46,352 nt of DNA, taken from contig CADCDW010000007.1 of the NCBI GenBank assembly GCA_902800325.1, forward strand, positions 1 through 46,352, given 5' to 3'. Below, piece after piece: positions 1-46,352 of this stretch. The position numbers and the translations under genes were made by a program. This DNA comes from an uncultured Lachnospiraceae bacterium (GTDB lineage Bacteria; Bacillota; Clostridia; Lachnospirales; Lachnospiraceae). Below the pieces are notes generated by a model, which was given only the letters and a program-made list of their open reading frames with translations, had not been told where the DNA came from and did no database searches. The stretch's first letter is position 1, and each line of letters opens with the position of its first letter.

Positions 1-75
1 TAAAGCGATTTCCTTTTTAGCGGAAACACGATTTCCAATAAAGCAGATTTGCGATTTCCATACGCCGGACAAGTG
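1..75. repeat. Short periodic repeat at the window edge
   Basis: The octamer CGATTTCC occurs three times, at 6-13, 29-36 and 52-59, at exact 23-base spacing. The flanking bases are also partly alike (TAAAGCGATTT at 1-11, TAAAGCAGATTT at 39-50). The segment does not fit the reading frame that follows: that frame has stops at 18-20 and 39-41. I read it as the edge of a repeat or inserted element that cut into the neighbouring gene. Its full extent lies outside the window and its family is not recognised. Confidence 0.35.
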
Positions 76-1274
76 ATGTATTTCACCCCGGATTATTCAA
101 CAATCGTTTTGTACTCATATTTTGTAAGGAAAGTGAAGAGGAATTATTATCGCAAAAATCAATAATTAAACTTGAAAACTTTGATGAAAAAAATATTAAA
201 GAATTATACTATGAAAAATTTAATAATGTAATAAGTGATTCATTGCTTAAAAATATTATGTCCTATTCAAGAGGTAATATTGCAATGATTTCCTCGATTC
301 TTGCTAATCAAGAAAGTGTAAAATTATTTACAGAAAGTGCACCTGCCCTATTTGAAATTGAACAGTATATTAATTCTGGAAACTATAGAGAGGCGCGACG
401 TGTTGTTGATCATTTATCATCAGCAAAACGGAGTATAATTGATAAGGATGCTGAATCGAATTTTCGTATTGAATTTCTTGAAGCCGATTTGATGCATTTA
501 GAAAATCGTTATAATGAAGCTTTAGAATCTATGGAAATCATGCGTTCTAAATATCTTTTTGATAATGAAAAACAAATAAAAATAATAGAAAAGATTTCTC
601 ATATAAAAAAACATATGGGAAATTTTAACGATGCAATAGCAGAACTGAGAGTTCTTCCGGATTCAATCAGTGTTTTTAAAGGTCTAAGTCTAAACCTATT
701 AGCATATTGTCAATATGAAAAAGGTGAATACTTAGATGAAACAAATCGCTTGCTTCATAAAATAGAACGTGAAAAAATTGCAGAATATGACGAATATAAG
801 GATAGTTATCATACATACAAAGCTGTGACCGCTACATACGAATTCAAGTATGATACAGCTCATAGTATGATTGATATTGCAATAAAGAAATATGAAAAGA
901 ATGATAGTAAATTTTTGAATAATTGTTATTTTATAAAGGCTGAAATATATAGGCATCAAAAAAAATATGAAATGGCATGTGCGTATTACCAAAAGTGTTT
1001 TGATGCATATCATTTTAATGGGGATTTTGACATCTATTCGCTGGCTTTTGTAATGGTTAAATATATTAATACAAGCAAAAAATATCAATACAAGTTTGAT
1101 GAGATGTATTCCCTGGATGAAATAAAAGAAAAGTGCAATATATTAAAAATGGAATATAATAAAAAGTTAAGTATGTATTTGAGTCAATTACTAATTGAAA
1201 GAAAAAATAACAAACAAAAGCAAATTAACAAAATTAGCAGATACTTTGACACTTATGTTTTTCTTATACCATAA
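42..1274 (+). pseudogene. 3' part of a STAND-like / TPR-repeat protein, 5' end missing
   Basis: The frame is open from 42 to a stop at 1272-1274, with no ATG before 258 and only a TTG at 243. Protein-like sequence starts near base 100, with a beta-strand (FVLIFCKES) followed by a helical stretch that resembles the C-terminal lid of AAA/STAND NTPases. The rest is all-helical, with several TPR-like pairs (for example around NYREARRVV, RYNEALESM, NFNDAIAELR, KYEMACAYYQKCF). Walker A and B motifs are absent, so the ATPase core must lie upstream or be lost. The in-frame stops at 18 and 39 and the repeat at 1-75 suggest disruption. It is AT-rich and its last 11 bases overlap the convergent gene on the other strand. 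It could be a regulator or a defence-type STAND remnant. The function is unknown; a conventional caller would probably give 243-1274 as an intact small CDS. Confidence 0.5.
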
Positions 1275-2493
1275 AGATATCATTAAGTATGTAACAAGGA
1301 GCCTTAAGCGATTGCAAGCATTGACATTTTTGATATATTTTTTTCTCATCCTCATCATTTTTTTGCAGTAAATATAACAGGTCTGCAACTTTGTCTAAAT
1401 CAGTCTCAGTATAGTTGTACCTACTTATTTCTTGTACACCGATTCTGATTCCGGTATAGAGTTTAGATACTCGTTTGTTTAGGGTTATATTGTACTTCAA
1501 TGCTCGTTTATATATTGTTTCTGTAAGTTGTTCATTAAACAAAAGAAATAATTGATGAGTATTAGTATATTTTTCAGCATTTATTTTTGCTACAGAAATA
1601 TTCCTTTCTTCAAGTTTCTTTCCCAAAATATTAGCTGTATCCTGGATTTTTTTCTCATATTCAAAATTTGTTTCTAGCTGTTCTATAAGTGCAAGACATA
1701 GTGCTGCTATATTATTAGGTTGAATATTTCTTAGTAATGTTGGAGAAATAGTATAATCAAGCTTATCAATGTATTCTTTATAGCATGTCATAATTAACCC
1801 ACATGTTGGACCAGGAAGTGTTTTATGAGTTCCCCCTATAAGTATAACTCTTTCACTATAATTTAATGGATTTGGAACTAAATTAGCAGCCATTAATCCC
1901 AATGTTTGAGAACCATCATATATCAATCCTGTGGTGTTGGGAAGTTTGATTTTTGAGAAATCAGGAACAGACAAAATATCTGATTGACAAAAAATCAGAA
2001 AATCAATTTTGTTTGACTTTAACATTTTATTAAGAGCATCATAATCAATTTGATATGATTTGAAATCATATGGTATACCAAGATATGTAATACCAAGATT
2101 ATCTAAAATATTTGCAAGTGATGGATGACCTCCGGTTTCTTTTAAGGTTATTGCGACTGTTGAATTTTTATTAATTAATGACATAATAAGTATTGCCATA
2201 CAATTCATCCCACTTAAAGTACGTGAATCAACATATGTTGCTCCATAGATTTCTGTGCACAATTCTTCTACAAGAGCAAGAAGAGGATAAATTTTATTAC
2301 TACCTATATTGTCTTTATCAATAATACGTGTTTTATACCCTTGAATATATTTACCTTCAAATATTGAAGACATTCCTTGCCGTACAAAATCAGACATATA
2401 TGTTTCAGCGGCGCAAAGTGGTATTTTCTTATTATTAAACTCTTCATATTCATCATATATTTTTTTTAATTTGTCTAAGTAGTAATTATTCAT
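1264..2493 (-). CDS. Orphan SHMT-like PLP-dependent enzyme
   Basis: The 409 residues follow the fold-type I serine hydroxymethyltransferase pattern. E30 sits in a CAAETYMS motif (SHMT: ASENY.S), GGH at 121-123, PLP-ring Asp at D193 (YDGSQTLGL), Schiff-base Lys K224 in GGTHKTLPGP, and the carboxylate-binding Arg in GIRIG (R350). Departures from housekeeping GlyA are clear: the His of the DMAH motif is Gln (DGSQ), HSGSQAN is replaced by LSGMNCM, and the GYPGKRYYGG segment is not conserved. It is therefore probably not the main one-carbon enzyme but a relative acting on another beta-hydroxy amino acid or aldehyde. The substrate cannot be told. It is AT-rich, stands alone, and converges with the TPR gene with an 11-base 3' overlap. 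The start ATG has only a weak upstream GGAACGGG. Confidence 0.75.
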   Translation of the reverse strand: MNNYYLDKLKKIYDEYEEFNNKKIPLCAAETYMSDFVRQGMSSIFEGKYIQGYKTRIIDKDNIGSNKIYPLLALVEELCTEIYGATYVDSRTLSGMNCMAILIMSLINKNSTVAITLKETGGHPSLANILDNLGITYLGIPYDFKSYQIDYDALNKMLKSNKIDFLIFCQSDILSVPDFSKIKLPNTTGLIYDGSQTLGLMAANLVPNPLNYSERVILIGGTHKTLPGPTCGLIMTCYKEYIDKLDYTISPTLLRNIQPNNIAALCLALIEQLETNFEYEKKIQDTANILGKKLEERNISVAKINAEKYTNTHQLFLLFNEQLTETIYKRALKYNITLNKRVSKLYTGIRIGVQEISRYNYTETDLDKVADLLYLLQKNDEDEKKIYQKCQCLQSLKAPCYILNDIFMV

Positions 2494-2883
2494 AGCAGGT
2501 ATCCCGTTCCTTTTAACCGATAATCAACAATTATCATTCAAAATCAAATCATTATAAAAAATCACATATAGTATGAAAGTATTTAATAAAGATTTACTGA
2601 TAAGACAAACAAGTTGCAATTCGAAGAGTATTTCATTAAGACTAATTTAATCAGAAAATTTTGTTATAAAAAGTCGTTATAATAGATTTTTTATATCATT
2701 TGTTACCAGTTTACCATCTTTAATTGCTTTGATTATCCCTGAACCGGTAACAAATTTTAATTTGCATAAAAAGTTAGATTGTGCTAACATCTTATATAAT
2801 TAAGAAATAATTCAAATGATAATATAAATCAGAATTAAAAAAATAAGAATTATTACAAGATAGAACTATTTGGAGATGATATA
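2494..2883. other. AT-rich intergenic stretch between divergent genes
   Basis: There are 390 bases without a supported gene. Visible items are a 9-base inverted repeat TTTGTTACC (2699-2707) / GGTAACAAA (2746-2754) and, nearer copA, a TATAAT at 2795-2800 with a small dyad GTTAG (2773-2777) / CTAAC (2784-2788) just upstream. The region must hold the promoters of both divergent genes. It probably also marks the border of the accessory patch. Confidence 0.5.
2773..2800 (+). promoter_or_regulatory. Candidate copA promoter with operator-like dyad
   Basis: A TATAAT hexamer at 2795-2800 lies 83 bases before copA. A GTTAG-N6-CTAAC dyad (2773-2788) covers the place of the -35 element and spacer, and no good -35 hexamer is seen. 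That arrangement would suit a metal-responsive activator or repressor. The dyad does not match the CopY box (TACAnnTGTA) or a CsoR site, so the regulator is unknown. Confidence 0.3.
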
Positions 2884-5631
2884 ATGCAACGTTATAATGT
2901 GACCGGTATGAGCTGTGCAGCGTGCAGCGCCAGAGTTGAAAAGGCTGTTTCCAAGGTAGAAGGCGTTGACTCAGTTGCAGTAAATCTATTAACCAATTCC
3001 ATGACGGTTGAGGGCGATGTAAGTGCCGATACTGTTATAAGAGCCGTAGAGGATGCAGGTTATGGTGCCGGTTTAAAGGATGATGCCGGTGATGCTAATG
3101 GTAAAAATACAAATACTTCTGTAAATTCAAACGATAAAGCTAACGAAAACATAGAATTTAAGAATATAAGAAAGAGATTCTTTATCTCGCTTGTTTTTTT
3201 AATTGTGCTCATGTATTTTTCGATGGGACATATGATGTTTGGATTTCCACTGCCGGCATTTTTTGATGGAAATCATGTGGCTATGGGGCTTATACAGCTT
3301 CTTTTGGCAGTTATTATAATGGTTATCAATCAGAAGTTTTTTATAAGTGGATTTAAAGGCTTCAGACATCTTGCGCCCAATATGGACAGCCTTGTTGCAC
3401 TTGGTTCGGGAGCTTCGTTTATATACAGCATGTGTGCGCTTTTTGCCATGACGGATGCGCAGGTTAGTGGAGATATGACTGCCGTAGAGCATTATATGGA
3501 TGAGCTTTATTTTGAGTCTGCGGCGATGATACTGGTGCTTATTACACTTGGAAAAATGCTTGAAGCATATTCGAAGGGAAGAACTACGGATGCCATAAAA
3601 GGTCTTATGAAGCTTGCGCCGGATACTGCGACGGTTTTACGGGACGGCAAAGAGGTAACGATTTCTGCCAATGAGGTAATGGTAGGAGATACATTTGTCG
3701 TAAGACCGGGTGAGAGAATTCCGGTTGATGGAAGGATTGTATCGGGTAGTACAAGTATAGACGAAAGTGCCTTAACCGGCGAGAGTATACCGGTTGATAA
3801 AGAGGTTGGAAATGAGGTTAAGACCGCGACGATCAACCTTTCAGGTTTTGTAACATGCGAGGCAAAAAAAGTTGGCGAGGATACAACCCTGTCCCAGATA
3901 ATAAGGATGGTCAGTGATGCAGCAGCTACCAAAGCACCGATTGCCAAAATTGCAGATAAAGTTTCCGGAGTATTTGTACCGATAGTTATAGGCATCGCGC
4001 TTATAACATATATAGTCTGGACTATAGCCGGATACGAAGTTGGTTTTTCACTGGCAAGAGCGGTTTCGGTGTTGGTTATAAGCTGCCCTTGTGCACTCGG
4101 ACTCGCTACACCTGTTGCAATTATGGTCGGAAGTGGTCTGGGAGCTAAAAACGGCATCTTATTTAAAAATGCAACTGCACTTGAAAATGCCGGTAAGGCG
4201 GATGTGATACTTCTTGACAAGACAGGAACTATAACTAAGGGCATACCGGTTGTAACGGATGTGATTTCATTATCTGAATTAACAGGAAAGACTGAAATAG
4301 CCGGAAGCGATAGTTATAATAATAAAATAATTGATAAAAGTATTGATAAAAGTGGTGGCTATATAAATGATGATAAGAGATTACTCATAGAAAAGGCCTA
4401 TGCCTTAGAGAAAAAGAGTGAGCATCCGCTTGCTAAAGCGATAGTTTCTTATTGCGAGAATCCGGACGATTCTAAAGCAGATAAAAAGGCAGATTCAAAT
4501 GAAGCTTCGAAAGGCGGCTCAAAATCTGATCAAGGGACGTTTGTTTTAAATGATATAGAGATTGAAGAATTTGAAAACCACGCAGGCAACGGACTAAGTG
4601 GCAAAATAGCCGGGAAAGATATATACGCCGGAAATCGAAGATATATATCGGACAAGATAAAGTTAAGTAACGATGTCATCAAAAAGTTAGATGAACTTTC
4701 TTCTGAGGGTAAAACTCCGATGCTGTTTTGTGATGGGGATAAGCTGCTTGGAATAATTGCAGTTGCGGATGTTTTAAAAGATGACAGCATATCTGCTATA
4801 AATGAATTAAAGTCTATGGGCAAAACTGTCGTTATGGTTACGGGAGATAACAAAAAGACTGCTGATGCTATAGGCAAAAAAGCCGGAGTTGATGAGATAA
4901 TTGCAGAGGTTATGCCGGAAAGCAAGGCTAAGGTTGTACTTGATTATATCAATCAGGGCAAGAAGGTCATTATGGTCGGTGACGGTATAAATGATGCACC
5001 GGCACTTACACAGGCAGATGTAGGTATTGCAATCGGTTCAGGAACGGACATAGCTATAGATTCTGCCGATGTTGTTTTGATGAAAAATGAGCTAAGTGAT
5101 GTGACGGCAGCAGTAAGGCTAAGTAAAGCGACTATAAAAAATATACATGAAAACCTGTTTTGGGCATTTTTCTATAATATCATCGGTATTCCACTTGCTG
5201 CCGGTGTGTGGTATCCTTTGTTTGGCTGGCTTTTAAATCCGATGTTTGGAGCTGCGGCCATGAGTATGTCAAGTGTATGTGTGGTGACAAATGCACTCAG
5301 ACTAAATCTGAAAAAGATTAAAAATAATCCATATGATGAAAAAGTTATAAATCAGGAAACAAAAAGTAAGATAATAAGCGAAGATAAATTATATAATAAT
5401 GAAATAAAGGAGGAAAATAATATGCAGAAAACAATGACTATCGAAGGAATGATGTGTGCTCATTGTGAGGCAAGAGTAAAAAAAGCGCTTGAAGCGATAG
5501 ACGGAGTAACTGAGGCTTTACCAAGCCATGAGAAAAATGAGGCAGTTGTTACATTTTCAAAGGAAGTATCTGATGATGTCTTAAAGAAAGCTGTCGAGGA
5601 TCAGGATTATAAGGTTACAGGTATAAAATAA
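2884..5631 (+). CDS. copA: Copper-exporting P1B-type ATPase fused to a C-terminal CopZ-like domain
   Basis: This membrane pump drives Cu(I) out of the cytoplasm using ATP. The 915 residues hold an N-terminal heavy-metal-associated domain (CxxC at C11/C14), a Lys/Asn-rich linker, membrane helices, the actuator loop (TGES), the ion-binding CPC motif (401-403), the phosphorylated Asp D445 in DKTGT, and GDGINDAP around residue 700. The core ends near residue 810. After a polar, AT-rich linker a second HMA domain follows (from M847, CxxC at C858/C861). That position is unusual: CopZ is normally a separate small protein. A strong ribosome binding site precedes the codon of M847, so the last 69 residues may also be made alone. 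The start is supported by GGAGATGAT upstream. Copper, rather than other metals, is inferred from CPC and the paired CxxC domains. Confidence 0.93.
5406..5631 (+). CDS. copZ: Internal in-frame start: possible free CopZ copper chaperone
   Basis: Within copA, AAAGGAGG at 5406-5413 stands 8 bases before an ATG at 5422-5424 that is in the same frame (residue 847 of the fusion). Translation from there gives a complete 69-residue HMA protein of CopZ size, with the MxCAHC copper site (C858/C861 of the fusion). The linker before it (about residues 810-846) is very AT-rich and reads like a former intergenic gap that lost its stop codon. The entry start marks the ribosome binding site; coding begins at 5422. 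The known parallel is E. coli copA, where a frameshift gives a separate chaperone, but here the device would be internal initiation. Use of this start is inference. Confidence 0.55.
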
Positions 5632-5777
5632 TCTAAAAAAAGTAAAAATATTATTTAAAATACCCTCAAAAAAGTATACAAATAAAGCAAATTTGTGTTA
5701 TCATATATTATGAGGTTGTTTGGCGGTTGATTATGTCGCAATAACCATATCAAATATAAAAAACGGGGGGATGCACC

Positions 5778-6719
5778 ATGATTAGCAGATATATAACTGA
5801 TGATGGTAAATTTAGAGAAATTGAAGATTATGAAAATGGTATGTGGATTAATCTTACAGCCCCCACTCAGGAGGAAAGTATCGAAATATCCAAACACTAC
5901 GATATAGATTTGCCGGATATAAGAGCAGCTCTTGACGAAGAAGAATCTTCACGTGTGGATATCAATGACAATTATGTGCTTGTAATATTTGACATCCCGA
6001 CAGTTGAGATACGTCATAATCAGGAAGCATATACTACTATACCTCTTGGTATTATATGGACAGATGATTCAATTATAACCATATGCTCTGTTGAGACTCC
6101 GGTTATAAAGCATTTTATAATGAATAAGCTTAAGGATTTTACCACCAAAAAGAAGGTAAGATTTACTTATCAGATTCTTTACCGTACCAGCATGCTGTAT
6201 CAGTCATACCTTAGGGTTATTGACAGAAAGCGTCTTGAAATGGAAGAAAAGATGGGTGGAGTTATGGAGGATTCGGATATCATAATCTTACACGAGCTTG
6301 AATCCAACCTTGTATACTTTGATACATCTCTTCGTGCTAACCGTATGATTGTAGACAGATTGACCAGATACAGTGGTATAAAGAAATTTCCGGAGGATCA
6401 TGAACTTTTAGATGATGTGATTGTCGAAAATCTACAGGCTATAGAGATGACACAGATTTACCGTGACATCATAAAAGGTACAAGGGAACTTATGTCGACA
6501 GTTATTGACAACCGTCTTAACAATATGATGAAATACCTTGCTGCGATAACGATTGTCATGTCTATACCTACTATCATATCCGGTTTGTACGGAATGAATG
6601 TTGCTGGAAGATGGATGCCGCTTTCAAGTACACCTTATGGCTTTTATATAATATGCGGTATTACGGCACTTATTTGCTTTATTGTAATGTGGGTTTTAAG
6701 AAAAAAGAAGATGTTGTGA
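5778..6719 (+). CDS. corA: CorA-family divalent cation transporter
   Basis: A 313-residue protein with a large soluble N-terminal part, a long helical stalk (about 140-250) and two C-terminal membrane segments (about 251-271 and 287-306). The family signature GMN follows the first segment (G272-M273-N274, in LYGMNV). CorA proteins form pentameric Mg2+/Co2+ channels in the cytoplasmic membrane. The loop between the helices is longer and less acidic than the usual MPEL type, so selectivity is open. The gene is preceded by a G-rich site (GGGGGG at 5765-5770). It stands 146 bases after copA and 29 bases before the acyltransferase, with which it may be co-transcribed. Confidence 0.9.
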   Translation: MISRYITDDGKFREIEDYENGMWINLTAPTQEESIEISKHYDIDLPDIRAALDEEESSRVDINDNYVLVIFDIPTVEIRHNQEAYTTIPLGIIWTDDSIITICSVETPVIKHFIMNKLKDFTTKKKVRFTYQILYRTSMLYQSYLRVIDRKRLEMEEKMGGVMEDSDIIILHELESNLVYFDTSLRANRMIVDRLTRYSGIKKFPEDHELLDDVIVENLQAIEMTQIYRDIIKGTRELMSTVIDNRLNNMMKYLAAITIVMSIPTIISGLYGMNVAGRWMPLSSTPYGFYIICGITALICFIVMWVLRKKKML

Positions 6720-6748
6720 TTTGTTAGAACAGGATAAATGGTGATATT

Positions 6749-7546
6749 ATGAAACAGTTGAAATTTAAGTTTGTAGTAGCTTCCAGCCTGATATATGGTT
6801 TTGGAAGTATTCCGAAGTCCAATTACATGATCAGACACCCGGAAAAGTATTCGGAAGAGGTGTGCCACAGACGTGCTGTTAAAATAATGCGTCATATGAA
6901 GCTAAAAGCTATGACCAGAACAAAATGTTATGGATTGGATAATTTACCCAAAGAGGGTGGATATATAATGTATTCAAATCATCAGGGAAAGTATGATGCT
7001 TTGGGTATACTCATAAAGCATAAGCCTACATGTGCGGTTTTATGGGAAGCCAAATCCGCAGACAGACTTTTGGCAAGACAGATATGCGGACTGCTGCGTG
7101 CCAAGACTATTGAGTTTGACAATCCGAGACAGCAGATAAAGGTCTTAAATGAGATAGCCGAAGAAGTGGCCGATGGCAGAAGATATCTTATATTCCCTGA
7201 GGGAGGATATACTAACAACAAAAACAACCTTCAGGAATTTAAACATGGATGTTTTACATGCTCGTTAAAATCAAAGACACCGATTATTCCGGTTGTTTTA
7301 TATGATTCATGGAAATCTATGGATATCAATACCATAAGACCGGTGACTACTCAGGTTCATTTCCTTGAACCTATATACTACGAAGAATATGGGCACATGA
7401 AGAAAAAAGAGATAAGCGATATGGTTAAGGGGCTTATACAACAAAGAATAGATGATATAAAAAGCGGAGAGTTTAAAAAACAGCTTAAGCTTAAAAAAAT
7501 AATAATTGTGAGGCAAAAGGAGCGTAGATATCTTACGCTCCTTTAA
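6749..7546 (+). CDS. PlsC-like lysophospholipid acyltransferase
   Basis: The 265 residues carry the glycerolipid acyltransferase signature: the catalytic HX4D pair H78/D83 in NHQGKYDAL and the FPEGG block at 149-153, which binds the glycerol phosphate. Such enzymes acylate 1-acyl-glycerol-3-phosphate to phosphatidate at the inner face of the membrane. The sequence is basic at the N-terminus and has no clear membrane helix. The gene follows the CorA-type gene closely and is probably in the same transcript. The last codons lie inside a terminator hairpin (7516-7544), so the C-terminal RRYLTLL is encoded by that stem. The exact acceptor lipid cannot be told. Confidence 0.82.
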   Translation: MKQLKFKFVVASSLIYGFGSIPKSNYMIRHPEKYSEEVCHRRAVKIMRHMKLKAMTRTKCYGLDNLPKEGGYIMYSNHQGKYDALGILIKHKPTCAVLWEAKSADRLLARQICGLLRAKTIEFDNPRQQIKVLNEIAEEVADGRRYLIFPEGGYTNNKNNLQEFKHGCFTCSLKSKTPIIPVVLYDSWKSMDINTIRPVTTQVHFLEPIYYEEYGHMKKKEISDMVKGLIQQRIDDIKSGEFKKQLKLKKIIIVRQKERRYLTLL

Positions 7547-7547
7547 A
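7516..7547. terminator. Terminator overlapping the 3' end of the acyltransferase gene
   Basis: AAAGGAGCGTA (7516-7526) pairs perfectly over 11 bp with TACGCTCCTTT (7534-7544) around a 7-base loop. The top strand ends in TTT only, while the bottom strand runs into TTTT, so it may act in both directions between the convergent acyltransferase and asparaginase genes. The stop codon of the acyltransferase is inside the stem. Confidence 0.7.
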
Positions 7548-7552
7548 ATGCA

Positions 7553-7645
7553 CAGAGCCGACGAAAGGAATGTGCCGGCTGAAGCTACCTGGCGGCTCGC
7601 GCACGAGTAGGGTGATTACATCTTCCCTACTCGATTGCGTTATAA
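7553..7645. repeat. Intergenic double-hairpin element
   Basis: This GC-rich segment has two stems. GAGCCG (from 7555) pairs with CGGCTC about 30 bases on, and CGAGTAGGG pairs with CCCTACTCG (9 bp, 12-base loop, near 7605-7634). The right arm continues as TACTCGATTG, a decamer that recurs at 12114-12123 at the corresponding place of a second intergenic hairpin. The base composition differs from the neighbourhood. I read it as a dispersed palindromic repeat or small structured RNA. It lies between convergent genes, so it is not a leader of either. Confidence 0.4.
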
Positions 7646-7663
7646 TAATATGATTGTATCTGT

Positions 7664-8581
7664 TTAACTATATTTGATCCAAAGCATCATATAAGCTGTC
7701 ACAGGGGATATTTTTTCAAGTGTTTTAAGTCCCAGATTTTCATATAAAGAGGTACTTTCGTACTGAAGCCTATCCTCCATACCGACTATATATATAGGGA
7801 TATTAAACGTTTTTGCCCTGTGACAGAAATCACGAAACTCTTTACTGTCGGTACTAAGTGTGCCTGAGTGATAGGTTTCCATAAGAATTGCTTTTGCATC
7901 AGTTTCAGAAAGGTCAGGGTAAATCTGTCCGGGAACGGCTCTTATATATTGTACCGGTGAGTTATCTGACAAAGATATCCCGGTAAAATCTGTATAGTTA
8001 TCCAATGTGTGTTTTATATTATGCATTAAACTATCATGTGAAGACGAATTTGCTTCGAGCTGATATAGTTTATCTGAATAAGCCATATGAGGGAGCAGAT
8101 TTAATCCGCTATATATGGTTTTATCATATGCAACATATATACCGGGATTTTTTCCGGACTTGATATAGCTGACCGCCTGAGAAAAATTATCAAGGCCGTT
8201 TGCCCTTTCATCTTCAAGTATATAATTACTTGAAACCATTAGTATAGGAATACTTATATTGGAAAAAATAATTCCGAGAGCAGCAGCAGTGTACTGGAGA
8301 GTATCGGTTCCATGGGTTATTATTATCCCACTGTAATCTTTATTCAAATTTTCATTTAAACATTTGATTAGTTTATTAATATACTTTCCATTTAAATTTT
8401 CGCTTAAAATAGTATAAGGTTCACAAGTGTCAAATTTGATATCATCAGCAGCATCGGAAAATGCTTTCCTGTACATTTCTATAATTTTATATTTTTTTGA
8501 ATCCGAATTGACGGATATGTATCGGCCGTCTGAGGATGAGCCGATTGTACCGCCTGTAAGGATAACAAGTATTTTAGTCAT
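7664..8581 (-). CDS. ansA: L-asparaginase, cytoplasmic (type I-like)
   Basis: It hydrolyses L-asparagine to aspartate and ammonia. The 305 residues show both threonine motifs of the family: TGGTIG with nucleophile T12, and THGTDT with T92/D93, plus the conserved Lys of the second triad (K155, in AYDKTIYSG). There is no signal peptide, so the enzyme is cytoplasmic. The C-terminal domain (about 190-305) is shorter and more divergent than usual. Glutamine or a related amide could be an alternative substrate. It stands alone on the minus strand, has its own promoter and is convergent with the acyltransferase gene. The start is preceded by AGGAG. Confidence 0.85.
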   Translation of the reverse strand: MTKILVILTGGTIGSSSDGRYISVNSDSKKYKIIEMYRKAFSDAADDIKFDTCEPYTILSENLNGKYINKLIKCLNENLNKDYSGIIITHGTDTLQYTAAALGIIFSNISIPILMVSSNYILEDERANGLDNFSQAVSYIKSGKNPGIYVAYDKTIYSGLNLLPHMAYSDKLYQLEANSSSHDSLMHNIKHTLDNYTDFTGISLSDNSPVQYIRAVPGQIYPDLSETDAKAILMETYHSGTLSTDSKEFRDFCHRAKTFNIPIYIVGMEDRLQYESTSLYENLGLKTLEKISPVTAYMMLWIKYS

Positions 8582-8613
8582 TTATTATTCTCCTGATTTT
8601 ATAGTATAATATC

Positions 8614-8641
8614 ATTATATATAATTTGCCCATTAAATCAA
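8614..8641 (-). promoter_or_regulatory. Sigma-A-type promoter of the asparaginase gene
   Basis: On the minus strand TTGATT (8641-8636) and TATAAT (8619-8614) are separated by 16 bases. The -10 element is 32 bases before the start codon. Only the hexamer match supports it. Confidence 0.5.
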
Positions 8642-8750
8642 TTAAAAATAACTATTTCAATATTAAGCAAAATCTTATATAATTTTTATAAAGGTTTTAT
8701 GATACGAAATTTGGAATTTGCTTAATCCGGGATAAAATAGATAGATAACA

Positions 8751-8769
8751 TCTTAACCGGATGTTAAGA
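8751..8769. promoter_or_regulatory. Operator-like dyad before the C11 peptidase gene
   Basis: TCTTAAC (8751-8757) and GTTAAGA (8763-8769) form a perfect 7-bp dyad around CGGAT, 39 bases before the ATG at 8808. No T-run follows, so it is more like a protein-binding site or mRNA hairpin than a terminator. The regulator is unknown. Confidence 0.3.
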
Positions 8770-8807
8770 ATATTAACTATAAAATCATTGTAACAGGAGA
8801 AAAGCGT

Positions 8808-10913
8808 ATGAAAAAAAGAATAGGGGCGTTAATTACAGCTATAGTTCTTGGCTTATCATTGGCGGCGTGTGGCAATTCAGGTTACGGAGATACCAAGGAT
8901 ACAAAAAGAAAATTTGCAAATAATTATTCTGACAGGTTAAAGCTAAAAGAGGAATATGACAATAATTTTAATAATCTGATGGTAGCAACCGGCGAGGCGA
9001 GTGAGCTTATGCTTGTTTATATGGTCGGTTCGAATCTTGAATCCGAAGCGGGACTTGCGAGCCTTGATATTGAGGAAATGCAAAAAAGCGGATTTGACAA
9101 TGAGAATGTCAGGATACTTATTTGTACCGGAGGTTCCAACTACTGGTGGAATGATGACATCTCAGCAGATGAAGTGGCTATATATGAAGTAAACTCAGGA
9201 ACTGACAAGATTAATAAATTAAATGTTCTTCAGGGTGACAATATGGCTGACCCGCTCACCCTTACGGAGTTTCTTGATTATGCGTATGACAATTATGAGG
9301 CCAATTACTACAGCCTTGTTTTGTGGAATCATGGTGGTGGTGCCGTGCTTGGTTACGGAGGAGATGAAAGATATGACTATGATACGCTTACTATGAGCGA
9401 GATGGATCAGGCGTTTTCGACTGCCCATATGATGACGGAAGGTAAGAAGTTTGAATGGGTTGGATTTGATGCCTGCCTTATGGGTATGATAGAGATAGCT
9501 GAATTGTTTGAACCATATACGAACTATCTTATTGCATCGGAGGAAGTTATACCGGGCGATGGCTGGGATTATAAATTTGTTAATAAAATAGCTGACGGAA
9601 CTGATTTTTCGGGAGTTGCGGCAGGAACAGCCATAATTGATACATATGCGAGCTATTATGATTCCTATATCTGGTACAAGCCGGAGTATACATTAGCCTG
9701 TCTTGATTTATCAAAAACAGAAGATGTAATGAACAGCTTTAATTCGCTTATATCGGTTACGGAAAATGATCTTATAAATGGAGAGTACTCCAATATAGCC
9801 AGACAAAGAGGCAATACTAAGGCATTTGGAATAATTGATGAGGAACTTTGCTATGATACTGTAGATGTTTATAATCTTGCGGAAAATATGTCTGAAACCC
9901 ATGCCGCTGAGGCTTCGGCACTTAAAAATGCATTGGAAGAAATGGTTGTTTATTCTAAGACCAATGTTGAAAATGCACACGGATTGGCAGTTTATTTCCC
10001 ATATAACAACAAGATGTATGCTGAAGAATGGGTAGATGAGTATAGCTTAAGTGGATTTAGTCAGACTTATATGCAGTTTGTGAAAAATTTTACGGAGACA
10101 TTTTATGGTGCACCGCTTACCGTATGGGATTTAGACGGCGAGGATGCGGTTGTTGAAATAGCATCGGAAGAACCGGATGGTGGTGTAACCGGAGCAACTG
10201 CAAGTGAATACGAAGTTGGAAATATAGGAAGTATGGGAAGCTTTTCTATACAACTCACAGATGAACAGGTAGCAAATTTTGCCGGAGCCAGTCTTGAAAT
10301 CTGGGAGATATATGAGAACTATGATGATGGTGGATATGGTCTTTGGATCGATTCCTCAGATGTCTATCTTTCTTCTGATAATGTACTCTCTTCGGGTATC
10401 CTTAACAAGCGTATCGTACTAAGGGACTCATCGGGAAATGAAGCTGATTGCTGCGCATTTGAGATAGAAAGAGGCGATGGCTATGCAGTTTATAAAGCAC
10501 CTATAGTTGTGAGCTTTATGGATGATAATGGTGAATTTGATCCGGACAGATATTATGTTCCGTATAATTTGCACATAAGAATTGATGCGGAAAATCCGGG
10601 AGGAGTAATAACCGGTATCTATCCGCTTGAAGATGAAGATACCAATTCTCTTTTACCCAAAAACAGCGTTGTGCTTGAACAGGGTTGCTATATAGAACCG
10701 TATTCCTTTGGAAGAATTATCGAGTTCAATGATGATGGTACCGTGAAGCCGTTTGAAGAATGGAAAAATTATTCGGGATTATTTTATGGCTTTTATCTGG
10801 ATGGAGATTTGACGGTTGATATGGTAGATATAGATCCTGATATTGAAAAAGTTTATGTATATAATATCTGGGATACTCAGGGAAATAGTTATCAGATAAA
10901 TGTAATGCAATAA
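8808..10913 (+). CDS. Clostripain-family (C11) cysteine peptidase lipoprotein
   Basis: The N-terminus is a lipoprotein signal peptide with lipobox LAAC (lipidated C21), so the mature protein is anchored outside on the membrane. Residues about 60-430 match peptidase family C11. The catalytic His is H175 in LWNHGGG and the catalytic Cys is C223 in FDACLMG, a clan CD dyad that cleaves after basic residues in known members. The remaining ~270 residues are acidic, beta-rich and not recognised. The total of 701 residues is longer than a bare C11 domain. The gene stands alone with AGGAGA before its ATG. Substrate and role (nutrition, surface processing, host proteins) cannot be told. Confidence 0.88.
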   Translation: MKKRIGALITAIVLGLSLAACGNSGYGDTKDTKRKFANNYSDRLKLKEEYDNNFNNLMVATGEASELMLVYMVGSNLESEAGLASLDIEEMQKSGFDNENVRILICTGGSNYWWNDDISADEVAIYEVNSGTDKINKLNVLQGDNMADPLTLTEFLDYAYDNYEANYYSLVLWNHGGGAVLGYGGDERYDYDTLTMSEMDQAFSTAHMMTEGKKFEWVGFDACLMGMIEIAELFEPYTNYLIASEEVIPGDGWDYKFVNKIADGTDFSGVAAGTAIIDTYASYYDSYIWYKPEYTLACLDLSKTEDVMNSFNSLISVTENDLINGEYSNIARQRGNTKAFGIIDEELCYDTVDVYNLAENMSETHAAEASALKNALEEMVVYSKTNVENAHGLAVYFPYNNKMYAEEWVDEYSLSGFSQTYMQFVKNFTETFYGAPLTVWDLDGEDAVVEIASEEPDGGVTGATASEYEVGNIGSMGSFSIQLTDEQVANFAGASLEIWEIYENYDDGGYGLWIDSSDVYLSSDNVLSSGILNKRIVLRDSSGNEADCCAFEIERGDGYAVYKAPIVVSFMDDNGEFDPDRYYVPYNLHIRIDAENPGGVITGIYPLEDEDTNSLLPKNSVVLEQGCYIEPYSFGRIIEFNDDGTVKPFEEWKNYSGLFYGFYLDGDLTVDMVDIDPDIEKVYVYNIWDTQGNSYQINVMQ

Positions 10914-10929
10914 AAAATAATAAAATATA

Positions 10930-10959
10930 TGTATAAAAATCCTTAATTTACAGATAATA
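10930..10959 (+). promoter_or_regulatory. Sigma-G-like promoter of spoVT
   Basis: TGTATA (10930-10935) matches the forespore sigma-G -35 consensus TGHATR. After 17 bases, GATAATA (10953-10959) matches six of seven positions of CATWMTA. spoVT of B. subtilis is transcribed by sigma-G, so position and family agree. The region is AT-rich, so a chance match is possible. Confidence 0.5.
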
Positions 10960-10990
10960 GAAACAGACTAATGTAGATATAAGGAGATTT

Positions 10991-11545
10991 ATGGATATGA
11001 AAGCAACAGGTATTATTCGTAGAATAGATGAGCTTGGACGTATAGTAGTTCCAAAGGAGATTAGAAGGGTTTTACGAATCCGTGAAGGTGACCCGATTGA
11101 GATTTTTACTGATAAGGACGGAGAAATTATTTTAAAAAAATATTCCCCGATAGGTGAGCTTTCAAGTTTTGCGCAGGAGTATGTGGAGGCTGCTGCTCAG
11201 ATACTTGGCTGTGGCGTGTGCGTATGTGACAGGGATCAGATTATAGCAGTGGCAGGTATACCCAAAAAAGAACTGCTGGGTAAAAGTCTCCATAAGGACT
11301 TGGAAGAGGCTATAAATGACAGGGAAGCGATTCTTGCGAGAAAAGGTGAAAAGAAGTTTATAAAAATCCTCGGAAATGGCGATAATGAGTACTCCGGAGA
11401 GATAGTTCAGACTATTATAAGTGAGGGCGATGCTATAGGTGCAGTTATACTTTTAAGTAAGGACGACGGAGTAAATATCGGTGAAGCAGAGCAAAAGGCA
11501 GCAGTGATAGCAGCAAAATTCCTTGGAAAACAGATGGAAGGTTAA
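10991..11545 (+). CDS. spoVT: Stage V sporulation protein T
   Basis: This AbrB-type transcription factor tunes forespore gene expression. Residues 3-50 are the swapped-hairpin DNA-binding domain with the family signature ATGIIRRIDELGRIVVPKEI. Residues about 58-182 form a GAF-like C-terminal domain, as in B. subtilis SpoVT; the total of 184 is close to the usual ~178. Two starts compete: ATG 10991 has AAGGAG 4 bases upstream, while ATG 10997 gives the canonical MKATG N-terminus at 10-base spacing. It opens the sporulation cluster and has a sigma-G-like promoter upstream. A short GC-poor hairpin follows the stop. Confidence 0.95.
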   Translation: MDMKATGIIRRIDELGRIVVPKEIRRVLRIREGDPIEIFTDKDGEIILKKYSPIGELSSFAQEYVEAAAQILGCGVCVCDRDQIIAVAGIPKKELLGKSLHKDLEEAINDREAILARKGEKKFIKILGNGDNEYSGEIVQTIISEGDAIGAVILLSKDDGVNIGEAEQKAAVIAAKFLGKQMEG

Positions 11546-11602
11546 AAAATAGTGTTTTTGCTAAAAACTGCAAAAAAAGGACGTTTTTTGGTATCAATGT
11601 AC

Positions 11603-11631
11603 TTGACAAATCGGCTCTAACAATGTATAAA
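11603..11631 (+). promoter_or_regulatory. Strong sigma-A promoter of the HU gene
   Basis: TTGACA (11603-11608), 17-base spacer, TATAAA (11626-11631): nearly perfect consensus. The predicted leader of about 85 bases carries two small hairpins, GGCAT/ATGCC and GATTGT/ACAATC, the second close to the ribosome binding site. High expression is expected. Confidence 0.85.
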
Positions 11632-11723
11632 TATGCGTAGGGCATTTGTTAAAACGTATGCCACGAACAATAGGGGATTGTAAAAAACAATCAACGTTTG
11701 TATTTATAGGAGGAATTATTAAA

Positions 11724-11996
11724 ATGAACAAGAACGAATTAGTTGCAAGCATTGCAGAGAAGACTGGTTTAAAGAAGACTGAGGCTGAGAAGGCACTTAA
11801 GGCTTTCACTGATACAGTTGCAGAGCAGTTAAAGAAGGGTGACAAGATCCAGTTAGTTGGATTTGGTACATTTGAAGTAGCTGAGAGACCTGCAAGAGAG
11901 GGTAGAAATCCTAGAACCGGCGCTACTATGAAGATTAAGGCTTCTAAGGCTCCTAAGTTCAAGGCTGGTAAGGCTTTAAAGGATTCCGTAAACTAA
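11724..11996 (+). CDS. hup: DNA-binding protein HU
   Basis: A 90-residue, lysine-rich nucleoid protein that bends and compacts DNA as a dimer. It has the complete HU fold, including the conserved GFGTFEV strand and the arm motif RNPRTGATMKIKA. The start is the ATG at 11724, preceded by AGGAGG at 11709-11714; an upstream in-frame start would add 26 residues that are not part of the family. It has its own strong promoter and terminator, so it is monocistronic although it sits between spoVT and rqcP. Its codon use and ribosome binding site suggest high expression. Confidence 0.97.
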   Translation: MNKNELVASIAEKTGLKKTEAEKALKAFTDTVAEQLKKGDKIQLVGFGTFEVAERPAREGRNPRTGATMKIKASKAPKFKAGKALKDSVN

Positions 11997-12018
11997 TTAG
12001 CAGATAATAAAGTTGTGT

Positions 12019-12052
12019 AAAGGTCATCATGCGTTTGTATGATGACCTTTTT
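12019..12052 (+). terminator. Rho-independent terminator of the HU gene
   Basis: AAAGGTCATCAT (12019-12030) and ATGATGACCTTT (12039-12050) pair over 12 bp around an 8-base loop, ending in five T (12048-12052). It starts 22 bases after the stop codon. Confidence 0.92.
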
Positions 12053-12070
12053 GTGTAGATAGTTGCGAGA

Positions 12071-12190
12071 TGTGGATATCATTATCGAATCGGGCAGGGG
12101 ACGGTTTTTCCTTTACTCGATTGTAGATAATGATCCGAGCGACAATATTCGTGCTTGCACGAAAATATTGTCATTCGGCGAATATCCATA
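12071..12190. other. Compact three-way-junction element (candidate structured RNA or palindromic repeat)
   Basis: The outer stem is TGTGGATAT (12071-12079) with ATATCCATA (12182-12190), 9 bp with one G-T. Arm 1 is CATTATC (12080-12086) with GATAATG (12126-12132), continued by AATCG (12088-12092) with CGATT (12118-12122). Arm 2 is CCGA (12135-12138) with TCGG (12175-12178), enclosing the 14-bp stem from GACAATATTCGTGC (12141-12154) to its partner at 12157-12172, with a 2-base bulge. Almost every base is paired. It lies between the HU terminator and rqcP. It could be a 5' leader of rqcP, a small RNA or a mobile palindrome. It matches no riboswitch that I recognise. Confidence 0.55.
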
Positions 12191-12212
12191 AGGTTTAGAA
12201 AGAGGTGTTAAT

Positions 12213-12452
12213 ATGAGACTGGATAAATATTTAAAGGTTTCAAGACTTATAAAGAGACGTACCGTTGCCAATGAAGCCTGTGATGCCGGAAGAGTCTCCG
12301 TAAACGGAAAGGTTGTAAAGGCTTCGTATGATGTAAAGATAGGTGATATAATCGAGATTGGTTTCGGCAATAAAACCGTTAAGGCTGAGGTGACACGGAT
12401 AACCGAGACAACCAAAAAAGAAGATGCCAAGGAAATGTATAACATACTTTAA
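12213..12452 (+). CDS. rqcP: S4-domain RNA-binding protein RqcP (YabO/Hsp15-like)
   Basis: A 79-residue protein made almost entirely of an S4 RNA-binding domain (MRLDKYLKVSRLIKRRTVAN, then GRVSVNG). In Firmicutes RqcP works with RqcH on split 50S subunits, adding C-terminal alanine tails to stalled chains. Older annotations call it YabO or a heat-shock Hsp15 relative. AGAGGTG is placed 8 bases before ATG 12213. Its place before yabP-yabQ-divIC matches the conserved Bacillus order. A structured element precedes it. Confidence 0.92.
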   Translation: MRLDKYLKVSRLIKRRTVANEACDAGRVSVNGKVVKASYDVKIGDIIEIGFGNKTVKAEVTRITETTKKEDAKEMYNIL

Positions 12453-12503
12453 ATAAAAAAAGCATATTATATTCTATATAAGTTCCCTGAATTGGAGGAT
12501 TAT

Positions 12504-12788
12504 ATGGGAGAAATTCAATATGCAAAAAATCACAGACTTTCTTTAGATAATAGAAAAAAAGCTACTATATATGGAATAACCAGGGTCGAATCCTTTGATA
12601 CCGATGTGGTGGTGCTTGTTACTGAGGCAGGTGTACTTACGATTAAAGGTGATGATTTGCACGTTATAAGACTTGATGTTGATAAGGGTGAGCTGGAGAT
12701 GGCAGGAACCATTGACAGCATGGTTTACTCAGAAAATCACAATGTTAAAAAAACAGCAGCAGGAATACTGGGGAGAATGTTTAAATAA
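12504..12788 (+). CDS. yabP: Sporulation protein YabP
   Basis: A 94-residue soluble protein of the YabP family, needed for spore formation in B. subtilis, where it is made in the mother cell. The start is ATG 12504, preceded by GGAGG (12494-12498) at 5 bases; an in-frame TTG at 12492 lies inside that site and is not used. The sequence is mostly beta-strand (YGITRVESFDTDVVVLVTEAG, then LTIKGDDLHV). It stands between rqcP and yabQ as in other spore formers, and yabQ begins directly after its stop codon. The biochemical role is not established. Confidence 0.92.
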   Translation: MGEIQYAKNHRLSLDNRKKATIYGITRVESFDTDVVVLVTEAGVLTIKGDDLHVIRLDVDKGELEMAGTIDSMVYSENHNVKKTAAGILGRMFK

Positions 12789-13283
12789 ATGTTTTATATA
12801 ATTTATCTCCAGGGAAATATGTTTGTTGTAAGTCTTATAATGGGGATATGTATGGGAGCGGTATATGATGTGCTCCGAAGCATAAGAAAAACCTTTAATC
12901 ATGGTGATATGCTTGTCGGTTTAGAGGATATAGTGTATTGGCTTTTTTTTACATGGCTTTTTATAGAAAACATCTTCAAATATAATGATGGAAGCTTCAG
13001 AATTTACATTTTTATCGTTGCAATTACCGGAATTTTGATTTATAAGAACACAATAAGTAGTGGCATTTTCAATTTGCTGAACTACATCTTGTGTTTTGTG
13101 AAAAAGTGTGTTGAAAAACCTAAGAAATTGTTGAAAAATGGCGAAAAATGGTATAAAATGAAAGTATCTATTTTTAGACATTTAAAAAATGATGAGAAGG
13201 AAAAGGATGTATATCAATCATCCGGCAGGGGTAAAGATGAGCAAAAGGAAAGGAAGAAAAAAGTCAACAAGAAGACAGTCTAG
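12789..13283 (+). CDS. yabQ: Spore cortex biosynthesis protein YabQ
   Basis: A 164-residue membrane protein with about four hydrophobic segments in residues 5-115, then a long, highly basic cytoplasmic tail rich in Lys. The conserved opening GICMGAVYDVLRSIRK is typical of YabQ, which is required for spore cortex formation. The ATG at 12789 follows the yabP stop directly and GGGGAG lies about 13 bases upstream, so translation is probably coupled. The 3' end overlaps the beginning of divIC in another frame. Confidence 0.92.
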   Translation: MFYIIYLQGNMFVVSLIMGICMGAVYDVLRSIRKTFNHGDMLVGLEDIVYWLFFTWLFIENIFKYNDGSFRIYIFIVAITGILIYKNTISSGIFNLLNYILCFVKKCVEKPKKLLKNGEKWYKMKVSIFRHLKNDEKEKDVYQSSGRGKDEQKERKKKVNKKTV

Positions 13284-13548
13284 ACTTACAAGTTTTCTTA
13301 TTGTGGTTGCTGTTATATTTGTTTGTACCATATCGGCTTTAAGAGTTAAAGAACTTCGTGCTCAGGGTAAGGAGCTTGCCTATGCCGAGACTGTTTTAGA
13401 GCAAAAGATTGAAGCTGCCAGGCAGGAAAATGAAGTCCTTCATGCTCAGCAGCAGTATATGCAGACCAACAAATACATAGAAGATGTGGCAAAGGATAAG
13501 CTTGGACTTGTTTATCCGGATGAGATTGTGATTAAGCCGCAGGAATAA
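13237..13548 (+). CDS. divIC: Septum formation initiator DivIC/FtsL-type protein
   Basis: A small bitopic divisome protein: basic cytoplasmic N-terminus, one membrane helix (SFLIVVAVIFVCTISAL) and an external coiled coil (about residues 50-85) ending in the family motif YIEDVAKDKLGLVYPDE. It joins FtsL and DivIB at the septum and activates peptidoglycan synthesis. Several in-frame starts exist (13189, 13207, 13237). I chose 13237 for AGGGG at 5 bases and a compact 103 residues, but 13207 also has a purine-rich site. It overlaps the yabQ end and is followed by a terminator. Confidence 0.88.
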   Translation: MSKRKGRKKSTRRQSRLTSFLIVVAVIFVCTISALRVKELRAQGKELAYAETVLEQKIEAARQENEVLHAQQQYMQTNKYIEDVAKDKLGLVYPDEIVIKPQE

Positions 13549-13559
13549 ATGATAGCATT

Positions 13560-13592
13560 ACCGCTTCGATATAATCGGAGCGGTCTTTTTTT
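13560..13592 (+). terminator. Terminator after divIC
   Basis: ACCGCTTCGAT (13560-13570) and ATCGGAGCGGT (13574-13584) pair with one G-T wobble, followed by seven T (13586-13592). It closes the rqcP-yabP-yabQ-divIC unit and isolates spoIIE. Confidence 0.88.
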
Positions 13593-13656
13593 GTCAACAA
13601 TTAATGTGCAAAGCTTCCAGAGTTAGACAGCAATATGCTTTGTATAGGACTATAAT
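13590..13656 (+). promoter_or_regulatory. Candidate Spo0A-controlled promoter of spoIIE
   Basis: TATAAT lies at 13651-13656. The best -35 match, TAGACA (13624-13629, five of six to TTGACA), is 21 bases upstream, a spacing typical of Spo0A-activated sigma-A promoters such as spoIIE and spoIIG of B. subtilis. TTAGACA (13623-13629) is also one base from TTCGACA, the reverse complement of the 0A box. A second match, TTTGTCAAC (13590-13598, eight of nine to TTTGTCRAA), lies upstream at the end of the divIC terminator. Confidence 0.55.
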
Positions 13657-13693
13657 TTTTAGGCTGATACAGAGTTTGATCAGGAGGTATGTT

Positions 13694-15685
13694 ATGAAGA
13701 TAACAGGTAGGCTAAAAGGAATAGGCTTTGCAGTAGCTGCATTTTTTATAGGCAGGGCATTTGTTATGAACTTAAATCCATTTGCGATTGGGGCGCTTGT
13801 GGCCTGGGCACTTTTGGGCGAAAATATATGGCTTATATTTATCGGCCTTATGGGAGGAATTGCATCCCTTGGATCATTTGACAGACTTTTTGAATATGGT
13901 TCAATCATGCTGTTTCTTATTGTTATACTCGCGCTGAAAAACTCTATCGAATTAAGGGGAAGAAATATTCTTACGGCACTCATAACCGGTGGCGTAACAT
14001 TTGTTATACATGGTATTTCGAGCTTTGTCGTAGATGAATATGTAAGTATTTTTGATATGTCTGTTATGGCTGTTCTATCATTTGCTTCAGCTTTGGTTTT
14101 TTATAAGGGGATAGAGGGATTAAAGGAAGATTCGCTTTCCATAGTAACTGACAATGAAACTGCTCTTGGGTTCATAGCCTTTTTTGCGGCAGTATTTTGG
14201 GGTATGCCGCTTGAGGTTTATAATATAACGGTGGCACAGGCTTTTTTTGTTTTTTCGATTCTTTTTGCATGGTATAAGTTTGGTTTTGCCGTAGGACTAA
14301 CATGGACAGTTGTATCAAGTGCATTCATGGGCGTTAAAACCGGAGATACTTCATATCTGGCAGCGTATCTGGTGATTGCACTTTCGGTATATGCGGTACT
14401 GATATTTATAGAAGGCGGAAGGCTGATACATGCCGCTTCGTTTTTAATCGTATATTACATAGTGGCGTTTACGCATTTTGATATGCTGCTAACAGATAAT
14501 GGGATAAAGGCTCTTTACTCGGCAGTCCTTTTTTTCATTCTTGCTCCAAACAATCTGATGCTTAGACTTGATGAGAGAGCCGGTTACTACGAGCCTGATA
14601 ACACCCCTGAGTGGGGAAGGATTGTCGTGGAAAGGGTTAATAATCTCGCAGATGCATTTAAAAGAATTGAGTATACATTTGCGGGAGAGGCGGGAGCAGG
14701 TATCGGATTTAACGATGTTGGAAATATTATAGAAAATTTTACCAATCAGTTAAATGAGATGGTTCCTATTAAGAAGACAATTGAAGCATCGATTATAGAA
14801 GAGTTGTCAAAAAAAGAAGTTCTGGTTAAAAATATACTGATGATTAAAAATCAGGATGAAAGATACGAGGTTTATATAAATGCACGAGTAAGGCGTGGAA
14901 GACTTGTGACAGCCGAAACAGTCAAAAGCATAGTAGAGGATAAGATGAGAGTCAGACTTATGATTAAAGATGAGAGCAAAAGCATAGTGAGTCGCAGGTA
15001 TGATATGATTTGTCTGATGGAAAAACCGGATTTCAGGTGTGAGACTGCGGTAAGACGTATCAGCAGATATGAAGATGAGGTATCCGGAGATAATTTTTAT
15101 ATAGGAGATATACCCAATGGTCAGAAACTTCTTTTGATAGCTGACGGCATGGGCAATGGTGAAAAGGCTTCAAGAGACAGCAATCAGCTTATAGATTCGC
15201 TGGAGGAACTTTTAAATGCCGGCTTTGATAAGGAAATGTCAATAAGAGTTGTCAATTCATATCTTGCAGAGAAAAATAAAGGTGAGAGCTTTTCAACGCT
15301 TGATATGATTATTATCGATCTCTATACAGGCTGTGGAAGGATATATAAGCAGGGGGCAGCTACTACCTTTGTAAAGCGGGGAGAATGGATAGAGATGGTT
15401 AAATCAACATCGCTTCCGGTAGGGGTAACTGCTGATGCGGTATGCGAAAAATGTATGAAAAAGTTTTATTCAAATGATATGATAGTCATGGTTAGTGATG
15501 GTATGCTTGAGAGCATACTGTTTGAGAATAAAGAAGATTATATGAAGGAACTTATGCTTTCTTCGGATGCTATGACACCGGATGAACTGGCAGATGAGAT
15601 ACTGGATAATATAAGGTCAATAAGCGGTAACAGACTTAAAGACGATGCTACCATGATAGTATGTAAAATTGTTAAAACTTTGTGA
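13694..15685 (+). CDS. spoIIE: Stage II sporulation protein E, PP2C-type phosphatase
   Basis: SpoIIE dephosphorylates SpoIIAA at the polar septum and so releases sigma-F in the forespore. The start is ATG 13694 after AGGAGG (13682-13687); an in-frame upstream start would add 30 residues inside the promoter. At 663 residues it is shorter than the ~827 of B. subtilis. Residues 1-300 form a multi-helix membrane domain, about 310-440 a linker region, and 440-663 the PP2C domain with metal-binding D484 in ADGMGNG and D650/D651 near the end. The membrane part and PP2C core are intact; the shortening is in the middle. It stands alone between two terminator/promoter regions. Confidence 0.95.
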   Translation: MKITGRLKGIGFAVAAFFIGRAFVMNLNPFAIGALVAWALLGENIWLIFIGLMGGIASLGSFDRLFEYGSIMLFLIVILALKNSIELRGRNILTALITGGVTFVIHGISSFVVDEYVSIFDMSVMAVLSFASALVFYKGIEGLKEDSLSIVTDNETALGFIAFFAAVFWGMPLEVYNITVAQAFFVFSILFAWYKFGFAVGLTWTVVSSAFMGVKTGDTSYLAAYLVIALSVYAVLIFIEGGRLIHAASFLIVYYIVAFTHFDMLLTDNGIKALYSAVLFFILAPNNLMLRLDERAGYYEPDNTPEWGRIVVERVNNLADAFKRIEYTFAGEAGAGIGFNDVGNIIENFTNQLNEMVPIKKTIEASIIEELSKKEVLVKNILMIKNQDERYEVYINARVRRGRLVTAETVKSIVEDKMRVRLMIKDESKSIVSRRYDMICLMEKPDFRCETAVRRISRYEDEVSGDNFYIGDIPNGQKLLLIADGMGNGEKASRDSNQLIDSLEELLNAGFDKEMSIRVVNSYLAEKNKGESFSTLDMIIIDLYTGCGRIYKQGAATTFVKRGEWIEMVKSTSLPVGVTADAVCEKCMKKFYSNDMIVMVSDGMLESILFENKEDYMKELMLSSDAMTPDELADEILDNIRSISGNRLKDDATMIVCKIVKTL

Positions 15686-15818
15686 CAGGTATATACTTTA
15701 GCTTTTGATTATGATATTATTTTACAATGATTTTTTTGATTAGGTTCACTTGAAGATTAAGGATTTGCATACAGATATCATATATAACAGCCGCCGTTTA
15801 ATGGGAGAATAACTTCAG

Positions 15819-17216
15819 ATGAGAGAATTTGAAAGAAAGATAAAAAAATATATAGATGAATATAATATGATAACAGCCGGTGAAAAAATTATCGTTGGCC
15901 TTTCAGGGGGCGCTGATTCGGTTTGCCTTTTACTCGTTTTAAAGTTGCTTGGAGCAGATTTATATGCTGTTCATATCAACCATATGCTTCGCGGCGAGGA
16001 GGCAGATTGTGATGAAGAATTTTGTAAGAAACTTTGTGAAAAGTCAGATGTACCGTTTAAAGCATATCATAAGGATATAAAGGCTTATGCAACTGAAGAA
16101 AAAATGACGGTTGAAGAGGCCGGCAGAAAATTCAGATATGCCTGCTTTGAGGAAACAAGAAAAGAGTATGGAGCATCTAAAATTGCTGTAGCACATAATA
16201 AAAATGATCTGGCGGAGACAGTTATATTTAATTTGACCAGAGGAAGCGGTATCAATGGACTTTCAGGTATAAAGGCAGTTCGCGGTGATATTATAAGACC
16301 GCTTCTTTGTGCAAAAAGAAGCGAGATAGAGGCATATCTTGCTGAGATAGGGCAGGATTACAGAACTGATTCAACCAATCTTTCAAAGGACTATGACAGA
16401 AACAAGATAAGGCATATTGTTTTGCCGACATTGACAGAGTTAAATGACGGTGCCATAGAACATATATCTGATATAGCTGATGAAGCTTATGACACATATA
16501 TGTTTATAAAGGAAATTGTTGAATCGGAGCTTGCCGGATGTACAATCGAAAAAAAAGGTGGAACGCTTGTGCTTGATAAGGCGGAGATATCGAGGCTTCC
16601 GGTGATGATAAAGAAAAATGTTATACATGAGGCTATAGCTAAGGTTGCCGGAAAAAAGAAGGATATAACGAGAAGACATATAGAAGATGTGATAAAACTT
16701 TTTGAAAGCAAATCCGGCAGTATATTAAATCTCCCTTACAACATAACTGCAAAAAACAGCTATGACAGAATTATAATTACTACCGAAAAGGTAAAAAGCA
16801 AGGAGTTTCTATGGGAGATAGATAAGAAAGAAATTGAGAAAGCTCCGGTTAAGATGACATTTTCTGATGGTAACAGCATATGTTTTAATGTCATATCCTA
16901 TACATCAGATATTCAAATAATAAAAAATAACTATACTAAAATGGCTGATTATGGTAAAATAAAAGGTGCTCTTTGTATAAGAACCCCCAGGGAGGGGGAT
17001 TATATAATAATTGATGATAAGGGCAGTTCCAAGAAATTGTCGCGGGTATTTATCGACAATAAGATAGACAGAGACAGGAGACTGTCGTGGCCGGTTGTCG
17101 CATGCGGAAACGAGATAGTATGGGCCATAGGTCTTAGATATAGTGAAGCTTATAAGATAGATGATAAAACAAAAGAGATTTTATATATGGAATATAAGCA
17201 GGACTACAAAGGATAA
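15819..17216 (+). CDS. tilS: tRNA(Ile)-lysidine synthetase
   Basis: TilS converts the wobble C34 of the minor isoleucine tRNA to lysidine using ATP and lysine, so that the anticodon CAU reads AUA. The 465 residues show the N-type ATP-pyrophosphatase P-loop SGGADS (29-34) near the N-terminus, the HxxHxLRG motif as HINHMLRG, an RNI-type linker (YDRNKIRHIVLP), a middle helical domain, and the C-terminal tRNA-binding domain (from about 385, TPREGD). AUA is common in this window, which makes the gene essential here. The order tilS-hpt-ftsH is conserved in Firmicutes. Confidence 0.96.
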   Translation: MREFERKIKKYIDEYNMITAGEKIIVGLSGGADSVCLLLVLKLLGADLYAVHINHMLRGEEADCDEEFCKKLCEKSDVPFKAYHKDIKAYATEEKMTVEEAGRKFRYACFEETRKEYGASKIAVAHNKNDLAETVIFNLTRGSGINGLSGIKAVRGDIIRPLLCAKRSEIEAYLAEIGQDYRTDSTNLSKDYDRNKIRHIVLPTLTELNDGAIEHISDIADEAYDTYMFIKEIVESELAGCTIEKKGGTLVLDKAEISRLPVMIKKNVIHEAIAKVAGKKKDITRRHIEDVIKLFESKSGSILNLPYNITAKNSYDRIIITTEKVKSKEFLWEIDKKEIEKAPVKMTFSDGNSICFNVISYTSDIQIIKNNYTKMADYGKIKGALCIRTPREGDYIIIDDKGSSKKLSRVFIDNKIDRDRRLSWPVVACGNEIVWAIGLRYSEAYKIDDKTKEILYMEYKQDYKG

Positions 17217-17240
17217 TATAAACGTAAGGAGAGTGATACT

Positions 17241-17759
17241 ATGGAGAAAATCGGTGTTTTAATCAGCGAGGAAAAGGTAAATGCCAAGATTGCTGAGATG
17301 GCTGAAAAAATCAGCCGCGAGTATGAGGGAAAGACCGTACATTTAATCGGTGTGCTTAAGGGAAGCGTATTTTTTATGTGTGAGCTTGCCAAGAGGATTA
17401 CAATTCCTGTTACACTTGACTTTATGTCTGTGAGCAGTTATGGCAACGGGACGACATCTTCGGGTGTTGTAAAGCTTATCAAAGACCTTGATGAGAGCAT
17501 AGAAGGAAGAGAAGTAATACTTGTTGAAGATATAATGGATTCGGGAAGAACCTTATCCTATCTGGTAAAGATTTTAAAGGAAAGACATCCGGCAAGCTTC
17601 AAAGTAATTACTCTTTTGGATAAACCATCAAGACGTGTTGTGGAAATCGAGCCGGATATGACCTGTTTTGAGATACCGGACAGATTCGTAGTGGGATATG
17701 GTCTTGATTGTGCACAGAAATATAGAAATCTGCCTTATATAGGCGTTATAGAAGAATAA
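17241..17759 (+). CDS. hpt: Hypoxanthine phosphoribosyltransferase
   Basis: It salvages hypoxanthine and guanine by transfer of the PRPP ribose phosphate, in the cytoplasm. The 172 residues hold the PRPP loop VEDIMDSGRTL (E96/D97 and 100-104), the LKGS loop near residue 40 and the DKPSRR segment typical of bacterial HPRTs. AAGGAGAG lies 8 bases before the ATG at 17241. It is 24 bases from tilS and 33 from ftsH, so co-transcription is likely. Confidence 0.96.
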   Translation: MEKIGVLISEEKVNAKIAEMAEKISREYEGKTVHLIGVLKGSVFFMCELAKRITIPVTLDFMSVSSYGNGTTSSGVVKLIKDLDESIEGREVILVEDIMDSGRTLSYLVKILKERHPASFKVITLLDKPSRRVVEIEPDMTCFEIPDRFVVGYGLDCAQKYRNLPYIGVIEE

Positions 17760-17792
17760 TTTTTACTATATGGATAAAGAAAGGAGCGAGAA

Positions 17793-19640
17793 ATGAAAAA
17801 TAGTATAAGAAGAGGACTTGGCTTTTATCTTATATTGTTCTTTATTGGATTTTGCATTGTACTGTGGTTAAACAGTAAATCGCAGGAGACTGATACAGAT
17901 TATACTATAGATGATTTTAAAAGCGATATAAACGAAAACCTTATCAGTGAAGTTGAGGTTTACCAAAATAGTGAGATTCCGACAGGTACAGTTAAAGTAA
18001 CTTATACCAGCGGTTCATCTTTTGAGTTTTATGTATCTGACGTAAATACTATACAGGATATAGTTATGAACAGAAAAGGCGGCATGGTCAACATGAGCCT
18101 TTATGATGTTCCAAGACAGAGCGCATTTTGGACATGGATGCCGGTTATCGTAGGAGTTGTTCTTTTGGTGGTGCTTATGGTCGTCCTTATGGGAGGCGTA
18201 AGCGGTGGCGGTGCCGGAGGCGGCGCCAGCGGCGGAAGAGTTATGAATTTCGGCAAGAGCCGTGCACGTATGATGACTGAAAAAGATCAGAAGTATACAT
18301 TTAAGGATGTTGCAGGTCTTGAAGAAGAAAAAGAGGATATGGCAGAGATAGTAGACTTCCTTAAAGAGCCTAAGAAGTACAATGATTTAGGTGCAAGAAT
18401 TCCTAAGGGTGTTTTGCTTGAGGGCCCTCCGGGAACAGGTAAGACCTTGCTTGCAAAGGCAGTTGCAGGAGAAGCAGGTGTACCATTTTTCTCAATCTCC
18501 GGTTCTGACTTCGTAGAAATGTTTGTCGGCGTGGGTGCATCCCGTGTAAGAGACTTGTTTGAAGATGCAAAGAAAAATGCACCTTGTATAGTGTTTATAG
18601 ATGAGATAGATGCAGTTGCAAGAAAGAGAGGCTCAGGTCTTGGCGGCGGTCATGACGAGCGTGAGCAGACACTTAACCAGCTCTTAGTTGAGATGGATGG
18701 ATTTGGCACTAATGAGGGCATTATAGTTCTTGCCGCAACAAACAGAGTAGATATCCTTGATCCTGCGATACTTCGTCCGGGACGTTTTGACAGAAAGGTT
18801 ATGGTTGGAAGACCGGATGTAAAGGGTAGAGAGGAAATACTTAAGGTACACGTAAGAAATAAAAAGCTTGCAGATGATATAGATTTACATGAGCTTGCAA
18901 GAACAACAGCAGGCTTTGCGGGTGCGGACCTTGAAAATCTTATGAATGAGTCGGCTATAAGCGCTGCAAGAAATAACAGACCTTACATCACAAAGGATGA
19001 TGTAGACAAGAGCTTTATCAAGATAGGTATAGGTGGAGAGAAGAAGAGCCGTCTTGTACCTGAAAAGGAAAGAAAGATTACAGCCTATCACGAATCAGGT
19101 CATGCAATATTATTCCATTTGCTTTCAGAGGTTGGACCGGTAAGACTTGTATCAATTATACCTAACGGACGAGGAGCCGGTGGATATACCATGCCGCTTC
19201 CGGAAAATGATAATGTATTCAATACTAAAAAGAAAATGCTTCAGGATATACAGGTAAGCTTTGGTGGAAGAATTGCCGAGGAGCTTATATTTGACGATGT
19301 AACCACCGGAGCATCACAGGATATCAAGCAGGCTACTGAAACAGCTCGTGCAATGGTTATCAAGTATGGTTTTTCTGAAAAGGTCGGACTTATCAACTAT
19401 GAGGTTGATAACGGTGAAGAAGTATTTTTAGGCAGAGATTTGGGACATTCAAGAAATTACAGCGACAAGATGGCAAAGACCATCGATGAGGAAGTAAGAA
19501 GAATAATTGATGAATGTTATACAGAAGCAAAGCGTATAATTATGGAAAATATGGACGTTTTACACAAATGTGCCAATTTGCTTCTGGAAAAGGAAAGAAT
19601 CGAAAAAGACGAGTTTGAGGCGCTTTTTGAGGACAATTAG
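17793..19640 (+). CDS. ftsH: ATP-dependent zinc metalloprotease FtsH
   Basis: A membrane-anchored AAA+ protease that removes damaged membrane proteins and short-lived regulators. Domain order over 615 residues: membrane helix (about 12-26), extracytoplasmic domain, second membrane helix (about 107-128), a Gly-rich linker, AAA+ core with Walker A GPPGTGKT (211-218), Walker B FIDEIDA and the SRH, then the M41 peptidase domain with zinc site HESGH (433-437). All expected residues are present. It closes the sporulation/housekeeping cluster; an unusual structured stretch follows. Confidence 0.97.
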
Positions 19641-20010
19641 ACAATATGCACAAAAAACAGGGTGGCAATTTAGTGATTCTTTTATCTAATGAATAAAAGT
19701 TGTGTGCATACTGCACAAAAAATCTTTTATAAAAAATTAAAAGTTGGATACACTTTTTAGAGTATTTGAGTATAATAATAATTGTAACCCCCAATACATT
19801 ATATAGTTTTTTGCTACACCCCATAAGTAACAAAATACCTTCTCCGAAGAGGACAGTCGTTCGTTGGCTGTCCTCTTCTCCTTTGTGGAGAAATGAGGGG
19901 GTGGGGCTTTTTTCTATATTTGCTATCTGCAATTTTAAAAATTCACATTACGATATTCTACAAAAGGGGTTAATCCTATACTTGAATAGAGGTATTGTTG
20001 TATAATTACA
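19641..20010. other. Non-coding stretch after ftsH
   Basis: There are 370 bases without a supported gene. The first 130 are AT-rich and contain two copies of TGCACAAAAAA, one close after the ftsH stop and one near 19710. A TATAAT at 19771-19776 (TTGGAT 21 bases upstream) may start a transcript. The centre (19788-19913) is a long pairing structure described separately. The last part leads into the remains of a minus-strand gene. No convincing protein was seen on either strand. Confidence 0.5.
19788..19913 (+). ncRNA. Candidate rod-shaped structured RNA or nested terminator after ftsH
   Basis: The inner hairpin is GAAGAGGACAG (19846-19856) with CTGTCCTCTTC (19868-19878), 11 bp. The next stem is TTCTCC (19840-19845) with GGAGAA (19887-19892). 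After a wide asymmetric bubble (17 versus 5 bases), CACCCC (19817-19822) pairs with GGGGTG (19898-19903), extended by GC (19813-19814) with GC (19906-19907), followed by six T (19908-19913). CCCCC at 19788-19792 could compete for the same G-run. A rod with a central bubble recalls 6S RNA, but I see no sequence match and it is shorter. It may simply be a complex terminator for ftsH. Confidence 0.4.
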
Positions 20011-20742
20011 TTACCTATAATACAGTATCAGCGGGATTATCACTGCAGTCAGTACCAGAATCCACCCTGCCGCCAGCGTGACTGCATGCTTTTTCTCGGC
20101 GTGAACCGCAACATATTCCCGGATTAAAGCGCTCGGCCAGTAGTAGAGAGCCACATGGCTTCCGATTCCGATGCACTGAAGTCCTACTTTTTTGCAATAG
20201 CGGAGTGCACGGTATACATGATAGTTGCTGGTGACAAGCGCAGTATAGCGGTGTCCTCCTCTGGCTTCGATGATCTTCTTGGAATTGGCAAGATTTTCGA
20301 ACGTGGTCGTCGACCGGTCTTCTGCAAGAATGTGATCCGCCGGAATTCCGTTTTCAATCATATACCGCTTCATCGCCTCAGCTTCGGAGATTTTTCGTCG
20401 TCTCCCCGACCGCCGATGGAATCAGGTACGGCGGTGTCGGATCCTTTCGGTATATCAGCATAGCTTTGTTCACTCTTTCGGCAAGAAGCTTTGTCAGTTT
20501 TTCACCTTGGGAAACACCGGCATCAGCAGAAGCGTAAAAAACATAATAACCAATACTATCGCAAATATCCGGCTGCCTGCCGGTAGGAGCAGTACCTCCG
20601 CTGACATTATCAAGGCAAAAAACAAAATCAGACAGTTGCGGTAGCGGCTTCTGTCCCGGTGAAATGCATAAATAAATATTCCCCATACGATGACGGTGGC
20701 TGCGTAAAAAAGATAACGTACCATATGACTCTTTCTCCTCAT
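20011..20742 (-). pseudogene. Degraded DUF218 (YdcF/SanA-like) membrane protein gene
   Basis: Three fragments in different frames read in order on the minus strand: an N-terminal membrane part (MVRYLFYAATVIVWGIFIYA, 20742 to about 20500), a middle LTKLLAERVNKAMLIYRK piece, and a C-terminal DUF218 piece (AMKRYMIENGIP, then EDRSTTTFENL) ending in another hydrophobic segment. A family member would read LIPSGGRGDDEKISEAEAMKRY here. That reading needs one base restored near 20420 and one A restored in an A-run near 20393. The usual DUF218 start between the first two fragments is deleted. The region is much richer in G+C (35 of 60 bases at 20041-20100) than its neighbours, which suggests transfer followed by decay. 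Confidence 0.75.
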
Positions 20743-20887
20743 CTTGTGTGTTCTTCTTTATAACAGGATACCCAATCAGTAGAACAAATTCAATATTTTT
20801 TTTCCGCACCGGGCAGATTCCGGTCATATAATGGAAAAGGTCCGGTCTGGTAAAATTATATTTAGTATTTGATTGAAAAATTAGTTA

Positions 20888-20916
20888 TTGAGAAAAAGGC
20901 GATAATGTATTAAAAT
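20888..20916 (+). promoter_or_regulatory. Sigma-A promoter of the GH13 gene
   Basis: TTGAGA (20888-20893), 17-base spacer, TAAAAT (20911-20916). It is 43 bases before the chosen ATG. Both hexamers are five of six to consensus. Confidence 0.65.
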
Positions 20917-20958
20917 ATAATGTATATTTATCTAAACGAGGATTATGGAGGCTTGGCT

Positions 20959-23055
20959 ATGTCAGGGTTTGACCAAAAGGCAATCAAAGTTTTTGATTAT
21001 GTGTTTAAAACTAAGACGGCGCTTAATTTTGGTGCGCTGTTTTCTGACGGAACAGAGTTTTACCGCTCACCTTCAGAGGTGGCAAAGGGGGACTCTGTTA
21101 AGCTTAGATTCAGAACATCGGCTAATAACGTTGATGAAGTATTCGTTGTATGCAATGGCGAACGTTTCAAGATGTCAGTTGAGCAAAGTGACGACTACTT
21201 TGACTATTATGCATATACAATTCCGCGTGTTGAAGAAGAGATAGATTATTTTTATGAGATAAAAGCGGGCAATGTAACATGTTATTATAATAAGCTTGGA
21301 ACTCAAAATCGAAATAATAATGATTATAATTATAGTATAGTTCCCGGCTTTTTTGTTCCTTCATGGGCTAAAGGCGCTGTATTTTATCAGATATTTGTTG
21401 ACAGATTCTGTAACGGTGATGAGTCCAATGATGTGCTTGATAATGAGTATTGCTATATAGGTGAGGGAACAAGGAGAATTACTGACTGGTCCAAGTATCC
21501 GGATACTATGGATGTAAGGTCGTTTTATGGCGGTGACTTAAGAGGTGTTATGAATAAGCTTGATTACTTGCAGGATCTTGGCGTAGATGTTATCTACCTC
21601 AATCCTATATTTGTATCACCTTCTAATCATAAGTATGATATACAGGATTATGATTATATCGATCCGCATTTTGGCGTTATAGTTAAAGATGAGGGAGAGT
21701 GCCTGCCTGAAGGTTCAAAGTCCAACAAGGAGTCTACAAGATATATTAACAGAGTTACAAGCAGGGAAAATCTTGAGGCAAGTAATGCGCTTTTTATCGA
21801 GCTTGTTGAAGAAATTCATAGAAGAGGCATGAGGATTATACTTGATGGAGTGTTTAATCATTGCGGATCGTTTAACAAATGGCTTGACAGAGAATGTATC
21901 TATGAAAATCAGGAAGGGTATGATAAGGGTGCATATGTCGATGCAGAGAGCCCTTACAGAAGCTTCTTTAAATTTCAGGATCCGTGGCGGTGGCCTTATA
22001 ACCCGACCTACAATGGATGGTGGGGACATGATACTCTTCCGAAGCTTAATTATGAAGAATCTGAAAAGCTTTATGAATACATTATGAGGATTGGGGAAAA
22101 ATGGGTTTCGCCACCGTTTAATGCCGATGGATGGAGACTTGATGTAGCTGCTGACCTTGGGCATACCGAAGAGTTTAATCATAAATTCTGGCGGGATTTC
22201 AGAGAAAGAGTTAAAAAGGCCAATCCTGATGCGATTATACTTGCCGAGCATTATGGAGATGCCAAGTCCTGGCTGTTGGGAGATCAGTGGGATACGGTTA
22301 TGAATTATGATGCATTTATGGAGCCGATAACCTGGTTTTTAACAGGCGTGGAAAAGCACAGTGATGAATTTAGAGGCGATTTGTTCGGTAACCCTGATGC
22401 GTTTACGGGCGCTCTAAGACACCATATGTCAAGGTTCAATCAGAATTCGTTAGAGATAGCCATGAATGAGCTTTCCAATCACGACCATTCCAGATTCCTT
22501 ACGAGAACCAACAGGAAGGTTGGAAGACTTCATACCATGGGACCGGAGGCGGCCAATGAGGGTATAAATAAAGGTGTATTTAGAGAAGCTGTCGTATTTC
22601 AGATGACATGGCCGGGTGCGCCTACCATATATTATGGTGATGAAGCAGGAGTATGCGGTTGGACAGATCCGGATAACAGAAGAACTTATCCTTGGGGGCA
22701 TGAAGACTGGGATTTGATTAATTTTCACAAGGATATAATAAAAATTCATAAGGAAAATCCGGCACTTATGAAGGGCTCCGTTAAATTTTTGTATGGCGGC
22801 TACAAGGTGGTTGCTTATGGAAGATTTACAGACAAACAGGCGGTTATCGTTATATTAAATAATGATTACAATGAACAGACACATGATATTCATGTAAGGC
22901 GTGTGGGTGCCCACAGCGGAAGTGTTTTTACACAGATTATTCAGACTACAGAAGAAGGTTATAGTTTGGACAGGGCTGATTATATAGTTAGAGGCAATCT
23001 TTTGCGTTTAACGGTTCCTAAGATATCAGCGACCGTTCTTAAGTGTGATTTGTAG
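20959..23055 (+). CDS. GH13 alpha-glucan hydrolase (neopullulanase/cyclomaltodextrinase type)
   Basis: A 698-residue enzyme without signal peptide, so it acts on imported malto-oligosaccharides or cyclodextrins in the cytoplasm. Residues about 20-130 form a beta-rich N-terminal carbohydrate-binding-like domain. The GH13 barrel follows, with catalytic nucleophile D395 (GWRLDVAAD), acid/base E430 (LAEHYG) and D509 (SNHDHSR); the C-terminal domain is beta-rich. All three catalytic residues are present. The start is ATG 20959 after TGGAGG (20946-20951). The product spectrum (maltose, panose) cannot be read from the sequence. It has its own promoter and lies 18 bases before dnaA. Confidence 0.9.
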   Translation: MSGFDQKAIKVFDYVFKTKTALNFGALFSDGTEFYRSPSEVAKGDSVKLRFRTSANNVDEVFVVCNGERFKMSVEQSDDYFDYYAYTIPRVEEEIDYFYEIKAGNVTCYYNKLGTQNRNNNDYNYSIVPGFFVPSWAKGAVFYQIFVDRFCNGDESNDVLDNEYCYIGEGTRRITDWSKYPDTMDVRSFYGGDLRGVMNKLDYLQDLGVDVIYLNPIFVSPSNHKYDIQDYDYIDPHFGVIVKDEGECLPEGSKSNKESTRYINRVTSRENLEASNALFIELVEEIHRRGMRIILDGVFNHCGSFNKWLDRECIYENQEGYDKGAYVDAESPYRSFFKFQDPWRWPYNPTYNGWWGHDTLPKLNYEESEKLYEYIMRIGEKWVSPPFNADGWRLDVAADLGHTEEFNHKFWRDFRERVKKANPDAIILAEHYGDAKSWLLGDQWDTVMNYDAFMEPITWFLTGVEKHSDEFRGDLFGNPDAFTGALRHHMSRFNQNSLEIAMNELSNHDHSRFLTRTNRKVGRLHTMGPEAANEGINKGVFREAVVFQMTWPGAPTIYYGDEAGVCGWTDPDNRRTYPWGHEDWDLINFHKDIIKIHKENPALMKGSVKFLYGGYKVVAYGRFTDKQAVIVILNNDYNEQTHDIHVRRVGAHSGSVFTQIIQTTEEGYSLDRADYIVRGNLLRLTVPKISATVLKCDL

Positions 23056-23073
23056 TCATTTCGGAGGCTTATA

Positions 23074-24441
23074 ATGAAAGAATTGATAGAAGAAAAATGG
23101 GAAGAGATACTTTCCCTGCTCGAAACCCAGTACGATATATCAGGTATAATGATCAATACCTGGATACGTTCTCTTAAGATATATGAAGTGAAGGACAATA
23201 CAGTTTATTTTTATGTAGATGAAAAACTCGGTGAAAATGCTGTCAAGTTTTTACACAGAAAGGAATTTGATCTTTTTTTGCTTTCGTCTATCAGAGAAAC
23301 TCTAAATGATGTAAATATAGAGATTGTAATAGATGAAAAGAAGAATTTTATCAAAGAGGAAGAAAAGGAGATGGTTGTTACTGATTCATACAAAGAAGCA
23401 GTAAGCAGGAGTAACCTTAATCCTAAGTATACTTTTGAAACCTTTGTCGTGGGTGATGGCAACAGACATGCACATGCTACATGTCTTGCAGTTGCGGATA
23501 TGCCTGCACAGGATAATTTCAATCCGCTTTTCTTGTACGGCAATGCCGGGCTTGGTAAGACTCATCTGATGCAGTCTATAGCACATTATATCCTGAAAAA
23601 AAACAGTGAAGCTAATGTTTTATATGTTCCTTCAGAGCAGTTTACCAATGAGATAATTGATGCTATAAAGAATCAGAAGGCCAATGAGTTTAGAGAAAAG
23701 TATCGTAAGGTAGATGTACTTTTGATCGATGACATACAGTTTATCATAGGTAAAGAAAGTACTCAGAACGAGTTTTTCAATACCTTCAATGCTCTTTACA
23801 ACGATAAAAAACAGATTATTTTATCATCGGACAAGCCGCCTAAGGATATTAAAACTCTTGATGCAAGACTGATTTCAAGATTTGAGTGTGGTGTACCTAT
23901 AGATATCCATGAACCGGATTATGAGACACGTATGGCTATATTAAAAAATAAGGCGGAGGCAGATCATCTTACGGGAATACCTGAAGAGGTTTTCATCTAT
24001 ATAGCTGAAAATATTACCAATAACGTGAGAGAGTTAGAGGGCGCATTAAATAAAATCAGTATTTTCTCAAAGCTTATGAATGAGGAGGTAACCTTAGAGC
24101 GTGCCAAGGAATCGCTTAAGGATATTATCAATAAGGATAACAATGTAACGCTTACTCCTGATATGATTATAAATGTTGTTTCGGAGCACCTCAATATATC
24201 TCCAAATGATATACGTTCAAAGAAGAGAAATCAGGATATAGCTACTGCCAGACAGATTGTCATGTACCTTTGCAGGCAGTATGTGGTTATATCACTTCAG
24301 TCTATAGGAAATGCGGTTGGAGGTAAAGATCATACAACTGTTATGAATGGAATCAAGAGAATTGAAGATAAGATGAAGACGGACGCTTCCTTCAAAAATA
24401 CAATGGATACCATAATTAAAAAGCTTAATCCGGTAACTTAA
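23074..24441 (+). CDS. dnaA: Chromosomal replication initiator DnaA, probably a second copy
   Basis: All four DnaA domains are present in 455 residues: domain I (about 1-75, ending YFYVDEKLGENAVKFL), a linker, the AAA+ domain with Walker A GNAGLGKT (156-163) and Walker B IDD (D219/D220), and domain IV with GGKDHTTV (416-423). In canonical DnaA that signature is GGRDHTTV; here K418 replaces the Arg that touches the DnaA-box backbone, and VGG replaces FGG. Its place is also odd: dnaN does not follow and no cluster of TTATCCACA boxes was noticed. It sits between a glucan hydrolase and uvrB. It may be a second, diverged initiator, or the only one in a rearranged chromosome. Confidence 0.9.
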   Translation: MKELIEEKWEEILSLLETQYDISGIMINTWIRSLKIYEVKDNTVYFYVDEKLGENAVKFLHRKEFDLFLLSSIRETLNDVNIEIVIDEKKNFIKEEEKEMVVTDSYKEAVSRSNLNPKYTFETFVVGDGNRHAHATCLAVADMPAQDNFNPLFLYGNAGLGKTHLMQSIAHYILKKNSEANVLYVPSEQFTNEIIDAIKNQKANEFREKYRKVDVLLIDDIQFIIGKESTQNEFFNTFNALYNDKKQIILSSDKPPKDIKTLDARLISRFECGVPIDIHEPDYETRMAILKNKAEADHLTGIPEEVFIYIAENITNNVRELEGALNKISIFSKLMNEEVTLERAKESLKDIINKDNNVTLTPDMIINVVSEHLNISPNDIRSKKRNQDIATARQIVMYLCRQYVVISLQSIGNAVGGKDHTTVMNGIKRIEDKMKTDASFKNTMDTIIKKLNPVT

Positions 24442-24538
24442 AAGGTATTCATGAGGAGTATACGAAGTTATATATTGTCATGGCGGATTGGCTTTTTGAC
24501 GTAGGAATATATAAGGTTTGCAGGATTGATAATAAAAG

Positions 24539-24575
24539 AGTACAGAATAATCGAACAATTGTTCTGTACTTTTTT
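24539..24575 (+). terminator. Terminator after dnaA that contains the LexA box
   Basis: AGTACAGAA (24539-24547) pairs with TTCTGTACT (24562-24570) over 9 bp, followed by a T-run to 24575. The 14-base loop and right arm contain the SOS box described next. It lies about 100 bases after the dnaA stop. Confidence 0.6.
24552..24565. promoter_or_regulatory. LexA (DinR) SOS box before uvrB
   Basis: CGAACAATTGTTCT fits the Gram-positive LexA box CGAAC-N4-GTTYG at all but the last base and contains the dyad GAAC/GTTC. It lies 161 bases before the uvrB start, in the only gap before the uvrBA genes, which are LexA-regulated in B. subtilis. A possible -35/-10 pair, TTGCAG (24518-24523) and TACAGA (24541-24546), would place the box just downstream of -10. 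The promoter match is weak. Confidence 0.6.
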
Positions 24576-24712
24576 ATCTGTTTGTGTTATAGTATTTTAT
24601 TATATGCATATGAGATGAAAAAAGTATATCCGTATTTGGCATATATATCGGATTGTCTTTTGATTATCTTTTGGGGATATGGAATAGTATTTGGATAATG
24701 GTGAGGATAGAT

Positions 24713-26707
24713 ATGGATCATTTTGAATTGGTTTCCGAATATGCACCTACAGGTGATCAGCCTGAGGCTATAGCGGGACTTGTGGATGGATTTAAAAACG
24801 GAAAAAAACAGCAGACACTTCTTGGAGTAACAGGTTCGGGTAAGACATTTACCATGGCCAATGTTATAGCTGCATTAAATAAACCTACGCTTATCATATC
24901 GCACAATAAAACTCTTGCGGCTCAGCTTTACAGCGAGTTTAAGTCCTTTTTTCCGAATAATGCCGTTGAGTATTTTGTTTCCTATTATGATTATTATCAG
25001 CCGGAGGCCTATGTTCCGCAGACGGATACATATATAGCCAAGGATTCGTCTATAAATGATGAGATAGATAAGATGAGACACAGTGCAACGGCTGCACTTA
25101 TCGAGCGTAAGGATGTAATAGTTGTTTCTTCGGTTTCGTGTATCTATGGCATAGGTGATCCTGAGGATTACAAGTCTATGATGATTTCTTTAAGACCCGG
25201 TATGAATAAGGACAGAGACGAAGTTATAAGAGAGCTTGTAGATATCCAGTATACTCGAAATGACATGGATTTTTCGAGAGGAAACTTCAGGGTTAAGGGG
25301 GATGTGCTTGATGTACTTCCGGTTTCGACATTTGAGGACGGGCTGCGTATAGAGTTCTTTGGTGATGAGATTGACAGGATAGTTGAGTTTGATCCCCTTA
25401 CGGGAGAGATTAAAAAATCACTTTCATTTGCATGTATCTTTCCTGCGTCTCATTATGTGGTTGCAAGTGATAAGCTTGAAAAAGCCATCGTGGAGATAGA
25501 AGAAGAACTTGAAGATAGAGTGAAGTATTTCAAGGAAAATGATAAACTTCTTGAAGCACAGAGAATAAAAGAGCGTACTGATTTTGATATGGAGATGCTT
25601 AAAGAAACCGGATTTTGTTCGGGAGTTGAGAATTATTCGAGGATTTTAGCGGGATTGGAGCCCGGAGCCACGCCCAATACTTTGCTCAAGTTCTTTAATG
25701 ATGATTACCTTATTATAATAGATGAGTCTCATATTACACTTCCGCAGATAAGAGGTATGTATGCCGGGGACAGAGCCAGAAAGCAGACACTTGTAGACTA
25801 TGGTTTTAGATTACCGTCAGCCCTTGACAACAGACCGCTTAATTTTGAAGAGTTTGAAGAAAGAGTTGATGATATAATGTATGTATCTGCCACTCCTTCC
25901 GTATATGAAAAGGAACATGAGGAAAACCGTGTCGAGCAGATTATAAGACCGACGGGACTTCTTGATCCTGAGATAGATGTAAGGCCCGTCGAAGGACAGA
26001 TAGATGATCTGGTAGCCGAGGTAAGAAAAGAAACAGAACTCGGCCATAAGATACTTGTTACGACACTCACAAAACGTATGGCGGAAGATTTGACTGATTA
26101 TATGAAGCAGATGGACATAAAGGTCAAATACTTACACTCCGATATAGACACTCTTGAAAGAATCGAGATAGTAAGGGATTTAAGACTCGGAGTTTTTGAC
26201 GTGCTTGTCGGTATTAATCTTTTAAGAGAGGGCCTGGATATACCGGAGATAACACTGGTTGCCATACTTGATGCGGATAAGGAAGGCTTTTTGCGTTCTG
26301 AAACTTCGCTTGTACAGACTATAGGACGTGCTGCGAGAAATGTTGACGGACATGTTATAATGTATGCTGATGTTATAACTGATTCCATGCGTCATGCGAT
26401 AGAGGAAACGGAGCGAAGAAGAAAACTTCAGGATGAGTATAACAAAAAACATAATATTACACCTGAGACTATCAAGAAGAATATAAGAGATATAATTTCT
26501 GTCGAACTTGATGAAGAAGAGGTTAAGAACAGCCGTAAGTATGCCAAGGATCCTGAGTCCATGACCAAAAAAGAACTTAAAGCCGAGATAGAAAGACTTA
26601 CAAAACGTATGAATAAAGCAGCGGCGGAGCTTGACTTTGAAAATGCAGCCATAATAAGAGATGAGTTAAAGGAGCTTAAGATAAAGCTTCGCGATTATGA
26701 TGATTAA
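24713..26707 (+). CDS. uvrB: Excinuclease ABC subunit B
   Basis: The damage-verifying helicase-like subunit of nucleotide excision repair: it is loaded by UvrA and recruits UvrC. The 664 residues show Walker A GVTGSGKT (38-45), the beta-hairpin region with [10 protein letters not shown], helicase motifs (DESH; the late motif TIGRAARN) and the C-terminal UVR motif that binds UvrC ([18 protein letters not shown]). The start is ATG 24713 with GTGAGGAT upstream; in-frame codons before it are not conserved. A LexA-type box lies upstream. Confidence 0.97.
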
Positions 26708-26768
26708 AATACATTTATTTGCAAATAATAAATGTAATTATATATTATTTATCTAAGGAGGACACAAA

Positions 26769-27110
26769 ATGTATAGAGATGAGATGATTTCTGAGATTTC
26801 AATGAGATGCGACATACCGGTTGAGGATGTGGCAGAGGTGCTTGAGGAAGAAGAAAATATAATAGAAGAGGAAAAATATTTCAAGAAGAGAAAAAAGAAA
26901 ATGGCTTTTGCGTGCTGTATGGCTACAGCAGTCGCTACTGCGTGCGCCGCTGTTTATATCCTTAATAAAAAGAATAAGATTGATATCGAAAAAGCAAAAA
27001 CAGAAATTGAAAAGGCTAAAAACGAAATAGAGAAGATGATGAAGAAATATGTTGATAAGGTTGAAAGTAAGGTAGAGAAAATAAAAAATGATTATCTGCC
27101 GGAGAGATAA
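26769..27110 (+). CDS. Small membrane protein between uvrB and uvrA
   Basis: This 113-residue protein is not recognised. An acidic helical N-terminus (residues 1-38, with a pattern [15 protein letters not shown] that looks like a small helical domain) is followed by a basic stretch KKRKKK, one membrane helix (about 46-67, Ala/Cys-rich) and a heptad-like charged coiled coil (about 68-110, repeats of EKAKxEIEKxK). It resembles YtxH-type proteins only in layout. It has a strong site AAGGAGGAC before the ATG. The uvrA start is only 2 bases after its stop, so it is translated in the uvrB-uvrA unit. Whether it takes part in repair is unknown. Confidence 0.8.
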
Positions 27111-27112
27111 AA

Positions 27113-29944
27113 ATGAGTGAGCATAAGTACATTACGATAAAAGGTGCAAGAGAGCACAATCTTAAAAATATAGATATTAAAATTCCGAGAGATAAGTTTG
27201 TGGTCCTTACAGGCCTTTCGGGTTCGGGCAAGTCCTCACTTGCTTTTGATACAATTTATGCTGAAGGACAAAGAAAGTATATGGAGTCTTTGTCTTCATA
27301 TGCAAGGCAATTCCTGGGACTGTCCGACAAGCCGGATGTTGATTCTATAGAAGGACTTTCACCATCTATCTCCATAGACCAAAAGTCCACCAACAGAAAT
27401 CCGCGTTCAACCGTTGGTACTGTTACTGAGATATATGATTATCTGAGACTGCTTTATGCTCGTATAGGGATTCCTCATTGTCCTAAGTGTGGTAAGGAGA
27501 TTTCGAGACAGACGGTTGATCAGATGGTGGATGATATCATGGAACTGCCTGTAGGCACAAAGTTTCAACTCCTTGCGCCGGTTATAAGAGGTAGAAAAGG
27601 GGAACATACCAAGCTTCTCGCACATGCAAGAAAAACCGGTTTTGTCAGAGCTATAATAGATGGCAATTTATACGATTTAAGTGAAGAGATAGAGCTTGAA
27701 AAAAATAAAAAACATAATATAGACATAGTTGTAGACAGACTTGCCGTAAAAGAAGGAATCGAACTAAGACTTGGTGAATCTATCGAAACAGTTCTTAAAA
27801 TGTCAGAAGGATTGCTTAAAGTGGATATAATCGGAGGAGAGACACTTAGCTTTTCCGATAGTTTTTCGTGCCCTGATTGTGGAATCAGTATAGATGAGAT
27901 AGAACCGAGAAGCTTTTCCTTTAATAATCCATTTGGTGCGTGCCCTTGTTGCATGGGACTGGGATTTAAACGTGAATTTGATGTAGATCTTATGATACCT
28001 GATACAAGGCTATCCATAAATGAAGGAGCGATTACCGTAATAGGCTGGCAGTCTGCCGGAAAAGAAAGCAGCTATACGCATGCTACCCTTGAAGCACTTT
28101 CGGAAAAATATAAGTTTTCTCTTGATACACCTTTTGAAAAACTTTCCGATAAGGCTAAACATGTACTTATATATGGAACAGACGGTGAAACTATTAAAGT
28201 AAGATATCATAGCAAGAGAGTATCAAACGCAGAATATAATGTAGAATTTGAAGGGCTTATAGAAAATGTAAAACGCAGATATCGCGAGTCTTCTGAAAGT
28301 ATAAAAGCAGAGTATGAAAGTTATATGACTATTACTCCTTGTGATGTATGCGGCGGAAAAAGGCTTAAGCCGGAATCTCTTGCAGTGACAGTGAGCGATA
28401 AAAATATATCAGAAATAACTGAGATGTCTATAGTGAGACTCAGTGAATTTCTTAATAATATGAATCTTACCGAAAGACAGCTTTCCATAGGACATCAGGT
28501 TATAAAAGAGATAAAAGCAAGAGTAGGCTTTCTTGTAAATGTAGGACTTGAATATCTTTCTCTTTCCAGAGCTACCGGTACACTTTCAGGTGGAGAAGCT
28601 CAGCGCATAAGACTTGCAACCCAGATAGGTTCGGGGCTTATGGGAGTTGCTTATATACTTGATGAACCGAGCATAGGCCTTCATCAAAGAGATAATGATA
28701 AGCTTTTAGCAGCATTAAAAAACTTAAGAGATCTGGGGAATACTCTCATTGTTGTTGAACATGATGAAGATACTATGTATGCTGCTGATTATATAGTTGA
28801 TATAGGACCGGGAGCCGGTTCAAACGGTGGTGAAGTTGTGGCAGCGGGAACAGTACAGGATATCATAGACTGTCCGGAGTCGGTGACAGGAGCTTACTTG
28901 AGCAAGAAGATAACTATTCCTGTTCCAAAGGAAAGAAAATCCCCAAATGGGTTTATCGAAGTTGTAGGGGCTAAGGAAAATAATCTTAAAAATATCAATG
29001 TAAGATTTCCTTTAGGAGTTATGACCTGTGTAACCGGTGTATCCGGTTCCGGCAAAAGTTCTCTTGTAAATGAGATTCTTTACAAGAGACTTGCGAGAGA
29101 ACTTAACAGAGCCAAGATAAAAGCCGGAAATCATGATAAGATAAATGGACTTGAACAGCTTGACAAAATAATCAATATAGATCAATCTCCTATAGGAAGG
29201 TCGCCAAGGTCTAATCCGGCTACTTATACAGGAGTATTTGACCTGATAAGAGATTTATTTGCCAATACCAAAGATGCTAAAGCAATGGGCTATAATAAAG
29301 GAAGATTTTCTTTTAATGTATCTGGTGGAAGATGCGAAGCCTGTAAGGGCGACGGTATAATTAAGATAGAGATGCATTTTCTGGCAGATGTATATGTGCC
29401 TTGTGAGGTTTGTAAAGGCAAGAGATATAACAGAGAAACTCTTGAAGTGAAATATAAGGGTAAGAGCATATATGATGTTCTTGATATGACAGTGGATGAG
29501 GCATGCGAATTCTTTGAAAATGTACCTCTTATATTAAGAAAGATAGAGACACTTAGAGATGTCGGCCTTGGATATATCAAGCTTGGACAACCCTCCACTA
29601 CATTGTCAGGCGGAGAGGCGCAACGTATCAAACTTGCAACCGAACTCAGCAGAAGAAGTACAGGAAGAACCATATATGTGCTTGATGAGCCGACAACAGG
29701 ACTTCATTTTGCAGACGTTCACAAGCTTGTAAATATATTGCAGAAGCTTTGTGAGGGTGGCAATACTGTAGTAGTTATAGAACATAATCTTGATGTTATA
29801 AAGACTGCCGATTATATAATCGATATGGGACCGGAAGGCGGAGAAAACGGCGGCACTGTGGTTGCTACCGGAACACCGGAGGAAGTTTCAAAAATCAGGA
29901 AATCATACACCGGACAGTATTTAAAGAAATACCTGAAGGGGTAG
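27113..29944 (+). CDS. uvrA: Excinuclease ABC subunit A
   Basis: UvrA finds distorted DNA and delivers UvrB. The 943 residues have two ABC ATPase modules: Walker [11 protein letters not shown] near residue 33 and [10 protein letters not shown] near residue 640, each with its signature LSGGEAQRI, and zinc-binding CxxC pairs (CPDCG/CPCC, CDVCGG, CEACKG/CEVCKG). No expected part is missing. The start follows the small membrane protein gene by 2 bases; GGAGAGA overlaps its end. The GIP insertion loop is of normal size. Confidence 0.97.
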
Positions 29945-30029
29945 GAATTATGTCTATAAGTTGATTTAACAAATAAATAGTTTATAAAGAAAAGACTGCT
30001 ATCTTTTAAGAAGCATAGTTTTATAAAGT

Positions 30030-30077
30030 AAAGATGATAATTTGAGCAATAATTTCTCATTTATCATCTTTATTTTT
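30030..30077 (+). terminator. Terminator between uvrA and fba
   Basis: AAAGATGATAA (30030-30040) pairs with TTATCATCTTT (30061-30071), 11 bp, with an inner TGAG/CTCA stem in the 20-base loop, and ends ATTTTT. A TATAAT at 30092-30097 just downstream may be the -10 of fba, but its -35 is weak. Confidence 0.75.
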
Positions 30078-30165
30078 GTTAAATCTTATAGTATAATATA
30101 TGAAGGTTGTTAGGCTATGCTAATATAGTCACGAACATCAAATTAATTAAACGGAGGATGTCACA

Positions 30166-31029
30166 ATGTTAGTTTCAGCAAAGGAAATGCTTGAAAAGGC
30201 TGTTGCAGGCGGATATGCTGTAGCACAGTTCAACATCAATAATCTCGAGTGGACTAAGTCAGTTCTTCTTGAGTGTGAGGAGCTTAAGACACCTGTTATA
30301 CTTGGTGTATCAGAGGGTGCCGGTAAGTATATGACTGGATTTAAGACAGTTGCAGCTATGGTTAAGGCTATGGATGAGTCACTTGGAATTACAGTTCCTG
30401 TAGCTCTTCATCTTGATCATGGTTCATATGAAGGAGCTAAGGCTTGCATAGAGGCAGGATTTACTTCTATCATGTTCGATGGCTCATCACTTCCTCTTGA
30501 GGAGAATATTGCAAAGACTAAGGAACTTGTTGCAATCTGTAATGAAAAGGGAATTTCCCTTGAAGCAGAGGTAGGCGGTATCGGCGGAGAAGAAGACGGT
30601 GTCGTTTCAACAGGTGAGTGCGCTGATCCTGAAGAGTGTAAGCAGATTAACGACTTAGGCGTTACAATGCTTGCATGTGGTATCGGTAATATCCATGGTA
30701 AGTATCCTGAGAACTGGGCAGGCCTTCAGTTCAATGTGCTTGAGAGCATCAAAGCTGTTACAGGTAACACTCCACTTGTACTTCATGGTGGTTCAGGTAT
30801 ACCTGATGAGCAGATTAAGAAAGCAATCTCTATGGGCGTTGCTAAGGTTAATGTAAATACTGAGTGTCAGCTTGTATTTGCAGCTGCAACACGTAAGTAC
30901 ATAGAGGCAGGTAAGGATCTTGAAGGTAAGGGTTATGATCCACGTAAGCTTCTTGCTCCTGGTGCTCAGGCAATCAGAGATGAGGTTAAGGACCGTGTAG
31001 CAGTATTTGGTTCAGCAGGCAAGGCTTAA
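30166..31029 (+). CDS. fba: Class II fructose-1,6-bisphosphate aldolase
   Basis: This glycolytic enzyme splits fructose-1,6-bisphosphate into two triose phosphates with a zinc ion. The 287 residues show LHLDHGS with catalytic D84 and zinc ligand H85, a later zinc His in GIGNIHGKY and the phosphate-binding LHGGSGIPDE. The length fits the short class II type of Clostridia. The codon use and the CGGAGGA site at the start point to high expression. It is flanked by terminators on both sides, so it is monocistronic. Confidence 0.97.
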   Translation: MLVSAKEMLEKAVAGGYAVAQFNINNLEWTKSVLLECEELKTPVILGVSEGAGKYMTGFKTVAAMVKAMDESLGITVPVALHLDHGSYEGAKACIEAGFTSIMFDGSSLPLEENIAKTKELVAICNEKGISLEAEVGGIGGEEDGVVSTGECADPEECKQINDLGVTMLACGIGNIHGKYPENWAGLQFNVLESIKAVTGNTPLVLHGGSGIPDEQIKKAISMGVAKVNVNTECQLVFAAATRKYIEAGKDLEGKGYDPRKLLAPGAQAIRDEVKDRVAVFGSAGKA

Positions 31030-31057
31030 AAAACTATAACAACCAAATTAATTTATG

Positions 31058-31090
31058 AAGTGCAGAGGTTGAAAAATCTCTGCACTTTTT
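31058..31090 (+). terminator. Terminator of fba
   Basis: AAGTGCAGAG (31058-31067) pairs with CTCTGCACTT (31078-31087) over 10 bp, 10-base loop, followed by five T (31086-31090). Confidence 0.92.
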
Positions 31091-31199
31091 GTATAATAAG
31101 CGTTGGATAACTCAATCGAAAGATTTCTTATATAAAGAAGAGATTGTCGAAGGGGAGAGATTTCGTAGATTAATTGTAGAAAATTGGAGGATTATAATT

Positions 31200-32096
31200 A
31201 TGAATCAAAATACCGGAAAATCAAAGGGCGGCTGTATAGCAACTATCATATTATTGTCTTTGATAAGTCTGCTTCTTGTTGGCTTTGGAATCATGAATCT
31301 TATAGCTCACGGGGATTATTACTTTGGTCATGCCAAGGACATAAATGATATGACAGCCGATGGGGCACAGCCACAGAAGGGTGAATATGTTCAGGTAGGA
31401 GTAGACGTATGCTTTGACTGGTATGCAGAGACTACACATAAGGTAAACGGTATACCTACAGGCAAGGAACAGCATTGCGTAATTATGCTCGAAAACGGTG
31501 ACATAATGTCACTTACCGTAAAAGGGAAGAAAAATTATAAAAAGATTGATGAAGTTATAGATGCTACATGGGATTATATGTATGACGAGACCGGTAAAAA
31601 GACATTGCATGCTCCGGTTATCTTTGAAGGCAAGATAACAAGTGTAGGTTCTGAAGTCAGCAAATATTACAGAGATTATATGAGCGATTTGTCTGACGGA
31701 TTTAATGATGCGTGGGGATACAGACCGAATTATTATGAACTTACTATAGATACAACTGACAACAAGTGGTCCACTCTTGGCTGGTATATAGGAGGAGCAC
31801 TTCTTGTTGCACTCTTTATATTTGGAATTGTTACGAGTAAAAAGACATTAAAGGCACTCAAAATGGCAGATAAAGCAGGCTATGACAGCAACGCATATAT
31901 GCAGAACAGACAAAACAGTATGAATCCAAATGATAATTTGTTTGGAAATGATATAGTGGGTTATAGCAGTAATCCCGCCGATACTTCCAATAGTAATTAT
32001 GGAAACGATATATCCGGGTACTCCAATATGCCGCAGAATGAATATGTTAATGATATAGTAAATGGCAATCAGAATGATAATAATGGGGGATTCTAA
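31200..32096 (+). CDS. Membrane protein of unknown function with Asn/Gly-rich tail
   Basis: The 298 residues are not recognised. The start is ATG 31200 (GGAGG at 31186-31190); upstream codons are not protein-like. One hydrophobic segment (about 12-33) and a second (about 195-217) bracket an extracytoplasmic domain of ~160 residues with several Tyr and Trp. The last 70 residues are polar and low in complexity, with imperfect repeats of GNDIVGYS / GNDISGYS and YVNDIVNG. Such tails occur in proteins that stick to partners or the wall, but the role is open. It lies between fba and the ribosomal cluster with its own leader. Confidence 0.75.
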   Translation: MNQNTGKSKGGCIATIILLSLISLLLVGFGIMNLIAHGDYYFGHAKDINDMTADGAQPQKGEYVQVGVDVCFDWYAETTHKVNGIPTGKEQHCVIMLENGDIMSLTVKGKKNYKKIDEVIDATWDYMYDETGKKTLHAPVIFEGKITSVGSEVSKYYRDYMSDLSDGFNDAWGYRPNYYELTIDTTDNKWSTLGWYIGGALLVALFIFGIVTSKKTLKALKMADKAGYDSNAYMQNRQNSMNPNDNLFGNDIVGYSSNPADTSNSNYGNDISGYSNMPQNEYVNDIVNGNQNDNNGGF

Positions 32097-32204
32097 ATTG
32101 CAATGTATGATTGCAGAAAAATACAATAATAGTAATGACAATAGCTTCTTTTGACCGATAAATCATTAGATAATAAAATTTGATAAAAAAATTAAAAAAA
32201 GTTC

Positions 32205-32233
32205 TTGCATTATGATTTCACATGTTATATAAT
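32205..32233 (+). promoter_or_regulatory. Sigma-A promoter of the S10 operon
   Basis: TTGCAT (32205-32210), 17-base spacer, TATAAT (32228-32233). The -10 is perfect and the -35 is four of six. Transcription from about 32240 gives a leader of about 240 bases before rpsJ. Confidence 0.85.
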
Positions 32234-32239
32234 GGCTAT

Positions 32240-32479
32240 TGCTGTGACATTGATAGCGTGGAAGCGGAGGTTGCCGCTTAAGCAAATGAGCGGGTTTTTC
32301 GTGGAGCGAATGTCAATTAATAATAACTGGCGACAAGTCACTGTACTTAATAACCATCTGCCAAGGGGCAGAGATGACGTGTGGAATCATAATGAAGAAA
32401 TTTATGACACACACGGGAAAGTTGTACAGTCACCGCTTGTCGTACTGAAACAAAGTGCGAAAAGGAGGCGGCTTTTTTT
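32240..32479 (+). promoter_or_regulatory. Structured rpsJ leader, candidate ribosomal-protein sensor/attenuator
   Basis: Domain 1 is closed by TGACATT (32245-32251) with AATGTCA (32309-32315). In it, AAGCGG (32262-32267) can pair with CCGCTT (32274-32279), or CCGCT (32274-32278) can pair with AGCGG (32289-32293) followed by GTTTTT. That makes an antiterminator/terminator pair. Domain 2 is closed by CGACAAG (32331-32337) with CTTGTCG (32436-32442) and ACTGTAC (32340-32346) with GTACAGT (32424-32430). It encloses CTGCC/GGCAG and CGTGTG/CACACG hairpins. In E. coli the S10 leader is the target of L4; a counterpart here is inference. Confidence 0.6.
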
Positions 32480-32791
32480 ATGGCAAGTCAAATTATGAGA
32501 ATCACATTGAAGGCATATGATCACAAGTTAATCGATCAGGCAGCAAAGCAAATCATTGAAACTGTAAAGAGTACAGGAGCAAAGGTAAGCGGACCTGTTC
32601 CAATGCCTACTAAGGTTGAGAAGATCACAATCTTAAGAGCTGTTCATAAGTACAAGGATTCAAGAGAACAGTTCGAGCAGAGAACTCACAAGAGACTCAT
32701 CGACGTTATATCACCATCACAGAAGACTATCGATGCTCTTCAGAAGATGGATATGTCAGCTGGCGTATACGTAGACGTTAAGATGAAGTAA
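32480..32791 (+). CDS. rpsJ: Ribosomal protein S10
   Basis: The 103 residues form a 30S head protein, also known as NusE in antitermination. The family core [19 protein letters not shown], then the [11 protein letters not shown] loop and THKRLIDV, is intact. Translation starts at ATG 32480, with AAAAGGAGG 11 bases upstream across a T7 stretch. It is the first gene of the cluster and stands apart: 147 bases with three hairpins separate it from rplC, where most genomes have a few bases. Confidence 0.98.
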
Positions 32792-32938
32792 AACATCAAA
32801 ACATTTAATTAAGAAAATGATGACAAAAAGTCATCGAAGATATGCAGTAACCTAATAACATTCCTGCTTAATAAGGAATGAATTTAGTATGATTGCCCCG
32901 GCAATCCGCTGTGAATTAAATTAGGAGGAAAATTTAAA
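32792..32938 (+). promoter_or_regulatory. Three consecutive hairpins between rpsJ and rplC
   Basis: GATGAC/GTCATC (32819-32835), CATTCCT/AGGAATG (32859-32880) and GATTGCC/GGCAATC (32891-32906) follow one another, with the rplC ribosome binding site (TAGGAGGA) close behind. None ends in a T-run, so these are not plain terminators. They may be RNA processing sites, stability elements or a binding site for a ribosomal protein. No good promoter was noticed. Confidence 0.5.
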
Positions 32939-33625
32939 ATGAAGAAAGCTATTTTAGCAACAAAAGTCGGAATGACTCAAATCTTCAACGAAGATGGTGT
33001 GTTAACACCGGTAACAGTATTAGAGGCCGGACCATGTGTCGTAACTCAGGTAAAAACAGTTGATAATGACGGTTATGATGCAATTCAGGTTGGTTTTGGC
33101 GAGAAGAAAGAAAAAGTAGTTACAAAGGATGTTTCAGGAAAGAAAGTTATCAGAAACCCACATGGTGCTGGTAAGGCTGAAGTTGGACATTTCAAGAAAG
33201 CAGGAACTGCACCTAAGAAATTCGTTAGAGAATTCAGAGTAGAGAATGCGGCTGAGTACACTCCTGGAGAGAGCGTAATCAAGGCTGATATCTTTGCTGA
33301 AGGTGATAAGGTTGATGTAACTGCTAAGTCAAAGGGTAAAGGATATGCAGGTGGTATCAAGAGATACGGAATGCGTTCAGGCCCTTCAGCTCATGGTTCA
33401 AAGTACCATCGTCATGCTGGTTCAAATGGTTCTGCAACTACTCCGGGTAGAGTATTTAAAGGAAAGAAGATGCCTGGACATATGGGTAACGTAAGAGTTA
33501 CAGTACAGAATCTTGAGATAGTTAAGATAGATGTTGAGAACAATGTAATTTTGGTAAAGGGTGCCGTTCCTGGACCAAAGAAATCATTAGTAATGATTAA
33601 GGAAACAGTAAAGGTTGGCAAATAA
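32939..33625 (+). CDS. rplC: Ribosomal protein L3
   Basis: It has 228 residues, slightly longer than the common ~210. L3 is an early assembly protein of the 50S and its central loop reaches the peptidyl transferase centre. The start [16 protein letters not shown] and the loop [20 protein letters not shown] are diagnostic. The extra length is mainly in the segment [18 protein letters not shown] and at the C-terminus. TAGGAGGA lies 10 bases before the ATG. It begins the tightly packed part of the operon. Confidence 0.98.
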
Positions 33626-33654
33626 GCCGGTCTTTAAGGAAGGAGGAACATTAG

Positions 33655-34275
33655 ATGGCAACAGTAGCAGTTTATAACATCGAAGGAAAAGAAGTTGATA
33701 AGCTTGAGCTTAATGACAACGTGTTCGGTGTTGAGATAAATGAAACTTTATTACACAAGGCAGTTGTTACACAGTTAGCAAACAGCCGTCAGGGAACACA
33801 GAGCGCTAAGACACGTTCAGAGGTTTCAGGTGGCGGTAGAAAGCCTTGGAGACAGAAGGGAACAGGTCACGCAAGACAGGGTTCCATCAGAGCTCCACAG
33901 TGGGCAGGCGGTGGTGTGGTATTTGCACCAAAGCCAAGAGATTACTCAAAGAAGATGAATAAGAGAGAAAAGCAGATAGCTATCAAGTCGGCTCTTACTT
34001 CTAAAGTAAATGATGAGAAGTTCATCGTAGTAGATGAGTTTAATTTAGATGAGATTAAGACTTCTAACTTCGTTAAGATTTTAGATGCTCTTAAGGCTCC
34101 AAAGGCACTTGTAGTTACAAAGGATAATGATGATAAGGTTGTTCTTTCAGCAAGAAATATCCCTACAGTAAAGACTACAATGTCAGCATCAATCAATGTA
34201 TATGACATTCTTAATTATGATTCGCTTGTAATCACTAAGGATGCAGTAGCAGCAATCGAGGAGGTGTATGCATAA
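33655..34275 (+). CDS. rplD: Ribosomal protein L4
   Basis: A 206-residue 50S protein whose long loop lines the exit tunnel; the loop motif [19 protein letters not shown] is intact. In E. coli L4 represses this operon by binding the leader, so it is the first candidate ligand for the structured rpsJ leader. Its stop overlaps the rplW start by one base (TAATG), which implies translational coupling. Confidence 0.98.
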
Positions 34276-34574
34276 TGGCAGATATCAAATATTATGACGT
34301 AATACTTAAGCCTGTTCTTACAGAGAAGAGTATGAACGCTATGGCAGAAAAGAAATACACTTTCCTTGTACATCCTGAAGCAACTAAGAGTCAGGTTAAG
34401 GAAGCTGTTGAAAAGATGTTCGAAGGAACTAAGGTAGCAAAGGTCAACACTATGAACTATGACGGTAAGACAAAGAGACGTGGAATGACCTATGGCAAGA
34501 CTGCTAAGACAAAGAAGGCAGTTGTTCAGCTTACAGCAGAGAGCGCAGATATCGAGCTCTTCGAGGGACTGTAA
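34275..34574 (+). CDS. rplW: Ribosomal protein L23
   Basis: A 99-residue 50S protein at the tunnel exit, docking site for trigger factor and SRP. It starts with [16 protein letters not shown], typical of L23, and the extended loop [18 protein letters not shown] reaches into the tunnel. It is coupled to rplD by a one-base overlap. The 63 bases to rplB contain only its ribosome binding site AAAGGAG. Confidence 0.98.
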
Positions 34575-34637
34575 GAAGTATGATTTATACGCAGTAAAGC
34601 GTGATAATAAAACGTATGTATCGAAAGGAGAAACAAA

Positions 34638-35480
34638 ATGGGAATTAAGACATATAACCCATATACACCTTCAAGAAGGAATATGACTGGTCTTGATTTT
34701 GCGGAGATTACAACAAGCTCTCCTGAAAAATCACTTCTTGCTAAGAAAAAGAAAACAGCAGGACGTAATAACCAGGGAAAGATAACAGTCAGACACCACG
34801 GAGGTGGAAACAGACAGAAGTACAGAATAATAGATTTCAAGAGAAATAAAGATGATATACCTGCAAAGGTTGCATCAATTGAGTATGATCCTAACAGAAC
34901 AGCAAATATAGCACTTCTTCATTATGCTGATGGAGAGAAGGCGTATATAATCGCTCCTGTAGGACTCAAAGTAGGCGATGAGCTTATGAATGGAGCAAAG
35001 GCAGAGGTTAAGATTGGTAACTGCTTACCACTTTCAGAGATTCCTGTTGGTACGGAAATTCATAACATTGAGCTTTATCCTGGAAAGGGCGGACAGCTTG
35101 TTCGTTCAGCAGGTAACTCAGCACAGCTTATGGCTAAGGAAGGCAAGTATGCAACTTTAAGACTTCCATCAGGCGAGATGAGAATGGTTCCGATTATCTG
35201 TCGTGCAACAATCGGACAGGTAGGAAACATCGAGCATGGACTTGTAAATGTTGGTAAAGCAGGACGTACACGTCATATGGGTATCAGACCTACAGTTCGT
35301 GGTTCCGTTATGAACCCTAACGACCATCCACACGGTGGTGGTGAAGGTAGAACCAGTATCGGTAGACCGGGTCCTTCTACTCCTTGGGGTAAGCCGGCAC
35401 TTGGCTTAAAGACAAGAAAGAAGAACAAGCAGTCTAACAAGCTGATAATCAGAACAAGAGACGGAAAGAACGTTAAGTAA
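34638..35480 (+). CDS. rplB: Ribosomal protein L2
   Basis: The 280 residues form a core 50S protein needed for subunit joining and peptidyl transferase structure. The C-terminal [15 protein letters not shown] block with the conserved His (HPHGGGEG) is intact, as are the N-terminal [14 protein letters not shown] and the OB-fold centre. GAAAGGAG is 8 bases before the ATG. Length and domains are standard. Confidence 0.98.
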
Positions 35481-35494
35481 GGAGGGTAAACTAT

Positions 35495-35776
35495 ATGGCT
35501 CGTTCATTAAAAAAAGGACCATTTGCAGATGATTATTTATTAAAGAAGATAGATGCATTAAATGCAGCCAATGACAAGCAGGTTATAAAGACCTGGTCAC
35601 GTCGTTCAACTATTTTCCCTTCATTTGTAGGTCATACAATAGCAGTATATGATGGTAGAAAACATGTTCCTGTATATGTTACAGAGGATATGGTTGGACA
35701 TAAGCTCGGTGAGTTTGTTGCAACCAGAACCTACAGAGGACATGGTAAAGATGAAAAGAAGGGTAAGAGAGGTTAA
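35495..35776 (+). CDS. rpsS: Ribosomal protein S19
   Basis: A 93-residue 30S head protein that contacts S13 and the A-site finger of the 50[17 protein letters not shown] and the [15 protein letters not shown] stretch are diagnostic. AAGGAGGG precedes the start. It lies 14 bases after rplB and 20 before rplV. Confidence 0.98.
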
Positions 35777-35796
35777 GCGAAAGGAGGATACATCAA

Positions 35797-36183
35797 ATGG
35801 CAAAGGGACATAGATCTCAAGTTAAGAGACTTAGAAATGAGAATAAAGATACAAGACCTAAGGCTACTGTTTCATATGCCAGAGTTTCAGTAACTAAGGC
35901 ATGTTTCGTATTGGATGCGATAAGAGGTAAGGATGTAACTTCAGCGCTTGGTATTCTTGCTTACAACAACAGATATGCGTCAAAGGTTATAGAAAAGTTA
36001 TTAAAGTCAGCAATCGCTAACGCTGAGAACAACAATGGTATGAAGGCTGAGGACCTTTACATTGCAGAGTGTTATGCAAATAAGGGACCAACAATGAAGA
36101 GAATTCAACCAAGAGCACAGGGTAGAGCTTATAGAATCGAGAAGAGAACAAGCCACATCACTATTGTGCTTGATGAAAGATAG
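35797..36183 (+). CDS. rplV: Ribosomal protein L22
   Basis: A 128-residue 50S protein whose beta-hairpin narrows the exit tunnel; the hairpin PTMKRIQPRAQGRAYRIEKR is complete, with no change of the type that gives macrolide resistance visible by eye. AAAGGAGG lies 11 bases before ATG 35797. The stop is 10 bases before rpsC. Confidence 0.98.
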   Translation: MAKGHRSQVKRLRNENKDTRPKATVSYARVSVTKACFVLDAIRGKDVTSALGILAYNNRYASKVIEKLLKSAIANAENNNGMKAEDLYIAECYANKGPTMKRIQPRAQGRAYRIEKRTSHITIVLDER

Positions 36184-36193
36184 GAGGTAAGCA

Positions 36194-36859
36194 ATGGGAC
36201 AGAAGGTTAATCCACATGGTTTAAGAGTCGGCGTCATCAAGGATTGGGATTCTAAGTGGTATGCTGATACTAAAGATGGCGAATTTTCAAATAACCTTGT
36301 TGAAGATTATAAAATCAGAGAGTTTTTAAAGAAAGAGCTTTATTCAGCAAATGTTTCCAAGATTGAAATCGAGAGAAAGGCTGATAGAGTAAGAGTATTT
36401 GTATATACAGCTAAGCCAGGTGTAGTAATCGGTAAGGGCGGTGTCGGAATCGAGAAGATTAAGGCTAAGGTTCAGAAGCATACGACTAAGAAGCTTAATA
36501 TCGAAATTAAGGAAATCAAGAAACCTGATTTAGATGCACAGCTTGTTGCAGAGAATATCGCAGCACAGTTAGAGAACCGTATCTCATTCAGAAAGGCTAT
36601 GAAGTCATGCATGGGCAGAGCTATGAAGGCCGGAGCACTTGGTATCAAGACTGCATGTTCAGGAAGACTTGGTGGTGCTGATATGGCAAGAACCGAGTTC
36701 TACAGCGAGGGTACAATTCCTCTTCAGACACTTCGTGCAGATATCGACTATGGTTTTGCAGAAGCAGATACAACATATGGTAAGGTTGGTGTTAAGACAT
36801 GGATTTACCATGGCGAAGTACTCCCAACTAAGGGAAATAAGGAAGGGAGCGATAAATAA
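36194..36859 (+). CDS. rpsC: Ribosomal protein S3
   Basis: A 221-residue 30S protein at the mRNA entry channel with helicase activity. It has the KH type II domain ([19 protein letters not shown]) and the C-terminal domain with [27 protein letters not shown] is 6 bases before the start. Its stop codon overlaps the rplP start by one base. Confidence 0.98.
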
Positions 36860-37305
36860 TGTTAATGCCTAAGAGAGTTAAGCACCGCAAGCAGTTCAGA
36901 GGAAGCATGAAGGGCAAGGCGCTTAGAGGAAATAAAATCACAAATGGTGAATATGGTATAATTGCACTTGAACCGGCATGGATCAAGTCAAATCAGATAG
37001 AGGCAGCCAGAATTGCTATGACACGTTACGTAAAGCGTAATGGTAAGGTTTGGATCAAGATTTTCCCAGACAAGCCTGTTACAGCTAAGCCGGCTGAAAC
37101 TCGTATGGGTTCCGGTAAAGGATCTCTTGAATACTGGGTAGCAGTTGTTAAGCCGGGAAGAGTTATGTTTGAAATCGCAGGTGTTCCTGAGGAGACAGCA
37201 AAGGAGGCTCTTCGTCTTGCAACACACAAGTTACCTGTAAAGTGTAAGATTGTATCAAAGGCAGATTTGGAAGTTGAAGAAGGAGGTACTAGCAGTGAAG
37301 CTTAA
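36859..37305 (+). CDS. rplP: Ribosomal protein L16
   Basis: A 148-residue 50S protein that helps place the A-site tRNA acceptor arm. [15 protein letters not shown] and [20 protein letters not shown] are diagnostic. It starts inside the rpsC stop (TAATG), so translation is coupled. The acidic C-terminal extension [13 protein letters not shown] encodes the Shine-Dalgarno sequence of rpmC within its own codons. Confidence 0.98.
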
Positions 37306-37498
37306 GGAATATAAAGAAGAATTAAATGCAAAATCACTTGATGAGTTAAAGAGCGATTTAGTAGCTGCTAAGAAGGAATTATTTAACTTAAGATTCCAGA
37401 ATGCCACTAATCAGCTTGAGAATACAAGCAGAATCAAGGATGTTAGAAAGAATATAGCAAGAATACAGACAGTTATAGCCCAGAAGGCTAAGGCTTAA
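37295..37498 (+). CDS. rpmC: Ribosomal protein L29
   Basis: A 67-residue helical 50S protein beside L23 at the tunnel exit. The family motif is the two-helix core [17 protein letters not shown]. The start is a GTG at 37295, 8 bases after AAGGAGG (37280-37286), so the gene overlaps the end of rplP by 11 bases. A longer frame from 37250 would add unlike residues and is not used. Confidence 0.96.
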
Positions 37499-37521
37499 GA
37501 TATCGTAAAGGAGGAAATATT

Positions 37522-37776
37522 GTGGACAGAAATCTGAGAAAAACACGTGTAGGTTTAGTTACAAGTGATAAGATGGATAAGACAATTGTGGTATCAATCG
37601 TTGATAATGTAAAGCATCCTCTTTACGGTAAGATTGTAAAGAGAACTTACAAGCTCAAGGCTCATGATGAGAACAATGAGTGTAAGATTGGTGATAGAGT
37701 AAGAGTTATGGAGACAAGACCTTTATCAAAGGATAAGAGATGGAGACTTGTTGAGATAATCGAGAAAGCAAAGTAA
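37522..37776 (+). CDS. rpsQ: Ribosomal protein S17
   Basis: An 84-residue 30S primary assembly protein with an OB fold; [19 protein letters not shown] and [13 protein letters not shown] are typical. Initiation is at GTG 37522, with AAAGGAGG upstream. It stands 23 bases after rpmC and 13 before rplN. Confidence 0.97.
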
Positions 37777-37789
37777 GGAGGCAAATACA

Positions 37790-38158
37790 ATGGTTCAGCA
37801 GGAAACAAGACTTAGAGTTGCTGACAATACAGGTGCTAAAGAAATCCTTTGCATCAGAGTATTAGGCGGTTCTACAAGAAGATATGCAAATATTGGTGAT
37901 ATCATCGTTGCCTCAGTTAAAGATGCAACACCAGGCGGAGTTGTTAAGAAGGGTGACGTTGTAAAGGCTGTTGTAGTTCGTACAAAGAAGGGAGCACGTC
38001 GTAAGGACGGTTCTTACATCAAGTTTGATGAGAATGCAGCAGTAATCATAAAGGATGATGGTAATCCAAGAGGAACTCGTATATTTGGACCTGTCGCAAG
38101 AGAGTTAAGAGACAAGAAGTTCATGAAGATAGTTTCTTTGGCACCGGAAGTATTATAG
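37790..38158 (+). CDS. rplN: Ribosomal protein L14
   Basis: A 122-residue 50S interface protein, target of the silencing factor Rsf[20 protein letters not shown] and [17 protein letters not shown] are diagnostic and complete. AAGGAGG precedes ATG 37790. Confidence 0.98.
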
Positions 38159-38170
38159 GAGGTAGAGACT

Positions 38171-38488
38171 GTGGCAACAACAAAAATCAAAAAAGACGAT
38201 CTTGTTAAAGTAATTGCCGGCAAGGATAAAGGCAAAGAAGGTAAAGTATTAGCAGTTGATACTAAGAATAATACAGTATTAGTTGAAGGTGTTAATATAG
38301 TTCATAAGCATAGTAAGCCTAGTATGCAGAATCAGCAGGGCGGAATTATAGATAAGGAAGCTCCTATTGATATATCTAATGTTATGTACCTTTACAAGGG
38401 AAAGACAGTTAGAGTTGGCTTCCAAGGTGAAAAGAAGGATAAAGTCAGAGTAGCTAAGGTTGATGGTAAGTTAGAAGTTATCGATTAG
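38171..38488 (+). CDS. rplX: Ribosomal protein L24
   Basis: A 105-residue assembly-initiator protein of the 50S with a KOW motif (DDLVKVIAGKDKGKEGKVLA). It begins with GTG at 38171; TAGGAGG overlaps the rplN stop. The sequence is complete to the C-terminal KVDGKLEVID. Confidence 0.97.
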   Translation: MATTKIKKDDLVKVIAGKDKGKEGKVLAVDTKNNTVLVEGVNIVHKHSKPSMQNQQGGIIDKEAPIDISNVMYLYKGKTVRVGFQGEKKDKVRVAKVDGKLEVID

Positions 38489-38515
38489 GAAGCATAGGAA
38501 AGGAGGCACAGGATT

Positions 38516-39055
38516 TTGAGCAGACTTAAAGAAATGTATAGCAACGAAATTAAAGATGCTATGATGAAGAAGTTCGGATATAAAAATGTTATGCAGATAC
38601 CAAAGCTTGAGAAGATAGTTATCAACATGGGCGTTGGTGAAGCAAGAGAAAATGCCAAAGTATTAGATGCAGCTGTTAAGGATTTGGAGATTATCACAGG
38701 TCAGAAGGCTGTTGTAACACGTGCTAAGAAGTCAGTTGCAAACTTCAAGTTAAGAGAAGGTATGCCAATTGGCTGTAAGGTAACACTTAGAGGCGAGAAG
38801 ATGTATGAGTTTACAGACAGACTTGTAAATCTTGCATTGCCACGAGTACGTGACTTCAGAGGTGTTAACCCTGATGCATTTGATGGTAGAGGTAACTATG
38901 CATTAGGAATTAAAGAGCAGCTTATTTTCCCGGAAATCGAGTACGATAAGGTTGATAAGGTAAGAGGTATGGACGTTATATTTGTAACTACTGCCGAGAC
39001 AGACGAGGAAGCTCGTGAATTATTAACACTTTTCGGTATGCCGTTTAAGAAGTAG
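38516..39055 (+). CDS. rplE: Ribosomal protein L5
   Basis: A 179-residue 50S protein that binds 5S rRNA and bridges to S13. The sequence [16 protein letters not shown] and the block [18 protein letters not shown] are diagnostic. Initiation appears to be at TTG 38516, placed after AAAGGAGG (about 38499-38506). The N-terminus [19 protein letters not shown] aligns with other L5 proteins, so this rare start is likely right. Confidence 0.97.
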
Positions 39056-39068
39056 AGGAGGAAGTATA

Positions 39069-39254
39069 ATGGCAAAAACATCAATGAAGGTTAAACAGCA
39101 GCGCAAGCAGAAGTTTTCAACCAGAGAATATACTCGTTGTAAAATATGCGGACGTCCACATTCAGTATTAAGAAAGTACGGAATATGCAGAGTATGCTTC
39201 AGAGAATTAGCATACAAGGGACAGATACCAGGCGTTAAGAAGTCAAGCTGGTAA
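39069..39254 (+). CDS. rpsN: Ribosomal protein S14, zinc-binding type (type Z)
   Basis: A 61-residue 30S head protein with zinc ligands C24, C27, C40 and C43. The C+ form is the short form; a zinc-free paralogue often exists elsewhere and is induced on zinc loss. GAGGAGG lies before the ATG. It keeps its usual place between rplE and rpsH. Confidence 0.98.
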
Positions 39255-39277
39255 GATTAATTAAGGAGGCAAAAAAT

Positions 39278-39679
39278 ATGTCAATGAGCGATCCAATTGC
39301 AGATATGCTTACAAGAATTCGTAATGCAAATACTGCAAAACATGATACAGTAGATATACCGGCATCTAAGATGAAGCTGGCGATTGCGGATATTCTTCTC
39401 AAAGAGGGATATGTAAAGGCAGTTGACGTTATAGAAGAGGGTAACTTTAAAACTATAAAGATTACACTTAAGTATGGTGCAGACAAGAACGAAAAGATCC
39501 TTACAGGCCTTAAGAGAATCTCAAAGCCGGGACTTCGTGTATATGCATCAAAGGATAAACTTCCAAAGGTTCTTGGCGGTCTTGGAGTTGCAATTATTTC
39601 AACTAACAAGGGTGTATTAACTGATAAGGAAGCAAGAAAAGAAAATGTTGGTGGAGAGGTACTTGCATTTATATGGTAG
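39278..39679 (+). CDS. rpsH: Ribosomal protein S8
   Basis: A 133-residue 30S protein that binds the central domain of 16S rRNA; in E. coli it represses the spc operon at the rplE message. [13 protein letters not shown] and the C-terminal [20 protein letters not shown] are diagnostic. ATG 39278 has AAGGAGG upstream; ATG 39284 is an alternative two codons later. Confidence 0.98.
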
Positions 39680-39718
39680 TAAGTACGGATTCAGATAAAT
39701 TTTAAGGAGGACGGCGAA

Positions 39719-40258
39719 ATGTCACGTATCGGAAGAATGCCTATCGCTATACCTGCAGGCGTTACTGTTGATATAGCAGAAAATAACAAGGTGACTGTAA
39801 AAGGCCCTAAGGGAACTCTTGAGAGAGTGCTTCCTGCTGAGATGGAGATCAGCAAAGAGGGCGAAGAGATTGTTGTAAAGAGACCAAATGATTTAAAGAA
39901 GATGAAGTCATTACACGGACTCACAAGAACTCTTATCAATAACATGGTAATTGGTGTTACTGAAGGATATCAGAAGGTGCTTGAAGTAAACGGTGTTGGT
40001 TACAGAGCAGCTAAGCAGGGAAATAAGTTAAACCTTGCACTTGGATATTCTCATCCTGTTGATATGGTTGACCCGGAGGGTATATCAACAACAGTTGACG
40101 GTAACAAGATAATAGTAAGTGGAATAGATAAAGAAAAAGTTGGCCAATATGCTGCCGAAATCAGAGAGAAGAGAGCACCTGAGCCATATAAGGGCAAGGG
40201 TATCAAGTATGCTGATGAGGTTATAAGACGTAAAGTTGGTAAGACTGGTAAGAAATAA
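39719..40258 (+). CDS. rplF: Ribosomal protein L6
   Basis: A 179-residue 50S protein near the factor-binding site, made of two similar domains. [15 protein letters not shown] and the C-terminal [19 protein letters not shown] are diagnostic. AAGGAGG is 9 bases upstream of ATG 39719. Confidence 0.98.
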
Positions 40259-40275
40259 TTAAGGGAGTGAAAAAG

Positions 40276-40644
40276 ATGATTAAGAAAGAATCAAGAAGTG
40301 CTATACGTACTAAAAAACATTTAAAGATTCGTAACCGTTTTAACGGCACTGCTGAGAGACCAAGACTTGCTGTATTCAGAAGTAATAATCATATGTACGC
40401 CCAAATTATTGACGATACAGTAGGAAACACTTTAGTGTCAGCTTCAACAGTTCAGAAAGATGTTAAGGATCAGTTAGAGAAGACCAATGATGTTGCAGCA
40501 GCTGCTTACTTAGGACAGGTAATCGCTAAGAAGGCGCTTGATGCAGGAATCAAGGAAGTTGTCTTTGACAGAGGCGGCTTTATATATCAGGGTAAGATTA
40601 AGGCTTTGGCAGATGCAGCAAGAGAAGCAGGCCTGGAATTCTAA
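40276..40644 (+). CDS. rplR: Ribosomal protein L18
   Basis: A 122-residue 5S-rRNA-binding protein of the 50[20 protein letters not shown] and [20 protein letters not shown] are diagnostic. The start is ATG 40276 with AAGGGAG 8 bases upstream; a GTG at 40267 lies inside that site and is rejected. Confidence 0.97.
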
Positions 40645-40662
40645 TAAAGGAGGAAAATTTCT

Positions 40663-41172
40663 ATGAAACATGAAATAATAGATGCCAGCAAGTTAGAATT
40701 AGAAGAGCAGGTTGTTAATATCAAGCGTGTCACTAAGGTTGTTAAAGGTGGACGTAATATGAGATTTGCTGCTCTTGTAGTTGTTGGTGATAAGAATGGC
40801 CACATCGGTGCAGGTGTTGGTAAGGCAACTGAAATTCCTGAAGCAATCCGTAAGGGAAAAGAAGATGCAATCAAGAAGTTAGTTAAAGTTAGTATAAATG
40901 AAAACGGAAGTATACCATATGACTGGACTGGAGAGTTTGGTAGTGCAAGAGTAATACTTAAGTCATCTCCTGAAGGTACAGGTATCATAGCAGGTGGTCC
41001 GGCTCGTTCAGTACTTGAGCTTGCAGGATACAAGAATATCCGTACAAAGTCCTTAGGTTCAAATAATAAGCAGAACGTTGTTCTTGCTACAATCGAAGGC
41101 CTTTCAAAGATTAAATCACCTGAGGAAGTAGCTAAACTCCGTGGTAAGTCTTTAGACGAGATCATGGGCTAA
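40663..41172 (+). CDS. rpsE: Ribosomal protein S5
   Basis: A 169-residue 30S protein involved in accuracy and mRNA unwinding. It has the double-stranded-RNA-binding-like N-terminal domain ([20 protein letters not shown]) and the C-terminal domain with [18 protein letters not shown]. The loop linked to spectinomycin response (VVKGGRNMR) is normal. AAAGGAGG lies before the start. Confidence 0.98.
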
Positions 41173-41185
41173 GGAGGGAACAAAA

Positions 41186-41368
41186 ATGGCAGATAAGGTT
41201 AAAGTAACATTGGTTAAATCACCTATTGGTGCTATTCCTAAGCATAGAGCTACTGTAAAGGCATTAGGTCTTAACAAGATGCATAAGACTGTTGAGTTAC
41301 CTAACAATGCAGCAACTCAGGGAATGGTTAAACAGGTTAGACATTTAGTAAAAGTTGAAGAGGCTTAA
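41186..41368 (+). CDS. rpmD: Ribosomal protein L30
   Basis: A 60-residue 50S protein with a ferredoxin-like fold; VTLVKSPIGAIPKHRATVKA is diagnostic. AAGGAGG lies before ATG 41186. Its place between rpsE and rplO is the standard order. Confidence 0.97.
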   Translation: MADKVKVTLVKSPIGAIPKHRATVKALGLNKMHKTVELPNNAATQGMVKQVRHLVKVEEA

Positions 41369-41397
41369 GAAATAATATTTGAAAAGGAGGTAAAGTC

Positions 41398-41838
41398 ATG
41401 AATTTATCAAGTTTAAAGCCTGCTGAAGGTGCAACTAAAAGTGATAGCTTCAGAAGAGGCCGTGGACATGGTTCAGGAAATGGCAAGACCGCAGGTAAGG
41501 GACATAAAGGTCAGAAGGCTCGTTCAGGTGCACCAAGACCTGGTTTTGAAGGTGGCCAGATGCCACTTTACAGAAGAATTCCTAAGAGAGGTTTCAAGTG
41601 CAGAAACCACAAGGAAATCGTTGCAATAAACGTATCAGCTCTTGAGAGATTTGAAGATGGTGCTGAGGTAACAGTAGCTTCTCTTATCGAAGCAGGTATC
41701 GTTAAAAATGCAAGAGACGGCGTTAAGATATTAGGAAATGGAGAGTTAACTAAGAAACTTACTGTTAAGGTAAATGCCTGCAGTAAGGCAGCTGAGGAAA
41801 AGATTACAGCTCTTGGTGGAAAAGTTGAGGTGATGTAG
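41398..41838 (+). CDS. rplO: Ribosomal protein L15
   Basis: A 146-residue late-assembly 50S protein with a long basic N-terminal extension ([20 protein letters not shown]) that enters the rRNA core. AAAAGGAGG precedes the ATG. The stop lies one base before the secY start, so translation is closely coupled. Confidence 0.98.
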
Positions 41839-41839
41839 T

Positions 41840-43153
41840 ATGTTCAAGACCTTAAGTAATGCGCTTAAAGTTAAAGAAATACGAAATGGATTATTATTCA
41901 CACTTCTTATACTTGTAGTTATAAGATTAGGATGTCTTATACCGGTACCGGGACTTAATACTCAGGCTGTTAAAGAGTATTTAGAGGGAGCTCTCGGAGA
42001 TGCAAACAGTTTCCTCAGTTCATTTACAGGTGGATCATTTACGCAGATGTCAATATTTGCACTTAATGTAACACCATATATCACATCATCTATCATAATC
42101 CAACTTCTTACAATTGCCATACCGGCATTGGAAGAGATGCAGAAAGATGGTGAAGATGGACGTAAGAAGATGACTGCAATCACAAGATATCTGACAATTC
42201 TCCTTGCAGTTATCGAGAGTTTGGGACTTTGCATTGGATTTGACAGAGGAAATTATCTTACAATCCATGGTATACTTGGTTATCTCGTAATCATAATCAC
42301 GCTTACAACAGGAAGTACCTTTGTAATGTGGCTTGGTGAAAAGGTTACTGACTTTGGTGTTGGTAATGGTATATCAATCATACTTCTTATCAATATCGTA
42401 TCAAGAATGCCGAGTGATTTCTATGATCTTTACCTTAAATTTGTAAAGGGTAAGGATATTGTAAATATGGTGATTGCTATAGTTATAGTTGCTGGTGTAA
42501 TTATCATAACGGTTGCTCTTGTTGTACTTTTACAGGACGGCGAGAGAAAAATTCCTGTACAGTATGCCCAGAAGGTTCAAGGAAGACGTATGGTTGGAGG
42601 AAGAGGAAGTCATATACCGCTCAAGGTTAATACCGCAGGTGTTATCCCAATCATCTTTGCGTCATCACTTTTATCTGTTCCTGCAGTTATAGTTAATTTA
42701 TTTAACATAAAGACGTCAAGTACATGGGCAAAGATAATGCAGGGAATGAATTCAAATTACTGGTTTAACAAGGCGTATCCTTGGGCCAGTGTGGGACTTG
42801 TAGTATATATTCTGCTTGTATTCTTCTTTGCATACTTCTATACATCGGTTACATTTAATCCGATGGAGGTTGCAAACAACATGAAGAAGGGCGGTGGATT
42901 TATCCCAGGTATCAGACCCGGCAAGCCAACACAGGATTATCTTAACAGAATACTTAATTATATAGTGTTCATCGGTGCAGTCGGACTTATAATTGTTGCT
43001 ATAATACCTATATTCTTCAATGGAATGTTTGGTGCAAATGTTTCATTTGGTGGTACATCACTTATCATCATTGTAGGTGTTATCATAGAGACAATTAAGC
43101 AGATTGAATCAAAGATGATAGTAAGAAACTACTCAGGTTTCTTATCAAATTAG
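41840..43153 (+). CDS. secY: Protein translocase channel subunit SecY
   Basis: The 437-residue central pore of the Sec translocon has ten membrane helices. Typical features are the plug region after TM1 (RLGCLIPVPGL), the cytoplasmic loop QGRRMVGGRGSHIPLKVN and the last helices with IPGIRPGKPT. It ends the spc operon: a 196-base gap with a hairpin and a promoter separates it from adk, whereas secY-adk is often continuous in other Firmicutes. Confidence 0.98.
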   Translation: MFKTLSNALKVKEIRNGLLFTLLILVVIRLGCLIPVPGLNTQAVKEYLEGALGDANSFLSSFTGGSFTQMSIFALNVTPYITSSIIIQLLTIAIPALEEMQKDGEDGRKKMTAITRYLTILLAVIESLGLCIGFDRGNYLTIHGILGYLVIIITLTTGSTFVMWLGEKVTDFGVGNGISIILLINIVSRMPSDFYDLYLKFVKGKDIVNMVIAIVIVAGVIIITVALVVLLQDGERKIPVQYAQKVQGRRMVGGRGSHIPLKVNTAGVIPIIFASSLLSVPAVIVNLFNIKTSSTWAKIMQGMNSNYWFNKAYPWASVGLVVYILLVFFFAYFYTSVTFNPMEVANNMKKGGGFIPGIRPGKPTQDYLNRILNYIVFIGAVGLIIVAIIPIFFNGMFGANVSFGGTSLIIIVGVIIETIKQIESKMIVRNYSGFLSN

Positions 43154-43298
43154 TATAATATAGGATATAAGGAGTGTATCTTTTGATACATTCCTATTCC
43201 TTGTTATAGAAGAATTTATTTTCTTGATAAAAATTAAAGTTTGCTGTATATTATTATTTGTACATTTAAGCTGATAAATATTTCTCTGTATATGAGGA

Positions 43299-43327
43299 TT
43301 GACATAAATGTTGCTATTAAATAAATT
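43299..43327 (+). promoter_or_regulatory. Sigma-A promoter of adk-map-infA
   Basis: TTGACA (43299-43304), 17-base spacer, TAAATT (43322-43327). The start point would lie near 43334, only about 16 bases before the adk ATG, so the leader is little more than the ribosome binding site GGAGG (43337-43341). Confidence 0.75.
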
Positions 43328-43331
43328 ATAG

Positions 43332-43994
<663 letters not shown>

Positions 43995-43998
43995 TGAC

Positions 43999-44766
43999 AT
44001 GGCTATAATAATTAAATCACACAGAGAGATAGACTTAATGAGAGAAGCAGGAAGAATCCTTGCACTGACACATGAGGAGATGAAAAAGGCGGTAAGACCC
44101 GGTATATCTACCTATGAGTTAAATAAGATAGGAGAGGATGTTATAAGAAGCTATGGCTGTATACCATCTTTCCTTAATTATAATGGGTATCCTGCATCGA
44201 TATGTATTTCAGTGAATGATGAGGTTGTTCACGGAATACCTTCAAAGCACAGAATACTTCAGGAAGGCGATATAGTCAGTCTTGATGCAGGAGTTATATA
44301 CGAAGGATATCATTCGGATTCTGCGAGAACCTATGGAGTAGGAAAGATAAGCGATAAGGCGGCTGATTTAATTAAAACAACAAAAGAAAGCTTCTTTGAG
44401 GCACTTAAGGTTTGTAAAGAAGGCAATCATATAAATGATATTTCAATGGCAGTATATGATTACATAACTGCAAGAGGTTATACGGCAGTTGAGGATCTTG
44501 TGGGACACGGAGTAGGAGCAAATCTTCATGAGGCTCCTGAAGTACCAAACTTCCCAAGAGGAAGAAAAGGACCTAAGCTTAAAGCAGGAATGACCATAGC
44601 GATTGAACCTATGATTAATATAGGAACTCATGAGGTTGAATGGCTGGATGATGATTGGACGGTTGTTACCGCAGACGGGGAACTTTCAGCACATTATGAG
44701 AATACAGTTCTTATAACTGATGGCGAACCTGAGATTTTATCCAGAGCAGAAGGAATTGATTTGTAG
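43999..44766 (+). CDS. map: Methionine aminopeptidase, type I
   Basis: It removes the N-terminal Met from new proteins when residue 2 is small. The 255 residues form a pita-bread fold with metal ligands in the expected motifs: HGIPS, SLDAGVIYEGYHSDSART (two Asp), GHGVGANLHEAP (His) and the two Glu in AIEPMI and HYENTVLI. No N-terminal SH3-type zinc extension is present. GGAGAG lies in the end of adk, 4 bases before map. Confidence 0.97.
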   Translation: MAIIIKSHREIDLMREAGRILALTHEEMKKAVRPGISTYELNKIGEDVIRSYGCIPSFLNYNGYPASICISVNDEVVHGIPSKHRILQEGDIVSLDAGVIYEGYHSDSARTYGVGKISDKAADLIKTTKESFFEALKVCKEGNHINDISMAVYDYITARGYTAVEDLVGHGVGANLHEAPEVPNFPRGRKGPKLKAGMTIAIEPMINIGTHEVEWLDDDWTVVTADGELSAHYENTVLITDGEPEILSRAEGIDL

Positions 44767-44786
44767 AAATATAGGAGGGTTTATTT

Positions 44787-45005
44787 ATGCCAAAGGCAGA
44801 TGAAATTGAAATGGAAGGAGTTGTACTTGAAAAGCTTCCAAATGCTATGTTTCAGGTAGAACTTGAGAATGGACTTAAGGTATTAGCACATATAAGTGGA
44901 AAACTCAGAATGAACTACATTAAGATTCTTCCGGGAGATAAGGTGACGGTTGTTCTTTCTCCTTACGATTTAACTAAAGGTCGTATAACCTGGAGAGCAA
45001 AATAA
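44787..45005 (+). CDS. infA: Translation initiation factor IF-1
   Basis: A 72-residue S1/OB-fold protein that closes the A site during initiation. [37 protein letters not shown] and the end RGRITWR-type motif (GRITWRAK) are complete. TAGGAGGG lies 9 bases before ATG 44787. A strong terminator follows the stop by 15 bases. Confidence 0.98.
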
Positions 45006-45020
45006 TATAGTTGGTAGTAT

Positions 45021-45048
45021 GCCGGCTTATAAAAGCCGGCTTTTTTTT
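45021..45048 (+). terminator. Strong terminator between infA and rpmJ
   Basis: GCCGGCTT (45021-45028) pairs with AAGCCGGC (45033-45040), 4-base loop, followed by eight T (45041-45048). It cuts the ribosomal cluster between infA and rpmJ; a new promoter follows within 11 bases. Confidence 0.95.
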
Positions 45049-45058
45049 AAAATAATGC

Positions 45059-45087
45059 TTGCAAATTGAATAAAAGGATGATAGAAT
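45059..45087 (+). promoter_or_regulatory. Sigma-A promoter of rpmJ (and the alpha operon)
   Basis: TTGCAA (45059-45064), 17-base spacer, TAGAAT (45082-45087), 41 bases before the rpmJ ATG. It restarts transcription after the infA terminator. Confidence 0.8.
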
Positions 45088-45127
45088 ATCAATTTGTAGC
45101 GGACTTTTTTGAAAGGAGTGCATTTTA

Positions 45128-45241
45128 ATGAAGGTTAGAGCATCAGTAAAACCGATTTGCGATAAGTGCAAAGTCATTAAAAGAAAAGGCAGTATTAGAA
45201 TAATCTGCGAAAATCCAAAGCACAAACAGCGTCAGGGATAA
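45128..45241 (+). CDS. rpmJ: Ribosomal protein L36, zinc type
   Basis: A 37-residue 50S protein: [20 protein letters not shown] at the N-terminus, ending KHKQRQG. Zinc ligands are C11, C14, C27 and H32. GAAAGGAG lies 12 bases before ATG 45128. It is too short for most gene finders but complete and in its conserved place between infA and rpsM. It is flanked by its own promoter and by the long rpsM leader. Confidence 0.97.
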
Positions 45242-45524
45242 TTAAAACCTGCATATGAAGTTAGAACAAGGTATCTAGGATGATAGCCCATCTATAATTA
45301 TACCTTGTCTTTGTGCGTGTAATACTTTAGGTATTATATTCTAACATTTAAAGCGGCTGTAGCATTTTTAGAAATGCTAATTAATTATAAGTAGTTATAT
45401 CTTTTGTGCGTCGGGTATGCATTTCACCTCTTATCTACATATAAGAGATACTTTGGAGTATAAAGGGTATGTTTGTTGATTTCTCAACAAGTAAGAGAAG
45501 TAAAATTTACGGAGGTAATTTAGA
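45242..45524 (+). promoter_or_regulatory. Structured rpsM (alpha operon) leader
   Basis: A three-way junction is closed by GTTAGAA (45260-45266) with TTCTAAC (45339-45345). It encloses ACAAGGTAT (45266-45274) with ATACCTTGT (45300-45308) and AATAC (45321-45325) with GTATT (45331-45335). Three more hairpins follow: TAGCATTT/AAATGCTA (45360-45379), CTCTTAT/ATAAGAG (45428-45447) and TGTTGA/TCAACA (45474-45489), the last 24 bases before the ribosome binding site GGAGG. In E. coli S4 represses the alpha operon from the rpsM leader. This segment is a candidate for the same role, but the fold is not shown to be homologous. Confidence 0.55.
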
Positions 45525-45893
45525 ATGGCTCGTATTTCAGGTGTTGATTTACCAAGAGACAAGCGAATCGAGATTGGACTTACTTATATCTATGGTATAG
45601 GTAGAGCTTCATCAACAAGAATTCTTGCAGAGGCAAAAGTTAATCCTGATACCAGAGTTCGTGATTTAACTGATGATGAAGTTAAGAGAATCAGTGAGGT
45701 TATCAACGAGACTCAGGTTGTAGAGGGTGATTTACGTAGAGAAATAGCTCTTAATATTAAGCGTTTACAGGAGATTGGATGCTATCGTGGTATCCGTCAC
45801 AGAAAGGGACTTCCGGTCCGTGGTCAGAAGACTAAGACAAACGCAAGAACTCGTAAGGGTCCTAAGAAGACAGTAGCTAATAAGAAGAAATAA
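45525..45893 (+). CDS. rpsM: Ribosomal protein S13
   Basis: A 122-residue 30S head protein forming bridges to L5 and contacting the P-site tRNA by its basic tail. [21 protein letters not shown] and [20 protein letters not shown] are diagnostic. ACGGAGG precedes the ATG by 10 bases. It begins the alpha operon after a structured leader. Confidence 0.98.
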
Positions 45894-45952
45894 TATTAGT
45901 CCACGATAAAAACGTCGCGGAAGTTATAGAATAACCAGGGAGGTTTAGGTTA

Positions 45953-46351
45953 ATGGCTAAGAAAGTTACTACTAAAAAAGTGGCTAAGAAGCGTGTCAGA
46001 AAGAACGTTGAACGTGGACAGGCTCATATTCAGTCATCTTTCAATAATACAATTGTTACATTAACAGATGCCGAGGGTAATGCATTATCTTGGGCAAGTG
46101 CAGGTGGATTAGGTTTCAGAGGTTCAAGAAAGTCTACTCCTTATGCTGCACAGATGGCAGCAGAGACTGCTGCAAAGGCAGCTTTACCATATGGATTAAA
46201 GACTATTGACGTTATGGTTAAGGGTCCGGGTTCAGGTAGAGAGGCAGCTATACGTGCGCTTTCAGCAAGCGGACTTGAAGTTGTAAGTATAAAGGATGTT
46301 ACACCTGTTCCACATAACGGATGTCGTCCACCAAAAAGAAGAAGAGTCTAA
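45953..46351 (+). CDS. rpsK: Ribosomal protein S11
   Basis: A 132-residue 30S platform protein at the Shine-Dalgarno groove. [20 protein letters not shown] and the C-terminal [18 protein letters not shown] are diagnostic, so the gene is complete and its stop ends one base before the window edge. GGGAGG lies before ATG 45953. rpsD, rpoA and rplQ would be expected next. Confidence 0.98.
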
Positions 46352-46352
46352 T

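Follow-up and report, generated by a model that had tools for sequence, protein, structure and literature searches.

A fused copA-copZ gene with a conserved candidate internal start for a free CopZ-type copper chaperone in Clostridia

In Escherichia coli, the chaperone CopA(Z) is the N-terminal domain of the copper pump CopA; the copA/CopA(Z) system was reportedly worked out by Meydan et al. in 2017 and by Drees et al. in 2017. Two papers refer to this E. coli work (PMC7558416 and PMC10187127); the second ascribes production of the chaperone to programmed frameshifting, and gives as the usual arrangement an operon in which copZ accompanies copA as a gene of its own. Other papers describe in-frame internal starts for the two-polypeptide phage endolysins (PMC9430671; CTP1L, PMC4777826), internal translation starts in SctQ/HrcQ (PMC8553256, PMC4295842), and the making of Cas11b inside cas8b (PMC11899642). 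The gene examined here resembles the copA-copZ operon in that the same two proteins are encoded in the same place—relatives in our sample have the operon form—and differs from it in having no stop between the genes, such that the pump also bears the chaperone domain; as the stop is absent, initiation of CopZ cannot use termination-reinitiation.

The gene lies in what we call the window: the whole stretch of DNA that was analysed, 46,352 nucleotides from an uncultured Lachnospiraceae bacterium. Its features are as follows.

2884..5631, + strand: fused copA-copZ open reading frame (ORF) of 915 amino acids, encoding a CopA with N- and C-terminal HMA domains (ORF list, Pfam, TIGR01511).
2872..2875, + strand: GGAG, core of the Shine-Dalgarno (SD) sequence for copA's own ATG at 2884 (sequence; -6.9 kcal/mol).
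2893..3063, + strand: N-terminal HMA domain of the GMSCAAC type, metal-binding domain of the pump (PF00403, 69.8 bits).
5305..5421, + strand: linker past NALRL, the last motif of the ATPase core; AT-rich and intergenic-like.
5406..5413, + strand: AAAGGAGG, the internal SD sequence (-10.9 kcal/mol).
5422..5424, + strand: in-frame ATG inside the ORF, coding for Met847 of the full-length protein and the predicted Met1 of CopZ.
5422..5631, + strand: copZ, a complete 69-residue CopZ-type HMA domain (GMMCAHC) that doubles as the C-terminal end of the full-length protein (PF00403, 48.8 bits).

Reading along the ORF (2884-5631, + strand), we see no stop ahead of the C-terminal CopZ-like domain. Pfam finds E1-E2 ATPase, hydrolase and two HMA stretches in the 915-residue protein, which also exceeds the cut-off of TIGR01511 (copper-translocating P-type ATPase; 568.8 bits against 397) and carries the CPC and DKTGT motifs; with these hallmarks of a P1B-1 copper ATPase (CopA), the predicted product is recognisably a copper-exporting P1B-type ATPase. 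The NALRL motif of the ATPase core ends at 5304. Beyond it, the linker had been called AT-rich in an earlier, sequence-only reading, and rightly so: GC content is 19.3% over 5303-5421 as against 41.3% upstream in copA (2884-5302). That reading had also placed AAAGGAGG 8 nt before an in-frame ATG ahead of the C-terminal HMA domain, and both are indeed found there, at 5406-5413 and 5422 (codon 847). The combination AAAGGAGG-N8-ATG has this single occurrence on both strands of the window, against a mean of 0.03 over 100 dinucleotide shuffles (a match in 3 of them). Its predicted pairing with the anti-SD is -10.9 kcal/mol, compared to -6.9 kcal/mol at copA's own start; all SD energies are calculated against CACCUCCUU as the presumed anti-SD of this genome and its relatives. 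Folding of the 81 nt around the ribosome binding site gave no notable predicted structure (MFE -3.7 kcal/mol, z 0.07), and a CopY-type operator, whose motif we assume to be TACANNTGTA, gave 0 matches in the window against 0.96 expected. On the same strand, 3' of copA-copZ, lies what is presumably a CorA-like magnesium transporter gene (5778-6719).

For the comparison with relatives, three sets of loci were brought together. Set A comprised 30 loci from 37 genomes of the genus plus 80 named loci, and yielded a CopA tail in 108 of 110 (in L020 and L054 the pattern for the CopA end was unmatched); once 6 repeats among the 108 had been dropped, 102 were distinct, and with 5 lacking the C-terminal domain (L030 being cut by a contig end) 97 were fused. 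Sets B and C are fused loci from searches of 196 genomes of the order and 291 genomes of the class, with 88 and 80 left after removal of duplicates. Together the three sets make 265 distinct fused genes, 8 duplicates and the contig-edge locus L241 having been taken out. The loci are related by descent and the fused ones come from the upper ranks of lists sorted by similarity to CopZ or CopA, so the counts below are not counts of independent events; separate copZ loci were added on purpose, and the sample gives no natural share of fused versus separate genes. A locus was called as having an internal start if an in-frame start codon with an SD of -4 kcal/mol or lower stood within the 13 codons before the domain's Gly. 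Because the best candidate among several codons is picked, this procedure is biased towards the site; the random and shuffle controls were given the same picking, and the codon and energy test of set A used a fixed position instead (moved by hand in L032).

The 69-residue piece aligns, along almost all of its length, to solved CopZ structures (6ff2, residues 2-65; 1k0v, residues 2-68; 2qif, residues 2-65), and scores 87.5 bits with a profile of separate CopZs versus 47.4 bits with a profile of N-terminal HMA domains; across the sample, the separate-CopZ profile gives the better score for all 265 C-terminal domains, by a mean of 41.8 bits. The residue before the second Cys follows the same division: His in 262 of the 265 C-terminal domains (Asn in 3) and in 36 of 37 separate CopZs, whereas the 214 N-terminal domains have Ala (211) or Ser (3) there. 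The window's domain is thus a complete HMA with MxCxxC and with His before the second Cys, as in separate CopZs. Tested against the two NCBIfam CopZ models, the 69-residue piece remains below the cut-offs (54.6 against 85 for NF047957; 54.2 against 91 for NF033795), for which reason we name it CopZ-like by domain and neighbourhood; the whole 915-residue protein passes NF047957 (109.2, two matched stretches). By these profile and residue comparisons, the fused C-terminal domain resembles a separate CopZ and is unlike the pump's own N-terminal domain.

The window's own genome (G000; 97.2% complete, 145 contigs) gave four HMA matches, two of which lie within CopA. The third, of 72 residues with DCANCA, sits between presumed ArsR-like and CadA-like ATPase genes, and the fourth, of 82 residues with MMCTMC, adjoins a presumed FeoB-like fragment; these neighbour names rest on reading of the sequence rather than on a family search. 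No other HMA of the CxHC type was found in this assembly, and since the other two carry DCANCA and MMCTMC, the fused domain is the only CopZ-type HMA seen there. The DCANCA protein (L002, 1489-1707 on contig C63 of G000) looks like a detached N-terminal domain of a CadA/ZntA-like ATPase; several further genomes of the genus also have small HMA frames that, as judged by position, lie near a pump of Zn/Cd type.

An in-frame start with an SD of -4 kcal/mol or lower stands just before the C-terminal domain in 255 of the 265 fused CopAs (96%; start codons ATG in 251, GTG in 3 and TTG in 1), and the SD reaches -8 or lower in 207 of 265 (78%). At random in-frame positions put through the same procedure, the corresponding figures are 2012/10600 (19%) and 162/10600 (1.5%); with synonymous shuffling of the 20 codons before the Gly, they are 3375/5300 (64%) and 1384/5300 (26%). 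At the fixed position in set A (97 genes), the mean SD energy is -9.24 kcal/mol, versus -6.01 (sd of mean 0.28) in synonymous shuffles; other internal in-frame ATGs of the set (n=2772) average -2.52. Codon choice follows suit: where the SD lies, Lys is AAG in 59 of 66 instances and Glu is GAG in 75 of 78, the shares over the set A genes as a whole being about 51% and 48%.

In 205 genes the GG of the SD core occupies codon register 2 (mostly KEx); it is in register 0 in 40 (mostly KGx) and in register 1 in 9 (mostly ERx), and one gene has no core. Occurring in all three registers, the core is therefore encoded by different amino acids. Counted back from the Gly, the start codon is 8 codons away in 222 genes and 6, 7, 9, 10, 11 or 12 codons away in 33; the SD shifts along with it, class means of the spacing staying between 9.5 and 11.5 nt (11 nt in 187 of 254 single genes, range 4 to 16). 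In 251 fused genes, core and start are separated by a linker of anywhere between 11 and 107 residues, whose GC content is below that of the CopA body in 250 of the 251. As a control, the second domain of CopAs with tandem N-terminal HMA domains showed a start with an SD of -6 or lower in 0 of 10 genes, and of -4 or lower in 1 of 10. In L114, part of the internal start region is duplicated in tandem (MEKTMEKTM), and the SD found at the fixed position is weak (-3.3).

An in-frame start whose SD is properly spaced and more conserved than coding alone would require is the mark of a nested gene with an internal start, and nearly all the fused genes of the sample carry one. Window shuffles, random positions and synonymous shuffles together reject a chance SD, and the comparison speaks against chance or relic as the source of the apparent internal start. 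That one gene might supply a free 69-residue CopZ besides the pump, as the sequence-only reading had proposed, gains support from the 255 of 265 genes with start and SD. The internal SD is not generally the stronger of the two, as might be supposed from the window: in 206 pairs it surpasses the SD of copA itself in 95, falls short of it in 109 and equals it in 2, and because it is not systematically stronger across the family, a fixed excess of chaperone cannot be deduced from SD strength alone.

Assembly error as the source of the open frame is very unlikely, and we reject it, because 265 distinct fused genes were found. Judged from these assemblies, the fused gene is not peculiar to this genome: it recurs in genomes from across the class and in further classes of the phylum, from which 11 fused loci were examined, all with ATG and an SD of -5.2 to -13.8 kcal/mol (the twelfth locus fetched in that set, L330, belongs to the window's own family). 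At least 13 further long-frame matches outside the class stand among the matches listed. Such a distribution argues that the copA-copZ fusion is probably old.

A separate copZ lies directly 3' of copA in several clades, mostly with its own SD and ATG. FastTree was used to build a tree of 162 CopA cores—132 fused with start, 10 fused without, 16 scored 'S' (a separate copZ at most 400 nt behind copA) and 4 without a C-terminal domain—whose rows were chosen and are no census, with about three of four ordinary set A genes left out. Family f24 is mixed, L195 and L203 being fused and L205, L208, L211, L212, L215 and L220 separate. In L215, only the adjacent stops TAA TAG, the second of which overlaps the SD, interrupt a frame that otherwise continues from the end of copA to that of copZ; there the sequence runs AAA TAA TAG GAG GTT AAT ATT ATG, compared with CAT AAG GAG GAA AAA AGA ATG in the fused L204, from another family, which has AAG GAG where L215 has its stops. 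The search among relatives for a stop between copA and copZ, suggested in the sequence-only reading, thus had a positive outcome; the related proposal, that the linker is a former intergenic region whose stop was lost, is supported in that relatives do have stops between the two genes at the same place, although the tree, being unrooted, does not discriminate as to direction. The fused/unfused state changes at least 7 times on the tree and the internal start is lost in at least 9 changes (at least 5 counting only well-supported branches); many forks are weak, and as the tree has no root, gains and losses, or fusion and fission, are indistinguishable on it. Five CopAs of the same genus (L012, L013, L015-L017) end right past NALRL without a C-terminal CopZ domain, and fall into two separate clades (L016, a repeat, is outside the tree). 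A separate CopZ was not recognised in these genomes, leaving aside their small HMA frames, five of which are near a pump of Zn/Cd type, by position.

Free CopZ from the fused gene would not be kept in every lineage, as 10 of the 265 fused genes have no start or SD (L096, L147, L150, L152, L156, L168, L193, L283, L290 and L307). Another soluble-looking HMA gene lies within 80 nt of copA in L096, L147, L150 and L156, and elsewhere in the genome in L152; no other CopZ gene was seen for L168, L193, L283, L290 or L307, where the whole-genome HMA search covered L168 and L193 and the statement excludes two small, unread HMA frames in the genome of L168. Among the 233 of 265 genes with at least 400 nt downstream (many with short upstream flanks, and L193 and L290 falling out), an HMA gene beside copA accompanies 4 of 8 genes that lost the start and 8 of 225 that have it (Fisher p 2.6e-4). 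On reading, the latter 8 comprise seven Cys-rich HMA proteins of membrane-anchored look and one gene, in L086, that proves not to be an HMA gene; none is a CopZ. The neighbour in L147, 13 nt downstream of copA, resembles the HMA protein by the FeoB-like fragment of the window's genome rather than a CopZ, and the HMA neighbours of L096 and L150 are without the His of CxHC. The association of a lost start with an HMA neighbour of copA is suggestive, in what was an exploratory comparison. In seven loci (L037, L066, L080, L104, L113, L255 and L261), a small HMA protein gene overlaps the fused copA or lies within 310 nt upstream of it; these are frames of 123-143 residues with a hydrophobic N-terminus, a Cys-rich stretch of GCCGG type and an HMA domain.

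How else might the conserved signals be read? The Lys-Glu-rich stretch and the Met could be kept for the protein's sake, as linker motif and first strand of the domain, with the likeness to an SD a by-product of Lys and Glu codons; such linkers are SD-like by themselves, as the 26% (-8 or lower) and 64% (-4 or lower) of the synonymous shuffles attest, yet the observed shares are higher (78% and 96%), the SD occurs in three codon registers with different amino acids, the preference for AAG and GAG is absent from the genes as a whole, and the tandem N-terminal domains yield next to no such sites (0/10 and 1/10). We consider this account very improbable; a protein-level motif alone is rejected by codon choice, codon registers and synonymous shuffles. 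Slightly less credible still is that the signals are relics, decaying after a recent or neutral fusion: the 10 genes that lost their start, the repeated losses on the tree and a linker GC content that remains intergenic-like all lend it something, while intact signals in 132 of the 162 chosen rows across a class-wide tree, and the fact that start signals outlast near-complete turnover of the linker sequence, count against it. Least probable of all is a ribosome pause site that aids membrane insertion or folding of the pump without initiation. The SD-like sequence does lie shortly past the end of the ATPase core (NALRL, 5304); a pause, however, needs neither a start codon nor fixed spacing, and start and SD are present in 255 of 265 genes and shift together, and the distance of the SD from the membrane core is not constant, because the linker varies from 11 to 107 residues.

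A fourth alternative, unlikely although less so than the other three, is that free CopZ comes from a separate short transcript starting inside copA and not from the full-length mRNA. In its favour is one weak promoter-like match on the + strand (5308-5337, CTGAAA-18-TATGAT, 9 of 12); against it, the region 2490-5800 holds 23 such matches versus 12.3 (sd 4.3) in shuffles, so that a single weak match means little. A short transcript would in any case alter only the source of the mRNA, with use of the start unchanged.

We are therefore left with a fused copA-copZ gene with an internal start under selection, yielding a pump with a tethered chaperone as well as free CopZ and originating from neighbouring genes, as the explanation that is very probably correct. 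The ORF, its internal SD and start are present in the DNA, their conservation exceeds that in the controls, and relatives carry a separate copZ at the equivalent place. We envisage that copA and copZ were at first neighbouring genes, that loss of the stop between them would have created one ORF, and that the SD and start codon of copZ would have been retained after the fusion and maintained by selection. Ribosomes starting at 2884 would make the long, Cu(I)-exporting CopA with its tethered C-terminal CopZ domain, and others, starting at 5422 on the same mRNA, would make a free CopZ of 69 residues, which may then collect cytosolic Cu(I) and hand it to the pump.

A C-terminal metal-binding domain is reported for the CopA of Archaeoglobus fulgidus (PMC7558416, PMC11970713). 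According to the second paper, citing earlier work, Cu(I) passes straight from the CopZ of that organism to the membrane domain, a transfer of which isolated metal-binding domains proved incapable in vitro; a terminal metal-binding domain has also been proposed as a regulator of the pump (PMC11970713). A use for a free chaperone beside the tethered one would fit these findings.

More tentatively, and with rather less than even credence on our part, we suggest that the usual gene for a copper pump in most Clostridia, and in some classes neighbouring them, may be a one-gene, two-protein unit, an operon that was fused with the copZ start kept, in which ribosome traffic occluding the internal ribosome binding site would set the ratio of pump to chaperone in a manner distinct from operons and from the E. 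coli frameshift. If the internal start is used, the copper chaperone of many anaerobes of the group is encoded within the pump gene itself, and the free CopZ escapes any annotation that allows each locus a single coding sequence. There would then be, beside the E. coli frameshift, a second route to pump and chaperone from one copA, which suggests that their joint production is useful in itself; and the three natural arrangements—fused with start, fused without, and separate—offer a comparison by which to ask what a tethered chaperone does beyond a free one.

Among the titles and abstract openings listed by full-text searches of open literature (subscription papers and preprints lying outside it), we found no description of an internal start giving CopZ from copA. 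We provisionally regard the internal-start copA-copZ as new within that literature, in-frame internal starts and the E. coli copA frameshift being already known. The phage endolysins share with this gene a shorter second polypeptide, an in-frame internal start and a common stop codon; the short endolysin product can join its own enzyme as a subunit, whereas the short product here would serve the long one as a free metal carrier. SctQ/HrcQ and Cas11b likewise arise as second proteins by in-frame internal initiation in a larger gene, and are unrelated proteins without a pump-chaperone fusion. The CopZ of A. fulgidus is described as fused to an iron-sulfur domain (PMC7558416), unlike the CopZ here. 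Closest in outcome is E. coli copA/CopA(Z), where one copA gene likewise supplies both the complete pump and a small chaperone of CopZ type; there it is the N-terminal domain that is released, by frameshifting, whereas here it would be a C-terminal domain resembling a separate copZ product, made by internal initiation, and this C-terminal place of the CopZ-type domain argues against membership in the E. coli frameshift system.
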